Shown here: positions 1 through 64,000 of the stretch, piece by piece
How positions within the stretch are numbered: the first letter of the stretch is position 1
How the letters are laid out: each line of letters starts with the position of its first letter
Assembly: GCF_904846235.1 (NCBI RefSeq)
Contig: NZ_CAJGZN010000012.1
Location: forward strand, 1-64,000
Source: Psychrobacter immobilis
GTDB taxonomy: Bacteria > Pseudomonadota > Gammaproteobacteria > Pseudomonadales > Moraxellaceae
Direction: 5' to 3'
DNA length: 64,000 nucleotides
Notes under the pieces: model-generated
The model's input: only the letters and a program-made list of their open reading frames with translations
The model's database searches: none
Told to the model about the DNA's origin: nothing
Translations under genes and position numbers: made by a program

Positions 1-64
1 TACTCATATCTTGTTGTTTAACACTTTTAATCACTTGAGCACGGAAGTCTGCTGAATAAGTCAT
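1..64 (-). CDS. IS630-type transposase, N-terminal fragment (cut by window edge)
   Basis: Reading the minus strand from an ATG at 64 gives 21 residues beginning MTYSADFRAQVIKSV before the window ends. The MTYS-DFR-x-x-V pattern is the usual beginning of the helix-turn-helix domain of IS630-family (COG3415) transposases. Only the first turn of the HTH is present, so the catalytic DDE domain cannot be checked and an intact element is not proven. The sequence just upstream (65-124) looks like an IS terminus, which supports the call. Another short HTH protein is possible. Confidence 0.55.
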   Translation of the reverse strand, partial: MTYSADFRAQVIKSVKQQDMS

Positions 65-124
65 AATCTTTTTACTTTTCGCTTGTTTTAAAACGACTGT
101 ACCACTTTTATAAAAGATCTACTA
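1..124 (-). mobile_element. Edge of an IS630-type insertion sequence
   Basis: The 60 bp upstream of the transposase start contain a self-complementary stretch (cttttataaaag, about 106-117) followed by ctacta and then tatac. IS630 elements insert at TA and carry short untranslated ends, so the terminus probably lies at about 120-125. The other end is outside the window, so the inverted repeat and TA duplication cannot be verified. The 182 bp between here and the next gene hold nothing I recognise. Confidence 0.4.
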
Positions 125-306
125 TATACTCAGCTCAAATAAAACTGCACACGATGTTAAGCATTTTTGCTGCTACTAAAAAGTTATCTAGCAATAAATA
201 CGAATCAATTAAAGTTCGATCATGTGACGGTTTAAAACATAAAATTATTTGGGTTGGCATCTTACAGGCAGGGTGCTTATCTGACTGCCAGTACAGAGTA
301 TAAAGA

Positions 307-954
307 ATGAATGACGGTGATGTGTTTCGCAAAAGTGATGTGGGTAGAGAAGAGATAAAGTCTCAAAGTCTTGGTGTATTACCAAGAGAGGCAAGAACGT
401 TGTTGATTATGATCGACGGTAAGCGAACCTACCAAAACTACCTAGATACACTCGATAATAGCAAAATGTTTGCTGACTTTGGTGGTGTTGCACCTCTATT
501 CGAGCTGCTTTTAGAGCTCGAGTGTATCGAAGTGGCGAATACCACGAATACGCGTGCCCGTATCCAGATAGAACCTCAAACATCTAGCAGCACGCAAGTG
601 CCAGAGATCTTGCGATCTCAACCAACACAAAACTCGTTTGATACCAGTACCGAGACAGAATTCGATCGTACTTTTAATAGTAAATCACCTAGCAACGTTA
701 TAGACGCTGGTAAAAAATCGCTAGGCGGTATTTTTAAGTCAAAAGTATCTGATAGCAATTATGGAACGATAAAATCGGACTTGGCGACTTATATCGAAAA
801 AAACGCCCCACCTGCGGAGGCTTGGGGTTACCTGTTAAGTTTGGAGCAGTGCAACGACAGCTCGCAATTGCTGCGATTGGCACAAGAGATACAAAAGAGC
901 AGCAACGCAAATTTATCACGCGGTATGAATGAGTTTATCAAAAGAACTCAGTAG
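307..954 (+). CDS. Unrecognised protein with a winged-helix-like N-terminal region (215 aa)
   Basis: I do not recognise this family by name. The first ~75 residues (motif LPREARTLLIMIDGKRTYQNYL, about 25-46, then a Leu/Glu-rich helix ending LLLELECIEV) look like a small winged-helix module of the kind seen in regulators and roadblock-associated proteins: a helix with L-P-x-A-R, a hydrophobic strand, IDG-K/R-T, then a helix. Residues ~80-150 are Ser/Thr/Asn/Gln-rich and probably disordered. The last ~60 residues form predicted helices (AEAWGYLLSLEQCNDSSQLL). There is no signal peptide or membrane segment. It stands alone upstream of two BLUF genes on the same strand, with a 140-bp gap. The winged-helix reading is inference only. 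Confidence 0.6.
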   Translation: MNDGDVFRKSDVGREEIKSQSLGVLPREARTLLIMIDGKRTYQNYLDTLDNSKMFADFGGVAPLFELLLELECIEVANTTNTRARIQIEPQTSSSTQVPEILRSQPTQNSFDTSTETEFDRTFNSKSPSNVIDAGKKSLGGIFKSKVSDSNYGTIKSDLATYIEKNAPPAEAWGYLLSLEQCNDSSQLLRLAQEIQKSSNANLSRGMNEFIKRTQ

Positions 955-1094
955 CAGAGTGGATAAAACAACTGGCTCGTTATCAAAAGTAAATAAGCTG
1001 TCTTTGCTTATCGGGCTATCAAATGTGTAAAAACTATTAAATATCTACAAGCTATTAAATATTTACAAGCCTAACAAACTAATTGGAAAAACCT

Positions 1095-1613
1095 ATGGAA
1101 TCAGTCGATCTTTCAGAGTCAAATCGTCAAAAAATGCAACATGGAGAGCATCTCATTGTACGTTTGACTTATATTAGCCGTTATAACAATGATAATCTCA
1201 ACGGTGAGGTGACTCGTATTCTTGAGCAAGCGCAGCAAAACAACGAGCGCAATGGCATTACTGGTGCTCTGGTATTTAACCACAACTACTTTTTGCAGAG
1301 TATTGAAGGGGCAAGACCAGTGATCAATGCACTGCTTAGAAAACTCGTCCAAGACGATCGCCACCATTCTTTACAGATCGTTGAGTGCCGCGAAGTTGAT
1401 CAGCGTCACTGGAACAAATGGTCAATGAAATACTTGATTCCAAGCGATGAGAACAAAGGGATTGCTCTGAAGTTTTCGACAGGTAATGAGTTCAACCCTT
1501 ACCTGATGAGTACCAACCAAATTATGATGTTGATTGATACGTTATCGGAGCTTCAAGAGCAAGAAGGTCAGCGTACTTCTCAAAAGAAAAAACCTTGGTA
1601 TGCTTTTGGCTAA
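1095..1613 (+). CDS. BLUF-domain blue-light sensor (first of a tandem pair)
   Basis: A short BLUF protein of 172 residues. BLUF domains bind FAD and signal blue light through a Tyr-Gln hydrogen-bond switch. Counting from the ATG at 1095, the photoactive Tyr is Y26 (RLTYISR), the flavin-contacting Asn is N50 (QQNNERNGITG), the switch Gln is Q68 (YFLQSIEG), and the semi-conserved Trp/Met pair is in NKWSM (109-111). The domain covers about 20-115, followed by ~55 residues with no recognised output domain, as in short PixD/Slr1694-like proteins that act through partners. An upstream TTG at 1083 would add four residues; ATG 1095 is preferred because TGGAAA lies 7-8 bp before it. The next gene is a paralogue 57 bp downstream. 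Confidence 0.88.
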   Translation: MESVDLSESNRQKMQHGEHLIVRLTYISRYNNDNLNGEVTRILEQAQQNNERNGITGALVFNHNYFLQSIEGARPVINALLRKLVQDDRHHSLQIVECREVDQRHWNKWSMKYLIPSDENKGIALKFSTGNEFNPYLMSTNQIMMLIDTLSELQEQEGQRTSQKKKPWYAFG

Positions 1614-1670
1614 TTGGTTGATGCCTATAGAGTCTACCTGCTTCTATAACTTTTTTATAAGAGAAAAAAT

Positions 1671-2108
1671 ATGACATCAGTAAATACAGATGCTCACATC
1701 TTAATGAGCATGACCTATGCCAGTCGCGCAAACCCAGATGTATCGGCTACTGACTTCAATGAGATATTACAGCAAGCACAGATCAATAACGCCGCCAACG
1801 GCATTACTGGCATGCTGACATTTAATAAAGATTATTTTTTGCAGACCGTAGAAGGTCCAAGAGCGCAAATTAATCGTTTGCTATATAGCCTGATTGCTGA
1901 TGAGCGTCATTACGATTTACAGGTTATTGAAACGCGAGAATTAAAGCACAGAGAATGGTCAAAGTGGTCTATGAATTACGCATCTCCAACCGAAGAGAAC
2001 GCTGCTGTGTATCTAAAATACTCTACTACGAATGGGTTCAATCCGTATTTGTTGAATGCTGACTCTGCCAATGGCTTGATGAATGAGCTGAGTGCTCAAA
2101 AAGGTTAG
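1671..2108 (+). CDS. BLUF-domain blue-light sensor (second of a tandem pair)
   Basis: A 145-residue stand-alone BLUF protein and clear paralogue of the gene before it. The key residues are all present: Y16 (MTYASR), N40 (INNAANGITG), Q58 (YFLQTVEG) and the SKWSM motif at 97-101. The C-terminal tail NGFNPYLL is shared with the first copy (NEFNPYLM), so the tail is part of the conserved unit. The two genes read the same way with a 57-bp gap and are likely cotranscribed from a local duplication. No output domain is fused, so signalling must go through a partner protein that is not evident from the neighbours. Confidence 0.88.
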   Translation: MTSVNTDAHILMSMTYASRANPDVSATDFNEILQQAQINNAANGITGMLTFNKDYFLQTVEGPRAQINRLLYSLIADERHYDLQVIETRELKHREWSKWSMNYASPTEENAAVYLKYSTTNGFNPYLLNADSANGLMNELSAQKG

Positions 2109-2454
2109 ATAAAATATCTGGGTCTCGATAGCAGTCAAATACCCTAGAGTTAATCAAAAAATATTTTGAGATAATAATTAGGATAACAGTCGATTGATTT
2201 TTATTATATCTAGTATAATGAATATTTGTTGTGACCAACAATGCTTCATTGCCAATAACGCTCAATTGATAGTATGACAAGATATCAAAACAGCAACGAA
2301 TGATTTTTAATCAATGAATGATCAAGCAAATTTTCGAAGATACGATATTGATTTAGTTACAAATAGAGTTAATGATGAATGAACATTCATTCAGGTTCTC
2401 AATAGGAATGATAGCTCTATTGAGGTGAATAACTTTTATACAATTGGATTTATT
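2109..2454. other. Intergenic region between BLUF pair and hns-like gene
   Basis: About 346 AT-rich bases without a convincing gene. It holds a short inverted repeat close to the next start (ctcaatag at 2398-2405 and ctattgag at 2416-2423) and a near-palindrome tgaatga/tcattca just upstream. These could be a regulatory site or 5' UTR hairpin of the H-NS-like gene. Nothing else is recognised. Confidence 0.4.
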
Positions 2455-2778
2455 ATGAGCAAAAACAACGCAATTGATTTAGACAACCTAAACGTAGACG
2501 AGCTACGTGCTATTACTGAAAATGCACAACAGCTTATCGCCAAAAAACAGCACCAGCGTTTATATGACGCTTATATGCAGTTCGAAAAAATCGCAAAAGA
2601 GAGCAATGCGACTATCGAAGAGATCCTAAAAGCTGGTGAGACGTTAGAGAAGAAACGCAGTATCAAGTACCGCAATGGGGACAATAACGAAGAGACTTGG
2701 ACTGGTCGCGGACGTAAACCAACGTGGTTGGTTGAAGCCCTAGCAGCAGGTCGTGATCTTGAAGACTTTGCGATCTAA
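2455..2778 (+). CDS. H-NS family nucleoid-associated protein
   Basis: A 107-residue H-NS-type protein. H-NS proteins bind curved AT-rich DNA, bridge it and silence horizontally acquired genes. The C-terminal DNA-binding domain is recognisable by YRNGDNNEETWTGRGRKPTW, with the TWTGRGR-x-P-x-W core that reads the minor groove; the N-terminal ~60 residues (VDELRAITENAQQLIAKKQ...) form the helical/coiled-coil oligomerisation part. The length is close to BpH3/MvaT-size short H-NS proteins. ATG 2455 is chosen over a GTG at 2425 because the residues from 2455 onward match the family N-terminus and TTGGA lies 9 bp before it. A strong terminator follows. Confidence 0.9.
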   Translation: MSKNNAIDLDNLNVDELRAITENAQQLIAKKQHQRLYDAYMQFEKIAKESNATIEEILKAGETLEKKRSIKYRNGDNNEETWTGRGRKPTWLVEALAAGRDLEDFAI

Positions 2779-2886
2779 TGGTGTAGACCTAGGCCGCCAT
2801 ACAGCACGCAGACGAGCTTAGCAATCTTGTAGATAGTGGTTTATTTACAAGTATTTAGTTGTAATTGACACGGCACCACAAAATAG

Positions 2887-2940
2887 AAAAGCCAGTATCT
2901 ATGTTGCCAGTATTTTGGCAAAAAGATACTGGCTTTTTTT
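2887..2940 (+). terminator. Rho-independent terminator after the H-NS-like gene
   Basis: Outer arms aaaagccagtatct and agatactggctttt pair perfectly around an inner stem (ttgcca / tggcaa), and a run of seven T follows. It closes the H-NS-like transcript and separates it from the type II secretion genes. Confidence 0.85.
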
Positions 2941-3007
2941 CTGTCATCTATAGGCCATTGTTTGTTATGATAATGACGTTTTGGTCTTATATAAGAGTTG
3001 TGCAACT

Positions 3008-3853
3008 GTGGCCCAAGTATCTGAGTTGTCTCATAAACGTCCTCGTAAGCTTTGGTGGCTGATCGGGTTCGTATTGTTTGCACTATTTGCCGTATTGCAG
3101 ATGCCAGCGGCGTGGCTACTTGAGAAATACGCGCCCAATACCCCATATGTACAGCATGTATCAGGAAATGTCTGGCAGGGCTCTGCTATCTGGCAACTTC
3201 CCATATCATCGACACCGCTCATAGGTATGGCCGACTGGTCGTGGCAGCCATGGCAACTGCTCACAGGCAAGCTTGGCGCAGATATCAACATAAAATCAGA
3301 ACAGACAAGACTTAATGGACAGGTAAAGCTTGGTTTTAACTCATGGCAAGTCGACGATATGAGTGGGAAAATCGCGCCTGAGACTCTAAAAAGTGTCGTT
3401 GACTGGCAATTACCTAACACGCCCATTCAGGTCAATGGCGTCTCATTGACGCGTCTATCTGATGACTCTGACAACAATGTATCATCAGAATCTCCTAACA
3501 GCGCATCTGCTCAAAGTACTACTGGATTCAGTGCTGCAGAGGGACAGCTGACTTGGGTAGGCGGCGAGGTGGGCTATCCAAGTGGTGGTAAGGTTTTTTA
3601 TCTGACTATGCCTGCATTACGCGCTGAGCTGAGTGCAGAGCAAAAAAACAATAGAAACCTGTTGCATATCAACCTGTTGAATAATCAAGATAAGCGTCTG
3701 GGTGATCTGTATATAGATGGTGATAATATGCTAGATGTCAGTCTGACTCAGCGCTTGCTAGAGAACATGCCTGAGTATAAAGGACAAGCCCCTCAAGATA
3801 CGCCAGTTGTCAGTGTGCGCCAGCCAATGTTAGCTGGTCTGGGGGCGAACTAA
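3008..3853 (+). CDS. gspN: Type II secretion system protein N (GspN)
   Basis: An inner-membrane bitopic protein of the type II secretion machine that exports folded proteins from periplasm to outside. A short basic N-terminus (SHKRPRKLWW) is followed by one membrane segment (LIGFVLFALFAVLQMPAAWLL) and a periplasmic domain rich in Trp and Gly. The motif SGNVWQGSA is typical of GspN (SGTLWSGRA in relatives). No ATG precedes the membrane segment. GTG 3008 with AAGAG ten bases upstream is the most reasonable start; a TTG at 2981 is in frame and would add nine residues. The stop codon directly abuts the gspC start, so translation is coupled. A Ser/Asn-rich insertion occurs near residues 145-170. 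Confidence 0.85.
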   Translation: MAQVSELSHKRPRKLWWLIGFVLFALFAVLQMPAAWLLEKYAPNTPYVQHVSGNVWQGSAIWQLPISSTPLIGMADWSWQPWQLLTGKLGADINIKSEQTRLNGQVKLGFNSWQVDDMSGKIAPETLKSVVDWQLPNTPIQVNGVSLTRLSDDSDNNVSSESPNSASAQSTTGFSAAEGQLTWVGGEVGYPSGGKVFYLTMPALRAELSAEQKNNRNLLHINLLNNQDKRLGDLYIDGDNMLDVSLTQRLLENMPEYKGQAPQDTPVVSVRQPMLAGLGAN

Positions 3854-4759
3854 ATGCTTAATATCGCCGCAAGCTTAAAACCTGTTATCAATACTCTCAA
3901 TCGCCTTTCAGCTTGGCTATTATTGTTAGCTATTGCTTGGCTATGCTGGACAGCCGCTCGTCTTTTATGGTTGTTATTAGCAGCGCCTTTAGCACCTGCA
4001 TTACCGCTAGCCCCTTTGCAAAATAATGCAAAGTCCACCAATGATTATAGTAGTTTGTTTGCGATATTTGCTGATCCTGATCCCATTGCAGCGGCAGTCC
4101 AGCCACCGCCCAACGTTGAGCTCAAAGGGGTACTGCTGGCGTTACCTGATAGTATGTCTTCGGCATTACTGAATATCAATGGTGAAGTCAAAAATTACCG
4201 CATCGGTGATGGACTAAAGGACAGTGATTATACGCTCGTGGCTGTTGATTGGAATTCAGTCATCATCGCTGATGCTAACGATAAAGAAACCGTTATTAAA
4301 ATGCCAGAGGCGATGCCATTAGATCAAAGTGATATGCTAGCAAGCGGAATAAGTAATCAGCGTTTGCCAAACAATAGCATGTTGCCTACAGCGCCCCAGC
4401 CAGTACAAAATGCTGTTCCTGAGGTAGAAGGGACAACTGGCGCAGACACTTCAAAAAGTCCACAGTCGGCTATCGAAGAAGCGGTTACGGCTTTGCAAGA
4501 AAACCCTGCCAGTTATCTAAGTAGAATGGGGGTGATGGCATCGGGCGAGAGCTACCAAGTCACAGCGGCGATGCCTGCTGGCCTACGTAATCGTTTAGGG
4601 CTTGAGCCAGGCGATAAGGTACTGACCGTCAACGGACAGAGCGTGGGTAATAACCCAGCGCAAGATGCTGGTGTACTTCAGCAAGTACAGCAAGCAGGTG
4701 AAGCGCAGATAGAGGTTCAACGTGGTGAGCAAGTTATTACGATTCGCCAGCAGTTCTAG
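3854..4759 (+). CDS. gspC: Type II secretion system protein C (GspC)
   Basis: GspC (301 aa) links the inner-membrane platform to the outer-membrane secretin and selects substrates. A single membrane helix near residues 18-42 is followed by an Ala/Pro-rich stretch, then the homology region (VELKGVLLALPDSMSSALLN, with YRIGDGL) that contacts the N0 domain of GspD. After a linker of ~60 polar residues comes a PDZ domain at the C-terminus (LGLEPGDKVLTVNGQSV). Both HR and PDZ are intact. It begins at the base after the gspN stop and lies 77 bp before gspD, giving the order N-C-D as in Acinetobacter. The other gsp genes are not in the window. Confidence 0.92.
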   Translation: MLNIAASLKPVINTLNRLSAWLLLLAIAWLCWTAARLLWLLLAAPLAPALPLAPLQNNAKSTNDYSSLFAIFADPDPIAAAVQPPPNVELKGVLLALPDSMSSALLNINGEVKNYRIGDGLKDSDYTLVAVDWNSVIIADANDKETVIKMPEAMPLDQSDMLASGISNQRLPNNSMLPTAPQPVQNAVPEVEGTTGADTSKSPQSAIEEAVTALQENPASYLSRMGVMASGESYQVTAAMPAGLRNRLGLEPGDKVLTVNGQSVGNNPAQDAGVLQQVQQAGEAQIEVQRGEQVITIRQQF

Positions 4760-4836
4760 CAAGGTAGGTTTTTAGCAAAATTGCTCCTTAAAAATTCAGC
4801 ACATAGTAAGCAATATCACTGTAGGTAATCATCAAT

Positions 4837-7083
4837 ATGGTAAGTTTTCAGAATTTTTCAGCCACGCCTTTGTACTGTAGCCTGCAGCGTTTGATGCGCC
4901 TGTGTCGTCCACTTTGTCTAGCAGTGCCATTATGGGCTGCTGGTATTGGTCTTGCCAATGCTGAGAGCTGGAAAGTTAATCTACAAGATGCTGATATCAA
5001 AGCCTTTATCAATGAGGTCGCGACCATCACGGATCAAAACTTTGTACTTGATCCGCGTATCAATGGCAACGTCACGGTCATCTCCAATAAAGCCCTGTCC
5101 CGTGATGAGATTTATCAGCTATTTCTGAGCGTGATGCAAGTGAATGGTATCGCTGCGATTGAATCGGGAACGACGACAAAACTGGTGCCAGATAATATTG
5201 CTAAGCAATCTGGTGTGGCGGTTGATTTACGCGGTGATAGTGTTGGCGAATCGCTCGCCACTCGAGTTATTTATTTGACCAATACCCAAGCTGCAGAAGT
5301 ATTAGGTGTTATTCGCCCATTGATGCCGCAGTCAGCTCACGCGGCCGCTGTACCTGGTGTCAATGCGCTAGTATTGTCCGATCGAGCAGACAGTCTTAAT
5401 CAGCTGACAGCTCTTATCCGTGACTTAGACAGTAATGTAAATGACAGTTTGCAAGTGATACCACTACGCCACGTCGATGCCGAACGTATGATGGAGTTGA
5501 TTAGCGCCTTAGTCTCAAGTGCGGGTAGCGGGCAAGCTCAAGGTGGCAACAATCAGCTAAAGGTGATTGCTGATACGTCAAGCGATAGACTGCTAGTCAA
5601 AGGCAGTCCTGAAATGATTGCTAAAGTCCAAGAAATGGTCAATCAGTTGGATACCACGCCGACCAGACGTTTAAGTGGTCTACGTGTCTTTCGATTAAAG
5701 TATGCTAGTGCTGGTCATATCGCCGATATGTTACGCGGTTTACTCGCTAACCAATCTATCAATAGTGCTGGCGCGACCTCGACACTAGAATCAGCCTCAC
5801 TAAATGATGTAAGCAGCACAGGCGCTGCAATTAATAATGCAGCTAGCGATAGCCTTGGTAGTAGCAGTGCGGCCGCTGTCTCGACTAGCAGCACAAGCGG
5901 AACAAGCACAGGGGTGGGCGGTCGTCCGTTTAGTATTATCGCTGATGAAACTCAAAATGCCGTTATCGTTAACGCCGCACCTGAGCTCATGTTCGAGATT
6001 GAAGATGCAGTCAACCAATTAGACAGTCGCCGCGCACAAGTATTAATTCAAGCTGCCATTGTTGAAGTGTCAGGCGATGATGCCACCCAGCTAGGTGTTC
6101 AGTGGGCGCTAGGTAACGCCAATAGTGGCTATGGAGTGGTCAACTTTAACAATGTGGGGGCGAGCGCAACGACGCTTGCGGCGGCTGCTTTAGCAGGGAC
6201 AAGTACGGCAGGCATTAGCGCTGCGGCCAGCTCTATCGCAGGTGCATTGATAGGAATTGGAGACAGTCGTAAAGACAGTCAGGGCAATACAGAGTTTTAT
6301 GGTGCTATTTTACAGGCGCTTGACTCATCTACCAGTGCCAACTTGCTATCCATGCCATCGATTTTGACATTGGATAATGAAAAAGCCAGTATCTTAGTTG
6401 GTCAAAACGTACCTTTTGTTACGGGTTCTTTTACTACCAGTGGCAATAACTCAAACAACCCATTTCAGACAATTGATCGCCAAGACATTGGTATTAATCT
6501 GAATGTCATTCCTCATATTGGTGACAATGGCACAGTACGATTAGAGGTATCGCAAGAAGTCTCGTCAGTCGTGCCAGGTAGTACGGGTAATGCCAGTGGG
6601 CTAATTACCAATAAAAGCCTTATTAATACGACCATTCTAGCGGATGATCAGCAGACGATTGCCTTGGGCGGATTAATGCGTGATAACACCACCACACGTC
6701 AACAGAAAGTTCCTGGACTGGGTAATGTTCCAGTCATCGGTAGACTCTTTCGTTCTGACAATGACAGCACCCAAAAGAGCAATTTGATTATCTTTTTACA
6801 GCCGACTATCCTACGTGATGGCGGCGCGGTAGCGAGTGTGACTGAACGCAAGTTCAATCAAATGCGAGTGTTGCAGTTGGTCATTGATAAAAACGGTACG
6901 ATTAAGCAGTTACCATTGAGCGGCACTGAAGGTTGGAATGGTAATGTCAGTGCAGATTACGAGCTTATGCCGCTCAATCCCCTTATCCCTAAACGTGATC
7001 AAGCGCCAAAATCTACTTCGCAAGGTTTTACGAGAGTAGATAGTCCTAATAGCGGTATCACGACCTATCCTCTTAATCGTTAA
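4837..7083 (+). CDS. gspD: Type II secretion secretin (GspD)
   Basis: Outer-membrane secretin (748 aa) forming the exit channel. There is a cleavable signal peptide (ending LANA, residues ~1-42), an N0 domain beginning WKVNLQDADIKAFI, N1-N3 domains (repeats such as LQVIPLRHVDAERMMELI and LRVFRLKYASAGHIADML), and a secretin core from ~residue 395. The core shows VLIQAAIVEVS, LLSMPSILTLDNEKA and VPGLGNVPVIGRLF, the last being the universal C-terminal secretin signature. Residues ~315-370 are a Ser/Ala/Thr-rich insertion within or next to N3, a known variable spot. It follows gspC and ends without a canonical terminator; a 13-bp hairpin lies 49 bp further on. Confidence 0.95.
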   Translation: MVSFQNFSATPLYCSLQRLMRLCRPLCLAVPLWAAGIGLANAESWKVNLQDADIKAFINEVATITDQNFVLDPRINGNVTVISNKALSRDEIYQLFLSVMQVNGIAAIESGTTTKLVPDNIAKQSGVAVDLRGDSVGESLATRVIYLTNTQAAEVLGVIRPLMPQSAHAAAVPGVNALVLSDRADSLNQLTALIRDLDSNVNDSLQVIPLRHVDAERMMELISALVSSAGSGQAQGGNNQLKVIADTSSDRLLVKGSPEMIAKVQEMVNQLDTTPTRRLSGLRVFRLKYASAGHIADMLRGLLANQSINSAGATSTLESASLNDVSSTGAAINNAASDSLGSSSAAAVSTSSTSGTSTGVGGRPFSIIADETQNAVIVNAAPELMFEIEDAVNQLDSRRAQVLIQAAIVEVSGDDATQLGVQWALGNANSGYGVVNFNNVGASATTLAAAALAGTSTAGISAAASSIAGALIGIGDSRKDSQGNTEFYGAILQALDSSTSANLLSMPSILTLDNEKASILVGQNVPFVTGSFTTSGNNSNNPFQTIDRQDIGINLNVIPHIGDNGTVRLEVSQEVSSVVPGSTGNASGLITNKSLINTTILADDQQTIALGGLMRDNTTTRQQKVPGLGNVPVIGRLFRSDNDSTQKSNLIIFLQPTILRDGGAVASVTERKFNQMRVLQLVIDKNGTIKQLPLSGTEGWNGNVSADYELMPLNPLIPKRDQAPKSTSQGFTRVDSPNSGITTYPLNR

Positions 7084-7131
7084 AATATTAGCTCTATATA
7101 TAACGGTTAATATGATTCAACCGACATAAAT

Positions 7132-7171
7132 TAATGTACGATGTGATAGATAATAGTTACATCGTACATTA
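7132..7171. repeat. 13-bp perfect inverted repeat downstream of gspD
   Basis: Arms taatgtacgatgt (7132-7144) and acatcgtacatta (7159-7171) are perfectly complementary with a 14-base loop. There is no T-run and the stem is AT-rich, so it is not a textbook terminator. It could be an mRNA 3' stabilising hairpin for the gspNCD transcript or a protein binding site. Confidence 0.6.
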
Positions 7172-7287
7172 GCTTGCGTATTCATAACACAGATAAACAT
7201 AGCTGCTTTTATATTTGAGTATATTGGTTACTAATAGAATAATGAATTACGTATCTTACTTTCCACGACAGTAAATCAGAAGCTAAA

Positions 7288-7464
7288 ATGACAGATGATA
7301 AAAATACAAAAAAATGGCTTTTACTAAGTGTGGCTGCAACTGCACTATTACTCATCCCTAGGCGCAGTAGTCGAAAGGACAATACGAAGACAGTAAATAA
7401 TCATAATACCGTATCTAAAGGTAATGATATCAATGATGCTCGTGAAAGTGCAGCTAATAAATAG
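7288..7464 (+). CDS. Small single-span membrane protein (58 aa), unrecognised
   Basis: A short ORF that starts ATG, has basic residues, then a hydrophobic segment (WLLLSVAATALLLIP, residues 10-24), then a strongly basic patch RRSSRK and a polar tail. This is the layout of a small inner-membrane or secreted peptide. No family is recognised and the upstream ribosome site is weak. It lies alone between gspD and the MITE. The organised charge-hydrophobic-charge pattern argues for a real gene, but it could be chance in AT-rich DNA. Confidence 0.45.
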   Translation: MTDDKNTKKWLLLSVAATALLLIPRRSSRKDNTKTVNNHNTVSKGNDINDARESAANK

Positions 7465-7538
7465 AAGCTAGTAATTAGAAAATAGAAGCTCAATAATGCG
7501 TCTATAGCAATATTCTTATATAAAAATACTTATATAGT

Positions 7539-7618
7539 AGACCTCTTGCAAAAGTACCAGTTCATTGACTTCCACTGACGGAGTCACAAGGGCTGGCGAT
7601 GACTTATGCAAGAAGTCT
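7539..7618. mobile_element. 80-bp MITE-like element with terminal inverted repeats and 3-bp duplication
   Basis: The ends agacctcttgcaaaag (7539-7554) and, on the other strand, agacttcttgcataag (7603-7618) match at 14 of 16 positions. The element is flanked on both sides by AGT (7536-7538 and 7619-7621), consistent with a 3-bp target duplication. The end sequence resembles termini of IS5-related elements (agac-cttgca). There is no room for a transposase, so it would be a non-autonomous derivative moved in trans. It lies just upstream of tatD and may supply part of its leader. Confidence 0.6.
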
Positions 7619-7684
7619 AGTAAAAATTGCTTAGTGTTTATTACTCAATTCTATGTTCTGAAAAGTCAGTTTTGGAGTTTATTA

Positions 7685-8641
7685 ATGTGTGGCAACAAAT
7701 CAGTGAATATGGCTGAGAGAACAAACGCTAGAGAAGCTTTAGAAAATGTCTATCCTCTTATAGATACGCATACACATTTTGATGCTCCAGTGTTCGACAA
7801 TGATCGCAGACAACAGGTAGAGCAGGCTTATAGTCAAGGTGTCCGTCACTTAGTGCTAGTAGGTTATTTATACCAGTATTTTGATCGAATGTATGATACT
7901 CAAGACTTTATCAATAAACTGTCACAGTCGTCTGCGACCAAGGCAAACAACCAAGATAAATGCAATGTTACAGCCCATATCGCACTTGGCTTACACCCAT
8001 TTTATATTGAGCAGCATACTGACGATCATTTGATACAACTTGAGCAAATGGTGATAGAGCGTCGTCCATTAGCTATTGGTGAGATTGGATTAGACACCTT
8101 TACCGATGCAATGAAGCAGCCTGATATGTTTGCTAAACAAAAAAGGTTCTTTGCGGCGCAGTTGGATATAGCAGTAACCCACAATCTGCCAGTGATGCTG
8201 CATATTCGTAAAGCGCATGCTGAAGCGCTCGCAATATTAAAAGCGCATAAATACGATGCGCATAAATTAGGTGGTATTGCCCATAGCTTTAGCGGGGGCG
8301 AACAAGAGGCGGAGGCTTTTGTAAAATTAGGGTTTAAGCTTGGTGTCACGGGTCAGATTACCAACCTGAATGCCAAAAAACTGCGCCGTGCTATTCAAGT
8401 AGCAGTTGAGAGTCATGGTATCAAATGCTTGGTCATTGAAACGGATTGTCCAGATATGACACCTACTATGTGTCAGACAGCGGATGATACTGATTCACAT
8501 AATAGAAATGTACCAGCCAATCTGCCATGGGTATTATCAAGCTTGAGTGAGCTATTAGAAATACCACATGATAAACTTGCTAAGCAATTGTGGCAAAATA
8601 GCTGTGATGCTCTAAAAGTAGACTGGGCTTATTCAATGTAA
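7685..8641 (+). CDS. TatD family metal-dependent hydrolase
   Basis: A 318-residue TatD-type amidohydrolase-fold enzyme; the family comprises Mg2+/Mn2+-dependent nucleases and D-aminoacyl-tRNA deacylases. Metal ligands are visible: PLIDTHTHFD (first H-x-H), GEIGLD (Glu), HIRKAH, HSFSGG and the final IETDCPDMTP Asp. The order matches YcfH/TatD. It is somewhat longer than the usual ~260 residues because of an insertion with polar residues after the DxF motif. ATG 7685 is chosen because GGAG precedes it by 7 bp; the longer ORF from 7565 would begin inside the MITE. It is followed by tcdA. Confidence 0.88.
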   Translation: MCGNKSVNMAERTNAREALENVYPLIDTHTHFDAPVFDNDRRQQVEQAYSQGVRHLVLVGYLYQYFDRMYDTQDFINKLSQSSATKANNQDKCNVTAHIALGLHPFYIEQHTDDHLIQLEQMVIERRPLAIGEIGLDTFTDAMKQPDMFAKQKRFFAAQLDIAVTHNLPVMLHIRKAHAEALAILKAHKYDAHKLGGIAHSFSGGEQEAEAFVKLGFKLGVTGQITNLNAKKLRRAIQVAVESHGIKCLVIETDCPDMTPTMCQTADDTDSHNRNVPANLPWVLSSLSELLEIPHDKLAKQLWQNSCDALKVDWAYSM

Positions 8642-8741
8642 CTGTGCTATTGATAAGAAAAGCATCGTTGTAATTAGAAGCTAAAAGGTATGAGCCGTAT
8701 AAATGACAACCAAAATATTTGAAAAGAGAATTTGATCTGTT

Positions 8742-9602
8742 ATGAGTGACACGCGACAATTTGAACAACCAGAATCCGTCGAAGACAGTCTTGCACAAGA
8801 TGGATTAAACCAACAGGATGAGCAGTACGATCGTCGTTTTCAAGGTACACGGACACTATATGGTACCTCTGCGGTTGATACTTTTTCGGCAGCTCATGTC
8901 TATATTATTGGTGTGGGAGGGGTGGGCTCTTGGGCAGCAGAGGCGCTGGCTCGGACAGCAGTGGGAACGATTACGCTGATTGATTTGGATGTATTGGTTG
9001 CTTCTAATATCAATCGCCAACTGCCTGCATTGGACAGCACATTTGGTCAAAGTAAAATTGAAGCAATGGCAACTCGTATTAGAGAAATTAATCCCACAGT
9101 AACCTTAAATTTAGTCGATGACTTTTTGACAGTAGATAACGTCGCCACACTCCTACCAAGTCGTGAAGCAGTCAGATCTGCCACTGCTCAGGGGAGACCG
9201 ATTGTTATTTTAGATTGTGTAGACGATATGAATGCTAAATTAGCAATCGCTTTACACTGTCGTTTTAATAAACTAAAGTTGGTCTGTGCGGGCGGTGCAG
9301 GTGGTAAGATAGATCCAAGTCAGATTAGAGTAAGTGATTTGCGTGATTGTTATCAAGACCCACTACTAGCAAAGCTACGTAACAAGTTACGCCACGAAAA
9401 AGGCATTAATAGTGCTTTAAAAGAAAAATTTGGTATCAAATGTGTCTATTCGACAGAGCCGCCAATTGTAGATAAAAGCTGTCAGACAGGTGGTCTGCAG
9501 TGCGGTGGTTATGGCTCAGCAGTGGTCGTTACGTCAGTGGTGGCGATGATTATGGTGAGTGAAGCATTACAATTATTAATAAGACAGACGAGTCGTAACT
9601 AA
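8742..9602 (+). CDS. tcdA: tRNA threonylcarbamoyladenosine dehydratase
   Basis: TcdA (CsdL/YgdL), an E1-like enzyme of 286 residues that uses ATP to cyclise t6A37 of tRNA to ct6A. After ~45 polar residues the body begins RRFQGTRTLYG, followed by the nucleotide-binding GVGGVGSWAAEALARTAVG, the DLD acidic strand end, NINRQLPA, and the DCVDDMNAKLA segment of ThiF/MoeB-type enzymes. C-terminal CQTGGLQCGGYGS matches TcdA relatives. The N-terminal extension is longer than in Escherichia coli. It is 100 bp after tatD and 18 bp before the kinase gene, and may be cotranscribed with the latter. Confidence 0.9.
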   Translation: MSDTRQFEQPESVEDSLAQDGLNQQDEQYDRRFQGTRTLYGTSAVDTFSAAHVYIIGVGGVGSWAAEALARTAVGTITLIDLDVLVASNINRQLPALDSTFGQSKIEAMATRIREINPTVTLNLVDDFLTVDNVATLLPSREAVRSATAQGRPIVILDCVDDMNAKLAIALHCRFNKLKLVCAGGAGGKIDPSQIRVSDLRDCYQDPLLAKLRNKLRHEKGINSALKEKFGIKCVYSTEPPIVDKSCQTGGLQCGGYGSAVVVTSVVAMIMVSEALQLLIRQTSRN

Positions 9603-9620
9603 TACGTCTGATATTATTTA

Positions 9621-11435
9621 ATGGAGTTTACCTTGTCTATATCTAACTCACCTCAGCAGAGCTACCCTGTCGCGGTAGATGAATTAGAACGTGTCAACAA
9701 GCTAAAGAAGTACCAGGTACTCAACGAAGATGATGAGCCTGCGTTCGATCGACTGGTTGCACTTGCAAAACTGTTTTTTGATGTGCCAGTCGTTACGATC
9801 ACTTTTATGGATGAGGAAACACAGTATTTAAAACCAGCTTGTAAATTTGATAGTGAACCTGAAAGTGTATGCACGACATCACGTGACATTGCTTTTTGTA
9901 ACTATACGATATTGTCCGATGACGTTTTTATAGTGCCAGATACTTGGAACGACGATCGCTTTAGCCAGAATCCCATGGTCACAGGTTCTCCATATTTACG
10001 ATTTTATGTTGGTGCTCCTATTATCTTATATGAAGACAATAAAAGGTATCGTCTAGGTACTTTATGCCTTATGGATACGAAACCTAATCATAGTTTTAGT
10101 GAGCAACAATCAGAGATCTTGGCAGAGTTTGCAAAAATGGCAGCTGATGCTTTGCAGTTGCAAGATAAGCAGCGTGATGCTAAGCGTGCTAATGAGATGA
10201 AATCGAGCTTTTTGGCTAATATGAGTCATGAGATTCGTACACCGATGAATGGTATTATCGGTATGGTAGAGATGTTAGGCGATACCGAACTCAGTAGCGA
10301 ACAGCGAGAATACGTTGATAACATTAAAGTCTCCAATGAGCATTTGATGGTCATCATTAATGGTATTTTGGACTTATCGAAGGTTGAGTCTGGAAAAATG
10401 ACGATTGATTCTATTCCATTGAATTTATCTAGCTTATGTAATGAGGTCGTCAGTTTGTTTGCGATTAAGGCACGTCAAAGAGGCCTGACCTTAGATTATC
10501 ATTATACTGAAACACTATCACCTTATGTAAACGGTGATCCTGTACGTCTAAAACAGATTATTGCAAACTTGGTCAATAACGCGATTAAATTCACGCGTGA
10601 AGGTGGTCAAGTAAGTATCGATGTTAAACATATGGACAATTGCTACTGTCCAAATAACATTAACGAAAAATTCGTGAGTACGAGTCAAGAAAAAGAAGCA
10701 AGCAAAATAGAATGCGATGAAACTGGTCAGAATATAACTTTGTGTATAGAAGTGAAAGATACGGGTGTTGGTATCAAAGAAGAGTCGTTAGAGGCGATAT
10801 TTGACGCTTATGACCAAGCAAATAAATTTACTCATCGTATTTACGGTGGTACCGGACTTGGACTGTCTGTTTGTAAGTCTCTGGTCGATTTGATGGGTGG
10901 TCGTATTCATGTAAATAGTGAAGTAGGAGTCGGTACGACATTTAGTGTTTTATTACCGTTAACTACTATTGACGAAGACAAGTATGAGGTATGGCAAGAC
11001 TCTAACGATATGACGATGATTGAACCTACGCATGAGCGGTCTGGCCATATCTTGTTGGTCGAGGATGATGCTGTCAATGCGATTATAGCCAAAAAATCAT
11101 TAACCAGCAGTGGTCATACTGTCACCCATGTTACGGATGGTCAGCAAGCAATTGAAGCTTTTGCTTTATTTCCTGACCGTTATGATGTGATATTGATGGA
11201 TCATCATATGCCGATTATGGATGGAGTACAGGCAACTATCAAATTGCATGAATTGTATGATCCTCAAGTATTGCCGCCCATTATTGCTCTAACTGCCAAT
11301 GCAATGGACGGCGAGCGTGAGAAATATCTGAAAGTTGGTATGCAGGACTATTGCACCAAACCTTTTAAGCAAGAGCAGCTAAATGCCTTGGTACAGTATT
11401 GGCTGATACAAAAGCAATCATTGGAAGAAGAGTAA
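9621..11435 (+). CDS. GAF-domain hybrid sensor histidine kinase
   Basis: A soluble hybrid kinase (604 aa) with no membrane segment. Order: GAF domain (~20-180; [19 protein letters not shown]), HisKA with phospho-acceptor H203 ([11 protein letters not shown]), HATPase with N-box [15 protein letters not shown] and GGTGLGLSV, and a C-terminal receiver with acidic pocket E481-D483, phospho-acceptor D527 (VILMDHHMP) and the TKPF lysine. An internal acceptor without an HPt suggests phosphorelay through an unlinked HPt. Start: the ATG at 9621 lacks a clear ribosome site, whereas its own GGAG sits 6 bp before an in-frame TTG at 9633, so either may be used. No partner regulator is adjacent. Confidence 0.9.
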
Positions 11436-11500
11436 CTTACTAAATATTAGTATTGGCGCCATTGATTAGCATTTTAATGTAACTATGATCGGTAAATATA

Positions 11501-11537
11501 AAAAAAGCTTAACCGCCTATATGGTGGTTAAGCTTTT
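11501..11537. terminator. Bidirectional terminator between kinase and efp
   Basis: Arms aaaaaagcttaaccgcc and ggtggttaagctttttt (one mismatch) enclose a five-base loop, with A-run on one side and T-run on the other. It lies between convergent genes and can serve both strands. Confidence 0.85.
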
Positions 11538-11593
11538 TTATTGATGATAAAGATATCAGTAAATATCAACTACCAGTCATGTTTAGAGCGATA

Positions 11594-12166
11594 TTAGTTC
11601 ACGCGAGTTTGGTAGTCGCCAGTACGCGTATCAACACGTACCACTTCACCTTGTTGCACGAATAATGGTACACGTACAACAGCACCTGTCTCTAATTTAG
11701 CAGGTTTGCCACCACCGCCTGAAGTATCGCCGCGTACGCCAGGATCTGTTTCTACAATTTCTAACTCAACGAAGTTAGGCGGCGTGACTGACAGAGGAGC
11801 GCCATTAAATAACGTAATGGTACATAGAGCATTACTGTTTTCTTTTAACCACTTGATTGAATCACTCATTGCGTTTTTGTCCGCTTGAATCTGCTCAAAG
11901 CTCTCAGGATGCATAAAATGCCAAAACTCGCCATCGTTGTATAGATAGTTCATTTCAGTATCCATCACATCAGCAGCTTCTAGGCTGTCACCTGATTTGA
12001 AAGTTTGTTCCAGTACTTTGCCACTACGAAGATTGCGCAACTTAACACGGTTAAAGGCTTGACCTTTACCAGGTTTGACAAACTCGTTTTCAAGAATGGC
12101 ACAAGGGTTGCCATCAAGCATCACTTTTAGACCAGCTTTAAATTCATTAGTAGAAAAACTTGCCAC
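11594..12166 (-). CDS. efp: Elongation factor P
   Basis: EF-P (190 aa) rescues ribosomes stalled at polyproline. The N-terminal KOW-like domain carries the modification loop KPGKGQAF, with K34 as the lysine that EpmA/EpmB beta-lysylate in enterobacteria; two OB domains follow, ending [13 protein letters not shown], the family C-terminus. The start codon is GTG at 12166, with GGAG about 8 bp upstream. The presence of Lys (not Arg) at position 34 fits the lysylation pathway, and epmB is the divergent neighbour 160 bp away. epmA is not in the window. Confidence 0.96.
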
Positions 12167-12326
12167 AAGAAACTCCTAGGGGTTGTAAATATAATAGTAA
12201 GACATAGGGCTGACTGTACCAAAATTTTCTGTTATGCCAAGTATTTACGGATTAACGAGGATACTTTGATAGGCTAGACATTAAGGGCGTATAATATCGG
12301 ATTTTGGGCACAGGTAATAGGCTGTC

Positions 12327-13334
12327 ATGATAAACCATTTAATCACACAAAAAAACTGGCAAACGCAATTATCGGAAGCTATTACATCTGTTGATGAGCT
12401 ATTGAGTATTCTGCAGCTTGAATCAATGCGTGCAGAAGTTTACGTACCTAAGCATTTTGAACTGCGTGTGCCGCGTGGCTTTGTGACAAAAATGGCTATT
12501 GGCGACCGTAATGATCCCCTGCTTAAACAAGTGTTGCCAGATCAGCAAGAGCAGATTAACGTCACAGGCTACGTAGCAGATCCGCTAAGCGAAAACACTC
12601 AAAATCCTGTAAAAGGCTTGCTTCATAAATATCAGTCAAGAGTATTGTTAACAATTACAGGTGCGTGCGCTATTCACTGCCGTTACTGCTTTCGCCAGCA
12701 TTTTGACTATAGTGCCAACATGCCAACTGCCGATGCAAAAGAAAATATCATCAACTATATTAATGCAAATCCTGAGGTCAATGAGGTGATTTTGAGTGGT
12801 GGTGACCCACTAAATGTGACCAATCGACGTTTGTTTTCATGGTTAGATACTTTGGAGTCTCTTCCGCAGATTACTACCATTCGGCTGCATACGCGTTTGC
12901 CATTGGTGATACCCGCACGCTTGGACGCTGCATTGTTAGAGAGGTTATCTCAAAGCCGCTGCCATATTGTCATGGTCATTCACTGTAATCATGCCAATGA
13001 GCTAGATGCACCAACTGCTGAGTATTTGCAACGTGCTAGAGCAGCTGGAGTTACGCTATTAAACCAAGCCGTGTTGCTAAAAGGTGTCAACGATACCCTT
13101 AACGCGCAAGTACAGCTTAGTCAGCGTTTGTTTGCTTCTGGCGTACTACCATATTATTTATATGTGTTGGACAAGGTGGCTGGTGCGGCACATTTTGATA
13201 GTAGTGAGCAAGCAGCGATTGAGCTTTATTGGTCATTGCTAGCATCATTGCCAGGCTATCTTGTCCCTAAGTTGGTTAGAGAGTTACCGAATAGACCTTT
13301 TAAAGTGCCGATTGATATTTACAGCAATAGCTAA
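12327..13334 (+). CDS. epmB: EF-P beta-lysylation protein EpmB (radical SAM lysine 2,3-aminomutase)
   Basis: EpmB (335 aa) converts (S)-alpha-lysine to (R)-beta-lysine for attachment to EF-P K34. The radical SAM cluster motif is C114-x3-C118-x2-C121 (CAIHCRYC). SGGDPL is the SAM-contacting glycine motif. The PLP-binding region is near the C-terminus (YVLDKVAGAAHF). The size matches E. coli EpmB (342 aa) rather than the longer clostridial KamA. It is transcribed divergently from efp, its substrate gene, a common arrangement that allows shared control. Confidence 0.94.
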   Translation: MINHLITQKNWQTQLSEAITSVDELLSILQLESMRAEVYVPKHFELRVPRGFVTKMAIGDRNDPLLKQVLPDQQEQINVTGYVADPLSENTQNPVKGLLHKYQSRVLLTITGACAIHCRYCFRQHFDYSANMPTADAKENIINYINANPEVNEVILSGGDPLNVTNRRLFSWLDTLESLPQITTIRLHTRLPLVIPARLDAALLERLSQSRCHIVMVIHCNHANELDAPTAEYLQRARAAGVTLLNQAVLLKGVNDTLNAQVQLSQRLFASGVLPYYLYVLDKVAGAAHFDSSEQAAIELYWSLLASLPGYLVPKLVRELPNRPFKVPIDIYSNS

Positions 13335-13702
13335 TGTAGGGCACTATATCAATTTAGGAGAATTAGTAAACAAAGAGCGGCTCTTAAAAAAGATACGGAT
13401 AGTATCTTTAAAAACGAAGATCTAGGATTTATGCTTTTTTATAAGTATAAATAGATATATGATTGGAACAGAATATAGGCTGTCTGTATGTAATCTAACT
13501 AAAAAGCATATAACGTTAACTACAAGACTTTGAAAATATGCAGGTATTGTCAGAGCGTACTACTAGATTTAGGCTCACAATAAATAGATATCATCACTTT
13601 TCTATAGTCGAGCTTAACAAACATTTTTTATGCCATACATGTATTTGTACTGCTGCATATTACTGATTGCCTCAGAGTGACTAATAGAGAGTAAAGATAC
13701 TG
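13335..13702. other. Intergenic region after epmB
   Basis: 368 AT-rich bases with no gene. A hairpin (aaagatac 13389-13396, gtatcttt 13402-13409) lies 55 bp after epmB and may be a weak terminator, though it lacks a T-run. The rest should contain the promoter of the next gene; I cannot point to a convincing -35/-10 pair. Confidence 0.4.
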
Positions 13703-15460
13703 ATGATAACGTTATCAATGCTTCAAGAGCATTTAGATTCTACAGAGCCACTACCTCCGCTATCTAATCGCTCAGTAAATGGTCAAGAACGTTACTTGTT
13801 AAAAATGTTGGCAACGCTACCGGCGCTCAGCCAAGAGCAGCAAACAGAACATTTAGAGAGTCTACTGACAGTATTACGTGAATCCAATATGGATGAACAA
13901 CAGCGTCTTAAATTAATGGCAACAGTCGTTGATGCCTCAGACCGACTGATTGCAGCTTTTAGGCAGCACTATATCTATGAGACAGGCGCGCTTAGTCAGG
14001 ATCAGATGTCTTATATCGCTCAAATGCAATCGCTACATTATTTAATTATCATGGTTTACGACAAAGTCATACGTCGTGAGACGCAGTTGTCAGAAGCCTC
14101 CCTAAACCAATCTTCTGGTAAAGGTTGGCAGCGTTTTTTTGGTGCTGAGACTAAACCTGATAGCACGCTTGCCATTGCGATTTATCAATCACTATTAAGA
14201 TACCAAAAACTATTAGCAGAAGAAGCACTGTGCTATCGAAAGCCATCAGATTACCTGTGGTCTAAAGTCAATCAGTTATATTATCTGGCTCATCAGAGAA
14301 AAGTAGCTGATATTGATTTAAGCATACATACTGTCACGAACCAAACAAACAGTATTCATCAGCTATATTGCCAAATTTGTTTGCATCACTTGTTAAATTT
14401 GCGTGCTATGAGGCGCCCGAATATCTTACTCGTACAGCGTCTATTGCCTGAATGGGCTAAACACATGGTCGCGACAATGGAACCTGCCACCGAGACAAAG
14501 GTTTTTGTTGATCTTCATAGTAGTAATCCACCAAGCTATCTAACCGTCAACTCTCATATCAACCCATATGAAGATCGTCATGATTGTCTATTTATAGAAC
14601 TGACACCGATAGTTGAATATTTTGAGTCCCGTAAAAAAGATTTTATCGAGGAAGGTGGTACAGTAGAATATAGTCTGATTAATGCTATTTCGATGACCAT
14701 CAGCTATCGCTATTTGCAGCCGCCAATTACCTTGCCAACCAAATATAGTAGCAAACAGCAGGCAAAATTAATCACTAATTTTAATGATATACACTACCAT
14801 GTAGGTCATTCAAAAACTTTCGCCAATCTAATCGCTATCAAACATCTACGAGAAGAAGATAGGCCTTTATACGATACATTTGATAACGAGCGTGGCCGCA
14901 GTAGCATCATAAATATTGAGACATTTGATGACCATGACAGTTCTTCAGCATATCGCACACTGCATTTGTTGCCAAAAGATGATGAGCTCAATAAGAATGG
15001 TGTCGATAAAAACATTCTCAATCAAAAAGGGTTTAACGTTGAACAAACTGACCCTGACGTTTCTCTAACAGCACCTCAGCCTTTACACATAATGAGTTTG
15101 ATTTTAGTCTATGGCTCTGAAAGTACAGAACAACCTAATTGGTCAATAGGGGTGGTACGCTGGTTCAATGTCGATACTAAAAATCCAGAAGTGGAATGGC
15201 AGATACTCGGGCACAAAATTGTGGCATGTGGATTACGTTTGGAAGGCAGTAAAACGCGAAGTCATCATTTTGTACCAGCATTTATTCTCGGTAAAGATGA
15301 ACAGCTACAGACGACTGGCACGCTAATCGTACCACCTTCGTACTTTCAAGTTGATGATAGAGTCGTCATGCGTATTGGTAATAAACAAACCTCCCTACGA
15401 TTAGGACGTAGGCTGATGATGACTGATAAGTTTAGTCAATATGAGGTGGCTCAGTTATAG
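13703..15460 (+). CDS. Unrecognised 585-residue cytoplasmic protein upstream of fimX-like gene
   Basis: I do not recognise the family with certainty. There is no signal peptide or membrane segment. Residues 1-250 look all-helical (LSQEQQTEHLESLLTVLRESNMDEQQRLKLM, AIAIYQSLLRYQKLLAEEALCY), resembling a tetratricopeptide-like or scaffold domain. The middle has FIELTPIVEYFESRKKDF. The last ~115 residues appear beta-rich and basic (SIGVVRWFNVD, KIVACGLRLEGSKTR, DRVVMRIGNKQTSLRLGR), which could be a PilZ-like barrel, but the RxxxR and D/NxSxxG signatures are not evident. A FimX-like gene follows 322 bp downstream on the same strand. A role in c-di-GMP or pilus control is inference from position. 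Confidence 0.7.
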   Translation: MITLSMLQEHLDSTEPLPPLSNRSVNGQERYLLKMLATLPALSQEQQTEHLESLLTVLRESNMDEQQRLKLMATVVDASDRLIAAFRQHYIYETGALSQDQMSYIAQMQSLHYLIIMVYDKVIRRETQLSEASLNQSSGKGWQRFFGAETKPDSTLAIAIYQSLLRYQKLLAEEALCYRKPSDYLWSKVNQLYYLAHQRKVADIDLSIHTVTNQTNSIHQLYCQICLHHLLNLRAMRRPNILLVQRLLPEWAKHMVATMEPATETKVFVDLHSSNPPSYLTVNSHINPYEDRHDCLFIELTPIVEYFESRKKDFIEEGGTVEYSLINAISMTISYRYLQPPITLPTKYSSKQQAKLITNFNDIHYHVGHSKTFANLIAIKHLREEDRPLYDTFDNERGRSSIINIETFDDHDSSSAYRTLHLLPKDDELNKNGVDKNILNQKGFNVEQTDPDVSLTAPQPLHIMSLILVYGSESTEQPNWSIGVVRWFNVDTKNPEVEWQILGHKIVACGLRLEGSKTRSHHFVPAFILGKDEQLQTTGTLIVPPSYFQVDDRVVMRIGNKQTSLRLGRRLMMTDKFSQYEVAQL

Positions 15461-15782
15461 CGCTTAGGGATGCTTAGATGTGACAGGAGTTTCAGGCCAT
15501 AACGAAGAATTTATATAGATTGTCACCAGTAATATAGTAGGCGACAAAGGGCATAAGTTAATCTGCAGTTGGTCTAATTATTGTCTATAATGATAAATAT
15601 TGTTACTCTGACTTTTATGATATCTCTAACTATAAAATAATTATCATAGTGAAAACTCAGTCTATACTGATAGGATTCATAGAATATTAACGTTAGCGTC
15701 TTTTATGTGCTAGGTTAGTTTTAGACAAAGATTTAAAGTAGCAAAATAATAGATAACAATACGTACGACTAAAAGGCTCCTT
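15461..15782. other. Intergenic region upstream of fimX-like gene
   Basis: 322 AT-rich bases with no gene and no terminator after the preceding gene. AAGG lies upstream of the next ATG. No operator or repeat is recognised. Confidence 0.4.
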
Positions 15783-17870
15783 ATGCGCTCTCAATCTCTT
15801 TTAAATTTATTGGTGATCAATGACGATCAGCTCTATGCTGAACGTCTTGTTCAGTTATTGAGTCCTTATTATGATAGTGTGAATTTGGGGTTTTTGGACG
15901 ATAAAGAAGAGCTATTAAAACTTCTGCGCCAACCGTGGGATGTACTGGTATTTGGCAAAGCTTATAATATGAGCTTTACAGATGTGGTGAGCCTCGTACA
16001 AGAGCAAAACATCGATCTGCCAATGATCTGTTTAACGAATGAAGAGATAGCGTCGACTGCCTACAATGAGTATGAGCTACCGACTGTGATTAGTGGCACG
16101 ATGGTCAAAGCGCTTGAAATGGATCAAGAAATGCCAGTGGTAATGGCTATTTGTCTGCAGCATAGTAGTTTGCGCAGTCGCCGTGAGCTAAAAACTTTAC
16201 GCCAAGTGCTTTCTGAAGCAGAACAACGTGCCAATGTATTGATTAAGAACTCTAAGAGCGCGGTCGCTTATATAGACGAGGGTATCCATATATTTGCTAA
16301 TGAGCCCTATCTTCAGCTATTCGGCTTTAAATCGATGAATGAAGTGGTAGGCGTGCCTATTATTGACCTGATTTCAGGTAGAGATAATGTTCAAGGGTTT
16401 AAACAGTTTTTACGTCAGTTTGACAAAGGTAGTCGCCAAGACGTTGAGTTTAATTTTGAAAGTGTACGGACAGATGGTAGTACTTTTGAAGCAAAGCTAC
16501 AACTAGCATCAGCCACGTTAGAGGGTGAGCCAGTCATTCAGATTATTATTCAGCAGAATAGTAATAATAGTGCGGAGGTTGCTAAGCGTTTAGCTGAAGC
16601 TGAACGTAAAGATAATTTAACTGGCCTAGATAATCGTCGCGGTTTTGAAGATCAGATGATAGCGATACATCAGCAGGCGTCCCAAGGACTAATAACCGCA
16701 GCCCTGCTATATGTGCAGGTTGATAATGTAGGTAAGATCAGAAGTAGCTTAGGTCTACAAGGAATAGATGCAACGGTCAAGCAAGTTGCCCATACGTTGA
16801 CTGAGCTAGTACCTGATGGGCATGTAAGCCGTTTCAGCGATACCGCATTCACGATTTTAGTAAAAAACAAGACGACGAGTGATATTGAAGAACTTGCTGC
16901 GCATATCGGTTCGTCAATCAAGGGTATGTTTATTGAAGTTGATAAACGTACAACCAATACAACAGTTAGTATTGCTGTTGTCAAGATTGAAAAAAATCCT
17001 GTAGAGCCTGTCATCATATTAGAACGCGCCATGGATGCTATCAGCCAAATCATGGTAGAGACTTCTAATAGTGGTGGGTCTTACCGTATATATGACCCAA
17101 GCGAACATGCCAATAGCGATGATCATGCACTTGCTGAGTCATTAGTGGATGCCATTACTAATAACCGCTTTGAGCTATCATTTCAGCCGATATACGACAT
17201 CAACAACGATCGTAGCGACTTTTTTGAAGTGTATCTACGGTTACCGCTGTCAGATGCTGACAATACGGTATTAACCCCTGATCAATTTATGGCGGTGGCT
17301 AAAAAACATCAACTGTTAGAAAAGATTGATCGATGGGTGCTTATCAATGCCTGTAAGAAAATCAATGACGTCCGTAAGGTTCATCCTGAAGCCAGATTGT
17401 TAGTACAATTAACTAATGCTTCACTGGTTGATAAAAAACTGCCGATTGTCGCCAGTCAATTGATAAAAGCGGTAGGCGGCGCAGCTGGTGTATTGACACT
17501 CCAGTTTAATGAAATAGATATCTCTGATCACTTAACCGTCGCCAAATCTCAATTTTCCGCACTCAGCGATGTTAGCTGTCAACTAGGTATTAATAATTTT
17601 GGCTCTTCTGTCAAATCTATTGAAATTGCCAATTTTGTCCAGCCTGATATGGTACGCTTGGCGCGCAGTTATATCCAAGATATTGGTTCAGCAGAAAATC
17701 TAGAAACGGTTAAATCTCTTATTGCGCGTACTAATGATATCAAGGTTGATGTGCTCATGCCTTATATCGAAGATGCAGCAACGATGTCGGTCGCTTGGAG
17801 TGTGGGCGCGCGCTATTTGCAAGGGTATTATTTAGAAGAGCCTAGTAGCACAATAAAGGTAGCGAGTTAA
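15783..17870 (+). CDS. fimX: FimX-like degenerate GGDEF-EAL c-di-GMP effector
   Basis: A 695-residue protein with the FimX layout: receiver-like domain (1-125), PAS (~145-260), GGDEF-like (~275-435) and EAL-like (~450-690). P. aeruginosa FimX is of similar length and controls type IV pilus assembly by binding c-di-GMP. All catalytic signatures are degenerate: the receiver acceptor strand reads WDVLVFGKA without Asp, the GGDEF position reads FSDTAF (351-356), and the EAL position reads EVY (482-484, where FimX has EVL). It should therefore bind rather than make or degrade c-di-GMP. The partner pil genes and PilZ are not in the window, so the symbol is an assignment by architecture. Confidence 0.82.
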   Translation: MRSQSLLNLLVINDDQLYAERLVQLLSPYYDSVNLGFLDDKEELLKLLRQPWDVLVFGKAYNMSFTDVVSLVQEQNIDLPMICLTNEEIASTAYNEYELPTVISGTMVKALEMDQEMPVVMAICLQHSSLRSRRELKTLRQVLSEAEQRANVLIKNSKSAVAYIDEGIHIFANEPYLQLFGFKSMNEVVGVPIIDLISGRDNVQGFKQFLRQFDKGSRQDVEFNFESVRTDGSTFEAKLQLASATLEGEPVIQIIIQQNSNNSAEVAKRLAEAERKDNLTGLDNRRGFEDQMIAIHQQASQGLITAALLYVQVDNVGKIRSSLGLQGIDATVKQVAHTLTELVPDGHVSRFSDTAFTILVKNKTTSDIEELAAHIGSSIKGMFIEVDKRTTNTTVSIAVVKIEKNPVEPVIILERAMDAISQIMVETSNSGGSYRIYDPSEHANSDDHALAESLVDAITNNRFELSFQPIYDINNDRSDFFEVYLRLPLSDADNTVLTPDQFMAVAKKHQLLEKIDRWVLINACKKINDVRKVHPEARLLVQLTNASLVDKKLPIVASQLIKAVGGAAGVLTLQFNEIDISDHLTVAKSQFSALSDVSCQLGINNFGSSVKSIEIANFVQPDMVRLARSYIQDIGSAENLETVKSLIARTNDIKVDVLMPYIEDAATMSVAWSVGARYLQGYYLEEPSSTIKVAS

Positions 17871-17934
17871 AAGGCCAATACATCATATCGTTTATGTTAT
17901 GGCGATGATATTCCTCAACCAAAGATTGCTAAAA

Positions 17935-18393
17935 ATGTCCCTTATCAATAGATATCAAATGAGCAGCCTTTTGGCTGCTGTTCTGTTGCTCACAGCTTGT
18001 GAGAAAACACCACCTGACCACCGTGCTCCTGTGACTCTACCCTTATATACTGATGGCGATGCAGACAACGGCTCGATAATTTATAAAGATGCCTGTGGTC
18101 AATGTCACCAACGTAATGCGGGCCTGAATAAGAAAGGCCCACAATTAATGAATATATACGGTGCGCCGGCTGCCGAGTTAAAAGATTATACCTACAGCAA
18201 AGGACTAGAAGATTCAGGTTGGGTGTGGGACGCAGAGACACTCGATCCATATATTGCAGATGCCCAAAAAGCCATGCCAGACTCCAAAATGCTGTCTGAC
18301 CCGATGCCAGATGCGAAAGAGCGTGCCGATATCATTGCTTATTTATCTACGCTCCGTGCCGCTGCACCAACCGTTACAGATGATGTGAACTGA
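17935..18393 (+). CDS. c-type cytochrome lipoprotein (monoheme)
   Basis: A small periplasmic electron carrier anchored by lipid. The signal peptide ends in lipobox LLTAC. Heme is attached at CGQCH (C54, C57, H58 from the start used here), and the likely axial Met is in KMLSDPMPD. The KKGPQL-x(2)-IYG and YSKGLEDSG-x-VWD motifs are those of class I cytochrome c (c552/cytochrome c family). Start is uncertain: ATG 17935 gives a compact signal peptide; ATG 17899 would add 12 residues, and neither has a strong ribosome site. It sits between the fimX-like gene and moxR. Confidence 0.87.
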   Translation: MSLINRYQMSSLLAAVLLLTACEKTPPDHRAPVTLPLYTDGDADNGSIIYKDACGQCHQRNAGLNKKGPQLMNIYGAPAAELKDYTYSKGLEDSGWVWDAETLDPYIADAQKAMPDSKMLSDPMPDAKERADIIAYLSTLRAAAPTVTDDVN

Positions 18394-18417
18394 CTTATCA
18401 TCGCTATGACCTAAAAA

Positions 18418-19461
18418 ATGAGCCAACAACCTACTATGACCCATGCAGCTAACGATAGATCATTATCCATCTCTCAGAGAACAGCGAATCCGCTTAGCCA
18501 GTCCATCCCTAGTACGGCTGATTTTCAACGCAATCAGCAGAAAATTGCACAGCTGTTAGCGCAATTAAATCAGATTGTATTGGACAAGCCGCAAGCAGTT
18601 AGGCTAGCGCTCAGTTGTATATTAGCGGGCGGTCATTTGTTATTGCAGGACTTGCCTGGTATGGGTAAGACGACTTTGGCACAGGGCTTGGCACAGTTAT
18701 TAGGTTTGAGCTTTAGCCGAGTGCAATTTACCAATGATATGTTGCCTGCTGATATTTTAGGTATGAGCATCTACGACCAAAGTAAACAGCAATTTGAGTT
18801 TCGTCCGGGACCTATCTTTACTCAGTTATTACTTGCTGATGAAATAAACCGTTCCAGTCCCAAAACGCAGAGTGCGTTACTTGAAGCGATGGAGGAGCGC
18901 CAAGTCACGCAAGATGGCCAGACTTATCCTTTGCCGCAGCCGTTCTTTGTCATTGCCACCCAAAATCCATTGCAACAAGCAGGTGTCTATCCGCTCCCAG
19001 AGTCGCAGTTAGACAGATTCTTGTTATGTTTATCATTGGGTTATCCATCGCCTGCTGCAGAGCGTGAGCTGCTAAAAGGTAAGGACCGTCGCGAGCTACT
19101 CAAAGACTTGAATACGGTACTTGATACTGAAGCTGTACTACTGGCTCAGCACGCTGTCAGGCAAGTTTATGTAGCAAATACAGTACTGGATTATTTGCAA
19201 AGACTGGTTGCAAAAACTCGTGCAAGCCAAGAGTATCATGGCTTATCGCCTCGCGGCGTGTTGTCGCTACAGCGTGCTGCCCAAGCGCATGCCTATGTAT
19301 CGGGATATATGGAAGTGACCCCTGAAGATATTCAAGCGGTGTTTGCTGCGGTCACTGATCATCGCCTCGGTCAGCGTTTCGTACCTGCGCATGTGACTGG
19401 TGGTCAAGCAACAAAAACCATCGCCCAACGCATCCTAGCAGAAGTGTCAGTCGTCGCTTAG
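18418..19461 (+). CDS. MoxR family AAA+ ATPase
   Basis: A 347-residue MoxR-type ATPase, a chaperone-like family that helps mature enzyme complexes or acts with VWA proteins. Walker A is PGMGKTT (G81-T85), Walker B LLADEINRS, sensor 1 IATQNP, and the AAA lid with HGLSPRGVLSLQRAAQA is typical. An N-terminal extension of ~35 residues is Ser/Thr-rich. It is the first gene of a three-gene set with DUF58 and TgpA, the conserved MoxR-DUF58-transglutaminase cluster. A 254-bp gap with a diverged repeat separates it from the DUF58 gene. Confidence 0.92.
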   Translation: MSQQPTMTHAANDRSLSISQRTANPLSQSIPSTADFQRNQQKIAQLLAQLNQIVLDKPQAVRLALSCILAGGHLLLQDLPGMGKTTLAQGLAQLLGLSFSRVQFTNDMLPADILGMSIYDQSKQQFEFRPGPIFTQLLLADEINRSSPKTQSALLEAMEERQVTQDGQTYPLPQPFFVIATQNPLQQAGVYPLPESQLDRFLLCLSLGYPSPAAERELLKGKDRRELLKDLNTVLDTEAVLLAQHAVRQVYVANTVLDYLQRLVAKTRASQEYHGLSPRGVLSLQRAAQAHAYVSGYMEVTPEDIQAVFAAVTDHRLGQRFVPAHVTGGQATKTIAQRILAEVSVVA

Positions 19462-19507
19462 CAGCTAATATGCTGTTTGACCCTATTGATTAACTACATC
19501 GCTGAAA

Positions 19508-19627
19508 TATAGTTCTACACACAGTCAAAGCTATATAACTCATAACGAAATATCAAAGTCACTCAGTTCACTATTTACGGTATTTTCGCCCGCTTTTCTT
19601 GTATTCTAATTGTCCGGAATCAACTAT
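19508..19627. repeat. Diverged member of the 107-bp dispersed repeat family
   Basis: Starts tatagtt and ends gaatcaactat; the last ~35 bases closely follow the right end of the copy at 40119-40226 (shared ttcttgtat... and an identical gaatcaactatg end). The left and central parts are poorly conserved and the length is about 120 bp. It lies between moxR and the DUF58 gene. Confidence 0.4.
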
Positions 19628-19715
19628 GTCGTTCTATTCGTGAGTTTGTTTGTCAGTCAGATATAAATACAAATACCGACAGCATTGTCAATCAGATGGT
19701 AATAATAGGGTAGTC

Positions 19716-20732
19716 ATGAGCTTGTTACCAAAGGCCTTAACCGCACCAATAAAATTAGCTCTGAGCCGCTGGTTTGCCGCGCGCGCACCTAAGAGTGACA
19801 GTGCTACGCTTAATTTGCGCAATGTCTATATTTTCTTTAGTCGTGAAGGGATGCTATTCGCCGTATTGTTAGTAATTACCTTTATCGCAGGTATCAACTA
19901 TGGCAACAATTTGGTGCTTGGTTTGTGCTTTTATCTGGTCAGTATTTGGCTAATTAGTTTTCATGTTACTTTTGCTCATATATCTGGTCTGCAAGTGCGT
20001 CTGTTAGAAGTCACTATGACAGAAGCAGGCTTGCCTGTTTGGGTGACGCTACAACTAAATAGTGATAGTCGCCAACCACGGCGTCAGTTGCTATTTGAAT
20101 TTGAGCTGATAACCAATAAGAAAACCAAAAATGGCATAAATGCGCAAAGTTCAGTGCTTATCACGCGATTACAAGGTGAGCAAGTCATCCGACTGCCTAT
20201 TCAAACCAATACTCGTGGTCAGCTTGAACTGCCGCGGTTAAAAATAAAAACAGTTTATCCTCTAGGTATCATGCGTGCATGGTCTTATGTTTACTTTGCG
20301 CGTACAGCTTGGGTATATCCAAAGCCTGAAGTCTTTGACTGGCAAGCAAAATATGCAATCGCAAGCTTAGAGGACTTACCAACAGGTGGACAGTATAGAC
20401 AGGGTCAGGACGACTTTGAGCGACTAGATAACTATGTCGAGGGTGAATCATTGGCCCGAGTCTCTTGGGGGCATGTGGCGCGGGGACAAGGTATGCTAAC
20501 CAAGCACTTCGCTGATCCGGTCGGTCATGAGCAAACGCTTGATTATGCAGATATGCCAGCTGCACATCACGAGCAAAGACTTGCACAATTGGCTTATGGG
20601 GCATTGACGCTGGGTCAGCTAGGCGTGCCGTTTCAAATGCGTTTACCTAGTGATACTCCTGCTACTGCGGAGATGGGTAACGGGGAATCCTTTGCGCAAG
20701 CATGCTTGCTAAGGCTTGCGAAAGCACCATGA
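19716..20732 (+). CDS. DUF58 domain protein
   Basis: A 338-residue membrane protein of the DUF58 family. There are two membrane helices near the N-terminus (GMLFAVLLVITFIAGINYGNNLVL and GLCFYLVSIWLISFHVTF), then a beta-rich region, then the DUF58 core (LPTGGQYRQGQDDFERLDNYVEGESLARVSWGHVAR), here with DDFE-x-R-x-Y in place of the usual EF-x-x-LR-x-Y. The family acts with MoxR ATPases; its biochemical role is not settled. ATG 19716 is preferred because AGGG is 5 bp upstream and a membrane-protein N-terminus follows; the longer TTG ORF from 19650 begins just outside the repeat. The stop overlaps the next start (ATGA). Confidence 0.88.
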   Translation: MSLLPKALTAPIKLALSRWFAARAPKSDSATLNLRNVYIFFSREGMLFAVLLVITFIAGINYGNNLVLGLCFYLVSIWLISFHVTFAHISGLQVRLLEVTMTEAGLPVWVTLQLNSDSRQPRRQLLFEFELITNKKTKNGINAQSSVLITRLQGEQVIRLPIQTNTRGQLELPRLKIKTVYPLGIMRAWSYVYFARTAWVYPKPEVFDWQAKYAIASLEDLPTGGQYRQGQDDFERLDNYVEGESLARVSWGHVARGQGMLTKHFADPVGHEQTLDYADMPAAHHEQRLAQLAYGALTLGQLGVPFQMRLPSDTPATAEMGNGESFAQACLLRLAKAP

Positions 20733-22993
20733 CCAACTCTAAACGCTCATCTTCTGCTGATGTTGATACACTGTCCACAGAGTATTCTGCGGTCGATGCT
20801 ACAAAAAGGGCTAGCTTTGAGCAGTTGGCTTTAGGTCAAAAAGTCTCGTTTCGACCTGAGCGAAATGACGATAAATGGTATCGTAAGTTATTTGCACTGC
20901 CAGCTTATTATTGGGTATTAATTGCCCAAGTCGTCGTTGTGTTACCGCATGCCGCACATTTACCATTATGGTTGATAGGATTTGCCGCCGTCAGTATCGC
21001 CGCTCAATTGCCTTATATCAAAGCTAAATTCAAAAAACTATCGCACCTAAAGCGTATTTATCAAAGTGTACAAATGCTAGGCTTTCTGCTGGGGCTATTA
21101 GGTCTGTGGCTAACCTACAATACAGCATTTGGGCTCGATATGGGTGTGGCATTTCTAGTGCTATGCCTAGTTAGCAAACTGTGGGAGCTGTATAAGCGCC
21201 GTGATGCTTATGTAGTGTTGAATCTATCATTGTTCGTGCTTGCGGCATTGTTTTTGATGGACCAAGGTTTACTGACTACTTTAGAAGTGATCGTTGGCGC
21301 AGTCATTGTATTGCTAGCATTTATTGCGCTTAATGATGATAGCAATACTAGCGGTAATGGACGCTTGCGGACATTGGGCGTGTTAGGGGTTGGCGCCTTG
21401 CCATTATTGGTGGTGCTATTTTTGTTTTTTCCGAGACTGCCCCCACTGTGGTCTGTACAGCTCTCCGGTCAGCAAGCTACTACAGGTGTGTCTGATAGCA
21501 TGTCTCCTGGTGATTTTGCCAATTTAGGGCAGTCAACTGAGCTAGCCTTTCGCGTAGAGTTTGCTGATGAGCGTCCACCGCAACAGCAGTTGTATTGGCG
21601 CGGTTTGGTATTTAGTGATTTCGATGGGGTTACATGGCGTCCGGCCCCTCAAAAGGATCAATGGTCGTCGAGATTGCAAGCACCTGCATGGATTCAGAAT
21701 GCCTTTGCTACAGTACCTGATGAATCAAGGGCGGCACCTGTCAATTACAAGGTTATCTTAGAACCCACTCAGCAAAACTGGCTATTTGGTCTTGATTATC
21801 CGTTCTCCCAGCAGCCAGATATCAATACTACCTCTGAATTTACCTTATCAAAGGATCAACCTGTTACGCAGCAGCTTCGCTATGATGTATTGCAGTTTGC
21901 ACAGATGCGTATTGATCCAGTTCTGACAGAGGCATCAAGACTTGAGAACCTTGCCTTGCCTAATGAAGGTAACCCTCAATCGCGCGCGCTTGCTAAGCAA
22001 TTATTTGAGCAGTCAGGTTCAGACCCTGTGCGCTACATAGCGGCTATTGAGCAATGGATCAATCGAACCGAGTTTCGCTATACGCTGTCGCCACCACGGC
22101 TCAACACCAATCGCATTGACGAATTTTTATTTGAAACCAAAGCAGGGTTTTGTGAGCATTACTCGTCAAGCTTTACCTTTATGCTACGCGCCGCTGGCAT
22201 TCCTGCACGAGTAGTAGCGGGCTATCAAGGCGGTGAGCCAAGTCGTAATGGTAACGTATGGGAAGTGCGGCAAATGGATGCGCATGCATGGACTGAGGTT
22301 TGGCTTGAGGGCCAAGGCTGGGTACGTGTGGATCCGACAGCCTTTGTGGCGCCTGAGCGAGTAGAGCAAGGTATGAATACGATGACCCAGCAGCAAGGGG
22401 CGGCTATGTTTGGCAATGGCGCCAGTGCACAAATCAGCTATCAGCAGTATCAAATGCTACAAACGCTACGCCGCCTATCAGACCAAGCGAGCTACTACTG
22501 GCAAAAAGACGTAGTCGGCTATGACCAAGACAAACAGGCAGATTCGCTACTCAAATGGTTCAATATCAGCTCAATCATGCAGCAAATCACTTGGTTAGCC
22601 ACCAGTGCGGTTTCCGTTATGGCTATCTTAGTTTTTGTCATTTGGTATCGCCGCCGCAAACGCTGGCACCCAGCAGACCTACCTCTTGCTCAGCTCTCAA
22701 AACGTGTTGCCAAACATGATAAGTTATTAGCTCGCAATGATAATGAGGGGCAGCTAGCTTGGCTGGAACGTTTGGCATCAGCTATTGATAGCCGTAAAGA
22801 TAACAATGCTCACTCTGCTACAAGTCAGCTAACAGATAGTAGCGACCCAATCGTTATTCAGACAAAGCTTATTGAAATTAGACAAAACTACCGTCAGTTA
22901 CGCTATGGACGACTGAGTACATTTGATAGCAGTCATAGTGAATATCAAGAACGACTCAAACAACTTAAAAAAGATGTACGCGCATTGTTATAG
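20729..22993 (+). CDS. tgpA: TgpA-type membrane transglutaminase-like protein
   Basis: A 754-residue protein with a DUF3488 N-terminal membrane domain (about six helices, residues ~45-240), a periplasmic transglutaminase-like core, one more helix (~ITWLATSAVSVMAILVFVIWY) and a cytoplasmic tail. The papain-like triad is C475 (GFCEHYSSSF), H519 (AHAWTEVW) and D535 (VDPTAF). TgpA of P. aeruginosa (668 aa) has this architecture and is essential there. The start ATG at 20729 overlaps the DUF58 stop by four bases and is translationally coupled. A longer ORF begins at 20702 but lacks support. Confidence 0.9.
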   Translation: MTNSKRSSSADVDTLSTEYSAVDATKRASFEQLALGQKVSFRPERNDDKWYRKLFALPAYYWVLIAQVVVVLPHAAHLPLWLIGFAAVSIAAQLPYIKAKFKKLSHLKRIYQSVQMLGFLLGLLGLWLTYNTAFGLDMGVAFLVLCLVSKLWELYKRRDAYVVLNLSLFVLAALFLMDQGLLTTLEVIVGAVIVLLAFIALNDDSNTSGNGRLRTLGVLGVGALPLLVVLFLFFPRLPPLWSVQLSGQQATTGVSDSMSPGDFANLGQSTELAFRVEFADERPPQQQLYWRGLVFSDFDGVTWRPAPQKDQWSSRLQAPAWIQNAFATVPDESRAAPVNYKVILEPTQQNWLFGLDYPFSQQPDINTTSEFTLSKDQPVTQQLRYDVLQFAQMRIDPVLTEASRLENLALPNEGNPQSRALAKQLFEQSGSDPVRYIAAIEQWINRTEFRYTLSPPRLNTNRIDEFLFETKAGFCEHYSSSFTFMLRAAGIPARVVAGYQGGEPSRNGNVWEVRQMDAHAWTEVWLEGQGWVRVDPTAFVAPERVEQGMNTMTQQQGAAMFGNGASAQISYQQYQMLQTLRRLSDQASYYWQKDVVGYDQDKQADSLLKWFNISSIMQQITWLATSAVSVMAILVFVIWYRRRKRWHPADLPLAQLSKRVAKHDKLLARNDNEGQLAWLERLASAIDSRKDNNAHSATSQLTDSSDPIVIQTKLIEIRQNYRQLRYGRLSTFDSSHSEYQERLKQLKKDVRALL

Positions 22994-23088
22994 AGATTTT
23001 GGGTGATAGTGTTATTAAGTTGCTAAGGTATCTTGAACTGACGACAAGTTAGATAAGCGAATTAGTGGATAAGTAGAGAGGCGGTTAT

Positions 23089-23376
23089 ATGGCGATATAT
23101 GTAGATTTTGTGCAGATAAAATTCAAAGGCCATAAGTGGTGTCATATGCTGGCGGATAGCTTGCAAGAGCTGCATGATTTTGCGGCATTTATTAATGTGG
23201 ATGCGCGTCTATTTCATCGTAATGCTAGCTATCCTCATTATGATATCACGGTTCAAATGCGTGAAATCGCTATTGCACAAGGTGCTATTCCTGCCGATAG
23301 AAAAAAGATTATTGAGTGTGCAAAGAAATTAAAACTAGAGCTGAATGACCAGATAGAGCAATCTAGTCATTCTTGA
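23089..23376 (+). CDS. DUF4031 family protein (95 aa)
   Basis: Short protein with the DUF4031 pattern: MAIYVD, then WCHMLADSLQELHDFA, FHRNASYPHYDIT and a C-terminal helix with Arg/Lys. Function of the family is unknown. GAGAGGCGG precedes the ATG. It stands alone after tgpA. Confidence 0.8.
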   Translation: MAIYVDFVQIKFKGHKWCHMLADSLQELHDFAAFINVDARLFHRNASYPHYDITVQMREIAIAQGAIPADRKKIIECAKKLKLELNDQIEQSSHS

Positions 23377-23391
23377 TATGAAAGCTTTTTA

Positions 23392-23434
23392 AGTAAATAA
23401 GTAATACTTCCGTAGCACATTTCACTTATTTACT
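23392..23434. terminator. AT-rich hairpin between convergent genes
   Basis: Arms agtaaataagt (23392-23402) and acttatttact (23424-23434) are perfectly complementary around a 21-base loop. It lies between convergent DUF4031 and DUF302 genes, so a weak bidirectional terminator is plausible, but it lacks GC and a clear T-run. Confidence 0.4.
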
Positions 23435-23467
23435 CGAATGTATATTTATTCAACTATATCGATCGCA

Positions 23468-23986
23468 TTATTTTGCTATTGCTGCAGTACTGATAGCGTT
23501 AAGTGCTTTTGAGATATTAGCAATCTCGGTATCGCAACCTTTGATATTGTGACGTGTCTTGAGGTAGTCAGGGTTGTTGTATGACAGCCATACTTTTTTA
23601 TCGGCATCTTCGCTAATTAAGATTTTTTGCGGCAAATCAATGGCAACAGTTTGCTCACAGTTCATTAATGGCGTACCCGCTTTAGGGTTGCCAAACATAA
23701 CGACTTGCGTTGGTCTCAATGATAAGTCGATACTCTGTGCATTTTTCTGATGATCGACTCGTGCAAATACTTTCATACCCTTGCTTTCGATGACTGAGAC
23801 CAGTTTGTCTGCGGTATCTTGAACGGAGTGATCACTTTGCATAGTTACCAAGCCTTTTTCGGCACTAATAGAGGTTGTGGTGTCTGTCATAGCACCAGTG
23901 CTCTTGGTTTTATCCAGCAGCGTATCGATACTGGCACAAGAGGAAACGGCCACTGCTAGGGCAGCGATAGAGACGATTTTAATCAT
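23468..23986 (-). CDS. DUF302 domain lipoprotein
   Basis: A 172-residue exported lipoprotein: the signal peptide ends AVAVSSC, giving a lipidated Cys at 17. After a Thr/Ser linker the DUF302 domain shows KLVSVIESKGMKVFARVDH and PTQVVMFGNPKAGTPLM, the family hallmark, then IDLPQKILISED and VWLSYNNPDYL. The biochemical role of DUF302 is unknown. It is monocistronic, convergent with DUF4031 and 111 bp from the LysR gene on the same strand. Confidence 0.88.
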   Translation of the reverse strand: MIKIVSIAALAVAVSSCASIDTLLDKTKSTGAMTDTTTSISAEKGLVTMQSDHSVQDTADKLVSVIESKGMKVFARVDHQKNAQSIDLSLRPTQVVMFGNPKAGTPLMNCEQTVAIDLPQKILISEDADKKVWLSYNNPDYLKTRHNIKGCDTEIANISKALNAISTAAIAK

Positions 23987-24097
23987 AATTACACCTATAA
24001 GTTGTCTGTAGTATGGTCAGTCCTAACTATAATGAGCAACATCGAATATTCATTGTGCGTAATCAGTTTTGTGATTGCAATACGTCTTAACAGAACG

Positions 24098-25018
24098 TTA
24101 AACCAAATGTTCTGCCAAATAATCTACGAGCAGCCTAATTTTTGGTGATAAATGACGGTTGTGCGGATAAATAGCCCAAATGCTTTCTTCGGGCTCTCTA
24201 TAGTCATCAAGTAAACTGACCAACTCGCCGGACGCTAAATACTTTTGTACATAATAATCAGGCAGCTGTACGATACCCAGCCCTTTTAGTGCAGCATCGA
24301 CCAGACTATAGCCGCTGTTATATTGCACCGTACCAGAGACACGCAGGTTCCGCTCTATACTTGCTTGTTGGTTGTCCGTCTTACCATGAGTATGACTGTT
24401 CTCTTTTACTTTAGCAGTATCTATAAAGTGCCAGTAATCACGAGTACCCAATAGGCAGTTATGTTGACTTAAATCACTTAGATGGTGTGGTACGCCGTGT
24501 TTTTTTAGATAAGAGGGTGCCGCGCAGACAAAGTTAGTACGCAGGCTAAGTTTCTTTGCCATCATCGTCGAGTCATGCAATTTGCCAATACGAATGGCCA
24601 AATCATAACCCCCTTCAATCAAATCAATTTTCTGATTACTCAAAAAGGCAGTCACTTCGATATCGTGATACTGCATCATAAAATCATTGATCAGTGGTAA
24701 TAACTGCTGCTCACCATAAGTAACGGGCGCTGTTAGTTTTATCCTGCCTTGGGGCTTTGATTGTAAGTTACTTACGGCTTGCTCAGCGGCATCCAAACCA
24801 TCGAGCACACTGCGGCAATGCTGATAGAATACTCGGCCTTCTTCGGTCAGTGAGACCTTGCGTGTGGTTCGATATAGCAGCTTTATATTTAAACGTTTCT
24901 CTAACGCGCTGATCTGACGGCTGACTTGTGCAGTCGAGATACCCAACTCTTTTGCACCACGTGTAAAGCTCTCATATTCTGCGACATACACAAACTCACT
25001 AATCCCTTCCCAGCGCAT
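24098..25018 (-). CDS. LysR family transcriptional regulator
   Basis: A 306-residue LysR protein. The HTH covers residues ~5-60 (FVYVAEYESFTRGAKELGISTAQVSRQISALEKRL), and the co-inducer domain begins GRIKLTAPVTYGEQQLLPL, the CrgA/DsdC-like subgroup common in proteobacteria. ATG 25018 starts right before the HTH; a TTG at 25030 would add four residues. It is divergent from the formaldehyde dehydrogenase gene 293 bp away, so it may control that gene, as LysR regulators often do. The intergenic region includes a 7-bp inverted repeat (cttgcct 25133, aggcaag 25149). Confidence 0.9.
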   Translation of the reverse strand: MRWEGISEFVYVAEYESFTRGAKELGISTAQVSRQISALEKRLNIKLLYRTTRKVSLTEEGRVFYQHCRSVLDGLDAAEQAVSNLQSKPQGRIKLTAPVTYGEQQLLPLINDFMMQYHDIEVTAFLSNQKIDLIEGGYDLAIRIGKLHDSTMMAKKLSLRTNFVCAAPSYLKKHGVPHHLSDLSQHNCLLGTRDYWHFIDTAKVKENSHTHGKTDNQQASIERNLRVSGTVQYNSGYSLVDAALKGLGIVQLPDYYVQKYLASGELVSLLDDYREPEESIWAIYPHNRHLSPKIRLLVDYLAEHLV

Positions 25019-25226
25019 GATTATTACCAATATGTAAAAGATATTTGCAAATATAGCATATTGTTATCCGCTCAGAAATAAATATAATGGTTAGTATCAA
25101 TGTAAACAGATGGTGTTTTACTGTCATCGATGCTTGCCTATAGAGGGCAGGCAAGATAAGCTCAGTCTATCTTTATTTGTTTTAACTATAGATATAGTAA
25201 ACGCCAGAAGCCATAAAATGCGTTAG

Positions 25227-26441
<1,215 letters not shown>

Positions 26442-26484
26442 TCAACAAAGACATTATTGTCTTAGAAATGCTTTATTAAAAACA

Positions 26485-26518
26485 AAAAGGCTGCTTCAGT
26501 ATTGAAGCAGCCTTTTTT
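26485..26518 (+). terminator. Rho-independent terminator after frmA
   Basis: Perfect 14-bp arms (aaaaggctgcttca / tgaagcagcctttt) with a four-base loop and T6. It lies between convergent genes, so it can also act for the minus-strand haloacid dehalogenase gene. Confidence 0.9.
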
Positions 26519-26555
26519 AATGTTATTTGCAGACATAGCTTAGTGGTTAAATGTA

Positions 26556-27251
26556 TCAAGCATTCTTTTTGCTAATGATTTGATCCGCTAGTGTCGATAA
26601 ATCTGATGCGGTCAAATCAGGAACTGGTACATTGGGCGCGTTCAGCATTGCATTATACGGTCGCGTGAGAAAGGCCGCGCGACAACCTGCCGCTTGTGCA
26701 CCTATAGTATCCCAGAGGTGACAGGCAACAAGGCATAAATCGGACGTATCAACAGCAAGCGTATCAGCTACCATTTGGTAGGTCTCAGGTGCTGGCTTGA
26801 ACTTGCCAACAGTCTCAATACTAAAGTGCTGCTCAAAGAATTGACTGAGATCTGCTTTTTCTAATGGCGTTGGGGACGCACTGCTTGCTGAATTGGTCAG
26901 CGTGACCAGTCGAAACCCTGCATCGCGCAAACGAGTCAGTGCTGGCGCTGCATCAGGATGCGCCGGTAACGCGCTCATTCTTTCTTTGAACTCATTGATA
27001 TCAGCATCTGTCAAAGTCACTTGTCTGATATCAGCAACCATTTGCAGAGCACCAACGCCAAGTTCACCAAAAGGCGTATAGAGACCGGATAACGTCATAG
27101 TTTGCGAGTACAGTACTAGCTGAGCGAACCATTCTCGCAGTACTCTTTGCTTGCCAAAGACGCGTATGAATAAAGGCGTTAGCGTGTCGATATCGAGCAG
27201 TGTTTCGTTGACGTCGAACACAATAATCGAGGGAAAGCGTTCAGAAGACAT
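26556..27251 (-). CDS. Haloacid dehalogenase, type II
   Basis: A 231-residue HAD-superfamily enzyme of the L-2-haloacid dehalogenase group, which hydrolyses the carbon-halogen bond through an Asp nucleophile. Motif I is FDVNETLLD, motif II VTLTNS, motif III the Lys of VGKFKPAPETY, motif IV the DTIGA region of CLVACHLWDTIGAQAAG. The family members usually have FDAYGTL or FDVNETL at motif I. AAGGA precedes the ATG. It lies 44 bp downstream of the DsbA/FrnE-like gene on the same strand and may be cotranscribed with it. Natural substrate unknown. Confidence 0.88.
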   Translation of the reverse strand: MSSERFPSIIVFDVNETLLDIDTLTPLFIRVFGKQRVLREWFAQLVLYSQTMTLSGLYTPFGELGVGALQMVADIRQVTLTDADINEFKERMSALPAHPDAAPALTRLRDAGFRLVTLTNSASSASPTPLEKADLSQFFEQHFSIETVGKFKPAPETYQMVADTLAVDTSDLCLVACHLWDTIGAQAAGCRAAFLTRPYNAMLNAPNVPVPDLTASDLSTLADQIISKKNA

Positions 27252-27295
27252 AAAGTATCCTTTTATAGAGTGACATTTTTATAACGTCAAGTGGT

Positions 27296-27949
27296 TTACT
27301 CAGTCATGTTGGCCAATTGCTCTAATATACTGATGTAGTTCTCGACCCCTTGCGCACCGCTGACCAAATGACGCTCATTAAAGATAATCGCTGGTACACT
27401 TTGGATGCCTTGCTGTTGCCAATGCTGCTCTTCTGCTCGTACTTCTTTTGCAAAGAATTGACCTTCCAACACTGCTAATGACTCACTACGATCAAGCCCA
27501 GTCTCTGCTGCAATATCGGCAAGCACATTGATATCTGAGATATCTCTGTTATTGGTGAAATGCGCGGCAAACAAGGCTTGCTTTAGCTCATGCATGCGGC
27601 CTTGCTGATCAGCGAAATGTAGCAGCTGATGCAAATTAAAGGTGTTGTGCATACGTGTGTCATCATTGAAGTTAAACTCAAAGCCAACTTCCTGTCCAGC
27701 TTCAGTCATTCTGACTCGGCTAGCATCTGACTCCTGCTTGGTAGAGCCATACTTCTCGATGATGTGCTCACGTAGGTTTTGCCCTTCGCTTGGCATGTTT
27801 GGGTTTAGCTCAAACGGATGCCAGTGGATAGTGTGAGCGGTATTGGTTTGCTCAAGTGCTACTGCTAATTGGCGATAACCGATGACGCACCAAGGGCAGA
27901 CGACATCTGAGACGATATCTATTCGGAGTGGTTTTTCTGATGTGCTCAT
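27296..27949 (-). CDS. DsbA/FrnE-like thioredoxin-fold oxidoreductase
   Basis: A 217-residue DsbA-family protein of the FrnE group: thiol-disulphide or isomerase-like enzymes in the cytoplasm. The redox motif CPWC appears in DVVCPWCVIGYRQL (residues ~18-21), and the cis-Pro region is GIQSVPAIIF. ERHLVSGAQ is the typical C-terminal signature. There is no signal peptide, so it acts in the cytoplasm. GAGGAAAT lies before the ATG. It is the first gene of a likely pair with the haloacid dehalogenase. Confidence 0.9.
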   Translation of the reverse strand: MSTSEKPLRIDIVSDVVCPWCVIGYRQLAVALEQTNTAHTIHWHPFELNPNMPSEGQNLREHIIEKYGSTKQESDASRVRMTEAGQEVGFEFNFNDDTRMHNTFNLHQLLHFADQQGRMHELKQALFAAHFTNNRDISDINVLADIAAETGLDRSESLAVLEGQFFAKEVRAEEQHWQQQGIQSVPAIIFNERHLVSGAQGVENYISILEQLANMTE

Positions 27950-28097
27950 ATTTCCTCGCGGGTATTATTATTTATGTTTTGTTTGGGATGTATGGATAGA
28001 GGCATATCAGTTGGAATCAAGCAGATATACCTAGTTATCAGACAACTATAACTGGTTACCATATATCAAGTCAGTTCATACTAAGAGAATGGCTAAG

Positions 28098-28155
28098 TGA
28101 TTACAATGTAGTCTGCGCAGTTGGCGTCGCCAATTCGGTAGCGTAATTGTAATCA
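28098..28155. promoter_or_regulatory. Nested palindromes in divergent intergenic region
   Basis: Outer arms tgattacaat (28098-28107) and attgtaatca (28146-28155) pair perfectly; at the centre lies another perfect palindrome ttggcgtcgccaa (28121-28133). The 391-bp region separates the divergent dsbA-like and nitroreductase genes. The arrangement could be an operator for a dimeric regulator or a structured leader. Nothing else in this region is recognised. Confidence 0.35.
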
Positions 28156-28340
28156 TTACTAATAAGAAAGTAGGCGTTTTTGCAATACGCTGACTCAGTC
28201 ATAACAAAACCTACGAATACTTAACCAAGCAGGCATGGTCATAAAATAGCTTTTTATTTAAAGTGGTTTCGTTAAATGGCAATCGAAGAAGAAAAATTCT
28301 AAGAAAGAATAAAAAACTAATATCGATAACGGAGTCACAG

Positions 28341-28996
28341 ATGAAAAATATCACTGAAGCAATGAACTGGCGCTATAGTACAAAAGAATTTGATACCAAT
28401 AAGAAAATCTCAGCAGAAGACTTCCAAAGTCTAAAGGATATTTTGCGCCTCAGTCCTTCGAGTACCAACATTCAACCTTGGCATTTTGTGATTGCTGATG
28501 ATGAAGCTGGTAAAGCCCGAATCTCAAAAGGCACTGAGGGCATGTATGAGTTCAACGATGCCAAAGTAAAAGGTGCCTCGCACGTCATTGTATTCTGTGG
28601 CCGTGTCTATGCTGATGATGAGTTTTTGATGACATCTTAGAAAAAGAAGATGCAGATGGTCGTTTTGCAGAGCCAAAATTTAAAGAGCAAATGCATCAGA
28701 CGCGTAAAATGTTTTTGGACATTCGTCGTTATGAGCAAAAGGACGAGCCACATTGGTTGGTAGAGCAATTGTATCTTAATATGGGCGCGCTGCTACTAGG
28801 GGTTGCAACCTTAGGTATTGATGCGGTGCCGATGGAAGGAGCGGACTTAAAAGCACTTGATGAAGAGTTTGATTTACGTAGTAAAGGCTACACCGCTGTG
28901 GCGGTCGTGTCGCTTGGTTATCGTAGTAAAGAGGACTTTAACGCTGAGCTGCCAAAATCACGTTTTGATGAAGAAACGATTATCACGAAAGCCTAG
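28341..28996 (+). pseudogene. nfsB: NAD(P)H nitroreductase (NfsB type), disrupted by a frameshift
   Basis: Two ORFs together make one NfsB-type flavin nitroreductase of ~218 residues. The first part reads from ATG 28341 (GGAG upstream): MKNITEAMNWRYSTKEFD, SPSSTNIQPWHFVIAD. The frame breaks at a T5 run (28623-28627): in the given frame ADDEFLMTS ends in a stop, but with one extra base there the reading continues DDILEKEDADGRFAEPKF and joins QMHQTRKMFLD, GALLLGVATLGIDAVPMEG, to stop at 28996. A single-base deletion is therefore the simplest explanation. It could be a true inactivation, a slippage site or a sequencing error. Confidence 0.82.
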
Positions 28997-29071
28997 CCAG
29001 TTATTATCTAAGCAAAGAACATTTTTAATAGACATATCTACTAAATACTATATGTAAAAAGTCTATTCAAG

Positions 29072-29106
29072 AGCCTCATAAACTGACTGTTTATGGGGCT
29101 TTTTTT
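29072..29106 (+). terminator. Rho-independent terminator after the nitroreductase
   Basis: 12-bp arms (agcctcataaac / gtttatggggct, one mismatch), five-base loop, then T7. The rest of the 335 bp before the next gene is AT-rich and should hold the promoter of the aldehyde oxidoreductase operon. Confidence 0.85.
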
Positions 29107-29331
29107 AGCCAGATTTACTTTGAAATAACGTTAAAAACTAAGGATAAAAAATATACCACCTATTAGCAGCGCTAACATTTCGATACTCTCGCAGATTAGA
29201 AACTACACTGGAATCCCTACAAAGTAAAAACAAAACAACTGTTTTCATACGTCATAATAAATTTATTGACGCTGTCATTTTGAAGCGTATTTCACCATTC
29301 TATTATGTTCATCTGCCAGCGAGAAGCCAGC

Positions 29332-30003
29332 ATGTCTACTTTGACCTTAACAATCAATAAGCAAGATTATCAGCTTGAAAATCTTGACGCCCGTACGACA
29401 CTGCTCGACGTCTGTCGTCAGCACCTACAAATTACTGGACCCAAAAAAGGCTGCGACCATGGTCAATGCGGGGCATGTACCATGCTCATCAATGGACGAC
29501 GGGTTAATTCTTGTCTGACGCTCGCTGTTATGCATGATGGTGATGACATCACAACGATCGAAGGCATTGGAATGCCAGAGTCATTATCGGCATTGCAGCA
29601 AGCATTTAAAGACAATGATGCTTTTCAGTGTGGGTATTGTACGCCTGGTCAGATTTGTTCAGCCACCGCATTGATAGAAGAAGTGAAGCAAAACTGGCCA
29701 AGCCATGTCAGCACCGACTTAAAAAATCCTGATGGTCTCCTTGTACAAGAAATTGCTGAGCGCATGAGCGGTAATATCTGCCGTTGCTCAGCTTATCCAA
29801 ATATTATCAAAGCCATTTCACAAGTGCTTGAAAGCCAGGTATCAGATAGTCAAACACAAGAGCCTAGTACTCAAAAAGCAGACAATACAGTGCAAAACTC
29901 AAGCGTGACAGGTATTTGGTCGCCGCCACCGAGCGAGGCGCAACTTGGTAAGACCTCAGCGAATAACAAGACAGCAACTGCTACAACAGGAGGCCGCTCA
30001 TGA
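29332..30003 (+). CDS. paoA: Aldehyde oxidoreductase, [2Fe-2S] subunit (PaoA type)
   Basis: Iron-sulfur subunit (223 aa) of a xanthine-oxidase-family heterotrimer. Plant-type ferredoxin cysteines C41, C46, C49 and C61 (GCDHGQCGACT, NSC) hold one cluster; C100, C103, C150, C152 (QCGYCTPGQ, ICRCSAYPNI) hold the second. E. coli PaoA has a Tat signal peptide, but here the protein starts directly at the ferredoxin domain, so the enzyme may stay in the cytoplasm. An unusual Ser/Thr/Gln-rich tail of ~50 residues follows the domain. ATG 29332 follows GAGAAG. Stop overlaps the paoB start. Confidence 0.9.
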   Translation: MSTLTLTINKQDYQLENLDARTTLLDVCRQHLQITGPKKGCDHGQCGACTMLINGRRVNSCLTLAVMHDGDDITTIEGIGMPESLSALQQAFKDNDAFQCGYCTPGQICSATALIEEVKQNWPSHVSTDLKNPDGLLVQEIAERMSGNICRCSAYPNIIKAISQVLESQVSDSQTQEPSTQKADNTVQNSSVTGIWSPPPSEAQLGKTSANNKTATATTGGRS

Positions 30004-30992
30004 AACGCTTTGAATACAGTCGTGCTGATGCACCAGAGCAAGCGGCAATATCTGCCAGTACTGAGGATGCGTCTTTTATCGCAGGCGGTACCAACTTATT
30101 AGACTTGATGAAACTAGAGATTGAGACGCCAGTTAAATTGGTCGATATTACCCGCTTAGAATTAGAGCAAGTTGAATCTACTGCTGATGGTGGTTTGCGT
30201 ATCGGTACGCTTGTGACCAATAGTGATTTGGCGGCTCATCCTAAAGTTATTGCAAATTACCCAGTATTATCCCGAGCGATTTTGGCAGGGGCGACTGGTC
30301 AGTTGCGCAATAAAGCAACGACTGGCGGTAACTTCTTACAGCGTACCCGTTGCTACTATTTTTATCAGACAGATAGCGCATGCAACAAACGTGAACCGGG
30401 CACAGGTTGTCCTGCTATTAATGGTGAGAACCGTACGCTGGCTATTCTAGGCACGAGTGATGCCTGTATTGCTCAGCACCCATCTGACATGGCAGTGGCC
30501 ATGCGCTTGCTGGATGCCACTATTGAGACAGTCAAAGCTGACGGCTCGACTCGTACCATCAATGTGAAAGACTTTTATTGCTTACCGAAAGAGACGCCGC
30601 ATATCGAAAATGTATTAGAGGCAGGGGAGTTAATCACTCATGTTGTATTACCTGCGCCTATCAAAGGTATGCACACCTATGACAAAGTGCGAGATCGCGC
30701 CTCATATGCGTTTGCGCTCGTGTCCTGTGCCGCAGTGATAGACGCTGATGATAACGGTAATCTAAAAACGGTACGATTGGCATTTGGTGGTATCGGTACG
30801 GAGCCATGGCGTAATGAAGAAGTTGAGGCACTTTTAACGGATACCGATGGCAATAATGACATTATCGCGCAAGCCGCTGATCTGTTATTGAATGATGCCA
30901 AAGGTAATGGTCAAAACGACTTTAAGATACCGTTGACGCGTCGCCTACTAAAACAAGTCATTCAGCGCGCACTAGCGGGCGAGGGAGCATAA
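30000..30992 (+). CDS. paoB: Aldehyde oxidoreductase, FAD-binding subunit (PaoB type)
   Basis: FAD subunit (330 aa) that passes electrons from the iron-sulfur centres to the acceptor. The FAD site is FIAGGTNLLDLMK (~26-38) and the LRNKATTGGNFLQRTRC segment. Cysteines C118, C128, C137 and possibly C156 lie in the insertion typical of PaoB/YagS, which in E. coli binds an extra [4Fe-4S] cluster. The C-terminal CO-dehydrogenase-flavoprotein domain shows YDKVRDRASYAFALVS and LAFGGIGTEPWR. The start overlaps the paoA stop by four bases, and only two bases separate it from paoC. Confidence 0.92.
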   Translation: MKRFEYSRADAPEQAAISASTEDASFIAGGTNLLDLMKLEIETPVKLVDITRLELEQVESTADGGLRIGTLVTNSDLAAHPKVIANYPVLSRAILAGATGQLRNKATTGGNFLQRTRCYYFYQTDSACNKREPGTGCPAINGENRTLAILGTSDACIAQHPSDMAVAMRLLDATIETVKADGSTRTINVKDFYCLPKETPHIENVLEAGELITHVVLPAPIKGMHTYDKVRDRASYAFALVSCAAVIDADDNGNLKTVRLAFGGIGTEPWRNEEVEALLTDTDGNNDIIAQAADLLLNDAKGNGQNDFKIPLTRRLLKQVIQRALAGEGA

Positions 30993-30994
30993 TC

Positions 30995-33433
30995 ATGTCA
31001 TTATTTGAATCAATCACTCAGTCAGAACCGACCAAAAAAATGACCATGGATGAACCTGTTGAGTCTTTGTTTAGCACAACAGCGAGCAAACTGGTCGGTA
31101 AGCCAATTAACCGTGTTGACGGCTCGCTGAAGGTTAGTGGGCAAGCGCCTTACAGTGCCGAAATTCACTTAGATAACAAAGCGTACGGTGTTTTAGTCGG
31201 TGCGACCATTGCCAAAGGTCAAGTCGAAAATATTGATAGCAGTTCTTTAGATGGCATTCCTAATATTATCAAGGTCGTGACAGATCCTAAGCATTTCTTG
31301 CGTAATTCTCAGCAAGGCGGACTAAAAAAAGCCCCGAAGCAGGGAGCGACTGAGATCTTTTATCATGGTCAACCTATTGCGGTGGTCATCGCTGAAACCT
31401 TTGAATCAGCAACAGAAGGGGCAAATGCGCTTAAAGTCACTTATAAAGATGAAACTGACCAAGCAGCATTAAATTTTACTAAAGAGTTGTCCAACGCTCA
31501 TGAAGTCGATGAAAAAAAAGGCTCTGACAAAAATTATGTCCAAGGCGATCCTGAGCAAGGTCTAGCTGATGCTGAGGTAACACTAGATCGCTTCTATCAT
31601 ACGCCAAGTCAAAACAGTGCGGCGATGGAACCACATGCGACGTTGGCGCATTGGGAAGAAGATAAGCTGATACTTTATACTTCTAATCAAATGCTAGCTT
31701 CTTGTAAGCAGCAAGTGATGGATGCGCTAGATCTAAACAAAGATCAAGTTCAGCTAATCGCATATTATGTGGGTGGTGGGTTCGGTAGTAAGCTCGGTAT
31801 TGCCCCTGAATCTATTGCCGCTGCCATTGCGTCAAAAGAGCTTGGTCGTCCAGTATTGATTACCATGACCCGTCCACAGGTGATGGAAGCAACCGTCAGA
31901 CGCTCAAATACTCGTCAGCGCATTGCAATTGGCTGCGATAAAAATGGCGTTATCGATACGTTGATTCACGATACTATTTCTAGCAATTTGCCAGATGAGG
32001 CGTTCTTTGAGCCAACTGCCTTGTCTACGCACTATCTATATAGTGGTAAAAACCGCCGTGTAAATTATGAAATGGTCGACATGAACCAAGTGCTATCAGG
32101 TTCGATGCGTGCGCCTGGTGAAGCGGTCGGTATGATTGCCGTTGAATGTGCAATGGATGAATTGGCTGCGCAGTTAGACCTTGATCCTCTAGAGCTGCGC
32201 CGCCTTAATGAACCCGAAAAAGACCCTAGTAAAGACATTCCATTTTCGACGCGCCAGCTGATTGCCTGTATGGAGCAAGGTGCTGAGCATTTCGGTTGGA
32301 GTCAGCGCAACACAAAACCTGCCAGTCAATTAGAAGGCGACTGGTGGATAGGCACAGGCATGGCTGCGGCCGCACGTGGTAATCAGTTACAGTCTTCTGA
32401 AGCGCGCGCAACTTTGCAAATCGATAAGTCAAAAGCGCTCGGTGTCAAAGCGGTTATTGAGACAGATATGACAGATATTGGTACAGGGTCTTATACAGTG
32501 TTTTCTCAGGTAGCTGCAGATTTATTAGGACTACCTATTGACCATATCGAGATGAAGTTAGGCGATAGTGCCTTACCACCTGCATCTGGTTCTGGTGGTA
32601 GTTGGGGCGCAGCGAGTGCAGGTAGTGGTGTATACCTTGCTTGTGAGCAGCTGCGTGAGATGCTAGCAGAAAAAGTCGGTCTATACCCTGATACGATTCA
32701 GCTAGATAATGGTCAAATTAAGCAAGTAGGCAAGCATGATCTGACTACAATAGAGGCAGCCAAAGAGAACGGTCAAGCGTTTGCTGATAGCACTATTGAT
32801 AAGATATCTGAAACGACCGGAGTCTCATTTTCAGAGAATGTATTAGAAGAACAGACAGCATCAGAAAAATATGATTTTGACAATACAGAATCATATGCGC
32901 TTGCTGACGTGATCGCAGGCTACGAGGAGCAAAAAGTCAGTGCCAAAGGACAGATAAAGCCAGGTAAAAATGGTAAAAAGTATCGTCAGTCTTCTTTTGG
33001 TGCAAACTTTGCTGAAGTAGCTGTTCATAAAGTTACTGGTGAGATTCGAGTAAAACGCATGACAGGCGCATTTGCCGCAGGTCGTATTCTTAACCATAAA
33101 ACAGCGACTTCGCAATGCTATGGTGGCATGGTATTCGGTATTGGCTCAGCGTTGATGGAAGAGGTCATCCACGATAAACGTGACGGACGCATGTGTAACC
33201 ATGATCTCGCTGAATATCATGTGCCAGTCAATGCCGATGTACCACAGTTAGATGTGATATTGGTCGAAGAGGATGATCCTTGTACCAACCCAATGCATAT
33301 CAAGGGTATTGGTGAGACAGCTATTGCTGGCGCTGCCGCCGCGATTGCTAATGCTGTCTATAACGCAGTTGGCGTACGTGTTTATGATTTTCCGATTACG
33401 CTTGATAAGCTACTTTACGAGATGCCAGAGTAA
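30995..33433 (+). CDS. paoC: Aldehyde oxidoreductase, molybdenum cofactor subunit (PaoC type)
   Basis: Catalytic subunit (812 aa) binding molybdopterin cytosine dinucleotide and oxidising aldehydes, often aromatic ones, to acids. Domain signatures: KPINRVDGSLKVSGQAPYSAE (start), GGGFGSKLG, SMRAPGEAVGMIAVECAMDELA, GSGGSWGAASAG, and the catalytic Glu E774 in KGIGETAIAG. The length is somewhat above PaoC of E. coli (732 aa) because of a N-terminal stretch of ~30 residues and an acidic insertion near 600-640 (IDKISETTGVSFSENVLEEQ). A terminator lies just after the gene. Confidence 0.93.
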   Translation: MSLFESITQSEPTKKMTMDEPVESLFSTTASKLVGKPINRVDGSLKVSGQAPYSAEIHLDNKAYGVLVGATIAKGQVENIDSSSLDGIPNIIKVVTDPKHFLRNSQQGGLKKAPKQGATEIFYHGQPIAVVIAETFESATEGANALKVTYKDETDQAALNFTKELSNAHEVDEKKGSDKNYVQGDPEQGLADAEVTLDRFYHTPSQNSAAMEPHATLAHWEEDKLILYTSNQMLASCKQQVMDALDLNKDQVQLIAYYVGGGFGSKLGIAPESIAAAIASKELGRPVLITMTRPQVMEATVRRSNTRQRIAIGCDKNGVIDTLIHDTISSNLPDEAFFEPTALSTHYLYSGKNRRVNYEMVDMNQVLSGSMRAPGEAVGMIAVECAMDELAAQLDLDPLELRRLNEPEKDPSKDIPFSTRQLIACMEQGAEHFGWSQRNTKPASQLEGDWWIGTGMAAAARGNQLQSSEARATLQIDKSKALGVKAVIETDMTDIGTGSYTVFSQVAADLLGLPIDHIEMKLGDSALPPASGSGGSWGAASAGSGVYLACEQLREMLAEKVGLYPDTIQLDNGQIKQVGKHDLTTIEAAKENGQAFADSTIDKISETTGVSFSENVLEEQTASEKYDFDNTESYALADVIAGYEEQKVSAKGQIKPGKNGKKYRQSSFGANFAEVAVHKVTGEIRVKRMTGAFAAGRILNHKTATSQCYGGMVFGIGSALMEEVIHDKRDGRMCNHDLAEYHVPVNADVPQLDVILVEEDDPCTNPMHIKGIGETAIAGAAAAIANAVYNAVGVRVYDFPITLDKLLYEMPE

Positions 33434-33458
33434 TTTTTTGAGCCATATGTACGACAGG

Positions 33459-33482
33459 AACCCGCTTAATGAGCGGGTTTTT
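33459..33482 (+). terminator. Terminator after paoC
   Basis: Arms aacccgct and agcgggtt with a short loop and a T-run to 33482. It would reduce read-through from paoABC into the maturation genes. Confidence 0.8.
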
Positions 33483-33544
33483 ATAACTCAATCAGCAGTA
33501 TATTTCGTCATTTTCAAGAAAATAACTACCAAATAAGAGGCGTT

Positions 33545-34882
33545 ATGAATCAGGTCGCTGACATTCTTAAGCTAGCAATCAAAGCTAAGCAACAAGGTAT
33601 TGATGCTGTATTGGCAACGGTGGTACGTACTGAAGGCTCAGCATATCGCCGTGCTGGCGCGATGATGCTCATCTGTGAGGATGGTCGCTCAGTTGGGATG
33701 ATTAGTGGTGGTTGCTTGGAGCCGCATATTATCAAACGTGCCTTTTGGCTTACTCGTAACGGTGCCAATGTGCAAGTTTATCAGACGGGTGATGATATTA
33801 AATATGCTGACGATGGCCAAGCGCAAGCAGGTGTGAAGCAAACTAAGTCTGATATATATGATGAGCCAGATAGCAATTTAAATAGCGGCTTAGATGGCGG
33901 TTTAGATGAAGCAGACTTTGATGAGCTAAATTTTGGATTGGGCTGTAATGGGCGAGTGCACGTATTGTTTGAGCGACTAATGACAGCTACGCCATTGCTA
34001 GAGACAGTCCGTAATGTTCGACGTACTCAGCAGCCGATTATTGTAGCGACTTTGATTCGTGCTAACGACTATCAGCATCAAGGTTCTATATTGCAAGACA
34101 GTGGTAATTTGCAAATTGGGATGCGTATTAATTTAGGTGAATACTGCAATTTGGGAAGTGTTTCTGCACTAGGGAAAACAACTTTTTCAAGCATACTTGC
34201 CAATACTGTAGAAGAATTAGCAGAATATAAGCTGTCTGATAAAAATGCCGAATATGTGATAGTGGAAAACGGTAAGGTAACAACAGAGTGGCTTGTGCAA
34301 CGCCTGCAACCACAATTACGTCTATTGATTTGCGGGGCAGGTAACGACGTGATGCCACTAGTGACGATGGCTAAACTACAAGATTGGCATGTGACAGTTG
34401 TAGATAGCCGCGCGCAATATGCGACGCGTATGCGGTTTCCTCAAGCGGACGTTGTAATGTCGCTATCTTTAGACGACAGTGAGACTTTGCTGGAGCTCAG
34501 TAACAACGCAGCAGTTGCTCTGATGTCACACAGCTTGAGTCAAGATCGCGCGCGGCTAGCAATAATGCTCAAGCATCCAGACAATTATAAATACTTAGGA
34601 CAATTAGGGCCGCGCTATCGTACCGAACGCTTGATTAATGAAATCAGCACGAATATTAGCAATCCTACTATGTTAGAAGCGGGCATTCATAAACTGCATT
34701 ATCCGATTGGTTATAAGCTGGGTGGAGACGGCCCTGAGGCACTTGCGCTCGGCATCATGGCAGAGATTAATGCGGTCATGCACAATCAAGACGCTCCAGT
34801 AAATGGTTCATATAACAATGTTTCAAATATCCCAGCGGTGAGTAACGATACGGATGCCAATATTGTCCAGAGTGGCGTATGA
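33545..34882 (+). CDS. XdhC/PaoD-family molybdoenzyme maturation factor
   Basis: XdhC-type chaperone (445 aa) that binds the modified molybdenum cofactor and inserts it into the PaoC-like subunit. The N-terminal XdhC domain has TVVRTEGSAYRRAGAMMLI and GMISGGCLEPHI, with the Cys important for cofactor binding; the C-terminal Rossmann part has LLICGAGNDVMPLV, VTVVDSRAQYA and LGPRYRTERL. The length exceeds E. coli PaoD (318 aa), partly due to an acidic linker (DEPDSNLNSGLDGGLDEADF). It is preceded by AGAGG and overlaps the mocA start by four bases. Confidence 0.88.
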   Translation: MNQVADILKLAIKAKQQGIDAVLATVVRTEGSAYRRAGAMMLICEDGRSVGMISGGCLEPHIIKRAFWLTRNGANVQVYQTGDDIKYADDGQAQAGVKQTKSDIYDEPDSNLNSGLDGGLDEADFDELNFGLGCNGRVHVLFERLMTATPLLETVRNVRRTQQPIIVATLIRANDYQHQGSILQDSGNLQIGMRINLGEYCNLGSVSALGKTTFSSILANTVEELAEYKLSDKNAEYVIVENGKVTTEWLVQRLQPQLRLLICGAGNDVMPLVTMAKLQDWHVTVVDSRAQYATRMRFPQADVVMSLSLDDSETLLELSNNAAVALMSHSLSQDRARLAIMLKHPDNYKYLGQLGPRYRTERLINEISTNISNPTMLEAGIHKLHYPIGYKLGGDGPEALALGIMAEINAVMHNQDAPVNGSYNNVSNIPAVSNDTDANIVQSGV

Positions 34883-35601
34883 GTAAGCGTGCATTTACAG
34901 AAGGTGCTGAACACACAAAAAGTACTGAACAGCATAGCCAAAACCATGCGGTCATTATCTTGGCAAGTGGTCTCAGTCAGCGTCTCGGTGAACCTAAGCA
35001 GCTACTCATTAAGAATGGCGAGCCGTTGATTACTGATATGACTCGATTGGCAATAACGACCAATCCGCAAGTTATTGTCATTGTCATTCCTGATAACCAT
35101 CGTTTGATTGCTAGTATGATGACAGAGTTGGCCAATCAATATCCAACGGTTCAAATAGTGGTGAACTCACAAGCTGATACTGGTATGGCGCATAGTTTAC
35201 GTTTGGGTATTGAGACAATTGTTGCTTTTGAATCGACTTCAATCGATCAAGTACTCATCATGGGAGTCGATCAAGTATTGTTAGATAAGCTACATTTAAC
35301 AGCTTTGCTAGCGGGCAAGCAGACGGTAGTGGCCAGTCGCTATCACAGTTGGCAAGATTTAGCGAAACATCAAAATCGAGATCAAACGGTGTCTGATATT
35401 ATAGGTCTGCCTTTAGCAGTTAACTATAAATTGCTTAGACAGTGGCAGTCAGAATTGATAGGAGATAAAGGGCTTCGTCACCTCATTAGAGGGTTGCCCG
35501 CTGATCAAATAGGTGAGGTCGATAATGACCAACTTAGCTACGATATTGATACGCCCGAGCAGCTAGCATTTGCCAAACAACAAGGCTGGCTTGATAGCTA
35601 A
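34879..35601 (+). CDS. mocA: Molybdenum cofactor cytidylyltransferase (MocA type)
   Basis: A 240-residue nucleotidyltransferase that attaches CMP to molybdopterin to form MCD, the cofactor used by PaoC-type enzymes. The N-terminal signature is VIILASGLSQRLGEPKQLL (LAAGxSxRxGxxK pattern), and the metal site is in IMGVDQVL, a variant of the usual DMP. The C-terminal DNDQLSYDIDTPEQL is characteristic of MocA/MobA relatives. It is coupled to the XdhC gene by ATGA overlap, which supports a joint role in maturing the aldehyde oxidoreductase. GlmU-type or CinA-like function is unlikely given the context. Confidence 0.87.
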   Translation: MSKRAFTEGAEHTKSTEQHSQNHAVIILASGLSQRLGEPKQLLIKNGEPLITDMTRLAITTNPQVIVIVIPDNHRLIASMMTELANQYPTVQIVVNSQADTGMAHSLRLGIETIVAFESTSIDQVLIMGVDQVLLDKLHLTALLAGKQTVVASRYHSWQDLAKHQNRDQTVSDIIGLPLAVNYKLLRQWQSELIGDKGLRHLIRGLPADQIGEVDNDQLSYDIDTPEQLAFAKQQGWLDS

Positions 35602-35648
35602 CCTGATTAATTTAATTTATTTGAATAGTATTCATTTTGAACAACGAA

Positions 35649-36224
35649 ATGCGAGAGAATAAAATTATAAATACGATAGAAACCGAACGACTGTATCTCA
35701 GACAGTGGCAAGCGAGCGACTTTGCGCCATTCGCTGAGATGAACGCTAACCCTGAAGTAATGGAATACTTTCCTAAATTATTAACTACTTCGATGAGTAA
35801 TACTATCGCCAAAAAATGCCAGTCGCTGATTGATGATAATGGGTGGGGTTTTTGGGCGGTTAGTCTAAAAGAGACAGATACTTTTATCGGTATGGTTGGG
35901 TTAAATCATGCGTATGCCGATATGCCGTTTTCTCCTGCTGTTGAGATTGCTTGGCGCCTGCATAATGATTATTGGGGATTAGGGTATGCGACAGAGGCGG
36001 CAAGGGCTTCATTGAATTTTGCATTCGATACATTAGGACTAGATGAAGTCGTTGCCTTTACTGCCGTTATCAATAAGCGCTCACAATTGGTTATGGAGCG
36101 CCTTGGTATGACCAATACACAGGAGGATTTTTTTCACCCTATGCTTGAGTCTAATCATCGGCTCGCTGAGCATGTGCTGTACAAAATCACTCGGCAGCAG
36201 TGGCAGGATACGGTGCTCACTTAG
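35649..36224 (+). CDS. GNAT acetyltransferase (RimJ/RimL-like)
   Basis: A 191-residue GNAT domain protein. ETERLYLRQWQASDF is the RimJ/RimL-type start; the acetyl-CoA binding segment is YWGLGYATEAARASLNFAFDTLGLDEVVAFTAVIN, followed by RSQLVMERLGM. Substrate is unknown; members modify ribosomal proteins, spermidine or small amines. ATG 35649 is preferred; a TTG at 35637 is in frame. It is convergent with the methyltransferase gene, with only 19 bp between stops. Confidence 0.87.
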   Translation: MRENKIINTIETERLYLRQWQASDFAPFAEMNANPEVMEYFPKLLTTSMSNTIAKKCQSLIDDNGWGFWAVSLKETDTFIGMVGLNHAYADMPFSPAVEIAWRLHNDYWGLGYATEAARASLNFAFDTLGLDEVVAFTAVINKRSQLVMERLGMTNTQEDFFHPMLESNHRLAEHVLYKITRQQWQDTVLT

Positions 36225-36243
36225 CTGCATTGATGGCTGTCTT

Positions 36244-36924
36244 TTACTCTGTTTGGCTACTATTATCACGCGAAAACGTCAGAATATGCCCTTTAAAAGG
36301 TAAGTCTAGATAAGTAGTATTTTCAGGTTTGACATGCTTACTACTAAAGCCAAACTCAGTCATCTTGTTGGTTAACTTGTTTTTGCGACCGCGACCAGGA
36401 TCGACCACGATGACCTCGCAAGTCGGCATAGCATGACGGTCAATGAACTCAGCCAATATATCAATGTGTTGGTCTTCATATAGCAAGTCACTGCCGATAA
36501 TCATATCAAATTTACCCAAATGGCTATTGTCTTCTGCCCAATCTAAACGCTCAAAATTAATCTCTTTATTATTATTCAGCGTGGTATTTCTATCAAGGAA
36601 ATACTCAACCGTTGGATGATAGTCAGTCGCTGTGATGTCCGCATGTCTATGATTCAGTAGCAAACTAGAGAGCGCCATACCGCAGCCAACTTCCAAAATA
36701 CGTTTGCCTGCAATATCGTAATCGAGCATATGATTGGCCAGCACCAAGCTTGACGGCCATATCACCCCAAACATCGGCCAAGAAGCGGAGCAAATGCCAA
36801 GTTTTAACGCTTCGTCATCAGGGTCGCTAAATTGTTGATTGTCACGTAGTGTGCAAATATGAATGTCGGTATTGCCAATTTCAATCGTTTGATAACGCAC
36901 GCGCACAGTGGTCAGCGAAGTCAT
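36244..36924 (-). CDS. SAM-dependent methyltransferase, lysine-methyltransferase-like
   Basis: A 226-residue class I methyltransferase of the Methyltransf_16 (METTL21-like) type. GVIWPSSLVLANHML and the SAM motif ILEVGCGMALSSLLL lead to motif II ITATDY and the characteristic DLLY (IIGSDLLYED, the post-motif-II DxxY of protein lysine methyltransferases). No partner protein is adjacent, so the substrate is unknown. Convergent with the GNAT gene. Confidence 0.84.
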   Translation of the reverse strand: MTSLTTVRVRYQTIEIGNTDIHICTLRDNQQFSDPDDEALKLGICSASWPMFGVIWPSSLVLANHMLDYDIAGKRILEVGCGMALSSLLLNHRHADITATDYHPTVEYFLDRNTTLNNNKEINFERLDWAEDNSHLGKFDMIIGSDLLYEDQHIDILAEFIDRHAMPTCEVIVVDPGRGRKNKLTNKMTEFGFSSKHVKPENTTYLDLPFKGHILTFSRDNSSQTE

Positions 36925-37343
36925 AAACTGTCCTAAAAAATAAGCAAGAATGCAAGGTTTGGCAGGGGTTGCCGATTTCGGTAGGGTACAACGTTGGAAA
37001 AGATAATTAAAATATTGGAAGCTGTATAGATATTTGAATGATTAGAGGTTTGTGGCAACTTAAGTCGTGGCAAGAAAATACCTAAGCGTCTGAGGAGAGT
37101 ATGACCTAAATTCTGACAAGTTATTGTTAATTCTGAGAGTATTGTTATTACTGCGTAGAGTAAACTAATATCAGAGACTGATAGAGATAAAGATGGTACG
37201 AAAGAGATCTATATGAGAATAAGCGGTGCGCTTGATTTGAGCTAAGCGCACTGCTTATGCTCGCATAAAAGATTGAGATTAGGCATCAAATCAGTCAATG
37301 CAACGGAATGAATTAAGCGAGTTAAATCAGTTAAGAAACCTCC
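36925..37343. other. Intergenic region with one 15-bp hairpin
   Basis: 419 bases without a gene. The arms ataagcggtgcgctt (37219-37233) and aagcgcactgcttat (37244-37258) pair with one mismatch; this lies 85 bp beyond the 3' end of the minus-strand gene group and may be its terminator despite a poor T-run. Nothing else is recognised. Confidence 0.5.
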
Positions 37344-37970
37344 TTAGTTAAGAAATCTCAATCCAGAGGTTTTGAGTGCCCATACCAGCTCTACAAAAGC
37401 GCGACTGTTGGTCAAAGGTTCACCATCGATGATGAGAACGTAGCCTGCATTATCTATCCATAAAAACACAAAGCTGGTCTCAGGAATGAGTAGGTCGACC
37501 TGCTGAAAAAACGAGATGGCTTGGCTTTCTACCGCCCATCCACGTTGCTTTTGGCGAAGCATAAATCCTGAAAAATCAGCGGCGGCGACACTGAGCATAT
37601 CTGCTTCTTCTTGACTATAGCCCACTCGCGCTAAACAAAACCCTTCATCAGAGCCGATCGCGGCACGGCGTTTACCAGATAAGCTCGCCACGACATAAGG
37701 CAAAAACTGGTCCAATGGCAAGTTAGGCGCTGGTAAAAACAGCGACAGCTTTTCAATCCAACCTTGTTCGATAAAGCCTTGTAGCCATTGTTCAGAATAA
37801 CGCTGAAGCCAGTCAGCAGCGAGCAGTGTCTGATCATAAGACAGCAAATCCTGTAATGCCAGCTGCTCATCAGTTGGTTCGTTCTGTGAAAACGCCTCAA
37901 AAATACCAGCTGGCGTCAGGGTAAGATAGGTTTTATCAGCATTTAAGTAAGAGGACATAGTAACTACCAT
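37344..37970 (-). CDS. Unrecognised protein, last gene of the roadblock-PAS-PhnD group (208 aa)
   Basis: No family recognised. There is no signal peptide or membrane helix. The middle region is hydrophobic and helical (LPLDQFLPYVVASLSGKRRAA), and the C-terminal third (FVFLWIDNAGYVLIIDGEPL, FVELVWALKTSGLRFL) has an alternating strand pattern. The first of two possible starts is 37970; a second ATG at 37958 is also possible. It is the last of five genes reading the same way; a 107-bp repeat lies between it and the preceding gene. Function unknown, but position suggests membership in the same system. Confidence 0.62.
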   Translation of the reverse strand: MVVTMSSYLNADKTYLTLTPAGIFEAFSQNEPTDEQLALQDLLSYDQTLLAADWLQRYSEQWLQGFIEQGWIEKLSLFLPAPNLPLDQFLPYVVASLSGKRRAAIGSDEGFCLARVGYSQEEADMLSVAAADFSGFMLRQKQRGWAVESQAISFFQQVDLLIPETSFVFLWIDNAGYVLIIDGEPLTNSRAFVELVWALKTSGLRFLN

Positions 37971-38010
37971 TATGATAAAAGTGATTAATAAGTGACAAAT
38001 TAAGCTTTCA

Positions 38011-38117
38011 TATCGTTGAGTTCAAATAATTTCGATACAAGGAAACCGAGCGTAAGTTATACATTAGTATGCTTAGCGAGGATAACGATGTAGCGGATTT
38101 ATATGGATTTGACTATA
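38011..38117 (-). repeat. 107-bp dispersed repeat (copy 1)
   Basis: Reverse-complement copy of the element at 51251-51357, nearly identical along most of its length (the right two thirds differ at only a few positions). One end is gactata (38111-38117); the other reads tatcgtt and is diverged. It overlaps the 3' end of the gene at 38099-38722 and supplies its last five codons and stop. Confidence 0.85.
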
Positions 38118-38722
38118 GTTTGATCGAGATGTTGTTGGCAGTTGTCCCAGCGTGCATCGAACTGCCAATCACTTCTACCCAAGCGAAACCATACTAGCGA
38201 AAATGCGAGACGATCATTGCGTGCAGTACAATGGGCAAAAAACTCGTTTTCGATTTGCTCAATCGTACCCCAGTCTTCGTCCTCACGCGCTTGCATCAGC
38301 TCAGTGGTGATGTCTTTAGCGATTTCTCGGGCATCGTCGCTGCTGATACGCAGTCGTTGCTTTTGCTCATTGAGAGAAGGAGATATCAGCACACTCCAAC
38401 GTGTAGCCAACATACTATTGCGCTGGATGTATCTTTTTTTATCAATGCACTCGCGAAAGCCTTGCTGGACATGAGGATACAAACGATCTTTGATACGAGT
38501 AAACAGATTGTTTACATCGTATGGGATATCAAACCAGCAACCATAAAAAAAGTCTGCCACTGCACCCTGTAGCGGTTCTTTCTCCGTCAATAGCAAAGCT
38601 GCGTTGATACGCTGCTCATGAAAGTGACGGTTGTTAGGAGCTAAAAATACTTTACGAGAGTAAAACCGAAATACTCGATGCGCGACTCTTTCATTTTCTT
38701 TGATAAGGTCTGAATCAGACAT
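38099..38722 (-). CDS. Unrecognised protein of the roadblock-PAS-PhnD group (207 aa)
   Basis: No family recognised. Soluble, charged and rich in Arg, Trp and Phe (ENERVAHRVFRFYSRKVFL, RWSVLISPSLNEQKQRL, LVWFRLGRSDWQFDARW). A strong ribosome site GGAGG lies 8-9 bp before ATG 38722. Codons from 38116 to the stop lie inside a dispersed 107-bp repeat, so the final IVKSI and stop codon come from the repeat: the original C-terminus may have been longer or different. It is 124 bp downstream of the PhnD-like gene. Confidence 0.68.
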   Translation of the reverse strand: MSDSDLIKENERVAHRVFRFYSRKVFLAPNNRHFHEQRINAALLLTEKEPLQGAVADFFYGCWFDIPYDVNNLFTRIKDRLYPHVQQGFRECIDKKRYIQRNSMLATRWSVLISPSLNEQKQRLRISSDDAREIAKDITTELMQAREDEDWGTIEQIENEFFAHCTARNDRLAFSLVWFRLGRSDWQFDARWDNCQQHLDQTIVKSI

Positions 38723-38846
38723 AATAATACCCTCCTATCATCGCTATTATTACGACGGTGCTTGTTTCAATGATAATGATGTTGTAAAACAAACGATGAC
38801 TTCATCTCGCAAAATAGCGCTTGATATCAATATAATGATTGAGCGA

Positions 38847-39596
38847 CTAATCCAATAATGTCTGCATCAAATCAATCATAAATTCGGCATCTTCTTCGCT
38901 CATTGGCTCAAACCCTTGAGGCATGCCAAGCTCAGCCAAGGCCTCTTTACCATCTGCATCGTTGTGCAAATTCAGGATGGCTTCTAGGAAGATTTGTGCA
39001 TCGGGAAAGTCTTCTTTAACAAGGAGTACATGACTGATATCAGCCAAGTCACTTTCGATAAGTACCGACAGCTGAGTTTTGGTCAAACGTGAAAAGCTAT
39101 GAAAAATCTCTGCCAAAAAGAACGCGACTTGGGCTTCACCTTTGATGACTTTGCGGGCAGCCGCTTGATAGGTCTCGGTCACATCCCAGTTGAGATCAGA
39201 CGCTTCTATATCGACGACTTCTAGCAATCGCAAACCAATCAGTTTGACATCTCGGTTGTCAGCCATCGCGACAGTAGCCCCTGCTTGAATGTCTTCCAAA
39301 CGGCTGATAGTGCTATTGGCAGCGGCTGCAATGATCATCTCGTCAGATTTACCGATAGGTCGGGCAATGGCTCGATAGCCTTGCTCGCGGATGAGAGTGG
39401 CTGCATCAAAAGGGTTGGCATAAATGATTTGAATGTCACCGGCACTAATGACCTGCTCTTGCTCAGCGTGAGAGGCAGGAATATTGAGATGCATGTTTAA
39501 GTTGGCACGTTTTTGAATCAAGGTGTTGAACATGTGCCAGCCTGCAAAGCGATCAGGCGAAAAATCAGGGGCGATTAACATATTGTGTGTCGTCAT
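38847..39596 (-). CDS. PhnD-like ligand-binding protein without signal peptide
   Basis: A 249-residue periplasmic-binding-protein fold of the PhnD/phosphate-phosphonate type: LIAPDFSPDRFAGWHMFNTL, IQIIYANPFDAATLIREQGYRAIARPIGKSDEMIIAAA, and VIKGEAQVAFFLAEIFHSFSRLTK. The PhnD pattern of F-x-G...Y-N...D-A is present. Unlike transport proteins it has no signal peptide or lipobox, and no permease or ATPase is nearby, so it should act in the cytoplasm as a ligand sensor. GAGGAAGG precedes the ATG, and only three bases separate it from the PAS gene upstream, so the two are cotranscribed and coupled. Ligand unknown. Confidence 0.8.
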   Translation of the reverse strand: MTTHNMLIAPDFSPDRFAGWHMFNTLIQKRANLNMHLNIPASHAEQEQVISAGDIQIIYANPFDAATLIREQGYRAIARPIGKSDEMIIAAAANSTISRLEDIQAGATVAMADNRDVKLIGLRLLEVVDIEASDLNWDVTETYQAAARKVIKGEAQVAFFLAEIFHSFSRLTKTQLSVLIESDLADISHVLLVKEDFPDAQIFLEAILNLHNDADGKEALAELGMPQGFEPMSEEDAEFMIDLMQTLLD

Positions 39597-39599
39597 GAG

Positions 39600-40094
39600 T
39601 TAGCCTTCCTCATCTTGTTTCATTTGGGCATATTGAGTCATCGCCGCTTCAATTTTGCTGCGTGATGGTTTGCGTCGTACCGAGGTGTAGCCGACGGTTT
39701 CACCGCGACGCACGTTAGGCACCACAGTGGCATAGACCCAATAATGACTGCCGTCTTTGCATAAGTTTTTGACATAGCCATGCCATTTTTGTCCAGACTC
39801 GGCAGTACTCCATAAGTCTTTATAGGCAGCTTTTGGCATATCAGGATGACGCAAAATATAGTGCTGTTGGCCAATCAATTCATCTACATGATAGCCACTG
39901 ATTTCGACAAAGGCGTCGTTGACGTGAGTGATGATACCGTCGAGATTGGTACGCGAGACAATCAGTTTGCCATCTGGGTAGGGGCGCTCTATACCAGTAT
40001 CATAGACAGTCCGTGACGTGCCATCATGATAAGTCATCGTGATTTGCTCAGCAGGCATATCGGGTTTGTGTGCATCAGGGATTGGAGAACCCAT
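39600..40094 (-). CDS. PAS-domain sensor protein (Aer-like PAS)
   Basis: A 164-residue stand-alone PAS protein. The domain reads LIVSRTNLDGIITHVNDAFVEISGY, ELIGQQHYILRHPDMPKAAYKDLW and WHGYVKNLCKDGSHYWVYATVVP, which closely follows the PAS of the aerotaxis receptor Aer that binds FAD and reports redox state. No methyl-accepting or kinase output is fused; the C-terminus is a charged helix (RSKIEAAMTQYAQMKQDEEG). ATG 40094 is chosen because AGGAG is 7 bp upstream; the longer start at 40100 overlaps that site. Coupled to the PhnD-like gene. Confidence 0.87.
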   Translation of the reverse strand: MGSPIPDAHKPDMPAEQITMTYHDGTSRTVYDTGIERPYPDGKLIVSRTNLDGIITHVNDAFVEISGYHVDELIGQQHYILRHPDMPKAAYKDLWSTAESGQKWHGYVKNLCKDGSHYWVYATVVPNVRRGETVGYTSVRRKPSRSKIEAAMTQYAQMKQDEEG

Positions 40095-40118
40095 GGTCAT
40101 CTCCTTCGTTGATCGTTA

Positions 40119-40226
40119 TATCGTCAATCCTCTATAAATTGAACACGGTGTCAGCCTTGCTTAGTCTACTACTTGTAGTACTCTCACTCGGCTTCCTTGT
40201 ATCCAAATTATATTGAATCAACTATG
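40119..40226 (+). repeat. 107-bp dispersed repeat (copy 2)
   Basis: Same orientation as the copy at 51251. Left end tatcgtcaatcc and right end tattgaatcaactatg match the family; the ctcgg-ttccttgta core is kept, while the middle ~40 bases differ. It lies between the roadblock gene and the PAS gene, 24 bp upstream of the PAS start, so it is in the leader of that gene. Confidence 0.75.
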
Positions 40227-40270
40227 TTTATAGTAATTAAAAGCTAATAAATTCGATAAGCAGTCGCTAA

Positions 40271-40633
40271 TCAAATGAGCTTTGCCAACGCTTCTGAAGC
40301 GCGCTTAATATCTAGGAATATCAAGCCAAGCTTGGCATTGGGCTTTGCCATGATGGTGAGTACGGCTTCATCGCCTGATGAGGTCATGATGACGTAGCCT
40401 TTCTCGCCTTGAATCATAATACGATCGATACTACCGCGTGCCAACTCGCGGCCTGCACGGTCACCTAATGATAATAATGCTGCTGACATAGCACCCACAC
40501 GATCTTCATCCACGCCGGTTGGTAGAGCTGAAGCAATCATAAGACCATCGTTAGAGATTAGCGCAGATGCTTCAACATCTGCTGATGAACTGTTTAAGTC
40601 TTCCAATATCTGCTGAAATGAATCTGTACGCAT
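40271..40633 (-). CDS. Roadblock/LC7 domain protein
   Basis: A 120-residue single-domain roadblock/LC7 (MglB-like) protein: ALISNDGLMIASALPTGVDEDRVGAMSAALLSLGDRAGRELARGSIDRIMIQGEKGYVIM and LGLIFLDIKRASEAL. MglB-type proteins act as GTPase-activating or scaffold partners of small Ras-like GTPases that set cell polarity and motility, but no GTPase gene is nearby. AGAGAAAG precedes the ATG. It is the first gene of the minus-strand group; the 107-bp repeat at 40119-40226 separates it from the PAS gene. Confidence 0.9.
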   Translation of the reverse strand: MRTDSFQQILEDLNSSSADVEASALISNDGLMIASALPTGVDEDRVGAMSAALLSLGDRAGRELARGSIDRIMIQGEKGYVIMTSSGDEAVLTIMAKPNAKLGLIFLDIKRASEALAKLI

Positions 40634-41255
40634 ATCGCTTTCTCTGTACTGGTGATTGGTTTTTTATTTATGAACTAATGAAGTTAGTCAAAAATATCCT
40701 TGTTTAAAGAAAGGTATTATAATTCCTTACTAATAATATTGATATACATTTGCCCAATTAAAAGTAAATTTTTTGGACTTTTATGCCTTTTGTCATCAAA
40801 TCATTACCCTTTATCTTTATTTTTTCGAGGAAAATGGTGATTTTTTATTATGTCTAGTCGATGAGCGGTTGAAGACCTAGCAAGATCCTTGGTATTTTTT
40901 TGAATAGAGATATTCTTTGTAACTATAGATTAATGTCCATCATTGCTATCAAACGGAGCCGCTGGAATTTAGTTAATAAAAATCGCTTATAGATTCTTAT
41001 GATGAAGATATTTACTAGACTTATAAGTCTCAAAAATGATATACAGTCATGAGGGGATAAATGTTGACACTTCTAAATGCGTTATAAAAATACAAATTGA
41101 GTCAGCTTTTTTGATCCTATCAGTCTCTATACATAATCTTGTATAGGGGCGATTTCAGTTTTACATCAACGTTTATAATCCTTTTGTTTACTCAATATAT
41201 TGTAGCGTCGATGTAAATAATTACTATCACCAGTTTTATCCTAAGGAAGAAATAC
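40634..41255. other. Divergent regulatory region between roadblock gene and gdhA
   Basis: 622 very AT-rich bases with no credible gene. It must contain promoters for both divergent transcripts. An inverted repeat ctatac/gtatag lies near 41128-41148 and a TTGACA at 41064-41069, but no well-spaced -10 could be assigned. Nothing else is recognised. Confidence 0.4.
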
Positions 41256-42602
41256 ATGAGCATCAGTGAAGCCATCCAAAAAGTCGAAGCACGTTATGCC
41301 CATCAGCCCGAATTCATTCAAGCAGTAAAAGAGGTGGCAATTACGATTCAACCTTTATACGATGCGCAGCCTGAATATAGTACGTTAAAGGTATTCGAGC
41401 GTTTGGTAGAGCCTGATCGGGTATTTGGCTTTCGTATCAATTGGGAAGATGATCAAGGCGTGGTACAAGTCAATCGTGGTTGGCGTGTGCAGTTTTGCAA
41501 TGCTCTAGGCCCTTACAAAGGCGGTCTTAGATTCCATCCTACCGTCAATCAATCCGTATTGAAGTTCTTAGGCTTTGAGCAAATCTTTAAAAATGCCTTA
41601 ACTGGCTTGCCTATTGGTGGCGGTAAAGGTGGGTCAGATTTTGATCCTAAAGGTAAAACAGACAGCGAGATACGTCGTTTTTGCTATGCTTTTATGCGTG
41701 AGCTACATCATTACGTGAGCAAAGACATGGATGTGCCTGCTGGTGACATCGGCGTCGGTGGTCGAGAAGTTAGCTATATGTTTGCGATGTATAAGAATTT
41801 AACGCGTGAATCAACAGGGGTTATCACTGGCAAAGGCGTGGGCTTTGGTGGCAGCTTGATGCGTACAGAGGCGACTGGCTACGGTGCAGTCTACTTCTTA
41901 GAAAATATGCTCATCGCTCAGAACGATAAGCTTCAAGGCAAAAAGGTGCTGATATCAGGAGCAGGTAATGTCTCATTACATGCTGCCGAAAAAGTGAATG
42001 CGCTAGGTGGTATGGCAATAACTGTCTCTGATTCACAAGGGACGTTGCATGATGAAAATGGCCTCAATCAAGAAAAAATTGATTGGCTCAAAAAACAAAA
42101 GCAGCAAAACAAGCCTTTAGCAGAGTATGTTGATGTTTATGGTGGCGAGTGGCTTGCCAAACAGAAACCGTGGCAGTTTGAAGCTGATATTGCGATCCCA
42201 TGCGCTACTCAAAATGAAGTCAATGAAGCTGATGCCAAATTATTGGTCGAAAATGGCGTGAAGTATGTGGTGGAAGGCGCTAATATGCCGCTCACTGCGG
42301 AAGCAATTGATTGTATCCGTTTGCACCGTGTTCATTATGCACCTGGTAAAGCTGCTAATGCGGGCGGGGTAGCAGTATCTGCGCTTGAAATGTCGCAAAA
42401 CTCTGTCCGTCAATATCAAACCTTTAAGCAAGTCGATGAGCGTCTAAAAGGTATTATGAAAGATATCCACGACAGTGCTGCGAATGCTTCAGAACAATAT
42501 GGTCAAACTGACAATGGTTATGTCGACTATATGGCTGGTGCCAATATGGTTGGTTTCAAACGTGTGGCTGATGCGTTGGTTGCTTTTGGTATTTTGAACT
42601 AG
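41256..42602 (+). CDS. gdhA: NADP-dependent glutamate dehydrogenase
   Basis: GdhA (448 aa; E. coli 447) interconverts glutamate and 2-oxoglutarate plus ammonia. The substrate lysines are in KGGLRFHPTVNQSVLKFLGFEQ and PIGGGKGGSDF; the Asp of PAGDIGVGGRE and the nucleotide motif SGAGNVSLHAAEKV are present, matching hexameric NADP-type enzymes. AAGGA lies upstream of the ATG. It sits next to the hut locus, whose product is glutamate, which would connect histidine breakdown to central metabolism. A terminator follows. Confidence 0.96.
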   Translation: MSISEAIQKVEARYAHQPEFIQAVKEVAITIQPLYDAQPEYSTLKVFERLVEPDRVFGFRINWEDDQGVVQVNRGWRVQFCNALGPYKGGLRFHPTVNQSVLKFLGFEQIFKNALTGLPIGGGKGGSDFDPKGKTDSEIRRFCYAFMRELHHYVSKDMDVPAGDIGVGGREVSYMFAMYKNLTRESTGVITGKGVGFGGSLMRTEATGYGAVYFLENMLIAQNDKLQGKKVLISGAGNVSLHAAEKVNALGGMAITVSDSQGTLHDENGLNQEKIDWLKKQKQQNKPLAEYVDVYGGEWLAKQKPWQFEADIAIPCATQNEVNEADAKLLVENGVKYVVEGANMPLTAEAIDCIRLHRVHYAPGKAANAGGVAVSALEMSQNSVRQYQTFKQVDERLKGIMKDIHDSAANASEQYGQTDNGYVDYMAGANMVGFKRVADALVAFGILN

Positions 42603-42657
42603 TCTTACTTATAAGTGGTAAACAAGCCTTAGCGGTTGGTTCATACGGACAAATAGC

Positions 42658-42691
42658 AAAGCCCCAGTCACTGAATGATTGGGGCTTTTTT
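42658..42691 (+). terminator. Terminator after gdhA
   Basis: Arms aaagccccagtca and tgattggggcttt with one mismatch, then a T-run. It lies between convergent gdhA and hutI and can serve both. Confidence 0.88.
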
Positions 42692-42717
42692 AATTGAGAT
42701 AAACAAAGGTAGGTTGA

Positions 42718-44031
42718 TTACAGTGTCTCGCGCCATTGTCCTTGAACCATAATGCCTTGGGTAGGATTTAGTCCCATCTGATAGGCCAAGTCAGCAGGAC
42801 GAGCGATATCCCATAGCGCTAAATCAGCATCACAGCCCACTTCCACTTTTCCTTTGTTGGACAGCCCTAACGCTTGTGCCGCATAAACGGTTGAGCCTGC
42901 CAATACTTCTTCAGGCGTGAGGTAAAATAGCGTACAACCCATATTCATCGCCAACAACAGCGACGTCAACGGTGAGGTGCCAGGGTTACAATCGGTTGAA
43001 ATAGCCATAGGAACGTGATGTTTACGTAAAGCTTCAATCGGTGGCAACTTGGTGTCACGTAGCGTATAAAACGCCCCTGGCAATATCACGGCAACGGTAT
43101 TGCTAGCCGCCATTTTTTTGATGTCTTCTTCTGATAAGTGCTCTAGATGGTCGCTCGATAGCCCTTTATATTCAGCAACTAAGGCACTACCACCTATATC
43201 AGACAGCTGCTCAGAGTGCAGTTTGACTGGTAGATTTAATGAGCGAGCCACTTCAAAGACTCGTCTGATTTGCTCTGTGCTAAAGGCGATGTTTTCACAG
43301 AAACCGTCGACCGCATCGACTAAACCTTCTGAGTGTAGAATAGGTAGCCATTCGCAAACTTGCTCAATATAGTCGTCCGCATGGTCTTTGTACTCAGTGG
43401 GTAGGGCATGCGCTGCTAGGTAAGTGGTACTTACATGGATGTCGTATTTGTTTCCCAGTTGACGAGCGACCGTGAGCATTTTGCGTTCAGTGTCCAAGTC
43501 CAAGCCATAACCTGACTTGATTTCGATACTGGTGACACCTTCTTTCATAAGTGCGATTAAGCGTTTTTCACTTTGGGCAAATAGCGATTCAATACTGGCG
43601 GCGCGGGTAGCACTGACCGTCGCGACAATACCGCCGCCTTGTGCAGCAATATCTTGATAACTAACGCCCTGCAATCGCGCTTCGAACTCATTGCTGCGGT
43701 TGCCGCCATAGACAATATGCGTATGACAGTCGATAAGCCCTGGAGTTATCCATTTGCCATCGGCGTCTGTAACCTGCTTGTCTTGATAATGTGGCAGATG
43801 CGTCGTGATTTGCTCTTGTGCCCCAATCCATGCAATCTTGCCGTCTTTAATACCGATAGCCGCGTTCTCTAACTGACCATATGGGATACTACGAGCGTCT
43901 TCATTCTTATCATTATTAAAACCATAGTGCGCTGAAAACGTCGCAATATTGGCATTGATAATGAGTTGATCAAACGATGTCATAGTAGATTTGTCGAGCG
44001 TCTGCTCTTTAAAATTTTCTGATTCATTCAT
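42718..44031 (-). CDS. hutI: Imidazolonepropionase
   Basis: HutI (437 aa) hydrolyses 4-imidazolone-5-propanoate to formimidoylglutamate. The amidohydrolase metal ligands are [21 protein letters not shown] region, and [10 protein letters not shown], with [10 protein letters not shown] as the catalytic Asp segment. The start at 44031 has AGGAG 7 bp upstream; an internal ATG at 43983 has none. The ~20-residue N-terminal extension is polar. Last gene of the minus-strand hut transcript, 57 bp after hutG. Confidence 0.95.
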
Positions 44032-44088
44032 AGTATGCTCCTAATAATTGGGAGGCGAGTAACCTGTTAAGACCTTTTTTTGTAAGAG

Positions 44089-45135
44089 CTAGCTGACAAG
44101 TAAGTGCTGTTCTACAATCGTTGCCAGCAGTCGAGCAGCGACTTTGCAGCTACGACTATCCACATCAAAGGTCGGGTTGATCTCAGCAATATCTGCCATT
44201 TTTACTTTGCCTGACGACACAATCAGCTTGACCATACGCTCAACAAAACCAAGCTCAATACCAAAAGCAGCAGGCGCACTGACACCCGGAACGACACTAG
44301 AGGGGAGACAATCCATATCAATAGTGAGATAAATAATATCAACCTGATCTATGAAGCTTTTGACCTGCTCGGCAATGGTGTCCCAAGGTTGATAATGACA
44401 GTCTTCATCACTAATAACCTGTACGCCCAGTTGCTCAGCGCGATCAAAGAGCGCGGCGGTATTAGAAAAGCGACTGACGCCAATACAGCAATAATGAAAG
44501 GGCTGATCGTGTGCGTCAAGATGCTCGGCAATCTGGCGAAACGGTGTACCAGAGGTTGCTACATCAGACTGACGAATATCAAGATGGGCATCGAAATTAA
44601 TAATCCCGATAGTAGGCGCTGTGTTTGTGCTGATAGTTATATCGTTTGCCTTTTCTAAGGCCTGCCATAATCCCAAAAAGCTACCATAAGCAATGGCATG
44701 ACCACCGCCAAGCCCGATGGGTAATCCACCTTGCTTGACGATAGTGCTCACTGCATCGGCATATTTGATCTGAGCTTGCTCAAGAATATTGTCGGCAAAG
44801 CCATCATTATCATCACAATGAATGTCGCCAGCATCACCTAATAAGGTTGATAATTGACTATCAAAGCGTTGTTGCAAATCAGCGATGACTGGCAGCGTAG
44901 CAAAAGCTCGACGAATCAATGACGGTGCAGCTCTAGCACCCACGCGGCCTTGATTGCGTCTGACGCCTTGATCACAGGCAAAGCCAATTAGCCCAATATG
45001 TTGAGCCTCATAAGGCTGAGCAAGCTGATACCAATAGCGGGCACGCGTAGTCTCAAACGGCTCTGCGCGTCCTGTCCACTGAGTCATATCAGCGGGTGTA
45101 TGGCTAATGGGTGTGGTCATGTTTGTGACTGCCAT
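44089..45135 (-). CDS. hutG: Formimidoylglutamase
   Basis: HutG (348 aa) of the arginase/ureohydrolase family hydrolyses N-formimidoylglutamate to glutamate and formamide. The Mn-binding motifs GGGHAIAYGSFLGL, NFDAHLDIR and LTIDMDCLPSSVVPGVSAP are all present, as in the five-step variant without HutF. ATG 45135 is preferred since AGGAG lies 7 bp before it; ATG 45138 and a TTG at 45159 are also in frame. hutH ends 27 bp upstream. Confidence 0.93.
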   Translation of the reverse strand: MAVTNMTTPISHTPADMTQWTGRAEPFETTRARYWYQLAQPYEAQHIGLIGFACDQGVRRNQGRVGARAAPSLIRRAFATLPVIADLQQRFDSQLSTLLGDAGDIHCDDNDGFADNILEQAQIKYADAVSTIVKQGGLPIGLGGGHAIAYGSFLGLWQALEKANDITISTNTAPTIGIINFDAHLDIRQSDVATSGTPFRQIAEHLDAHDQPFHYCCIGVSRFSNTAALFDRAEQLGVQVISDEDCHYQPWDTIAEQVKSFIDQVDIIYLTIDMDCLPSSVVPGVSAPAAFGIELGFVERMVKLIVSSGKVKMADIAEINPTFDVDSRSCKVAARLLATIVEQHLLVS

Positions 45136-45162
45136 CATGGCTCTCCTTTTACCAGCCAATGC

Positions 45163-46725
45163 TTATTTAGACTCGTACCAGTTGTGACGTAGTTCTTGCC
45201 AGTGCTGAGCAAGTGTGCCGTCTAGTACTAACTGCTTGGCCGCTTCGATATCAGGGGCGAGGTAGCGATCTTTATCATAGAACGTCACTTTCTCACGTAG
45301 TTTTTGATGTGCCACAGTCAACGGCTCTGATGTCTCGAGTCCTCGATGAAAATCAATACCTTGACCAGCAGCCAGTAGCTCAATACCTATGATAGTCGCA
45401 GTGTTTTGCGCCATCTCATATAGGCGGCGTGCGCAATAGGTAGCCATTGAGACGTGATCTTCTTGGTTGGCAGAAGTCGGGATGCTATCGACGCTACCAG
45501 GATGGGCGATAGATTTGTTTTCTGACGCCAGTGCTGCGGCGGTTACATGAGCAATCATAAAGCCTGAGTTTACCCCAGCGTTATCGACTAGGAATGGTGG
45601 CAGACCACCTGACAAAGTTGCATCGATCAGCAAAGCGACACGGCGCTCAGACATCGAGCCAATCTCAGCGATAGCCAATGCTAAAATATCCGCGGCAAAA
45701 GCGACTGGCTCAGCATGGAAGTTACCACCTGATATGGCGACCGGACCATCTTCATTATTAAAGATAAGCGGATTGTCTGTTACCGCATTAGATTCGATGA
45801 GCAGCGTTTTCCCTGCTTGGTTGATGATATCAAGACAAGCACCCATGACCTGTGGCTGGCAACGTAAGCAATATGGGTCTTGAACTCGATCATCTTGTTC
45901 GCCATCGTGCGAAGCACGGATAGCACTGCCTTTGATCAGTTGACGGTGTGCTTTGGCGATTTCAATTTGACCATGATGACCGCGTACTTCGTGAATACGG
46001 GCATCAAATGGTGAGTCCGAGCCTTTTGCCGCATCAATTGATAGTGAGCCGACAATGGTCGCAGTCTCAAGCAAATCACGCGCCAAGAAATAACCACGTA
46101 ATGCCAATGCGGTTGATACTTGCGTACCGTTGATCAGTGCAAGGCCTTCTTTGGCTGCAAGAGTAATTGGCTCAAGTCCATGCTGGGCTAGCGCGTTTGC
46201 TGCAGGCACTTTTTTACCAGCGACAAACACATCACCTTCACCCATCATCGCAAGCGTCATATGTGATAATGGCGCTAAGTCACCAGATGCGCCAACTGAA
46301 CCTTTGGCTGGGATATTGGGTGTGATTTGATTATTGATTAAGGCAAGTAAACTATCAACTACCTCGCGGCGTACACCAGAGACGCCTTGCGCCAGACTGG
46401 CAATTTTCATCACCATAATCAGTCGTACCACGCCTGCAGGGAGAGCTTCACCCGTGCCCACTGAGTGAGAAACGATCAGGTTACGCTGAAGTAGCTCAAG
46501 CTGATCATCACTGATACGTGTCTTAGCAAGTAGGCCAAAACCAGTGTTGATACCATAAGCGCTTTTGTCTCGCGCAATGATGGTACGTACATCTTCGTGC
46601 GAGGCATCTATCGCCTCATAAGCGCTCTCAGGTAGTGTCAATATGACAGGCTGCTCGTAGATATCACGTAGCATCTCAAAGCTAAGCTGGCGAGGATGTA
46701 GGGTTAGTTGTTTGATATTGTTCAT
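45163..46725 (-). CDS. hutH: Histidine ammonia-lyase
   Basis: HutH (520 aa) deaminates histidine to urocanate. The self-forming MIO cofactor comes from A146-S147-G148 ([14 protein letters not shown]). AYGINTGFG and the Tyr/Arg-bearing [14 protein letters not shown] are conserved. ATG 46725 is chosen because AGGAT is 7 bp upstream; an ATG at 46752 would add nine residues and begins exactly at the edge of a 107-bp repeat. Part of the hutU-yjiH-hutH-hutG-hutI run. Confidence 0.96.
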
Positions 46726-46751
46726 AGGGGTAATCCTAGTATTGTAAGTCA

Positions 46752-46858
46752 TATAGTCATTCCACTATAAAGGTATTATAGCGTTAACCTCACTTGAAGT
46801 AGTACATATACATCTACACTCGGTTGCCTTGTACTACTTTTAAATTGCATCGACTATA
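46752..46858 (+). repeat. 107-bp dispersed repeat (copy 3)
   Basis: Exactly 107 bp from tatagtcatt to gactata, with perfect 7-bp terminal inverted repeats, conserved ctataaa near the left end and the ctcggttgccttgta core. It lies between the YjiH-type transporter gene and hutH, 26 bp upstream of the hutH start, inside the hut operon. Confidence 0.85.
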
Positions 46859-46951
46859 TGGGTTATATTATTTTTAATGCGTATCTTTATTAAAATGAAG
46901 TTGTTGAAAGGTTTTTAATCAGCAAAATATCTATTATTGAGTTTGAGCTTT

Positions 46952-48316
46952 TTAGCCAATCCAATTGAGGTACATAGCCAGATGCCCGAATGCTGCAGCC
47001 AATAAAATACTAAGTACCACACGCTCGAACCAAATAATGACCATCTTACCAACGGAGATAGGAATCTCGGTCGCAAGCACGCATGGAATCATGGCTGAGA
47101 AGAACAGCACACTGCTAATGGAGATGACCCCTGCGACATAGCGTGTCAGAATATCTGCCTCACTTAGTAGTAATGCTGGCAGGAACATCTCAGCCAATCC
47201 CGCTGACATGCCTTTGGCAGCGACAAGTGGTTCTGGTAGGCCGCCAAGCCATGTAAAGGGATAAAGAAGTAAGCCTAGGGCATCGAACACCGGCGTATAT
47301 TTTGCTAATAGTAATCCTGTTAAACCGACTGCAATGATGGACGGCACAATGGCGGCTGCCATCGTTAGACCGTCGCGGAAGTTAGACCATAATATTTGTT
47401 TGAGGTCAGTTGCACGGCGGGAAGTGGATAAACCCAAATCAAATGCTGCAGCCAACCGTGTACCACGTTTATGGTTTAAAGCGGGGCGTTCGACATGATC
47501 GTCAAAGAGACTGATAGGCGGAATACGAGCAGTAATTGCAGTAACAATAAAAGTAATCACTAGCGTAGACCAAAAGAACACATTCCAGAACTCCATCAGG
47601 CCAAGCGTTTTGGCAACAATCACCATAAACGCCGCTGATACAGTCGAAAACCCAGTCGCAATGATAATGGCTTCACGCGCTGAATATTGCTTTTGCAAGT
47701 ACACACGATTGGTGATGAGCAATCCAATAGAGTAGCTACCGACAAAGGAGGCCACGGCATCAATCGCTGATGAACCTGGGGTCTTCCAAATAGGTTTCAT
47801 GATTGGCTGCATGAGCACACCAACCATTTCTAATAAGCCAAAGCCAACCAAGAAGGCCAATATTAGTGCCCCAAGCGGTACAATCATGCCGACTGGTAAG
47901 GCCAGTTTTTCAAACAGAAACGGCAGCATGTCCTTTTCCATCATAAAGGTAGGCGCTATGTCAGCCACATACATCACTGCCAACATCAGACCAATGACCT
48001 TGAAACCAGTCATAATCATATGGGTGATATTTTTGCGCCATGAGCCATCGATAAATGGCTTACTCACGCCATAGAGCATGAGTAAAAATAATAGCGTCAC
48101 GGACAAGGTATGCTGTTGAGTGACTAGATAGGTTGCGCCATGATCGAACAAAATCGTGCTTTTCTCGCCAATGGTAAACGGCACAAAAAACATCACCAAA
48201 CCGATCGCACTGAATACGATAAGCTGTATTAAAGCAATAGGGGTTGATAGTAGTTTTTTCGATGATGTCGTTGTATTTTCATCGTTCAGACTAGATGTCG
48301 TATTTTGCTCAATCAT
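46952..48316 (-). CDS. YjiH family membrane protein, probable histidine-related transporter
   Basis: A 454-residue polytopic inner-membrane protein with about ten or eleven helices (LIQLIVFSAIGLVMFFVPF, LSVTLLFLLMLYGVS, VGMIVPLGALILAFLVGFGLLEMVGVLMQPIM). Gate-domain-like (nucleoside recognition) segments occur twice: around SSAIDAVASFVGSYSIGLLITNR and near TWLGGLPEPLVAAKGMSAG. YjiH proteins are found next to hut genes. The location between hutU and hutH strongly suggests a role in uptake or export of histidine or a pathway intermediate. AGGAGG precedes the ATG. Direct transport evidence is lacking. Confidence 0.82.
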   Translation of the reverse strand: MIEQNTTSSLNDENTTTSSKKLLSTPIALIQLIVFSAIGLVMFFVPFTIGEKSTILFDHGATYLVTQQHTLSVTLLFLLMLYGVSKPFIDGSWRKNITHMIMTGFKVIGLMLAVMYVADIAPTFMMEKDMLPFLFEKLALPVGMIVPLGALILAFLVGFGLLEMVGVLMQPIMKPIWKTPGSSAIDAVASFVGSYSIGLLITNRVYLQKQYSAREAIIIATGFSTVSAAFMVIVAKTLGLMEFWNVFFWSTLVITFIVTAITARIPPISLFDDHVERPALNHKRGTRLAAAFDLGLSTSRRATDLKQILWSNFRDGLTMAAAIVPSIIAVGLTGLLLAKYTPVFDALGLLLYPFTWLGGLPEPLVAAKGMSAGLAEMFLPALLLSEADILTRYVAGVISISSVLFFSAMIPCVLATEIPISVGKMVIIWFERVVLSILLAAAFGHLAMYLNWIG

Positions 48317-48386
48317 ATTATCCTCCTTGATAAGACGCCGATTATGTCCTTATACCCAGCTACAGCGTATAAGAACAAGGGACAAA

Positions 48387-50105
48387 CTATTTAATCATTG
48401 GCAAATTTAGACCATAGTCTTTCGCTGTTTTAATCGCCAACTCATAACCTGCATCTGCATGACGCATGACGCCTGAGCCGCAATCATTGACAAGCACGCG
48501 TGACAATCTTTTGGCTGCGGCGTCAGTACCATCCGCGACGATGACCATGCCTGAGTGCTGCGAGTAGCCCATGCCGACACCGCCGCCATGATGCAGTGAT
48601 ACCCAAGTTGCGCCACCAGCGACATTGAGCATACCGTTCAATAGTGCCCAATCAGATACTGCGTCTGAACCATCTTTCATGCTCTCTGTTTCGCGGTTTG
48701 GACTGGCGACAGAGCCCGTATCCAAATGGTCACGACCAATGACGATTGGGCCTTTTAGCTCACCATTCTTGACCATTTCATTAAATGCCAAACCTGCTTT
48801 GTCACGTTCACCAAGACCTAACCAACAGATACGAGCAGGCAAACCTTGGAATTGAATACGTTCCTTTGCCATATCTAACCAGCGATGGATATGTTTATTT
48901 TCAGGGAATAGCTCTTTAATTTTTTGATCAGTCTTATAGATATCTTCTGGATCGCCTGATAACGCTACCCAGCGGAATGGACCTTTACCTTGGCAAAATA
49001 GCGGACGAATATACGCAGGGACAAAACCTGGGAAATTAAAGGCATCTTTGACACCTTCATCAAAAGCGACCTGACGGATGTTATTACCGTAATCAGTCGC
49101 TGGAATGTCCATCGCTTGCAAGTCTAAAATCGCTTGGACGTGTACGGCACAAGACTGAGCAGCGGCTTTGGTCAATGCTGCATGTTGCTCTGGATCTTCT
49201 TGGGCGGCTTTCCATTCCTCTACTGTCCAACCGCTTGGTAGATAGCCATTAATCAAATCATGCGCTGAGGTCTGATCAGTGACCAAATCAGGCTTCATGC
49301 CACCAGCGTTAGCGCGCTTGACCATCTCAGGCAAGATATCTGCGGCATTACCAAGTAGGGCGATAGAGACAGCTTCGCCAGCGTCAGTATGTTGTTTGAT
49401 TAGCTCATAAGCGTGGTCAAGATTGTCCGCTTGCTTATCGACATAACCCGTGCGCAAACGGAAATCGATGCTAGACTGCTGACACTCGATGTTTAACGAA
49501 GTCGCACCTGCAAAGGTAGCAGCTAATGGCTGTGCGCCGCCCATACCGCCTAGACCAGCGGTCAAAATCCAACGACCCGCCCAGCTACCGTCATAATGCT
49601 GACGACCCGCCTCCACAAAAGTCTCATACGTACCTTGAACGATGCCTTGCGTGCCGATATAAATCCAGCTACCTGCAGTCATTTGACCATACATAAATAG
49701 GTCTTTGCGATCGAGCTCGTTGAAGTGCTCCCACGTTGCCCAGCGCGGTACAAGGTTGGAGTTAGCAATCAAGACACGCGGTGCGTTTTCGTGTGTTTGA
49801 AACACGCCGACTGGTTTACCAGACTGTACTAGCAACGTCTCATCATCTTCTAATTCTTTTAGTGATTCTAAGATTTGATCATAGCTTTCCCAGTTACGGG
49901 CTGCGCGTCCGATACCACCGTAGACGACCAGGCTTTTTGGGTTTTCTGCCACATCAGGATGCAGGTTGTTTTGCAGCATACGATAAGGTGCTTCGGTCAG
50001 CCAGCTTTTGCAATGTAGCGTGCTACCAGTAGGCGCAGCAATATTACGGCTCTCATCACGGCGAGTCAGCTTAGTCTCTTTGTTGGTTCCATTGTCAGTA
50101 GTCAT
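48387..50105 (-). CDS. hutU: Urocanate hydratase
   Basis: HutU (572 aa) converts urocanate to imidazolonepropionate with tightly bound NAD+. Family motifs: [66 protein letters not shown] (NAD-binding), and [23 protein letters not shown] with the active-site Cys; [23 protein letters not shown] near the end. ATG 50105 has AAGGA 9 bp upstream; the ATG at 50111 is too close. First gene of the hut transcript and divergent from hutC. Confidence 0.96.
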
Positions 50106-50250
50106 GATCATATCCTTGTGATAGCGAATAGGGCGATAAAGTCATCAAAGTAAGTGTCTTACAGTCAGCCTAGATATTCATTGACTAAGTATTCATCTAA
50201 ATTCATAAAAATATCGAATCGATAAAGCAAATTTTCTAGCACTGCTGTAT

Positions 50251-50266
50251 ATTTGTATATACAAAT
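50251..50266. promoter_or_regulatory. Palindromic HutC operator candidate
   Basis: atttgtatatacaaat is a perfect 16-bp palindrome in the 367-bp divergent hutU-hutC region. HutC operators in Pseudomonas and Klebsiella carry the same TTGTATxTACAA core. It would allow autoregulation and control of the hut operon, relieved by urocanate. Nothing else stands out in this intergenic region. Confidence 0.75.
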
Positions 50267-50472
50267 TATCAAAGATACTTTTTTCATGCAAGGTTTTTTT
50301 TCATGAGCTGATTATTTTTGCTATTTACTCAGTCGATTTAGATAACACCGAGTGAGTTGAAAAACGCCCTAGTCAACACTGAACGCTCAGACATTTTGAC
50401 TAAGGCTTGCACGGTGGTCTCGTGATATTATGTGGTCATTCCTATTAGCAAAACTGACGGTCAAAGGCGGAT

Positions 50473-51246
50473 ATGACAAAGACGATTCCGGCGTATCAAC
50501 GCATAAAAAACGCCATACTAGACAACATCCATTCTGGTAAGTGGCAAGCGGGCAACGCAATTTCGACAGAAATGGCACTGGCTGAAGAGTTTGGCGTGTC
50601 AAGAATGACGGTCAACCGTGCGCTAAAAGAGCTGAGCGAGGAGCGGGTGTTAGAGCGTCGGCAAGGGTCGGGCACGTTTGTCGCGCAGCAACAGTTCAAT
50701 CATACCTTTGTTGAGGTACGCAACATCGCTGAGGATTTAAAGTCTGCCAATCGTGATTATGAGGCACAGGTCGTGAGTAAGCGTGCTATTACGGCTGATA
50801 TGCTCGATAATGAATTGTGTCGTAAGTTTGGTATTAGTGAAGGGGCTGTGATTGATGAAGAGTCTGTGCCTGTTAACACAAGCGCTCAGACAGATGCTAG
50901 TGATGAAGCTCTCCTGTATGAAGTAAAAATCATTCACTTTGCCGATGGTCAGCCCATACAGTTTGAAGAACGCTGGGTCGATGCCAAAAAAGTGCCGAAG
51001 TTTATCGATCAGGACTTTAGTGTGGTCAATACCAGTGATTACTTAATTGCCAAAAGTCCTCTAGAGAGTGGTAGCTATACCATCCGAGCATTGGCAGCCC
51101 CTGATGAAATAGCTGAATTTTTACAAATTGCGCCGCAGTCACCAACGCTTGTGTTGCGCCGGCAGACCTATTCGGCTGGCCAAGTCGTTACCTTTGTAAA
51201 AATGTGGCATGCGGGTGATCGCTATCAGTTCTCAGGCGAATTGTAG
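50473..51246 (+). CDS. hutC: Histidine utilisation repressor HutC (GntR/UTRA)
   Basis: A 257-residue GntR-family repressor. The winged helix is residues ~1-70 (YQRIKNAILDNIHSGKWQAGNAISTEMALAEEFGVSRMTVNRALKELSEERVLERRQGSGTFVA), and the C-terminal UTRA domain (from ~95) binds urocanate (IHFADGQPIQFEERWVDA, VLRRQTYSAGQVVTF). Divergent from hutU with a palindromic operator between them. Its stop is 4 bp before a 107-bp repeat. Confidence 0.93.
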   Translation: MTKTIPAYQRIKNAILDNIHSGKWQAGNAISTEMALAEEFGVSRMTVNRALKELSEERVLERRQGSGTFVAQQQFNHTFVEVRNIAEDLKSANRDYEAQVVSKRAITADMLDNELCRKFGISEGAVIDEESVPVNTSAQTDASDEALLYEVKIIHFADGQPIQFEERWVDAKKVPKFIDQDFSVVNTSDYLIAKSPLESGSYTIRALAAPDEIAEFLQIAPQSPTLVLRRQTYSAGQVVTFVKMWHAGDRYQFSGEL

Positions 51247-51250
51247 CAGA

Positions 51251-51357
51251 TATAGTCAAGCCTATATAAATCCGCTACATCGTTATCCTCGCTAAGCATA
51301 CTAATGTATAACTTGCACTCGGTTTCCTTGTATCGAAATTATATTGAACTGACTATA
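51251..51357 (+). repeat. 107-bp dispersed repeat (copy 4)
   Basis: tatagtcaag to gactata, exactly 107 bp with terminal inverted repeat tatagtca/tgactata. Nearly identical to the reverse complement of copy 1 (38011-38117), and sharing ends and the ctcggtttccttgta core with the copies at 40119 and 46752. It begins 4 bp after the hutC stop. Confidence 0.85.
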
Positions 51358-51675
51358 GCTTACGTATGCTCACTGATTGTGTACGTTTTTCTGTCTAAAG
51401 TGAGATACTATATCCATAAGCTGCTATTTAATAAGATAGCAATTGGTGTTAATTAAACTCGCCAGAATATTTGAACAATCGTTAAAAATTAAAATATAAT
51501 ATAGAAACAGTATTGAAAAATAGCCCAAATAGCCTCAAATCGGGCAACCAAAGCCGAATATCATAGAAGAGCTTATATTGTTCTTCTGTATCGGCTTGTC
51601 CTATTTATTAGCACCGTATACTTTATTAGCATTATGTGTTTTTACTTTATTCATTCACTCTTATAAGGACGTCTT
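51358..51675. other. Intergenic region before the amino acid ABC transporter
   Basis: 318 AT-rich bases with no gene. An imperfect inverted repeat (agccgaatatcatagaaga about 51551-51569 against tcttctgtatcggct about 51583-51597) could be a leader hairpin. The promoter of the ABC transporter should lie here; no clear boxes are assigned. Confidence 0.4.
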
Positions 51676-52512
51676 ATGAAACGTCGTACTCTTTTAGCCC
51701 TTGCCGCCAGCACTATGCTCCTTGCCGCTTGTGGTCAATCTACTACCAACGAAGCCGATACCAGTGCAACTGACAGCGCTGCAACAGGCGGTTCTGATTT
51801 GCTACAACGTATCAACAACGGCGGCACCATCAACGTCGGTACAGAGGGTACTTATCCTCCGTTCACGTACCATGATGAGAGTGGTAAACTAACGGGTTAC
51901 GACGTTGAAGTAACGCGTGCAGTAGCGGATAAACTAGGCGTAGACGTTGAGTTTAAAGAAACTCAATGGGATGCGATGCTGGCAGGTTTGGATTCAAAAC
52001 GCTTTGATATGGTGGCTAACCAAGTCAGTTTGACCACGCCTGAGCGTAAAGCAAAGTATGACAAAGCGATGGCTTATAGCTGGTCAGGTGCGGTTGTATT
52101 GGCACCTACTGATGACAACCGTTATAGCTCGTGGGAAGGTCTAAAAGGTCTACGTACGGCGCAATCACTTAGCAGTAACTACGGTGAGCTTGCAGAGCGT
52201 TATGGCGCAGAGATCGTTCCTGTCGATGGTATGGCGCAAGCGATTCAATTAGTGAAGCAAGACCGTGCTGACTTTACGATGAATGACAATCTAGCGGTAT
52301 TGGATTATCTCAAAAAATTTCCAGATTCTAATCTTGAGATTAAGCTAACTGCCCCTGCAAGTGAACAAACAGGTTCAGGCCTAGTGCTTATCAAAGGTGA
52401 TGATGAAGTTGTAGCTAAATTAGATGAAGCAATGGCTGAGTTGGCTGCTGAAGGCACACTCACCAAGCTTAGCGAACAGTTCTTTGGTGCTGATATAAGT
52501 CAACAAAAATAA
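51676..52512 (+). CDS. Polar amino acid ABC transporter, substrate-binding lipoprotein
   Basis: A 278-residue family-3 solute-binding lipoprotein; lipobox LLAAC (Cys 19). After a Thr/Ser linker the domain begins [38 protein letters not shown], the signature of polar amino acid binders; [11 protein letters not shown] and [21 protein letters not shown] match cystine-binding FliY/TcyA-type proteins. Ligand is likely cystine or a polar amino acid, not proven. AAGGAC precedes the ATG. The stop overlaps the permease start (TAATG). Confidence 0.9.
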
Positions 52513-53270
52513 TGTCAGTTTCTATCATGTCAGCTTCTGTAATGTCTACATCATGGTTCGCGGACTTATTGGCAGTATTGCCATTTATGAGTCCTGATCG
52601 AGCGCAGATTGTCATCTCGTCGTTTTGGCCAATGCTCAAAGGCGGTATCTATTATTCGATACCGCTGGCATTGATCTCATTTGCGATTGGTATGGCCATT
52701 GCACTGACAGTGGCATTGATTCGTATCATTCCGCGTGCCACTTGGTTCCATGAAATCATTTATCGGCTCGCTCGTGTCTATGTGTCCGCCATTCGCGGTA
52801 CACCGATGCTGGTTCAGCTGTTTATTATTTTCTATGGTCTGCCAAGTGTCGGGGTGAAGCTTGATCCCTTTCCCTCAGCGATTATCGCATTCTCATTGAA
52901 CATCGGTGCTTATGCATCGGAGACAGTGCGTGCTTCGATTTTGTCAATACCAAAAGGGCAGTGGGAAGCAGGCTCGACGGTTGGTTTGACGTATCTACAG
53001 ACTTTTCGTCATGTGATTTTACCGCAGGCGCTTAGAGTATCGGTGCCGCCGTTGTCCAATACCTTTATCAGTCTGGTAAAAGATACCTCACTTGCCTCAC
53101 TGGTACTGGTCACTGAGCTATTCAAACAAGCGCAGATTATCACAGCTCGTAACTATGAGTTTATGCTGGTCTATACAGAAGCGGCAATTATCTACTGGGG
53201 TATCTGTCTGTTCTTGACCTTCATCCAAGGCAAGCTTGAAACGCGCCTTGATCGATATGTGGCAAAATAA
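52512..53270 (+). CDS. Polar amino acid ABC transporter, permease
   Basis: A 252-residue HisM-type permease with about five helices. The segments [58 protein letters not shown] and the EAA loop [41 protein letters not shown] are typical of the His/Glu/Gln/Arg/opine family. The start codon overlaps the binding-protein stop by one base. The single permease gene suggests a homodimer. The N-terminus may begin slightly later (Met codons at 52524 and 52539). Confidence 0.92.
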
Positions 53271-53329
53271 GCTACGTAGTAAAATAAGTTATGGCTCAAT
53301 AAACACGCCCTAGCACAACAGGAATTTTT

Positions 53330-54073
53330 ATGATCAAAGTCACTAATATTCATAAAGCCTTCGGTGGCAATCAGGTGCTAAAAGGCATCGACTTGACCAT
53401 TAATAAAGGTAAAGTGGTCGTAATATTAGGACCTTCAGGATCGGGTAAAACCACCTTTTTGCGTTGTTTAAATGCGCTAGAGATTCCTGATCAAGGTGTG
53501 ATTGCTTTTGATGATGATAGCTTGAGCGTCGACTTTGCGACTAAGCCAAGTAAAAAAACGCTACTAGCTTTACAGCGTAAATCAGGCATGGTGTTTCAGT
53601 CTTATAACTTGTTTCCACATAAGACAGCCATTGAAAACTTGATGCTTGGGCCTACGGTCGTACAAGGGCAGAGCAAAGCGCAAGCCCGTGAGCAGGCATT
53701 GGTACTACTTGAGAAAGTTGGACTGTCGGATAAAGCGGATCTCTATCCGTTCCAGCTATCTGGTGGTCAGCAGCAGCGTATTGGTATTGCCCGTGCGCTT
53801 GCTATTGAGCCATCGCTCTTACTGTTTGATGAGCCAACCTCTGCACTTGACCCAGAGTTGGTACAGGATGTGCTTGAGACAATGAAGCAGCTCGCCTCTG
53901 AAGGTTGGACGATGGTCGTAGTGACTCACGAAATCAACTTTGCCCGCGATGTTGCCGATCATGTTGTACTGATTGAGGATGGTCATGTGGTTGAAGAAGG
54001 CAGTGCCAAGCAGCTGTTTGAAGACTCAAAGCATCCGCGTACGCAGGCATTTTTGCAACGTATTGAGCAGTAA
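53330..54073 (+). CDS. Polar amino acid ABC transporter, ATP-binding protein
   Basis: A 247-residue ATPase of the GlnQ/TcyN family. Walker A is GPSGSGKTT, the signature LSGGQQQRIGIARALA, Walker B LLLFDEPTSALD, and the H-loop THEINFARDVADH. AGGAA precedes the ATG, and a terminator follows. With the two preceding genes it completes a typical uptake system. The proximity to hut is suggestive of histidine-related uptake, but the binding protein looks more cystine-like. Confidence 0.93.
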   Translation: MIKVTNIHKAFGGNQVLKGIDLTINKGKVVVILGPSGSGKTTFLRCLNALEIPDQGVIAFDDDSLSVDFATKPSKKTLLALQRKSGMVFQSYNLFPHKTAIENLMLGPTVVQGQSKAQAREQALVLLEKVGLSDKADLYPFQLSGGQQQRIGIARALAIEPSLLLFDEPTSALDPELVQDVLETMKQLASEGWTMVVVTHEINFARDVADHVVLIEDGHVVEEGSAKQLFEDSKHPRTQAFLQRIEQ

Positions 54074-54106
54074 AAACGTTTGTTTTTGCGTAAGTAATAA
54101 AAAAAG

Positions 54107-54143
54107 AAGCTCCAATCATGATGCCATGGTTGGGGCTTTTTTT
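54107..54143 (+). terminator. Terminator after the ABC transporter
   Basis: Arms aagctccaatcatg and catggttggggctt (two mismatches that are G-U compatible) with a short loop and T7. It sits between convergent genes. Confidence 0.85.
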
Positions 54144-54185
54144 ATCGCAATAAATAGGACGTATTTCAAATGAATAGACAGTAAA

Positions 54186-55139
54186 CTATATTTTTTGTCG
54201 TTGCTTTAACCAGCGAGGTACGCGAGTGGCGGTACCGTTCAACACAGCATTCAACAAAGCCGCCAGCAAAATGAGCGCCACACCCAGATATTGAATCCAA
54301 GACAAAGATTGATGCAATAATAGCATGGCAAGTGCAATCGCAGTCAACGGTTCAAAAATCGTAAATACCGATGCACGAGTGGCGGGCAGCTTCTCCAATG
54401 CCTTCATATATAGCCCAAATGGCACGACGGTTCCCAGCAGTGATAATCCCAAAACATAGCCCCAAGTCATTAAGGGGAGATCTAATAGCTGATTATAAGT
54501 GTTATAGGTCTCAGGCAAGAGCAGTAGTACGCCAGCACTAATGATAATGGAAGTGAAAAACACCAAAGGGGCAGGGTGAGCGTAATGCATTGCGCGCTTG
54601 CCCAATACGCCATATAACGAATAACACATTCCTGCTGATAGACCGAGTAAAATCCCCCAGTTAACTTTCGCTTGCTCGCCTAACATCGTCAATCCAACAC
54701 CAAATACTGCCATTAGTGCTAGCAACACTGATTTCCGAGTGATGGACTCGCTCAGTAAGAACTTCGAGAACAATAAGCTAAATACAGGCGCGGTATAGAG
54801 CAATGCAACGGCAGGGCCAGCACCGACATAACTGACCGCAAAAAAATAGCAGACCGACATGCCAAGGACACCTATCAACGACTGCATCGCCAGTCCAAGC
54901 CACTGTTTTGGCTGTAATTTGATAAGGTGTGGCCACAGTGTTGGTAGCATGGCTAAAATGATAAAGGCCGCTGTGATAATGCGTAATATGGTTACTTGCC
55001 ACCCACTAAATCCAATTTGGTTGAGATAGGTCGAGAATATACCCAACGTACCCCAACAAATAGCAGCCGTGATGATTTGAATGGTGCCTAGCCATGATTG
55101 ATGCGAGTGGTTCGTCATTCCGTTGTCGATGTTTGCCAT
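54186..55139 (-). CDS. EamA/DMT family transporter
   Basis: A 317-residue drug/metabolite transporter with ten helices in two EamA repeats (IQIITAAICWGTLGIFSTYLNQIG and NWGILLGLSAGMCYSLYGVLGKRAM are the starts of each half; GLALLYTAP-like AVALLYTAPVFSLLFSKFLLSE and RASVFTIFEPLTAIALAMLLL are the conserved ends). Likely exports amino acids or small metabolites. Convergent with the ABC transporter genes. Confidence 0.9.
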   Translation of the reverse strand: MANIDNGMTNHSHQSWLGTIQIITAAICWGTLGIFSTYLNQIGFSGWQVTILRIITAAFIILAMLPTLWPHLIKLQPKQWLGLAMQSLIGVLGMSVCYFFAVSYVGAGPAVALLYTAPVFSLLFSKFLLSESITRKSVLLALMAVFGVGLTMLGEQAKVNWGILLGLSAGMCYSLYGVLGKRAMHYAHPAPLVFFTSIIISAGVLLLLPETYNTYNQLLDLPLMTWGYVLGLSLLGTVVPFGLYMKALEKLPATRASVFTIFEPLTAIALAMLLLHQSLSWIQYLGVALILLAALLNAVLNGTATRVPRWLKQRQKI

Positions 55140-55223
55140 ACTGTTTTCTTCTTACGCTCTAAGTGACACAAGATGTTGTAAGATTGCTATTGATACAATC
55201 TCTCCAAGCAATGCTAAAATAAG

Positions 55224-55253
55224 AAAAGACAACCGGTTCAAGGGCTGTCTTTT
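55224..55253 (-). terminator. Likely terminator downstream of trpG
   Basis: Arms aaaagaca and tgtctttt with an extended partly paired middle. Read on the minus strand it has T-rich flanks after the stem and lies 108 bp beyond the trpG stop. Confidence 0.55.
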
Positions 55254-55361
55254 GTTTATTATTTTCAGTCTATCACTAAAAGATAATAAATGACTACTAG
55301 GGCATGGTCTAAATTTAATCGACTGTCATTTAAAATAGAAGGCGTGGCTGAATAGTAGTGC

Positions 55362-56009
55362 TTACACCTGCAATAAAAAGTTACTCAGCAATCGCTTAGC
55401 GCCCTCAGTGGCAAACGACTCAGGATGAAACTGTACGCCTTGGATTGGGTACTCTTTGTGCGCCAGTCCCATAATCTCATCACCAGTCAATGCTGACTCA
55501 GCAAAGCTCAATTCAGCACGGTTGTCATTAGCGACTACCGAGGTAATTGTCAGACAGCTTGGTATGGTGTCGGCTTTTACCACCAGTGAGTGATAGCGCA
55601 TGATCTCAAGCTCTTGTGGTAAGCCTTGATAGATACCTGAATTATCATGGCGAATCGATGAGACTTTGCCATGCATCGGCACACTAGCGCGTACCACATC
55701 ACCGCCAAATACATGAGCAATACCTTGCATACCCAAGCAAACGCCTAGTAGCGGCACAGTTTTGCCTAGTGTTTCAATGACCTCGCTACAGATACCAAAG
55801 TACGCGGGATCGTCAGGAGAGCCAGGGCCAGGTGAGATAATTATTCTATCAAGATTCATCGCTTGCACATCTGCTAAGGTAATTTCGTTATTGCGTTTAA
55901 CGATGACGCTGGCTTCTTCATCACTGTCTAAGGTTTGTAAAATCTCGCCCACATACTGGTAGAGGTTAAAGGTAAATGAGTCGTAGTTATCGATAATTAA
56001 AACATTCAT
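55362..56009 (-). CDS. trpG: Anthranilate synthase glutamine amidotransferase component (TrpG)
   Basis: A 215-residue class I glutamine amidotransferase that provides ammonia to TrpE (and possibly to PabB). The opening NYDSFTFNLYQYV, the oxyanion/nucleophile GVCLGMQG with C91, MHGKVS, and the His-Glu in QFHPESFATEG are all present. It is 72 bp downstream of trpE on the same strand. In many gammaproteobacteria one TrpG/PabA serves both tryptophan and folate synthesis. Confidence 0.92.
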   Translation of the reverse strand: MNVLIIDNYDSFTFNLYQYVGEILQTLDSDEEASVIVKRNNEITLADVQAMNLDRIIISPGPGSPDDPAYFGICSEVIETLGKTVPLLGVCLGMQGIAHVFGGDVVRASVPMHGKVSSIRHDNSGIYQGLPQELEIMRYHSLVVKADTIPSCLTITSVVANDNRAELSFAESALTGDEIMGLAHKEYPIQGVQFHPESFATEGAKRLLSNFLLQV

Positions 56010-56081
56010 GGGTCATAAACTCTTTTGTGAAAATATAGCTAGGTAAAATATGGTCAATTTATGCAATACGTTTAGCTTCAA

Positions 56082-57500
56082 TTATGATTGCATAAAGCTG
56101 TCTAACACGACTTTCATCGCCGACAGTTTGCGCTGAATCTCTAAGTACTCATCGGCTGGGTTTGAGTCGTAAACGTTACCGCCACAAGTTTGAGCGTAGG
56201 CAGACTCGCCATTGATAAACAGACTGCGAATAGGAATGGCAAAGATACAATCACCATTGAAATTGAACGAGCCTAATGCACCACCGTAAGCACCGCGACC
56301 ATCAGGCTCTAGCTCGTTGATGACTTTGATGGCTTCTACCTTGGGCGCGCCTGATAGTGTCCCAGCAGGGAAGTTACTGGCAAGGGCACTAAACATATCT
56401 TCGTTAGGATGCAAGATACCAACGATTTCAGAAGAGATATGCTGCACGTGAGAGAAGCGTTTGATATCCATTAAGCTACGTACTTTTACTGTACCAAATC
56501 GAGCCACACGGCCAATATCATTACGATGTAGGTCGACTAGCATATTGTGCTCGGCAATTTCTTTATCATCGTTGAGCAATGCGCGGGCAAGCTTACGGTC
56601 TTCGATCACATCGGCGCCGCGCTTGGCAGTTCCTGCGAGCGGATAGGTTTCCATTTCACCCTGACGCAAGCGGAATAGTAACTCAGGAGAAGCACCAATG
56701 ATGCACTGCTGGGCAAATTTCATAAAATACATATGCGGTGATGGATTGACGGCACGCAGCTTTTCATAAATCGGCATTTTGTCACCGGCAATACGATATT
56801 TAGATTTAAAGCCTACCTCGCACTGAAAAATACGCCCAGCGATGATGTCTTCTTTAACTTGCATAACGACATTGGCATGCTCTTCTTGGCTCATGCCATC
56901 ACCTAAAAATTCAACTTTGGGCGGCTCATAACTAGGCGTTGGCTCATCGAGTAGGGCTTTAATTTGCTCGATGCGGTTTTCTTGCTGAGCGGTTGGGTAA
57001 TAAAAGTAGAAGATTTCCCCAGTCATCTTATCTAGGGTCAATCCATCTAAATACACGCCAAACTTAAATGGTTCAAAGTCTTCGCTGGCTTTTGCATTGA
57101 GGCTAGGTTCAAAGAAGTTCACGCAGTCATAACCCAAATACCCGACCAGACCGCCGCTTTGGTCACGGGCGATGACATGCTGCGGTGTTATCTCACGCAG
57201 CAATTGATAAGGGTTGTCAGTTTTATAGCAACTTGTCTCAGCGGTTTTATTATCGGTAATCGCAAGCGTGTTGCGGTCTAATGCGGCGATAGTCGTCACA
57301 GGGTCAAAGCCGATCGCATGATGGCGCGAGATATGGCTGTCTTCACCTAATGATTCGAGCAAATAGCAGGTATCAAACGCGCTTTCGATACGTTTGAATA
57401 ATGCAAAAAAATCGATATCTTGCGTCAGTTTGATACGTTGTGGTTTGCTCGGGATATCGATAGGAGCAGGTTTGGTCTGTGTGCGAGTGCTAGAGGTCAT
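56082..57500 (-). CDS. trpE: Anthranilate synthase component I (TrpE)
   Basis: A 472-residue chorismate-utilising enzyme forming anthranilate. The allosteric tryptophan motif LLES is at 47-50; catalytic segments are EVGFKSKY, SPHMYFMKF, IIGASPELLFRLRQGEMETYPLAGTAKRG, EIAEHNMLVDLHRNDIGRVA, PAGTLSGAPKVEAIKVI and AYAQTCGGNVYDSNP. LLES favours TrpE over PabB. AAACTTCG-rich upstream sequence gives no strong ribosome site. It lies downstream of a 14-bp tandem repeat and of trpR, all on the minus strand. Confidence 0.9.
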   Translation of the reverse strand: MTSSTRTQTKPAPIDIPSKPQRIKLTQDIDFFALFKRIESAFDTCYLLESLGEDSHISRHHAIGFDPVTTIAALDRNTLAITDNKTAETSCYKTDNPYQLLREITPQHVIARDQSGGLVGYLGYDCVNFFEPSLNAKASEDFEPFKFGVYLDGLTLDKMTGEIFYFYYPTAQQENRIEQIKALLDEPTPSYEPPKVEFLGDGMSQEEHANVVMQVKEDIIAGRIFQCEVGFKSKYRIAGDKMPIYEKLRAVNPSPHMYFMKFAQQCIIGASPELLFRLRQGEMETYPLAGTAKRGADVIEDRKLARALLNDDKEIAEHNMLVDLHRNDIGRVARFGTVKVRSLMDIKRFSHVQHISSEIVGILHPNEDMFSALASNFPAGTLSGAPKVEAIKVINELEPDGRGAYGGALGSFNFNGDCIFAIPIRSLFINGESAYAQTCGGNVYDSNPADEYLEIQRKLSAMKVVLDSFMQS

Positions 57501-57526
57501 AACAAAGTCCGAAATGGTTCAAATAT

Positions 57527-57638
57527 GTGTTGATTAATGAGTGTTGATTAATGAGTGTTGATTAATGAGTGTTGATTAATGAGTGTTGATTAATGAGTGT
57601 TGATTAATGAGTGTTGATTAATGAGTGTTGATTAATAA
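57527..57638. repeat. 14-bp tandem repeat, eight copies (VNTR) between trpR and trpE
   Basis: The unit gtgttgattaatga is repeated seven times perfectly from 57527 and an eighth time with one change (ends ataa) up to 57638. It occupies most of the 184 bp between the trpR stop and the trpE start, in the leader region of trpE. Perfect arrays like this change copy number by slippage, so it could vary trpE expression between cells or strains. Confidence 0.95.
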
Positions 57639-57684
57639 GTATAAGTTTCGTCAGTAAAAAGCTAGATAGTATCGTCGTTAGAGG

Positions 57685-57960
57685 CTAAGAGCAGTCTCTA
57701 TGAGTGGCCAATAACGCGCTGACATCATGGCTTTGCTTGGCCTTGGCACCGCGAGAGACAGTGGCGATACCAACACCTAATTGCTCTGAGATATCACGCT
57801 GGGTGATGCCACGATCTAGTAAGTCAAAAATGCGAATACGATTGGCAATGTCATGCTGTTCTTTATCGGTCAGCAGGGCACTGAGCAGCTTTTCGATATC
57901 TGCGCTATCAGTACAGTTGGTCAAATGTTTCACTAAACTTTGATAAGGATCGGTAGTCAT
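57685..57960 (-). CDS. trpR: Trp operon repressor (TrpR)
   Basis: A 91-residue TrpR: six-helix DNA-binding protein that needs tryptophan to bind operators. LLSALLTDKEQHDIANRIRIFDLLDRGITQRDISEQLGVGIATVSRGAKA matches E. coli TrpR ([45 protein letters not shown]). It is shorter than E. coli TrpR (108 aa) at the N-terminus. It lies upstream of trpE/trpG on the same strand and has a trp-operator-like site 78 bp upstream. Confidence 0.88.
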   Translation of the reverse strand: MTTDPYQSLVKHLTNCTDSADIEKLLSALLTDKEQHDIANRIRIFDLLDRGITQRDISEQLGVGIATVSRGAKAKQSHDVSALLATHRDCS

Positions 57961-58037
57961 AATAGGTAATTTTAGCCAAAGAAAATAGATAGGTCGCTTG
58001 TTGAGCGATTTTTCGCTGAGAGCTATCTTGTTTCAGT

Positions 58038-58055
58038 ATTCTAGTACAGTAGTAC
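58038..58055 (-). promoter_or_regulatory. TrpR operator candidate upstream of trpR
   Basis: On the minus strand the 18 bp read gtactactgtactagaat and match the E. coli trp operator consensus gtactagttaactagtac at 13 of 18 positions, including both GTACTA and ACTAG halves. Its location upstream of trpR suggests autoregulation, as in E. coli. Confidence 0.5.
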
Positions 58056-58290
58056 AAGAAAAACAAGTGATGAGTTAAGTTAATAGCAGGCTGCTGTAGA
58101 AGTGATGATTTTTAAGCCTTGTTTATACAGATTCAACTCGTAGTCATTGTCATATTTGATAGCATATTTATAGTTGGTACCAAGCGTTGCTGTGTTTCCT
58201 TGGCATACTAAGCACTAGAATTGAGAATGTATAATATTAATTATTGCCAAATTGTTAATACTTAGTTATTATGCCTCTCATTATTTAAAC

Positions 58291-58309
58291 GCTAATTATT
58301 ATCATTAAC
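58291..58309. promoter_or_regulatory. Fur box candidate upstream of the first TonB receptor
   Basis: On the minus strand the 19 bp match the Fur consensus gataatgataatcattatc at 16 positions. It lies ~165 bp upstream of the receptor start (58459) in the 498-bp trpR-receptor divergent region and would make the gene iron-repressed. Confidence 0.65.
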
Positions 58310-58458
58310 ATTAATCATGTTATTCGCACGATGAGTTAAGTGTTTTAAGGTATTTAATCTTCTGGTAGGCACTATGTTAAGGGTTGTTTGACGACAATTT
58401 TTAAAAATAATTCTAAAACTTCTAATTTCTGACAGTAAACAAAGTGAGTAAATGTGTT

Positions 58459-60561
58459 ATGCGCGAAGTAAAGTTATCTAGTCAATTGACAGTATTGTCT
58501 ATCGGTGTCGCCGCTGTATTGTGGACGCAAGCTGCCAGTGCTGCAACGGCGGCAGATATGCCAAACACGACATTACAGACTATCACTGTAACAGCGAATA
58601 GCTCAGTACGTGACGCTGTACAAGAAGACTCTGTCTACATAGATGACTACACCCCAGCTGCACAAGCCAGCCATTTGAGCGATTTTCTGGACGTTGTGCC
58701 AGGGGTAAGCGTGGGCGGTACCTCATCGGTCAACCAACGTATTCGTGTACGTGGTCTTGATGATACCAACCTAAAAGTTACGATTGATGGCGCACGTCAA
58801 GAAGGCGCGTTGTTCTACCATATGGGTGATGTCACTATTGATCCAGATCTGCTAAAACAAGCAGAAGTATCAGTGGGCAATAACTCAGTGACGCTAGGCA
58901 ATGATGCTATCGGCGGTGCGGTTGCTTTTGAGACAGTCGACGCGGCAGATTTACTCAAGCCAGGTCAAAAGGTAGGTGCTAAGCTGCATACAGGTTATGC
59001 TAGCAACAATGATGAACTGCTAACTTCAGCTACTGTGTATGGTGCGCCAACAGAAAATATTGATTTACTGGCTTATTATGGCAAACGCAATGCGGACGCT
59101 GGTGAAGACGGTAAAGGCCGTAAAATCCAAACGGAAGATAGCGAAGGCGAAAACATTCTATTAAAAGCCGGTGCTTATGTCGGTAGTGACCATCATGTAG
59201 GCGCTAGCTTTAGCCGTACCGAAAACAAAGGCAAGTTCCCATTACGTCCAGATTTTCCTGCTGGTGGCTGGAACCCAATCATCCCGCAGGAAGTCAAACG
59301 CGATACCTATGCGCTTGACTACGCTTACAGTCCTGCCAACCAATTGGTCAATGTAGACGCCAATGTATATCAGACCAGCACGCAGATTTTGCGTAACTCT
59401 GATGGCGTACCTGGGTTTGAGTTTGATGCAGAAGTCCAAACCACAGGCGCAAAAGTACAAAACACCAGTATTATCGATAGCAGTATCATTAACGGTGTAC
59501 CAGGGGTTCATAAGTTAATCGCTGGGGTTGAGCATTACAAAAAAGAATCTGACTATAGCAGTGTTCAACGAGGTACAACTATACCAGTTGCTGGTACAGA
59601 TGAAGCAACCAATACTTCTGTGTATCTAGAAGACCAATGGCAAATGGGTAAGCTTAGCTTAACGCCAGGCATCCGTTATGACCGTTATGAGTCTCCAGAG
59701 TATGTATCAGCTGGCAAGACTTATGACAATGTCGTTGGCGCATTGGCTGCTAGCTATGAGATTGCACCGCGCACCCAGCTATTTGCAAGCTATACTCAGT
59801 TATTTAATGGTCCAGATCTTAGCCAAACGATTTTTAACACTGATGGCGCTGATACGTATGTGAACAATGACCTAAAAGCAGAAGAAGGTGACAATGCAGA
59901 AGTCGGTATTGCTACAACGCTGCGTGGTCTGACTATGGCTGATGACTCTTTAAAATTAAGTGCTAAGTACTTTGAAACCAATATCGAAAACTATATTGAG
60001 TTTGTACGTGCAGGTGGTAGTAGAACTGGCATGAATTGCACAACTGGGCAACTAGGTACAAGTGCTGCCCCTGAAGCCTGCCAAGGTGTCATCAATAATG
60101 ATGAAGATTTCAAAATCAAAGGTGTAGAGCTATCAGCCGATTATCGCGCAGATAACTTCAACATGGGTCTAAGCTATGCTCGTGCACGTAGCAAAGGCGA
60201 AGATACAGGTTACAATATCTCTTCTGTCAGTGGCAGTGGCTCTGAGTCTGGCGATAAGTACATGGTCAACTTGGGTTACGCTCCAACCAATACTACTGAG
60301 CTTGGCTGGCGCAGTACTTATGTCGCCGATGTGACACTGAATACCGCTGGTGATGACAACGAAAAACCAGGCTATGATGTGCACGATATCTTCATGACTT
60401 ACACGCCAACTCAAATCGAAGGTTTGAAGGCCACGCTAGGTGTATACAACATCTTTGATGAGACTTATGCAAGCCATGCGTCACGTAACTCTATCGATGA
60501 TGCCTATACTGATTTTGAAATGGGACGTAATATCAAAACGTCTTTAACTTATCAGTTCTAA
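58459..60561 (+). CDS. TonB-dependent outer-membrane receptor (heme-type or other substrate)
   Basis: An outer-membrane barrel receptor (700 aa). Signal peptide to ~35 (VAAVLWTQAASA), then TonB box-like LQTITVTA, plug domain (SDFLDVVPGVSV, IRVRGLDDTNLKVTIDGARQEG, ALFYHMGDVTIDPDLLKQAEVSVG), barrel with many beta strands and C-terminal SLTYQF ending in Phe. The plug resembles the heme/hemoglobin receptor family, but the FRAP and NPNL motifs are not visible (LFNGPDLSQTIFN instead), so the substrate is unsure. A Fur box lies upstream. ATG 58459 preferred; a GTG at 58444 is also possible. Confidence 0.83.
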   Translation: MREVKLSSQLTVLSIGVAAVLWTQAASAATAADMPNTTLQTITVTANSSVRDAVQEDSVYIDDYTPAAQASHLSDFLDVVPGVSVGGTSSVNQRIRVRGLDDTNLKVTIDGARQEGALFYHMGDVTIDPDLLKQAEVSVGNNSVTLGNDAIGGAVAFETVDAADLLKPGQKVGAKLHTGYASNNDELLTSATVYGAPTENIDLLAYYGKRNADAGEDGKGRKIQTEDSEGENILLKAGAYVGSDHHVGASFSRTENKGKFPLRPDFPAGGWNPIIPQEVKRDTYALDYAYSPANQLVNVDANVYQTSTQILRNSDGVPGFEFDAEVQTTGAKVQNTSIIDSSIINGVPGVHKLIAGVEHYKKESDYSSVQRGTTIPVAGTDEATNTSVYLEDQWQMGKLSLTPGIRYDRYESPEYVSAGKTYDNVVGALAASYEIAPRTQLFASYTQLFNGPDLSQTIFNTDGADTYVNNDLKAEEGDNAEVGIATTLRGLTMADDSLKLSAKYFETNIENYIEFVRAGGSRTGMNCTTGQLGTSAAPEACQGVINNDEDFKIKGVELSADYRADNFNMGLSYARARSKGEDTGYNISSVSGSGSESGDKYMVNLGYAPTNTTELGWRSTYVADVTLNTAGDDNEKPGYDVHDIFMTYTPTQIEGLKATLGVYNIFDETYASHASRNSIDDAYTDFEMGRNIKTSLTYQF

Positions 60562-60597
60562 TCTAGCTTATCGAATTTAAGTCTAATCGTACTTATA

Positions 60598-60632
60598 AAG
60601 TCAGCTGTCTTATACGGGAGCTGGCTTTTTTT
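60598..60632 (+). terminator. Terminator after the first TonB receptor
   Basis: Arms agtcagct and agctggct (one mismatch, G-U compatible) with a 12-base loop and T7. Confidence 0.75.
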
Positions 60633-61012
60633 ACGAGATTTTTGAGAGTGCGATTTATCTAAGAGTAGATGTTAAGTTGCTCGTTTGGTAGAAGGTGAAG
60701 CTACCGTATAAATAGCATATGAGTTAAATCGTATGCGAGTCGTATGCGAGCACTATGCCAATACTCTAAACAACAGCGAGCTATCATCGAAGCTCATTTA
60801 TATCTTTCAAATTATCAGGAAATGATTGTGAATGAATACGGGCATAGAGTAATCAAACGTCGAAATTCTGAAGCTGACGCATAATGTTTTTAACTGGCCG
60901 AATTATCATATTGGAAATATCGACAAGGTTTGACAGTGTAGCGCTTATACAACTGAAACTAACAGGCATTTCTATAAATATATTGAGCATCCATTAAACC
61001 GTTAACTGAACC

Positions 61013-61073
61013 ACATATAAGAATGCAAACATTAATGATAATAATTATCATTAATGTTTGCATTCTTATATGT
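61013..61073. promoter_or_regulatory. 61-bp perfect palindrome containing overlapping Fur boxes
   Basis: Bases 61013-61073 are perfectly self-complementary around 61043 (30-bp arms, one central base). The centre, aatgataataattatcatt (61034-61052), includes two overlapping matches (61031-61049 and, on the other strand, 61037-61055) to the Fur consensus, 16 of 19 each. It lies 388 bp upstream of the FepA-like gene in an 828-bp gene-free interval; nothing else in the interval is recognised. It could bind Fur as two dimers and could also form a cruciform. Confidence 0.85.
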
Positions 61074-61460
61074 ATCTTGCTAAAGTGTGTTTCGTTCATT
61101 ACAGAACAGTTAATAGCTCTTTGCTCTATTCTATTTATAGAGACTTTTTTACGCTAAATATTTAATTCGTTGACTAATGACAGTTACAGCGTCATCAAAC
61201 TTTTAACCCTACTCAGTACATACCCTTATTCGTTTACTCTCAATAGCTAAGCCTCTTGGCGATATTTTAGTCATGTTTTTATAACACATATATTTACGGA
61301 CACGTCTATCCGACAATCGTATGTCAATTTTAGACGTTTATTTATGTGTACTTGCACCGAGAATGCATCCGAAGCATTGCATAAAAAGTGGCTAAAACCA
61401 TTCACTGACGATGAGATAAACAGGTATTAACGAAATTGTACGCTTCAAGGAATATTACTT

Positions 61461-63782
61461 ATGTCAAACCAATCAGGTTGCTCTGATTTCTCAGTCATCA
61501 CTTCTCCAAAAAAACTTCAACGCGTCGTGACTGGTAAGCTTTTACTAAGTATCGCTGTGACTTCTATTCTTAGTAGTACCGCTTTTGCTGCCGAGGGTGA
61601 TGAGGTAGCTGTGCAAGGGGCGACCGACCAAGAAGCTGTGCCTACAGCTACATTGGATACAATTGTGGTGCGGGCAGCAAGGGACGAGCTAGAACAAGCG
61701 GCTGGGCTGTCTATTATTAGTGAAGAAGCCATCGAAAAAGCATCAGTTTCTAATGATATTTCAGAGATTGTACGTAAGATGCCAGGTGTGAATTTGTCGG
61801 GTTCATCAACGTCAGGTCAGCGTGGTAACCAACGTCAAATTGATTTGCGCGGTATGGGGCCAAACAATACACTTATCTTAATCGACGGTCGTCCTGTCAC
61901 TTCTCGCAATTCCTCACGACCTAGTCGTGGGAGTGAGCAAGACACGCGTGGTGACTCGCAGTGGGTACCACCAGGCGCTATCGAAAGCATCGAAGTATTG
62001 CGTGGTCCAGCAGCAGCCCGTTATGGCTCTGGTAGTATGGGCGGTGTGGTAAATATCATTACTAAGAGTCCGACTGAGCCAGAGTTTTCTATCAGTGGTC
62101 ACTATGAGGCACCAGAGAGCGATCTAGAAGGCAGTAGCTGGCGTACCAATATCAATATGGCAGGTGCATTGACGGATAAACTGTCCTCGCGTACCACTCT
62201 TGGTTATCACGATAGTGAAGGCGATGATCCTTATATCAATGCCAAAGATGCACAGATTGTTGACGGGCGCAGTGGTCCGGCTGCCTCGGTAGCGGCAGGT
62301 ACTGAAGGTGTCGAAAATATCGATGTGCGCCAATTGTTTGAATACGCGATGGATGCGATGAATACGGTCGGTTTTGAAGTGAATTATAGCCGTCAAGAAA
62401 ACCGCTGGGCGGGTGATTCATTGTTCCAAACCGTGAACCAAAATTTGTTAGATGAGTTAGAAGGTGAAACAACGAGCAAAATGCAACGCTATGGCGCGGC
62501 GATCACGCATCGCGGTGAGTATGATGACGCTAGTAGTAACAGTTTCATTGAGTATACTCGGACAGTTAATGAGCGTTTGGGTGAAGGTAGTGCGGGTGGT
62601 GGCGAAGGACAGATTGTCATACCTGACGATGGCGAAGATTTTGAGTGGACAGAGGCGACTTACGATACGCTAAATGCCAAATCAGAATGGGATATTTACT
62701 TTGATCGTCATACCTTGACTGCTGGTGCAGAGTTTCGCGGCGAAAAGCTAGATAACCCCGTGGTATCTGATTTGGCATTTGCAGATGGTTTTGATTTTGG
62801 TGATGTAGAGACCGATCCTGAACAGCGTGATCCAACTTCAGATGCTTACCTCATAGGTGCATATCTAGAAGATAACTACGAGATCACACCTGACTGGTAT
62901 GTGACTCCAGGTCTACGCTTCGACTATCATAGCGAGGCTGGTAGTAATTGGTCGCCTAGTATCAATACTACTTGGCACTTTAGTCCTGATTGGTCAGTGA
63001 AAGGCGGCGTCAGTCGTGCGTTTAAAGCCCCTTCATTATATCAGCTTGATCCAAACTATATTTACTATACTGGTGGCAATGGTTGTCCATCTTGGGTACC
63101 TGCTGATGAAAGAGGTTGCCATGTATTAGGGAACCCTGACCTAGAAAATGAGACATCTTGGAATAAAGAGATCACCTTTACTTATGATGATGGTACTGGG
63201 CTAAATGCTGGTTTGACTTATTACCACAATACCTATGATAACCGCATTGGCGCTGGTACAGATCGTGTGGCGGTAGATACAGCGACAAATCGTTCTATCT
63301 TTCAATGGGACAATCAAGGTGAAGCAATTGTCGAAGGTTTAGAAGGTTTTGTACAAGTACCAGTCACTGACAATGTTTCATGGTCTACCAATATCACCGG
63401 TAACATCCGCTCAGAGCGAAAAGACAATGGCGAGCCATTATCGCTCATTCCTAAGTTCACTGTGAACACGGGTGTGGATTGGGATATTACGCCTCGCTGG
63501 AATGCCGACTTTGATGTGAGCTACTATGGCACGATTGAAGCCCCTACGATTTCAGTTACGACTGGAGAAGATAGTGGTGACCCGTTGCTTGATCGCGAAC
63601 CGTATGCCATTGCCAATGTGAGCACTCGCTATGATCTGACAAAATCGATTACTGTTGGTGCTGGTATCAAAAACTTGTTTGATGAGGGTGTTTATCGTGA
63701 GGGTACCGCTACGAACGCAGGTGCACGTACGTTCAATGAACCTGGTCGTACTTATGTGTTCGACGTTAGCGTTGATTTTTAG
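61461..63782 (+). CDS. FepA-like TonB-dependent catecholate siderophore receptor
   Basis: A 773-residue receptor of the FepA/PirA type for catecholate siderophores such as enterobactin. N-terminal signal region to about residue 43 (SILSSTAFA), TonB box-like TIVVRA, plug LILIDGRPVTSRNSSRPSRGSEQDTRGDSQWVPPGAIESIEVLRGPAAARYGSGSMGGVVNIITKS, very close to E. coli FepA, and a 22-stranded barrel ending SVDF. An ASP/GVSRAFKAPSLYQLDPNY motif of ferric-siderophore receptors is present. AAGGA is 9 bp before the ATG. Controlled probably by the palindrome/Fur site upstream. Confidence 0.91.
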   Translation: MSNQSGCSDFSVITSPKKLQRVVTGKLLLSIAVTSILSSTAFAAEGDEVAVQGATDQEAVPTATLDTIVVRAARDELEQAAGLSIISEEAIEKASVSNDISEIVRKMPGVNLSGSSTSGQRGNQRQIDLRGMGPNNTLILIDGRPVTSRNSSRPSRGSEQDTRGDSQWVPPGAIESIEVLRGPAAARYGSGSMGGVVNIITKSPTEPEFSISGHYEAPESDLEGSSWRTNINMAGALTDKLSSRTTLGYHDSEGDDPYINAKDAQIVDGRSGPAASVAAGTEGVENIDVRQLFEYAMDAMNTVGFEVNYSRQENRWAGDSLFQTVNQNLLDELEGETTSKMQRYGAAITHRGEYDDASSNSFIEYTRTVNERLGEGSAGGGEGQIVIPDDGEDFEWTEATYDTLNAKSEWDIYFDRHTLTAGAEFRGEKLDNPVVSDLAFADGFDFGDVETDPEQRDPTSDAYLIGAYLEDNYEITPDWYVTPGLRFDYHSEAGSNWSPSINTTWHFSPDWSVKGGVSRAFKAPSLYQLDPNYIYYTGGNGCPSWVPADERGCHVLGNPDLENETSWNKEITFTYDDGTGLNAGLTYYHNTYDNRIGAGTDRVAVDTATNRSIFQWDNQGEAIVEGLEGFVQVPVTDNVSWSTNITGNIRSERKDNGEPLSLIPKFTVNTGVDWDITPRWNADFDVSYYGTIEAPTISVTTGEDSGDPLLDREPYAIANVSTRYDLTKSITVGAGIKNLFDEGVYREGTATNAGARTFNEPGRTYVFDVSVDF

Positions 63783-63811
63783 GAGGTAGACGCAGAGTTT
63801 GTTAAGTTAGA

Positions 63812-63842
63812 AAAAGGTCTGAGCTATTTGCTTAGACCTTTT
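63812..63842 (+). terminator. Terminator after the FepA-like gene
   Basis: Arms aaaaggtctgagc and gcttagacctttt (one mismatch) with a five-base loop. Confidence 0.8.
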
Positions 63843-63945
63843 GTGTTGTTAGGGCAGGTTCTCATGTTCAAAATAAGCCCATGTCCCCGTAAATATTTTT
63901 AATAATTCAATAACTTACTATCACAATATAACAGCAGATTTATTT

Positions 63946-64000
63946 ATGTCATTTAATTTTCGCTATAGCTGTCTTTGGATTCACCGTTATACGGGGCTCG
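63946..64000 (+). CDS. Start of a probable PepSY-associated membrane protein (cut by window edge)
   Basis: The first 18 residues read MSFNFRYSCLWIHRYTGL. The W-x-H-R-x-T/L-G-L pattern is the opening of PepSY-domain, iron-regulated inner-membrane proteins, which frequently follow siderophore receptor genes. The frame is open to the end of the window. The ribosome site is weak, and the assignment rests on one short motif plus context. Confidence 0.5.
   Translation, partial: MSFNFRYSCLWIHRYTGL

Follow-up and report, generated by a model that had tools for sequence, protein, structure and literature searches.

A conserved five-gene cluster of Psychrobacter immobilis, probably a Group 3 Mgl system without its GTPase

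Five minus-strand genes at positions 37344–40633 of the window, the 64,000-nucleotide stretch of Psychrobacter immobilis DNA analyzed here, constitute a Group 3 Mgl system minus its GTPase and its receiver-like protein (RRL). They encode, in order, a roadblock protein (Rob), a PAS protein, a PhnD-like protein, and two further proteins, U207 and U208. The absence of the GTPase from the window cluster is a secondary loss, and the GTPase has gone from the cluster in several other lineages too, with the presumed regulators and sensors kept. We think it probable that the cluster derives from a Group 3 Mgl system by depletion of the GTPase, and that in it a cytosolic redox-plus-ligand sensor would act on a two-roadblock scaffold with its own output here.

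Results

The positions and lengths of the open reading frames bear out the five-gene minus-strand group proposed in an earlier, sequence-only reading of this DNA. The window cluster has no GTPase gene within it or next to it, and it has no RRL gene. A promoter scan of the region stayed near the level of shuffled sequence (15 vs 11.0, sd 3.1); the terminator-like sites of the minus strand are all intragenic, with none in the gaps of 170, 124, and 128 nt. No RNA family reached the gathering threshold between positions 36000 and 42000. An anti-phage defence system finds no support in PADLOC, whose models matched none of the five window proteins at E ≤ 0.01.

The order Rob-PAS-PhnD-U207-U208 is preserved exactly in 61 of 78 related loci (from the best 80 of 84, a sample weighted to close relatives), two Lampropedia (Burkholderiales) contigs among them. 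The five genes are one evolutionary unit, widely conserved; the co-occurrence in relatives to which the sequence-only reading had looked was found with identical order, which supports its proposal of a single signalling-type module. In 12 of the same 78 loci, 10 from Moraxella and 2 from Psychrobacter, the order is Rob-PAS-PhnD-U207-RRL-GTPase-U208, and an additional, edge-cut locus (L063) also has the GTPase in the cluster. The RRL and GTPase genes of the seven-gene relatives (L057, L062, and others) occupy the site of the U207-U208 gap of the window (37971–38098). Elsewhere in the class the order is U207-RRL-GTPase-U208-Rob-PAS-PhnD, with an MglA-type GTPase in the cluster at 13 of 15 class module loci. 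Where the GTPase is clustered, in Moraxella, the two Psychrobacter, and the class loci, it is mostly accompanied by RRL. The earlier statement that no GTPase is linked is correct for the window cluster, but the absence is secondary. Three loci with a PhnD match and no module (L159–L161) were kept out of the module count; in L158 the open reading frames are broken and there is no PAS call. In Conchiformibius, which belongs to the same family as Snodgrassella, PAS and PhnD flank a roadblock gene (L078/L216), and a separate contig carries the GTPase cluster (L172); judged by length and gene content, L216 is the L078 contig (8,621 bases), and the two are not independent.

The clustered GTPase and RRL of the relatives match the Group 3 Mgl systems of beta- and gamma-proteobacteria, which are described as having a GTPase with a deviant G4 motif and a D-x-R G5 motif (Wuichet & Søgaard-Andersen 2014, PMC4316618). 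In the relatives' cluster GTPases D162 and R164 are invariant and G4 is mostly T-H/R/K-x-D/E, in keeping with the Group 3 pattern of a G4 that departs from [NT]KxD and a D-A-R G5; this applies to the relatives only, the window cluster having no such gene. The N-terminus of RRL from relatives aligns to receivers at 79–85 per cent in hhalign, against 0.2–0.9 per cent for four controls, which supports the receiver-like half of the receiver-like plus winged-helix protein that characterizes Group 3. A search of the PDB with RRL gave three matches, none credible (best E 0.36). The likeness to the Group 3 systems described there extends to two roadblocks: of the one or two MglB-type proteins that mark the group, the window has Rob, and U208 by predicted fold only. 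The window differs in lacking the GTPase and the receiver-like protein and in having PAS, cytosolic PhnD, and U207 as additional conserved members; neither PAS nor PhnD appears as a word in the main text of PMC4316618. What the sequence-only reading took for a possible uncharacterised operon is indeed a conserved module, but by descent it belongs with the Group 3 Mgl systems described in 2014.

It is possible, though we consider it unlikely, that the module still runs via a GTPase encoded elsewhere. In the window genome this would be an MglA-type GTPase on contig C9, which would serve both systems; it exists, is 35 per cent identical to the GTPase found in the cluster of relatives, and belongs to a roadblock-BLUF-GTPase-roadblock cluster. 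Some MglA-type GTPase is present in 34 of 70 sampled genus genomes with a PhnD gene, inside the cluster in G180 alone, and both Lampropedia genomes have one outside it. The other 36 of the 70, however, are near-complete Psychrobacter genomes in which a profile search with all candidates scored found no MglA-type GTPase at E ≤ 0.001, yet every one of the 36 carries all five genes in order. Chance clustering is contradicted by this conservation and by that of the 61 loci. Since the window genome has the C9 GTPase, GTPase independence is not established for this strain; a search of that genome with a single divergent RRL query was empty, which shows little. The five-gene module may also have partners from other GTPase families.

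Beyond the favored reading of a GTPase-depleted descendant, we hold tentatively, at a little under an even chance, that the sensor–scaffold complex outlived the GTPase in several separate lineages and has its own output that does not depend on a GTPase. The lineages concerned are Psychrobacter, that of L060, the class genome G418, and probably G637, with Lampropedia as a case of loss of the linked GTPase. L144 has no linked GTPase, and the L144 and L146 genomes have none at E ≤ 1e-6. A single tree underlies the proposal of separate losses, and its support for the five-gene Psychrobacter clade is moderate (about 87).

The PAS gene (39600–40100, minus strand, 166 aa) encodes a stand-alone protein that matches PAS_3 in Pfam (1.2e-17). 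As the sequence-only reading had claimed, it is of the Aer type: its nearest solved relatives are E. coli Aer (8dik, 3.8e-36 over residues 39–157; 31cj, 1.6e-34), and it shares with Aer the motif RHPDMP and a Trp preceding G.VKN, both of which have a role in FAD binding. By sequence similarity the window protein is an Aer-type putative FAD sensor; it is of the same sequence family as Aer but is not fused to a chemoreceptor.

The PhnD-like gene (38847–39596, minus strand, 249 aa) follows PAS after exactly three bases. The junction (39594–39602, minus strand) reads TAA-CTC-ATG, in agreement with the coupling noted earlier, and the PAS stop lies in frame two codons before the PhnD start. An earlier in-frame start, and with it a hidden signal peptide, is therefore impossible; together with an N-terminus that is not hydrophobic, this upholds the earlier description of a PhnD-type protein lacking a signal peptide, and the protein is, judged from its sequence, cytosolic. 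It matches Phosphonate-bd (PF12974, 2.7e-34) in Pfam but falls short of the NCBIfam PhnD model, with 12.6 bits where the cut-off is 261. Although it is related in sequence to PhnD-type binding proteins of the substrate-binding type, it differs from periplasmic PhnD in apparently not being exported and in having no transporter genes among the cluster neighbours, as had been remarked of permease and ATPase.

PAS and PhnD occur together in 14 of the 15 module loci of the class and in all 16 Neisseriaceae loci. It seems improbable that the PhnD-like protein, instead of being a sensor, serves in the cytosol as an enzyme or a storage protein whose activity the neighbours regulate or use. Some cytosolic proteins of PhnD-like fold are enzymes (MqnA/MqnD, THI5), and the window protein has no solved relative by sequence, with none in the PDB at E ≤ 1e-3 or even at E ≤ 5. 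The tight coupling of its gene to that of a PAS sensor nevertheless argues against an enzyme, as do the retention of PAS-PhnD without Rob in 5 of the 16 Neisseriaceae loci and the existence of STAS-PhnD fusions next to SpoIIE-type proteins. One STAS-PhnD fusion adjoins a roadblock gene.

Rob (40271–40633, minus strand, 120 aa) is a stand-alone roadblock/LC7 protein, MglB-2/MglB-3-like, and its Robl_LC7 match (2.4e-18, Pfam) agrees with the MglB-like assignment made earlier; its closest PDB sequences are Asgard roadblocks, with MglB weaker. The two proteins left as unknowns do fail to reach any Pfam cut-off in the window, but the structure predictions called for gave a roadblock fold for one of them. 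U208 (37344–37970, minus strand, 208 aa), which has no roadblock match in Pfam, was modeled by AlphaFold2 with a pLDDT of 79.5; the top Foldseek match of the model is 3kye (E 1.2e-3; VIA Z 8.5), and Robl_LC7 is detected weakly, below cut-off, in U208 relatives. A profile–profile comparison of U208 and Rob detected no relationship (0.7 per cent). By its predicted fold the C-terminal part of U208, approximately residues 84–205, would be a second, divergent roadblock domain, preceded by an extra N-terminal domain.

U207 (38099–38722, minus strand, 207 aa) is predicted by AlphaFold2 to consist of helices save for short bridges (pLDDT 84.3, pTM 0.54). Fold searches with this model gave no significant match (Foldseek top E 1.6; VIA top Z 7.8, a level that the tool itself notes as common for helical models). 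A class relative of U207 matches TPR_19 at 6.7e-4, below cut-off, and U207 is perhaps a TPR-like adaptor.

The five genes are under purifying selection, with dN/dS of 0.003–0.109 over 55 usable of 60 values. Left out were Rob of L003 (0.597; open reading frame broken or mis-started in the assembly), PAS of L003 (no differences), and three U207 values with saturated dS. Rob has the lowest dN/dS of the five genes in all 11 usable comparisons. That the genes are a decaying Mgl leftover with no present function, to which the absence of GTPase and RRL and an interspersed repeat in two intergenic gaps might point, is very hard to reconcile with these values and with the retention of all five genes in 36 of 36 GTPase-free genomes.

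Discussion

If the cluster is descended in this way from a Group 3 Mgl system, PAS, through the redox state of FAD, and PhnD, through a small cytosolic ligand, could act as a coupled sensor pair. This pair would determine which state or which partner a scaffold of Rob and U208 adopts, and U207 would serve as adaptor. In the full system the scaffold would act on the GTPase and thence on RRL; in the window lineage it may retain an output of its own through direct protein contacts. Our leading guess, drawn solely from analogy with Mgl systems, is that the output concerns the behaviour of the cell surface or of type IV pili.

The accepted role of MglB/roadblock proteins is to regulate small GTPases. 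If the tentative reading of several losses holds, in which a Ras-like switch disappeared and MglB-type scaffolds were retained together with two cytosolic sensors, an independent output of the sensor–scaffold complex would follow. Genomes that have two roadblocks, a redox-type PAS, and a cytosolic PhnD-like protein but no detectable MglA-type GTPase make autonomous roadblock signalling directly testable.

The Mgl system of M. xanthus, as summarized in the cited abstracts, may serve as a model for the roles of Rob, RRL, U208, and U207: MglA and MglB act with RomR, RomX, and RomY, comprising a roadblock GAP, a response-regulator partner, and a co-GAP (PMC9481161), and SgmX is a TPR effector (PMC7519303). 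Any relation of U207 or U208 to RomY or SgmX would be one of analogy only. The GTPase is essential in M. xanthus, and neither abstract has a PAS or PhnD partner. Actinobacterial conservons, according to the accounts cited, combine a sensor, a roadblock, a small protein, and an MglA-type GTPase in one operon (PMC13343842, PMC8510531, PMC4316618); they differ in their histidine-kinase-like sensor CvnA and GTPase CvnD, neither of which is in the window cluster. Snodgrassella is described as having a Group 3 mgl locus and an orphan mglB-3 (PMC11112851), and resembles the window in that one of its roadblock genes is located apart from a GTPase gene; according to that account, however, the GTPase is retained. 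The codon reported for the mglB-3 mutation did not identify a Snodgrassella locus among the relatives: the corresponding position holds a glycine, encoded by a different codon.

PAS-PhnD provides candidate inputs to Group 3 Mgl systems, whose signal is not named in the cited portions of this literature, and may hint at the stimuli of "orphan" mglB genes. A plasmid search returned one record, from Sphaerotilus, with a distant PhnD (25.8 per cent).

The five-gene cluster

The five minus-strand genes at 37344–40633 are best explained as the GTPase-depleted descendant of a Group 3 Mgl system. They are present as the sequence-only reading described them: Rob (roadblock/LC7, 120 residues), PAS (166), the PhnD-like protein PhnD (249), U207 and U208, separated by 170, 3, 124 and 128 nt. 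The PAS protein is of the kind of E. coli Aer, as had been proposed. The suspected coupling of PAS to PhnD at three bases is real; the junction reads TAA-CTC-ATG, and therefore no PhnD-like start lies farther upstream in frame. With that start excluded, the claim that the protein lacks a signal peptide holds, and PhnD is not exported.

The genome (3.22 Mb, 68 contigs) has Psychrobacter as its nearest named relatives in the PhnD scan described below, and Rob is its only protein that reaches E ≤ 0.001 against the roadblock family of Pfam. The PDB sequences nearest to Rob (40271–40633) are Asgard archaeal roadblocks (7f8m, 7.9e-28; 9jue, 6.7e-20), with MglB far behind (1.5e-4). An interspersed repeat with the core GATACAAGGAANCCGAG occurs three times in the window, at 38034–38050 (+), 40187–40203 (−) and 51318–51334 (−) (expected 0.01); two copies fall in the U207–U208 and Rob–PAS gaps.

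Related loci and gene order

A scan with PhnD as query (best 80 of 84 matches) yielded 78 loci. The co-occurrence anticipated for related genomes is found in 61 of these, in the order Rob-PAS-PhnD-U207-U208 (58 bear the label Psychrobacter, two are from Lampropedia and one is L060). Twelve loci, ten from Moraxella and two from Psychrobacter, read Rob-PAS-PhnD-U207-RRL-GTPase-U208, where RRL is a receiver-like protein and the GTPase is of MglA type. Contig ends cut four more (L063, L069, L077 and L079, with RRL and GTPase still visible in L063), and one Conchiformibius contig carries PAS-Rob-PhnD. The L060 contig is labelled Streptomyces cinereus JCM 3040, yet its module is of Moraxellaceae type (PhnD identity 65 per cent), probably through contamination or a wrong label.

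A PhnD profile matches in 86 of the 249 family genomes and in 19 of the 369 class genomes, a count that includes the window's own. Of the 18 others in the class, 15 carry the module and three (L159–L161) have, at the best place, a PhnD relative only. The class order is U207-RRL-GTPase-U208-Rob-PAS-PhnD; the Moraxellaceae order is a permutation in which U207-RRL-GTPase-U208 stays contiguous. Rob and U208 occur in all 15 class modules, PAS in 14, a linked GTPase in 13 and U207, by profile, in 11; RRL is recognized in two by its profile (E 1e-3 and 7e-3) and in nine more by where it lies and how long it is. Extended with the latter, the RRL profile matched the Conchiformibius RRL at 1e-34. Among the entries listed in searches of the open literature, none describes the module.

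Between U208 and Rob, one class locus has a protoglobin gene (L154:6056–6649, +; 3.9e-23), which hints that gas or redox state may be an input, and L144 has a second PhnD-type gene (9484–10218, −). Members of another PhnD-like subfamily (L159:7464–8713, L160:6906–8143) have no hydrophobic N-terminus; each adjoins a small gene, with an SCP2 match (6.8e-14) in L160.

Relationship to Group 3 Mgl systems

The GTPase of the relatives' clusters has the P-loop GPVGAGKT and switch II YGTPGQ; its G4 is deviant, and the D-x-R of its G5 is invariant. Wuichet and Søgaard-Andersen (PMC4316618) describe Group 3 MglA systems as nearly restricted to beta- and gamma-proteobacteria, with a GTPase of deviating G4 and DAR as G5, MglB proteins (one or two) and an uncharacterized protein with receiver-like and winged-helix regions. 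The relatives' GTPase is like the Group 3 enzyme in G4 and G5. The N-terminus of RRL aligns with a five-sequence receiver profile over 95 columns at an hhalign probability of 79–85 per cent (0.2–0.9 per cent for the controls GTPase, U207, PhnD and U208), and RRL thus appears to match the receiver-like half of the Group 3 protein.

Two proteins had been left as unknowns. The entirely helical model of U207 has no significant fold match; U208 is a roadblock by predicted fold. Among the Foldseek matches listed for the U208 AlphaFold2 model (19 sequences, pLDDT 79.5), most are roadblock/LC7, MglB or Ragulator p14/MP1 structures, the best at E 1.2e-3 and none at E ≤ 1e-3. VIA gives Z 8.5 against 3kye (rmsd 3.4 over 107 residues) and 7.4 against MglB, with the match spanning about residues 84–205 and the N-terminal domain lying outside it. 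Against a roadblock identity, the hhalign comparison of U208 with Rob was negative; in Pfam, relatives of U208 match under the cut-off and the window's U208 has no match. SgmX, described as a TPR protein and MglA effector in M. xanthus (PMC7519303), may offer an analogy, and only that, for U207.

Loss of the GTPase

In a tree of Rob, PAS and PhnD (44 taxa, 528 columns), five-gene Psychrobacter form a single clade with an ultrafast bootstrap of about 87; L060 lies inside a Moraxella clade (support 100), and Lampropedia is separate from both. Because U207-RRL-GTPase-U208 is common to the class and Moraxella, it is taken as the old order; if so, the cluster has lost RRL and the GTPase on three or more occasions. 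L144 (genome G418) retains RRL and lacks the GTPase; neither its genome nor that of L146 (G637) has a GTPase match at E ≤ 1e-6, and the sole match in L060's genome is 25 residues with a stop.

Among 70 sampled PhnD-bearing genomes of the window's genus, an MglA-type GTPase was found in 34 (in the cluster only in G180) and was absent from 36. Since this search scored 14 candidates per genome, it was repeated on the 36 with all candidates scored, and none gave a match at E ≤ 0.001; the profile is able to detect the enzyme, for it does so in other genomes of the genus. In all 36 the cluster is complete, its members in the usual order and orientation and each at 80 per cent of length or more. Across 12 loci compared with the window for the five genes, dN/dS is 0.003–0.109 in 55 usable values of 60, lowest for Rob in 11 of 11 comparisons; with dS above 1 in many cases, the direction can be trusted but not the size. 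All five are thus under selection and are maintained without a profile-detectable MglA-type GTPase. These genomes may still have a GTPase of another family, or one too divergent for the profile. The window's own genome does carry an MglA-type GTPase, on contig C9.

That enzyme (177 residues) lies outside the window, at L092:6526–8730, with a roadblock-like protein (119), a BLUF photoreceptor (262; BLUF 1.1e-22) and a roadblock (137), probably a blue-light GTPase module. The BLUF protein occupies the position of the receiver-like ORF of related clusters.

A proposed sensor pair and its scaffold

Descent, gene content, gene loss, selection and the lack of PhnD export are established, and the fold of U208 is predicted. 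For the GTPase-depleted descendant, a mechanism can be suggested. PAS would read redox state through FAD, PhnD would bind a cytosolic ligand, and both would act on Rob/U208, which U207 would link to an output. The window's lineage would have to reach that output with no RRL in the cluster, and 36 of the 70 genomes with no detectable MglA-type GTPase either. The descent is much surer than the mechanism; the two together make a reading that is somewhat favoured.

PAS and PhnD also travel together in the family of Conchiformibius, the Neisseriaceae, where 33 of 80 genomes have the PhnD gene. Thirteen of these 33 supplied 16 loci, and in every one PAS accompanies PhnD, directly upstream in 14 and with Rob between in two; Rob is present in 11, and no GTPase was found in the stretches around the 16. 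The Conchiformibius GTPase is located elsewhere, in RRL-GTPase-U208-Rob. This separation resembles Snodgrassella, which has a Group 3 locus containing two mglB genes and, far from it, an orphan mglB (PMC11112851). Strains mutated in the orphan were reported to form colonies with changed edges on soft agar and to do better in the gut of a non-native bee.

Sphaerotilus (L182:5383–6708, +) and genome G443 (L143:938–2757, −) encode STAS-PhnD fusion proteins with SpoIIE-type or HATPase proteins as neighbours, which lends independent support to cytosolic PhnD as a signalling domain. In G443 a roadblock gene (Robl_LC7, 9.5e-8; locus L143) directly follows the fusion.
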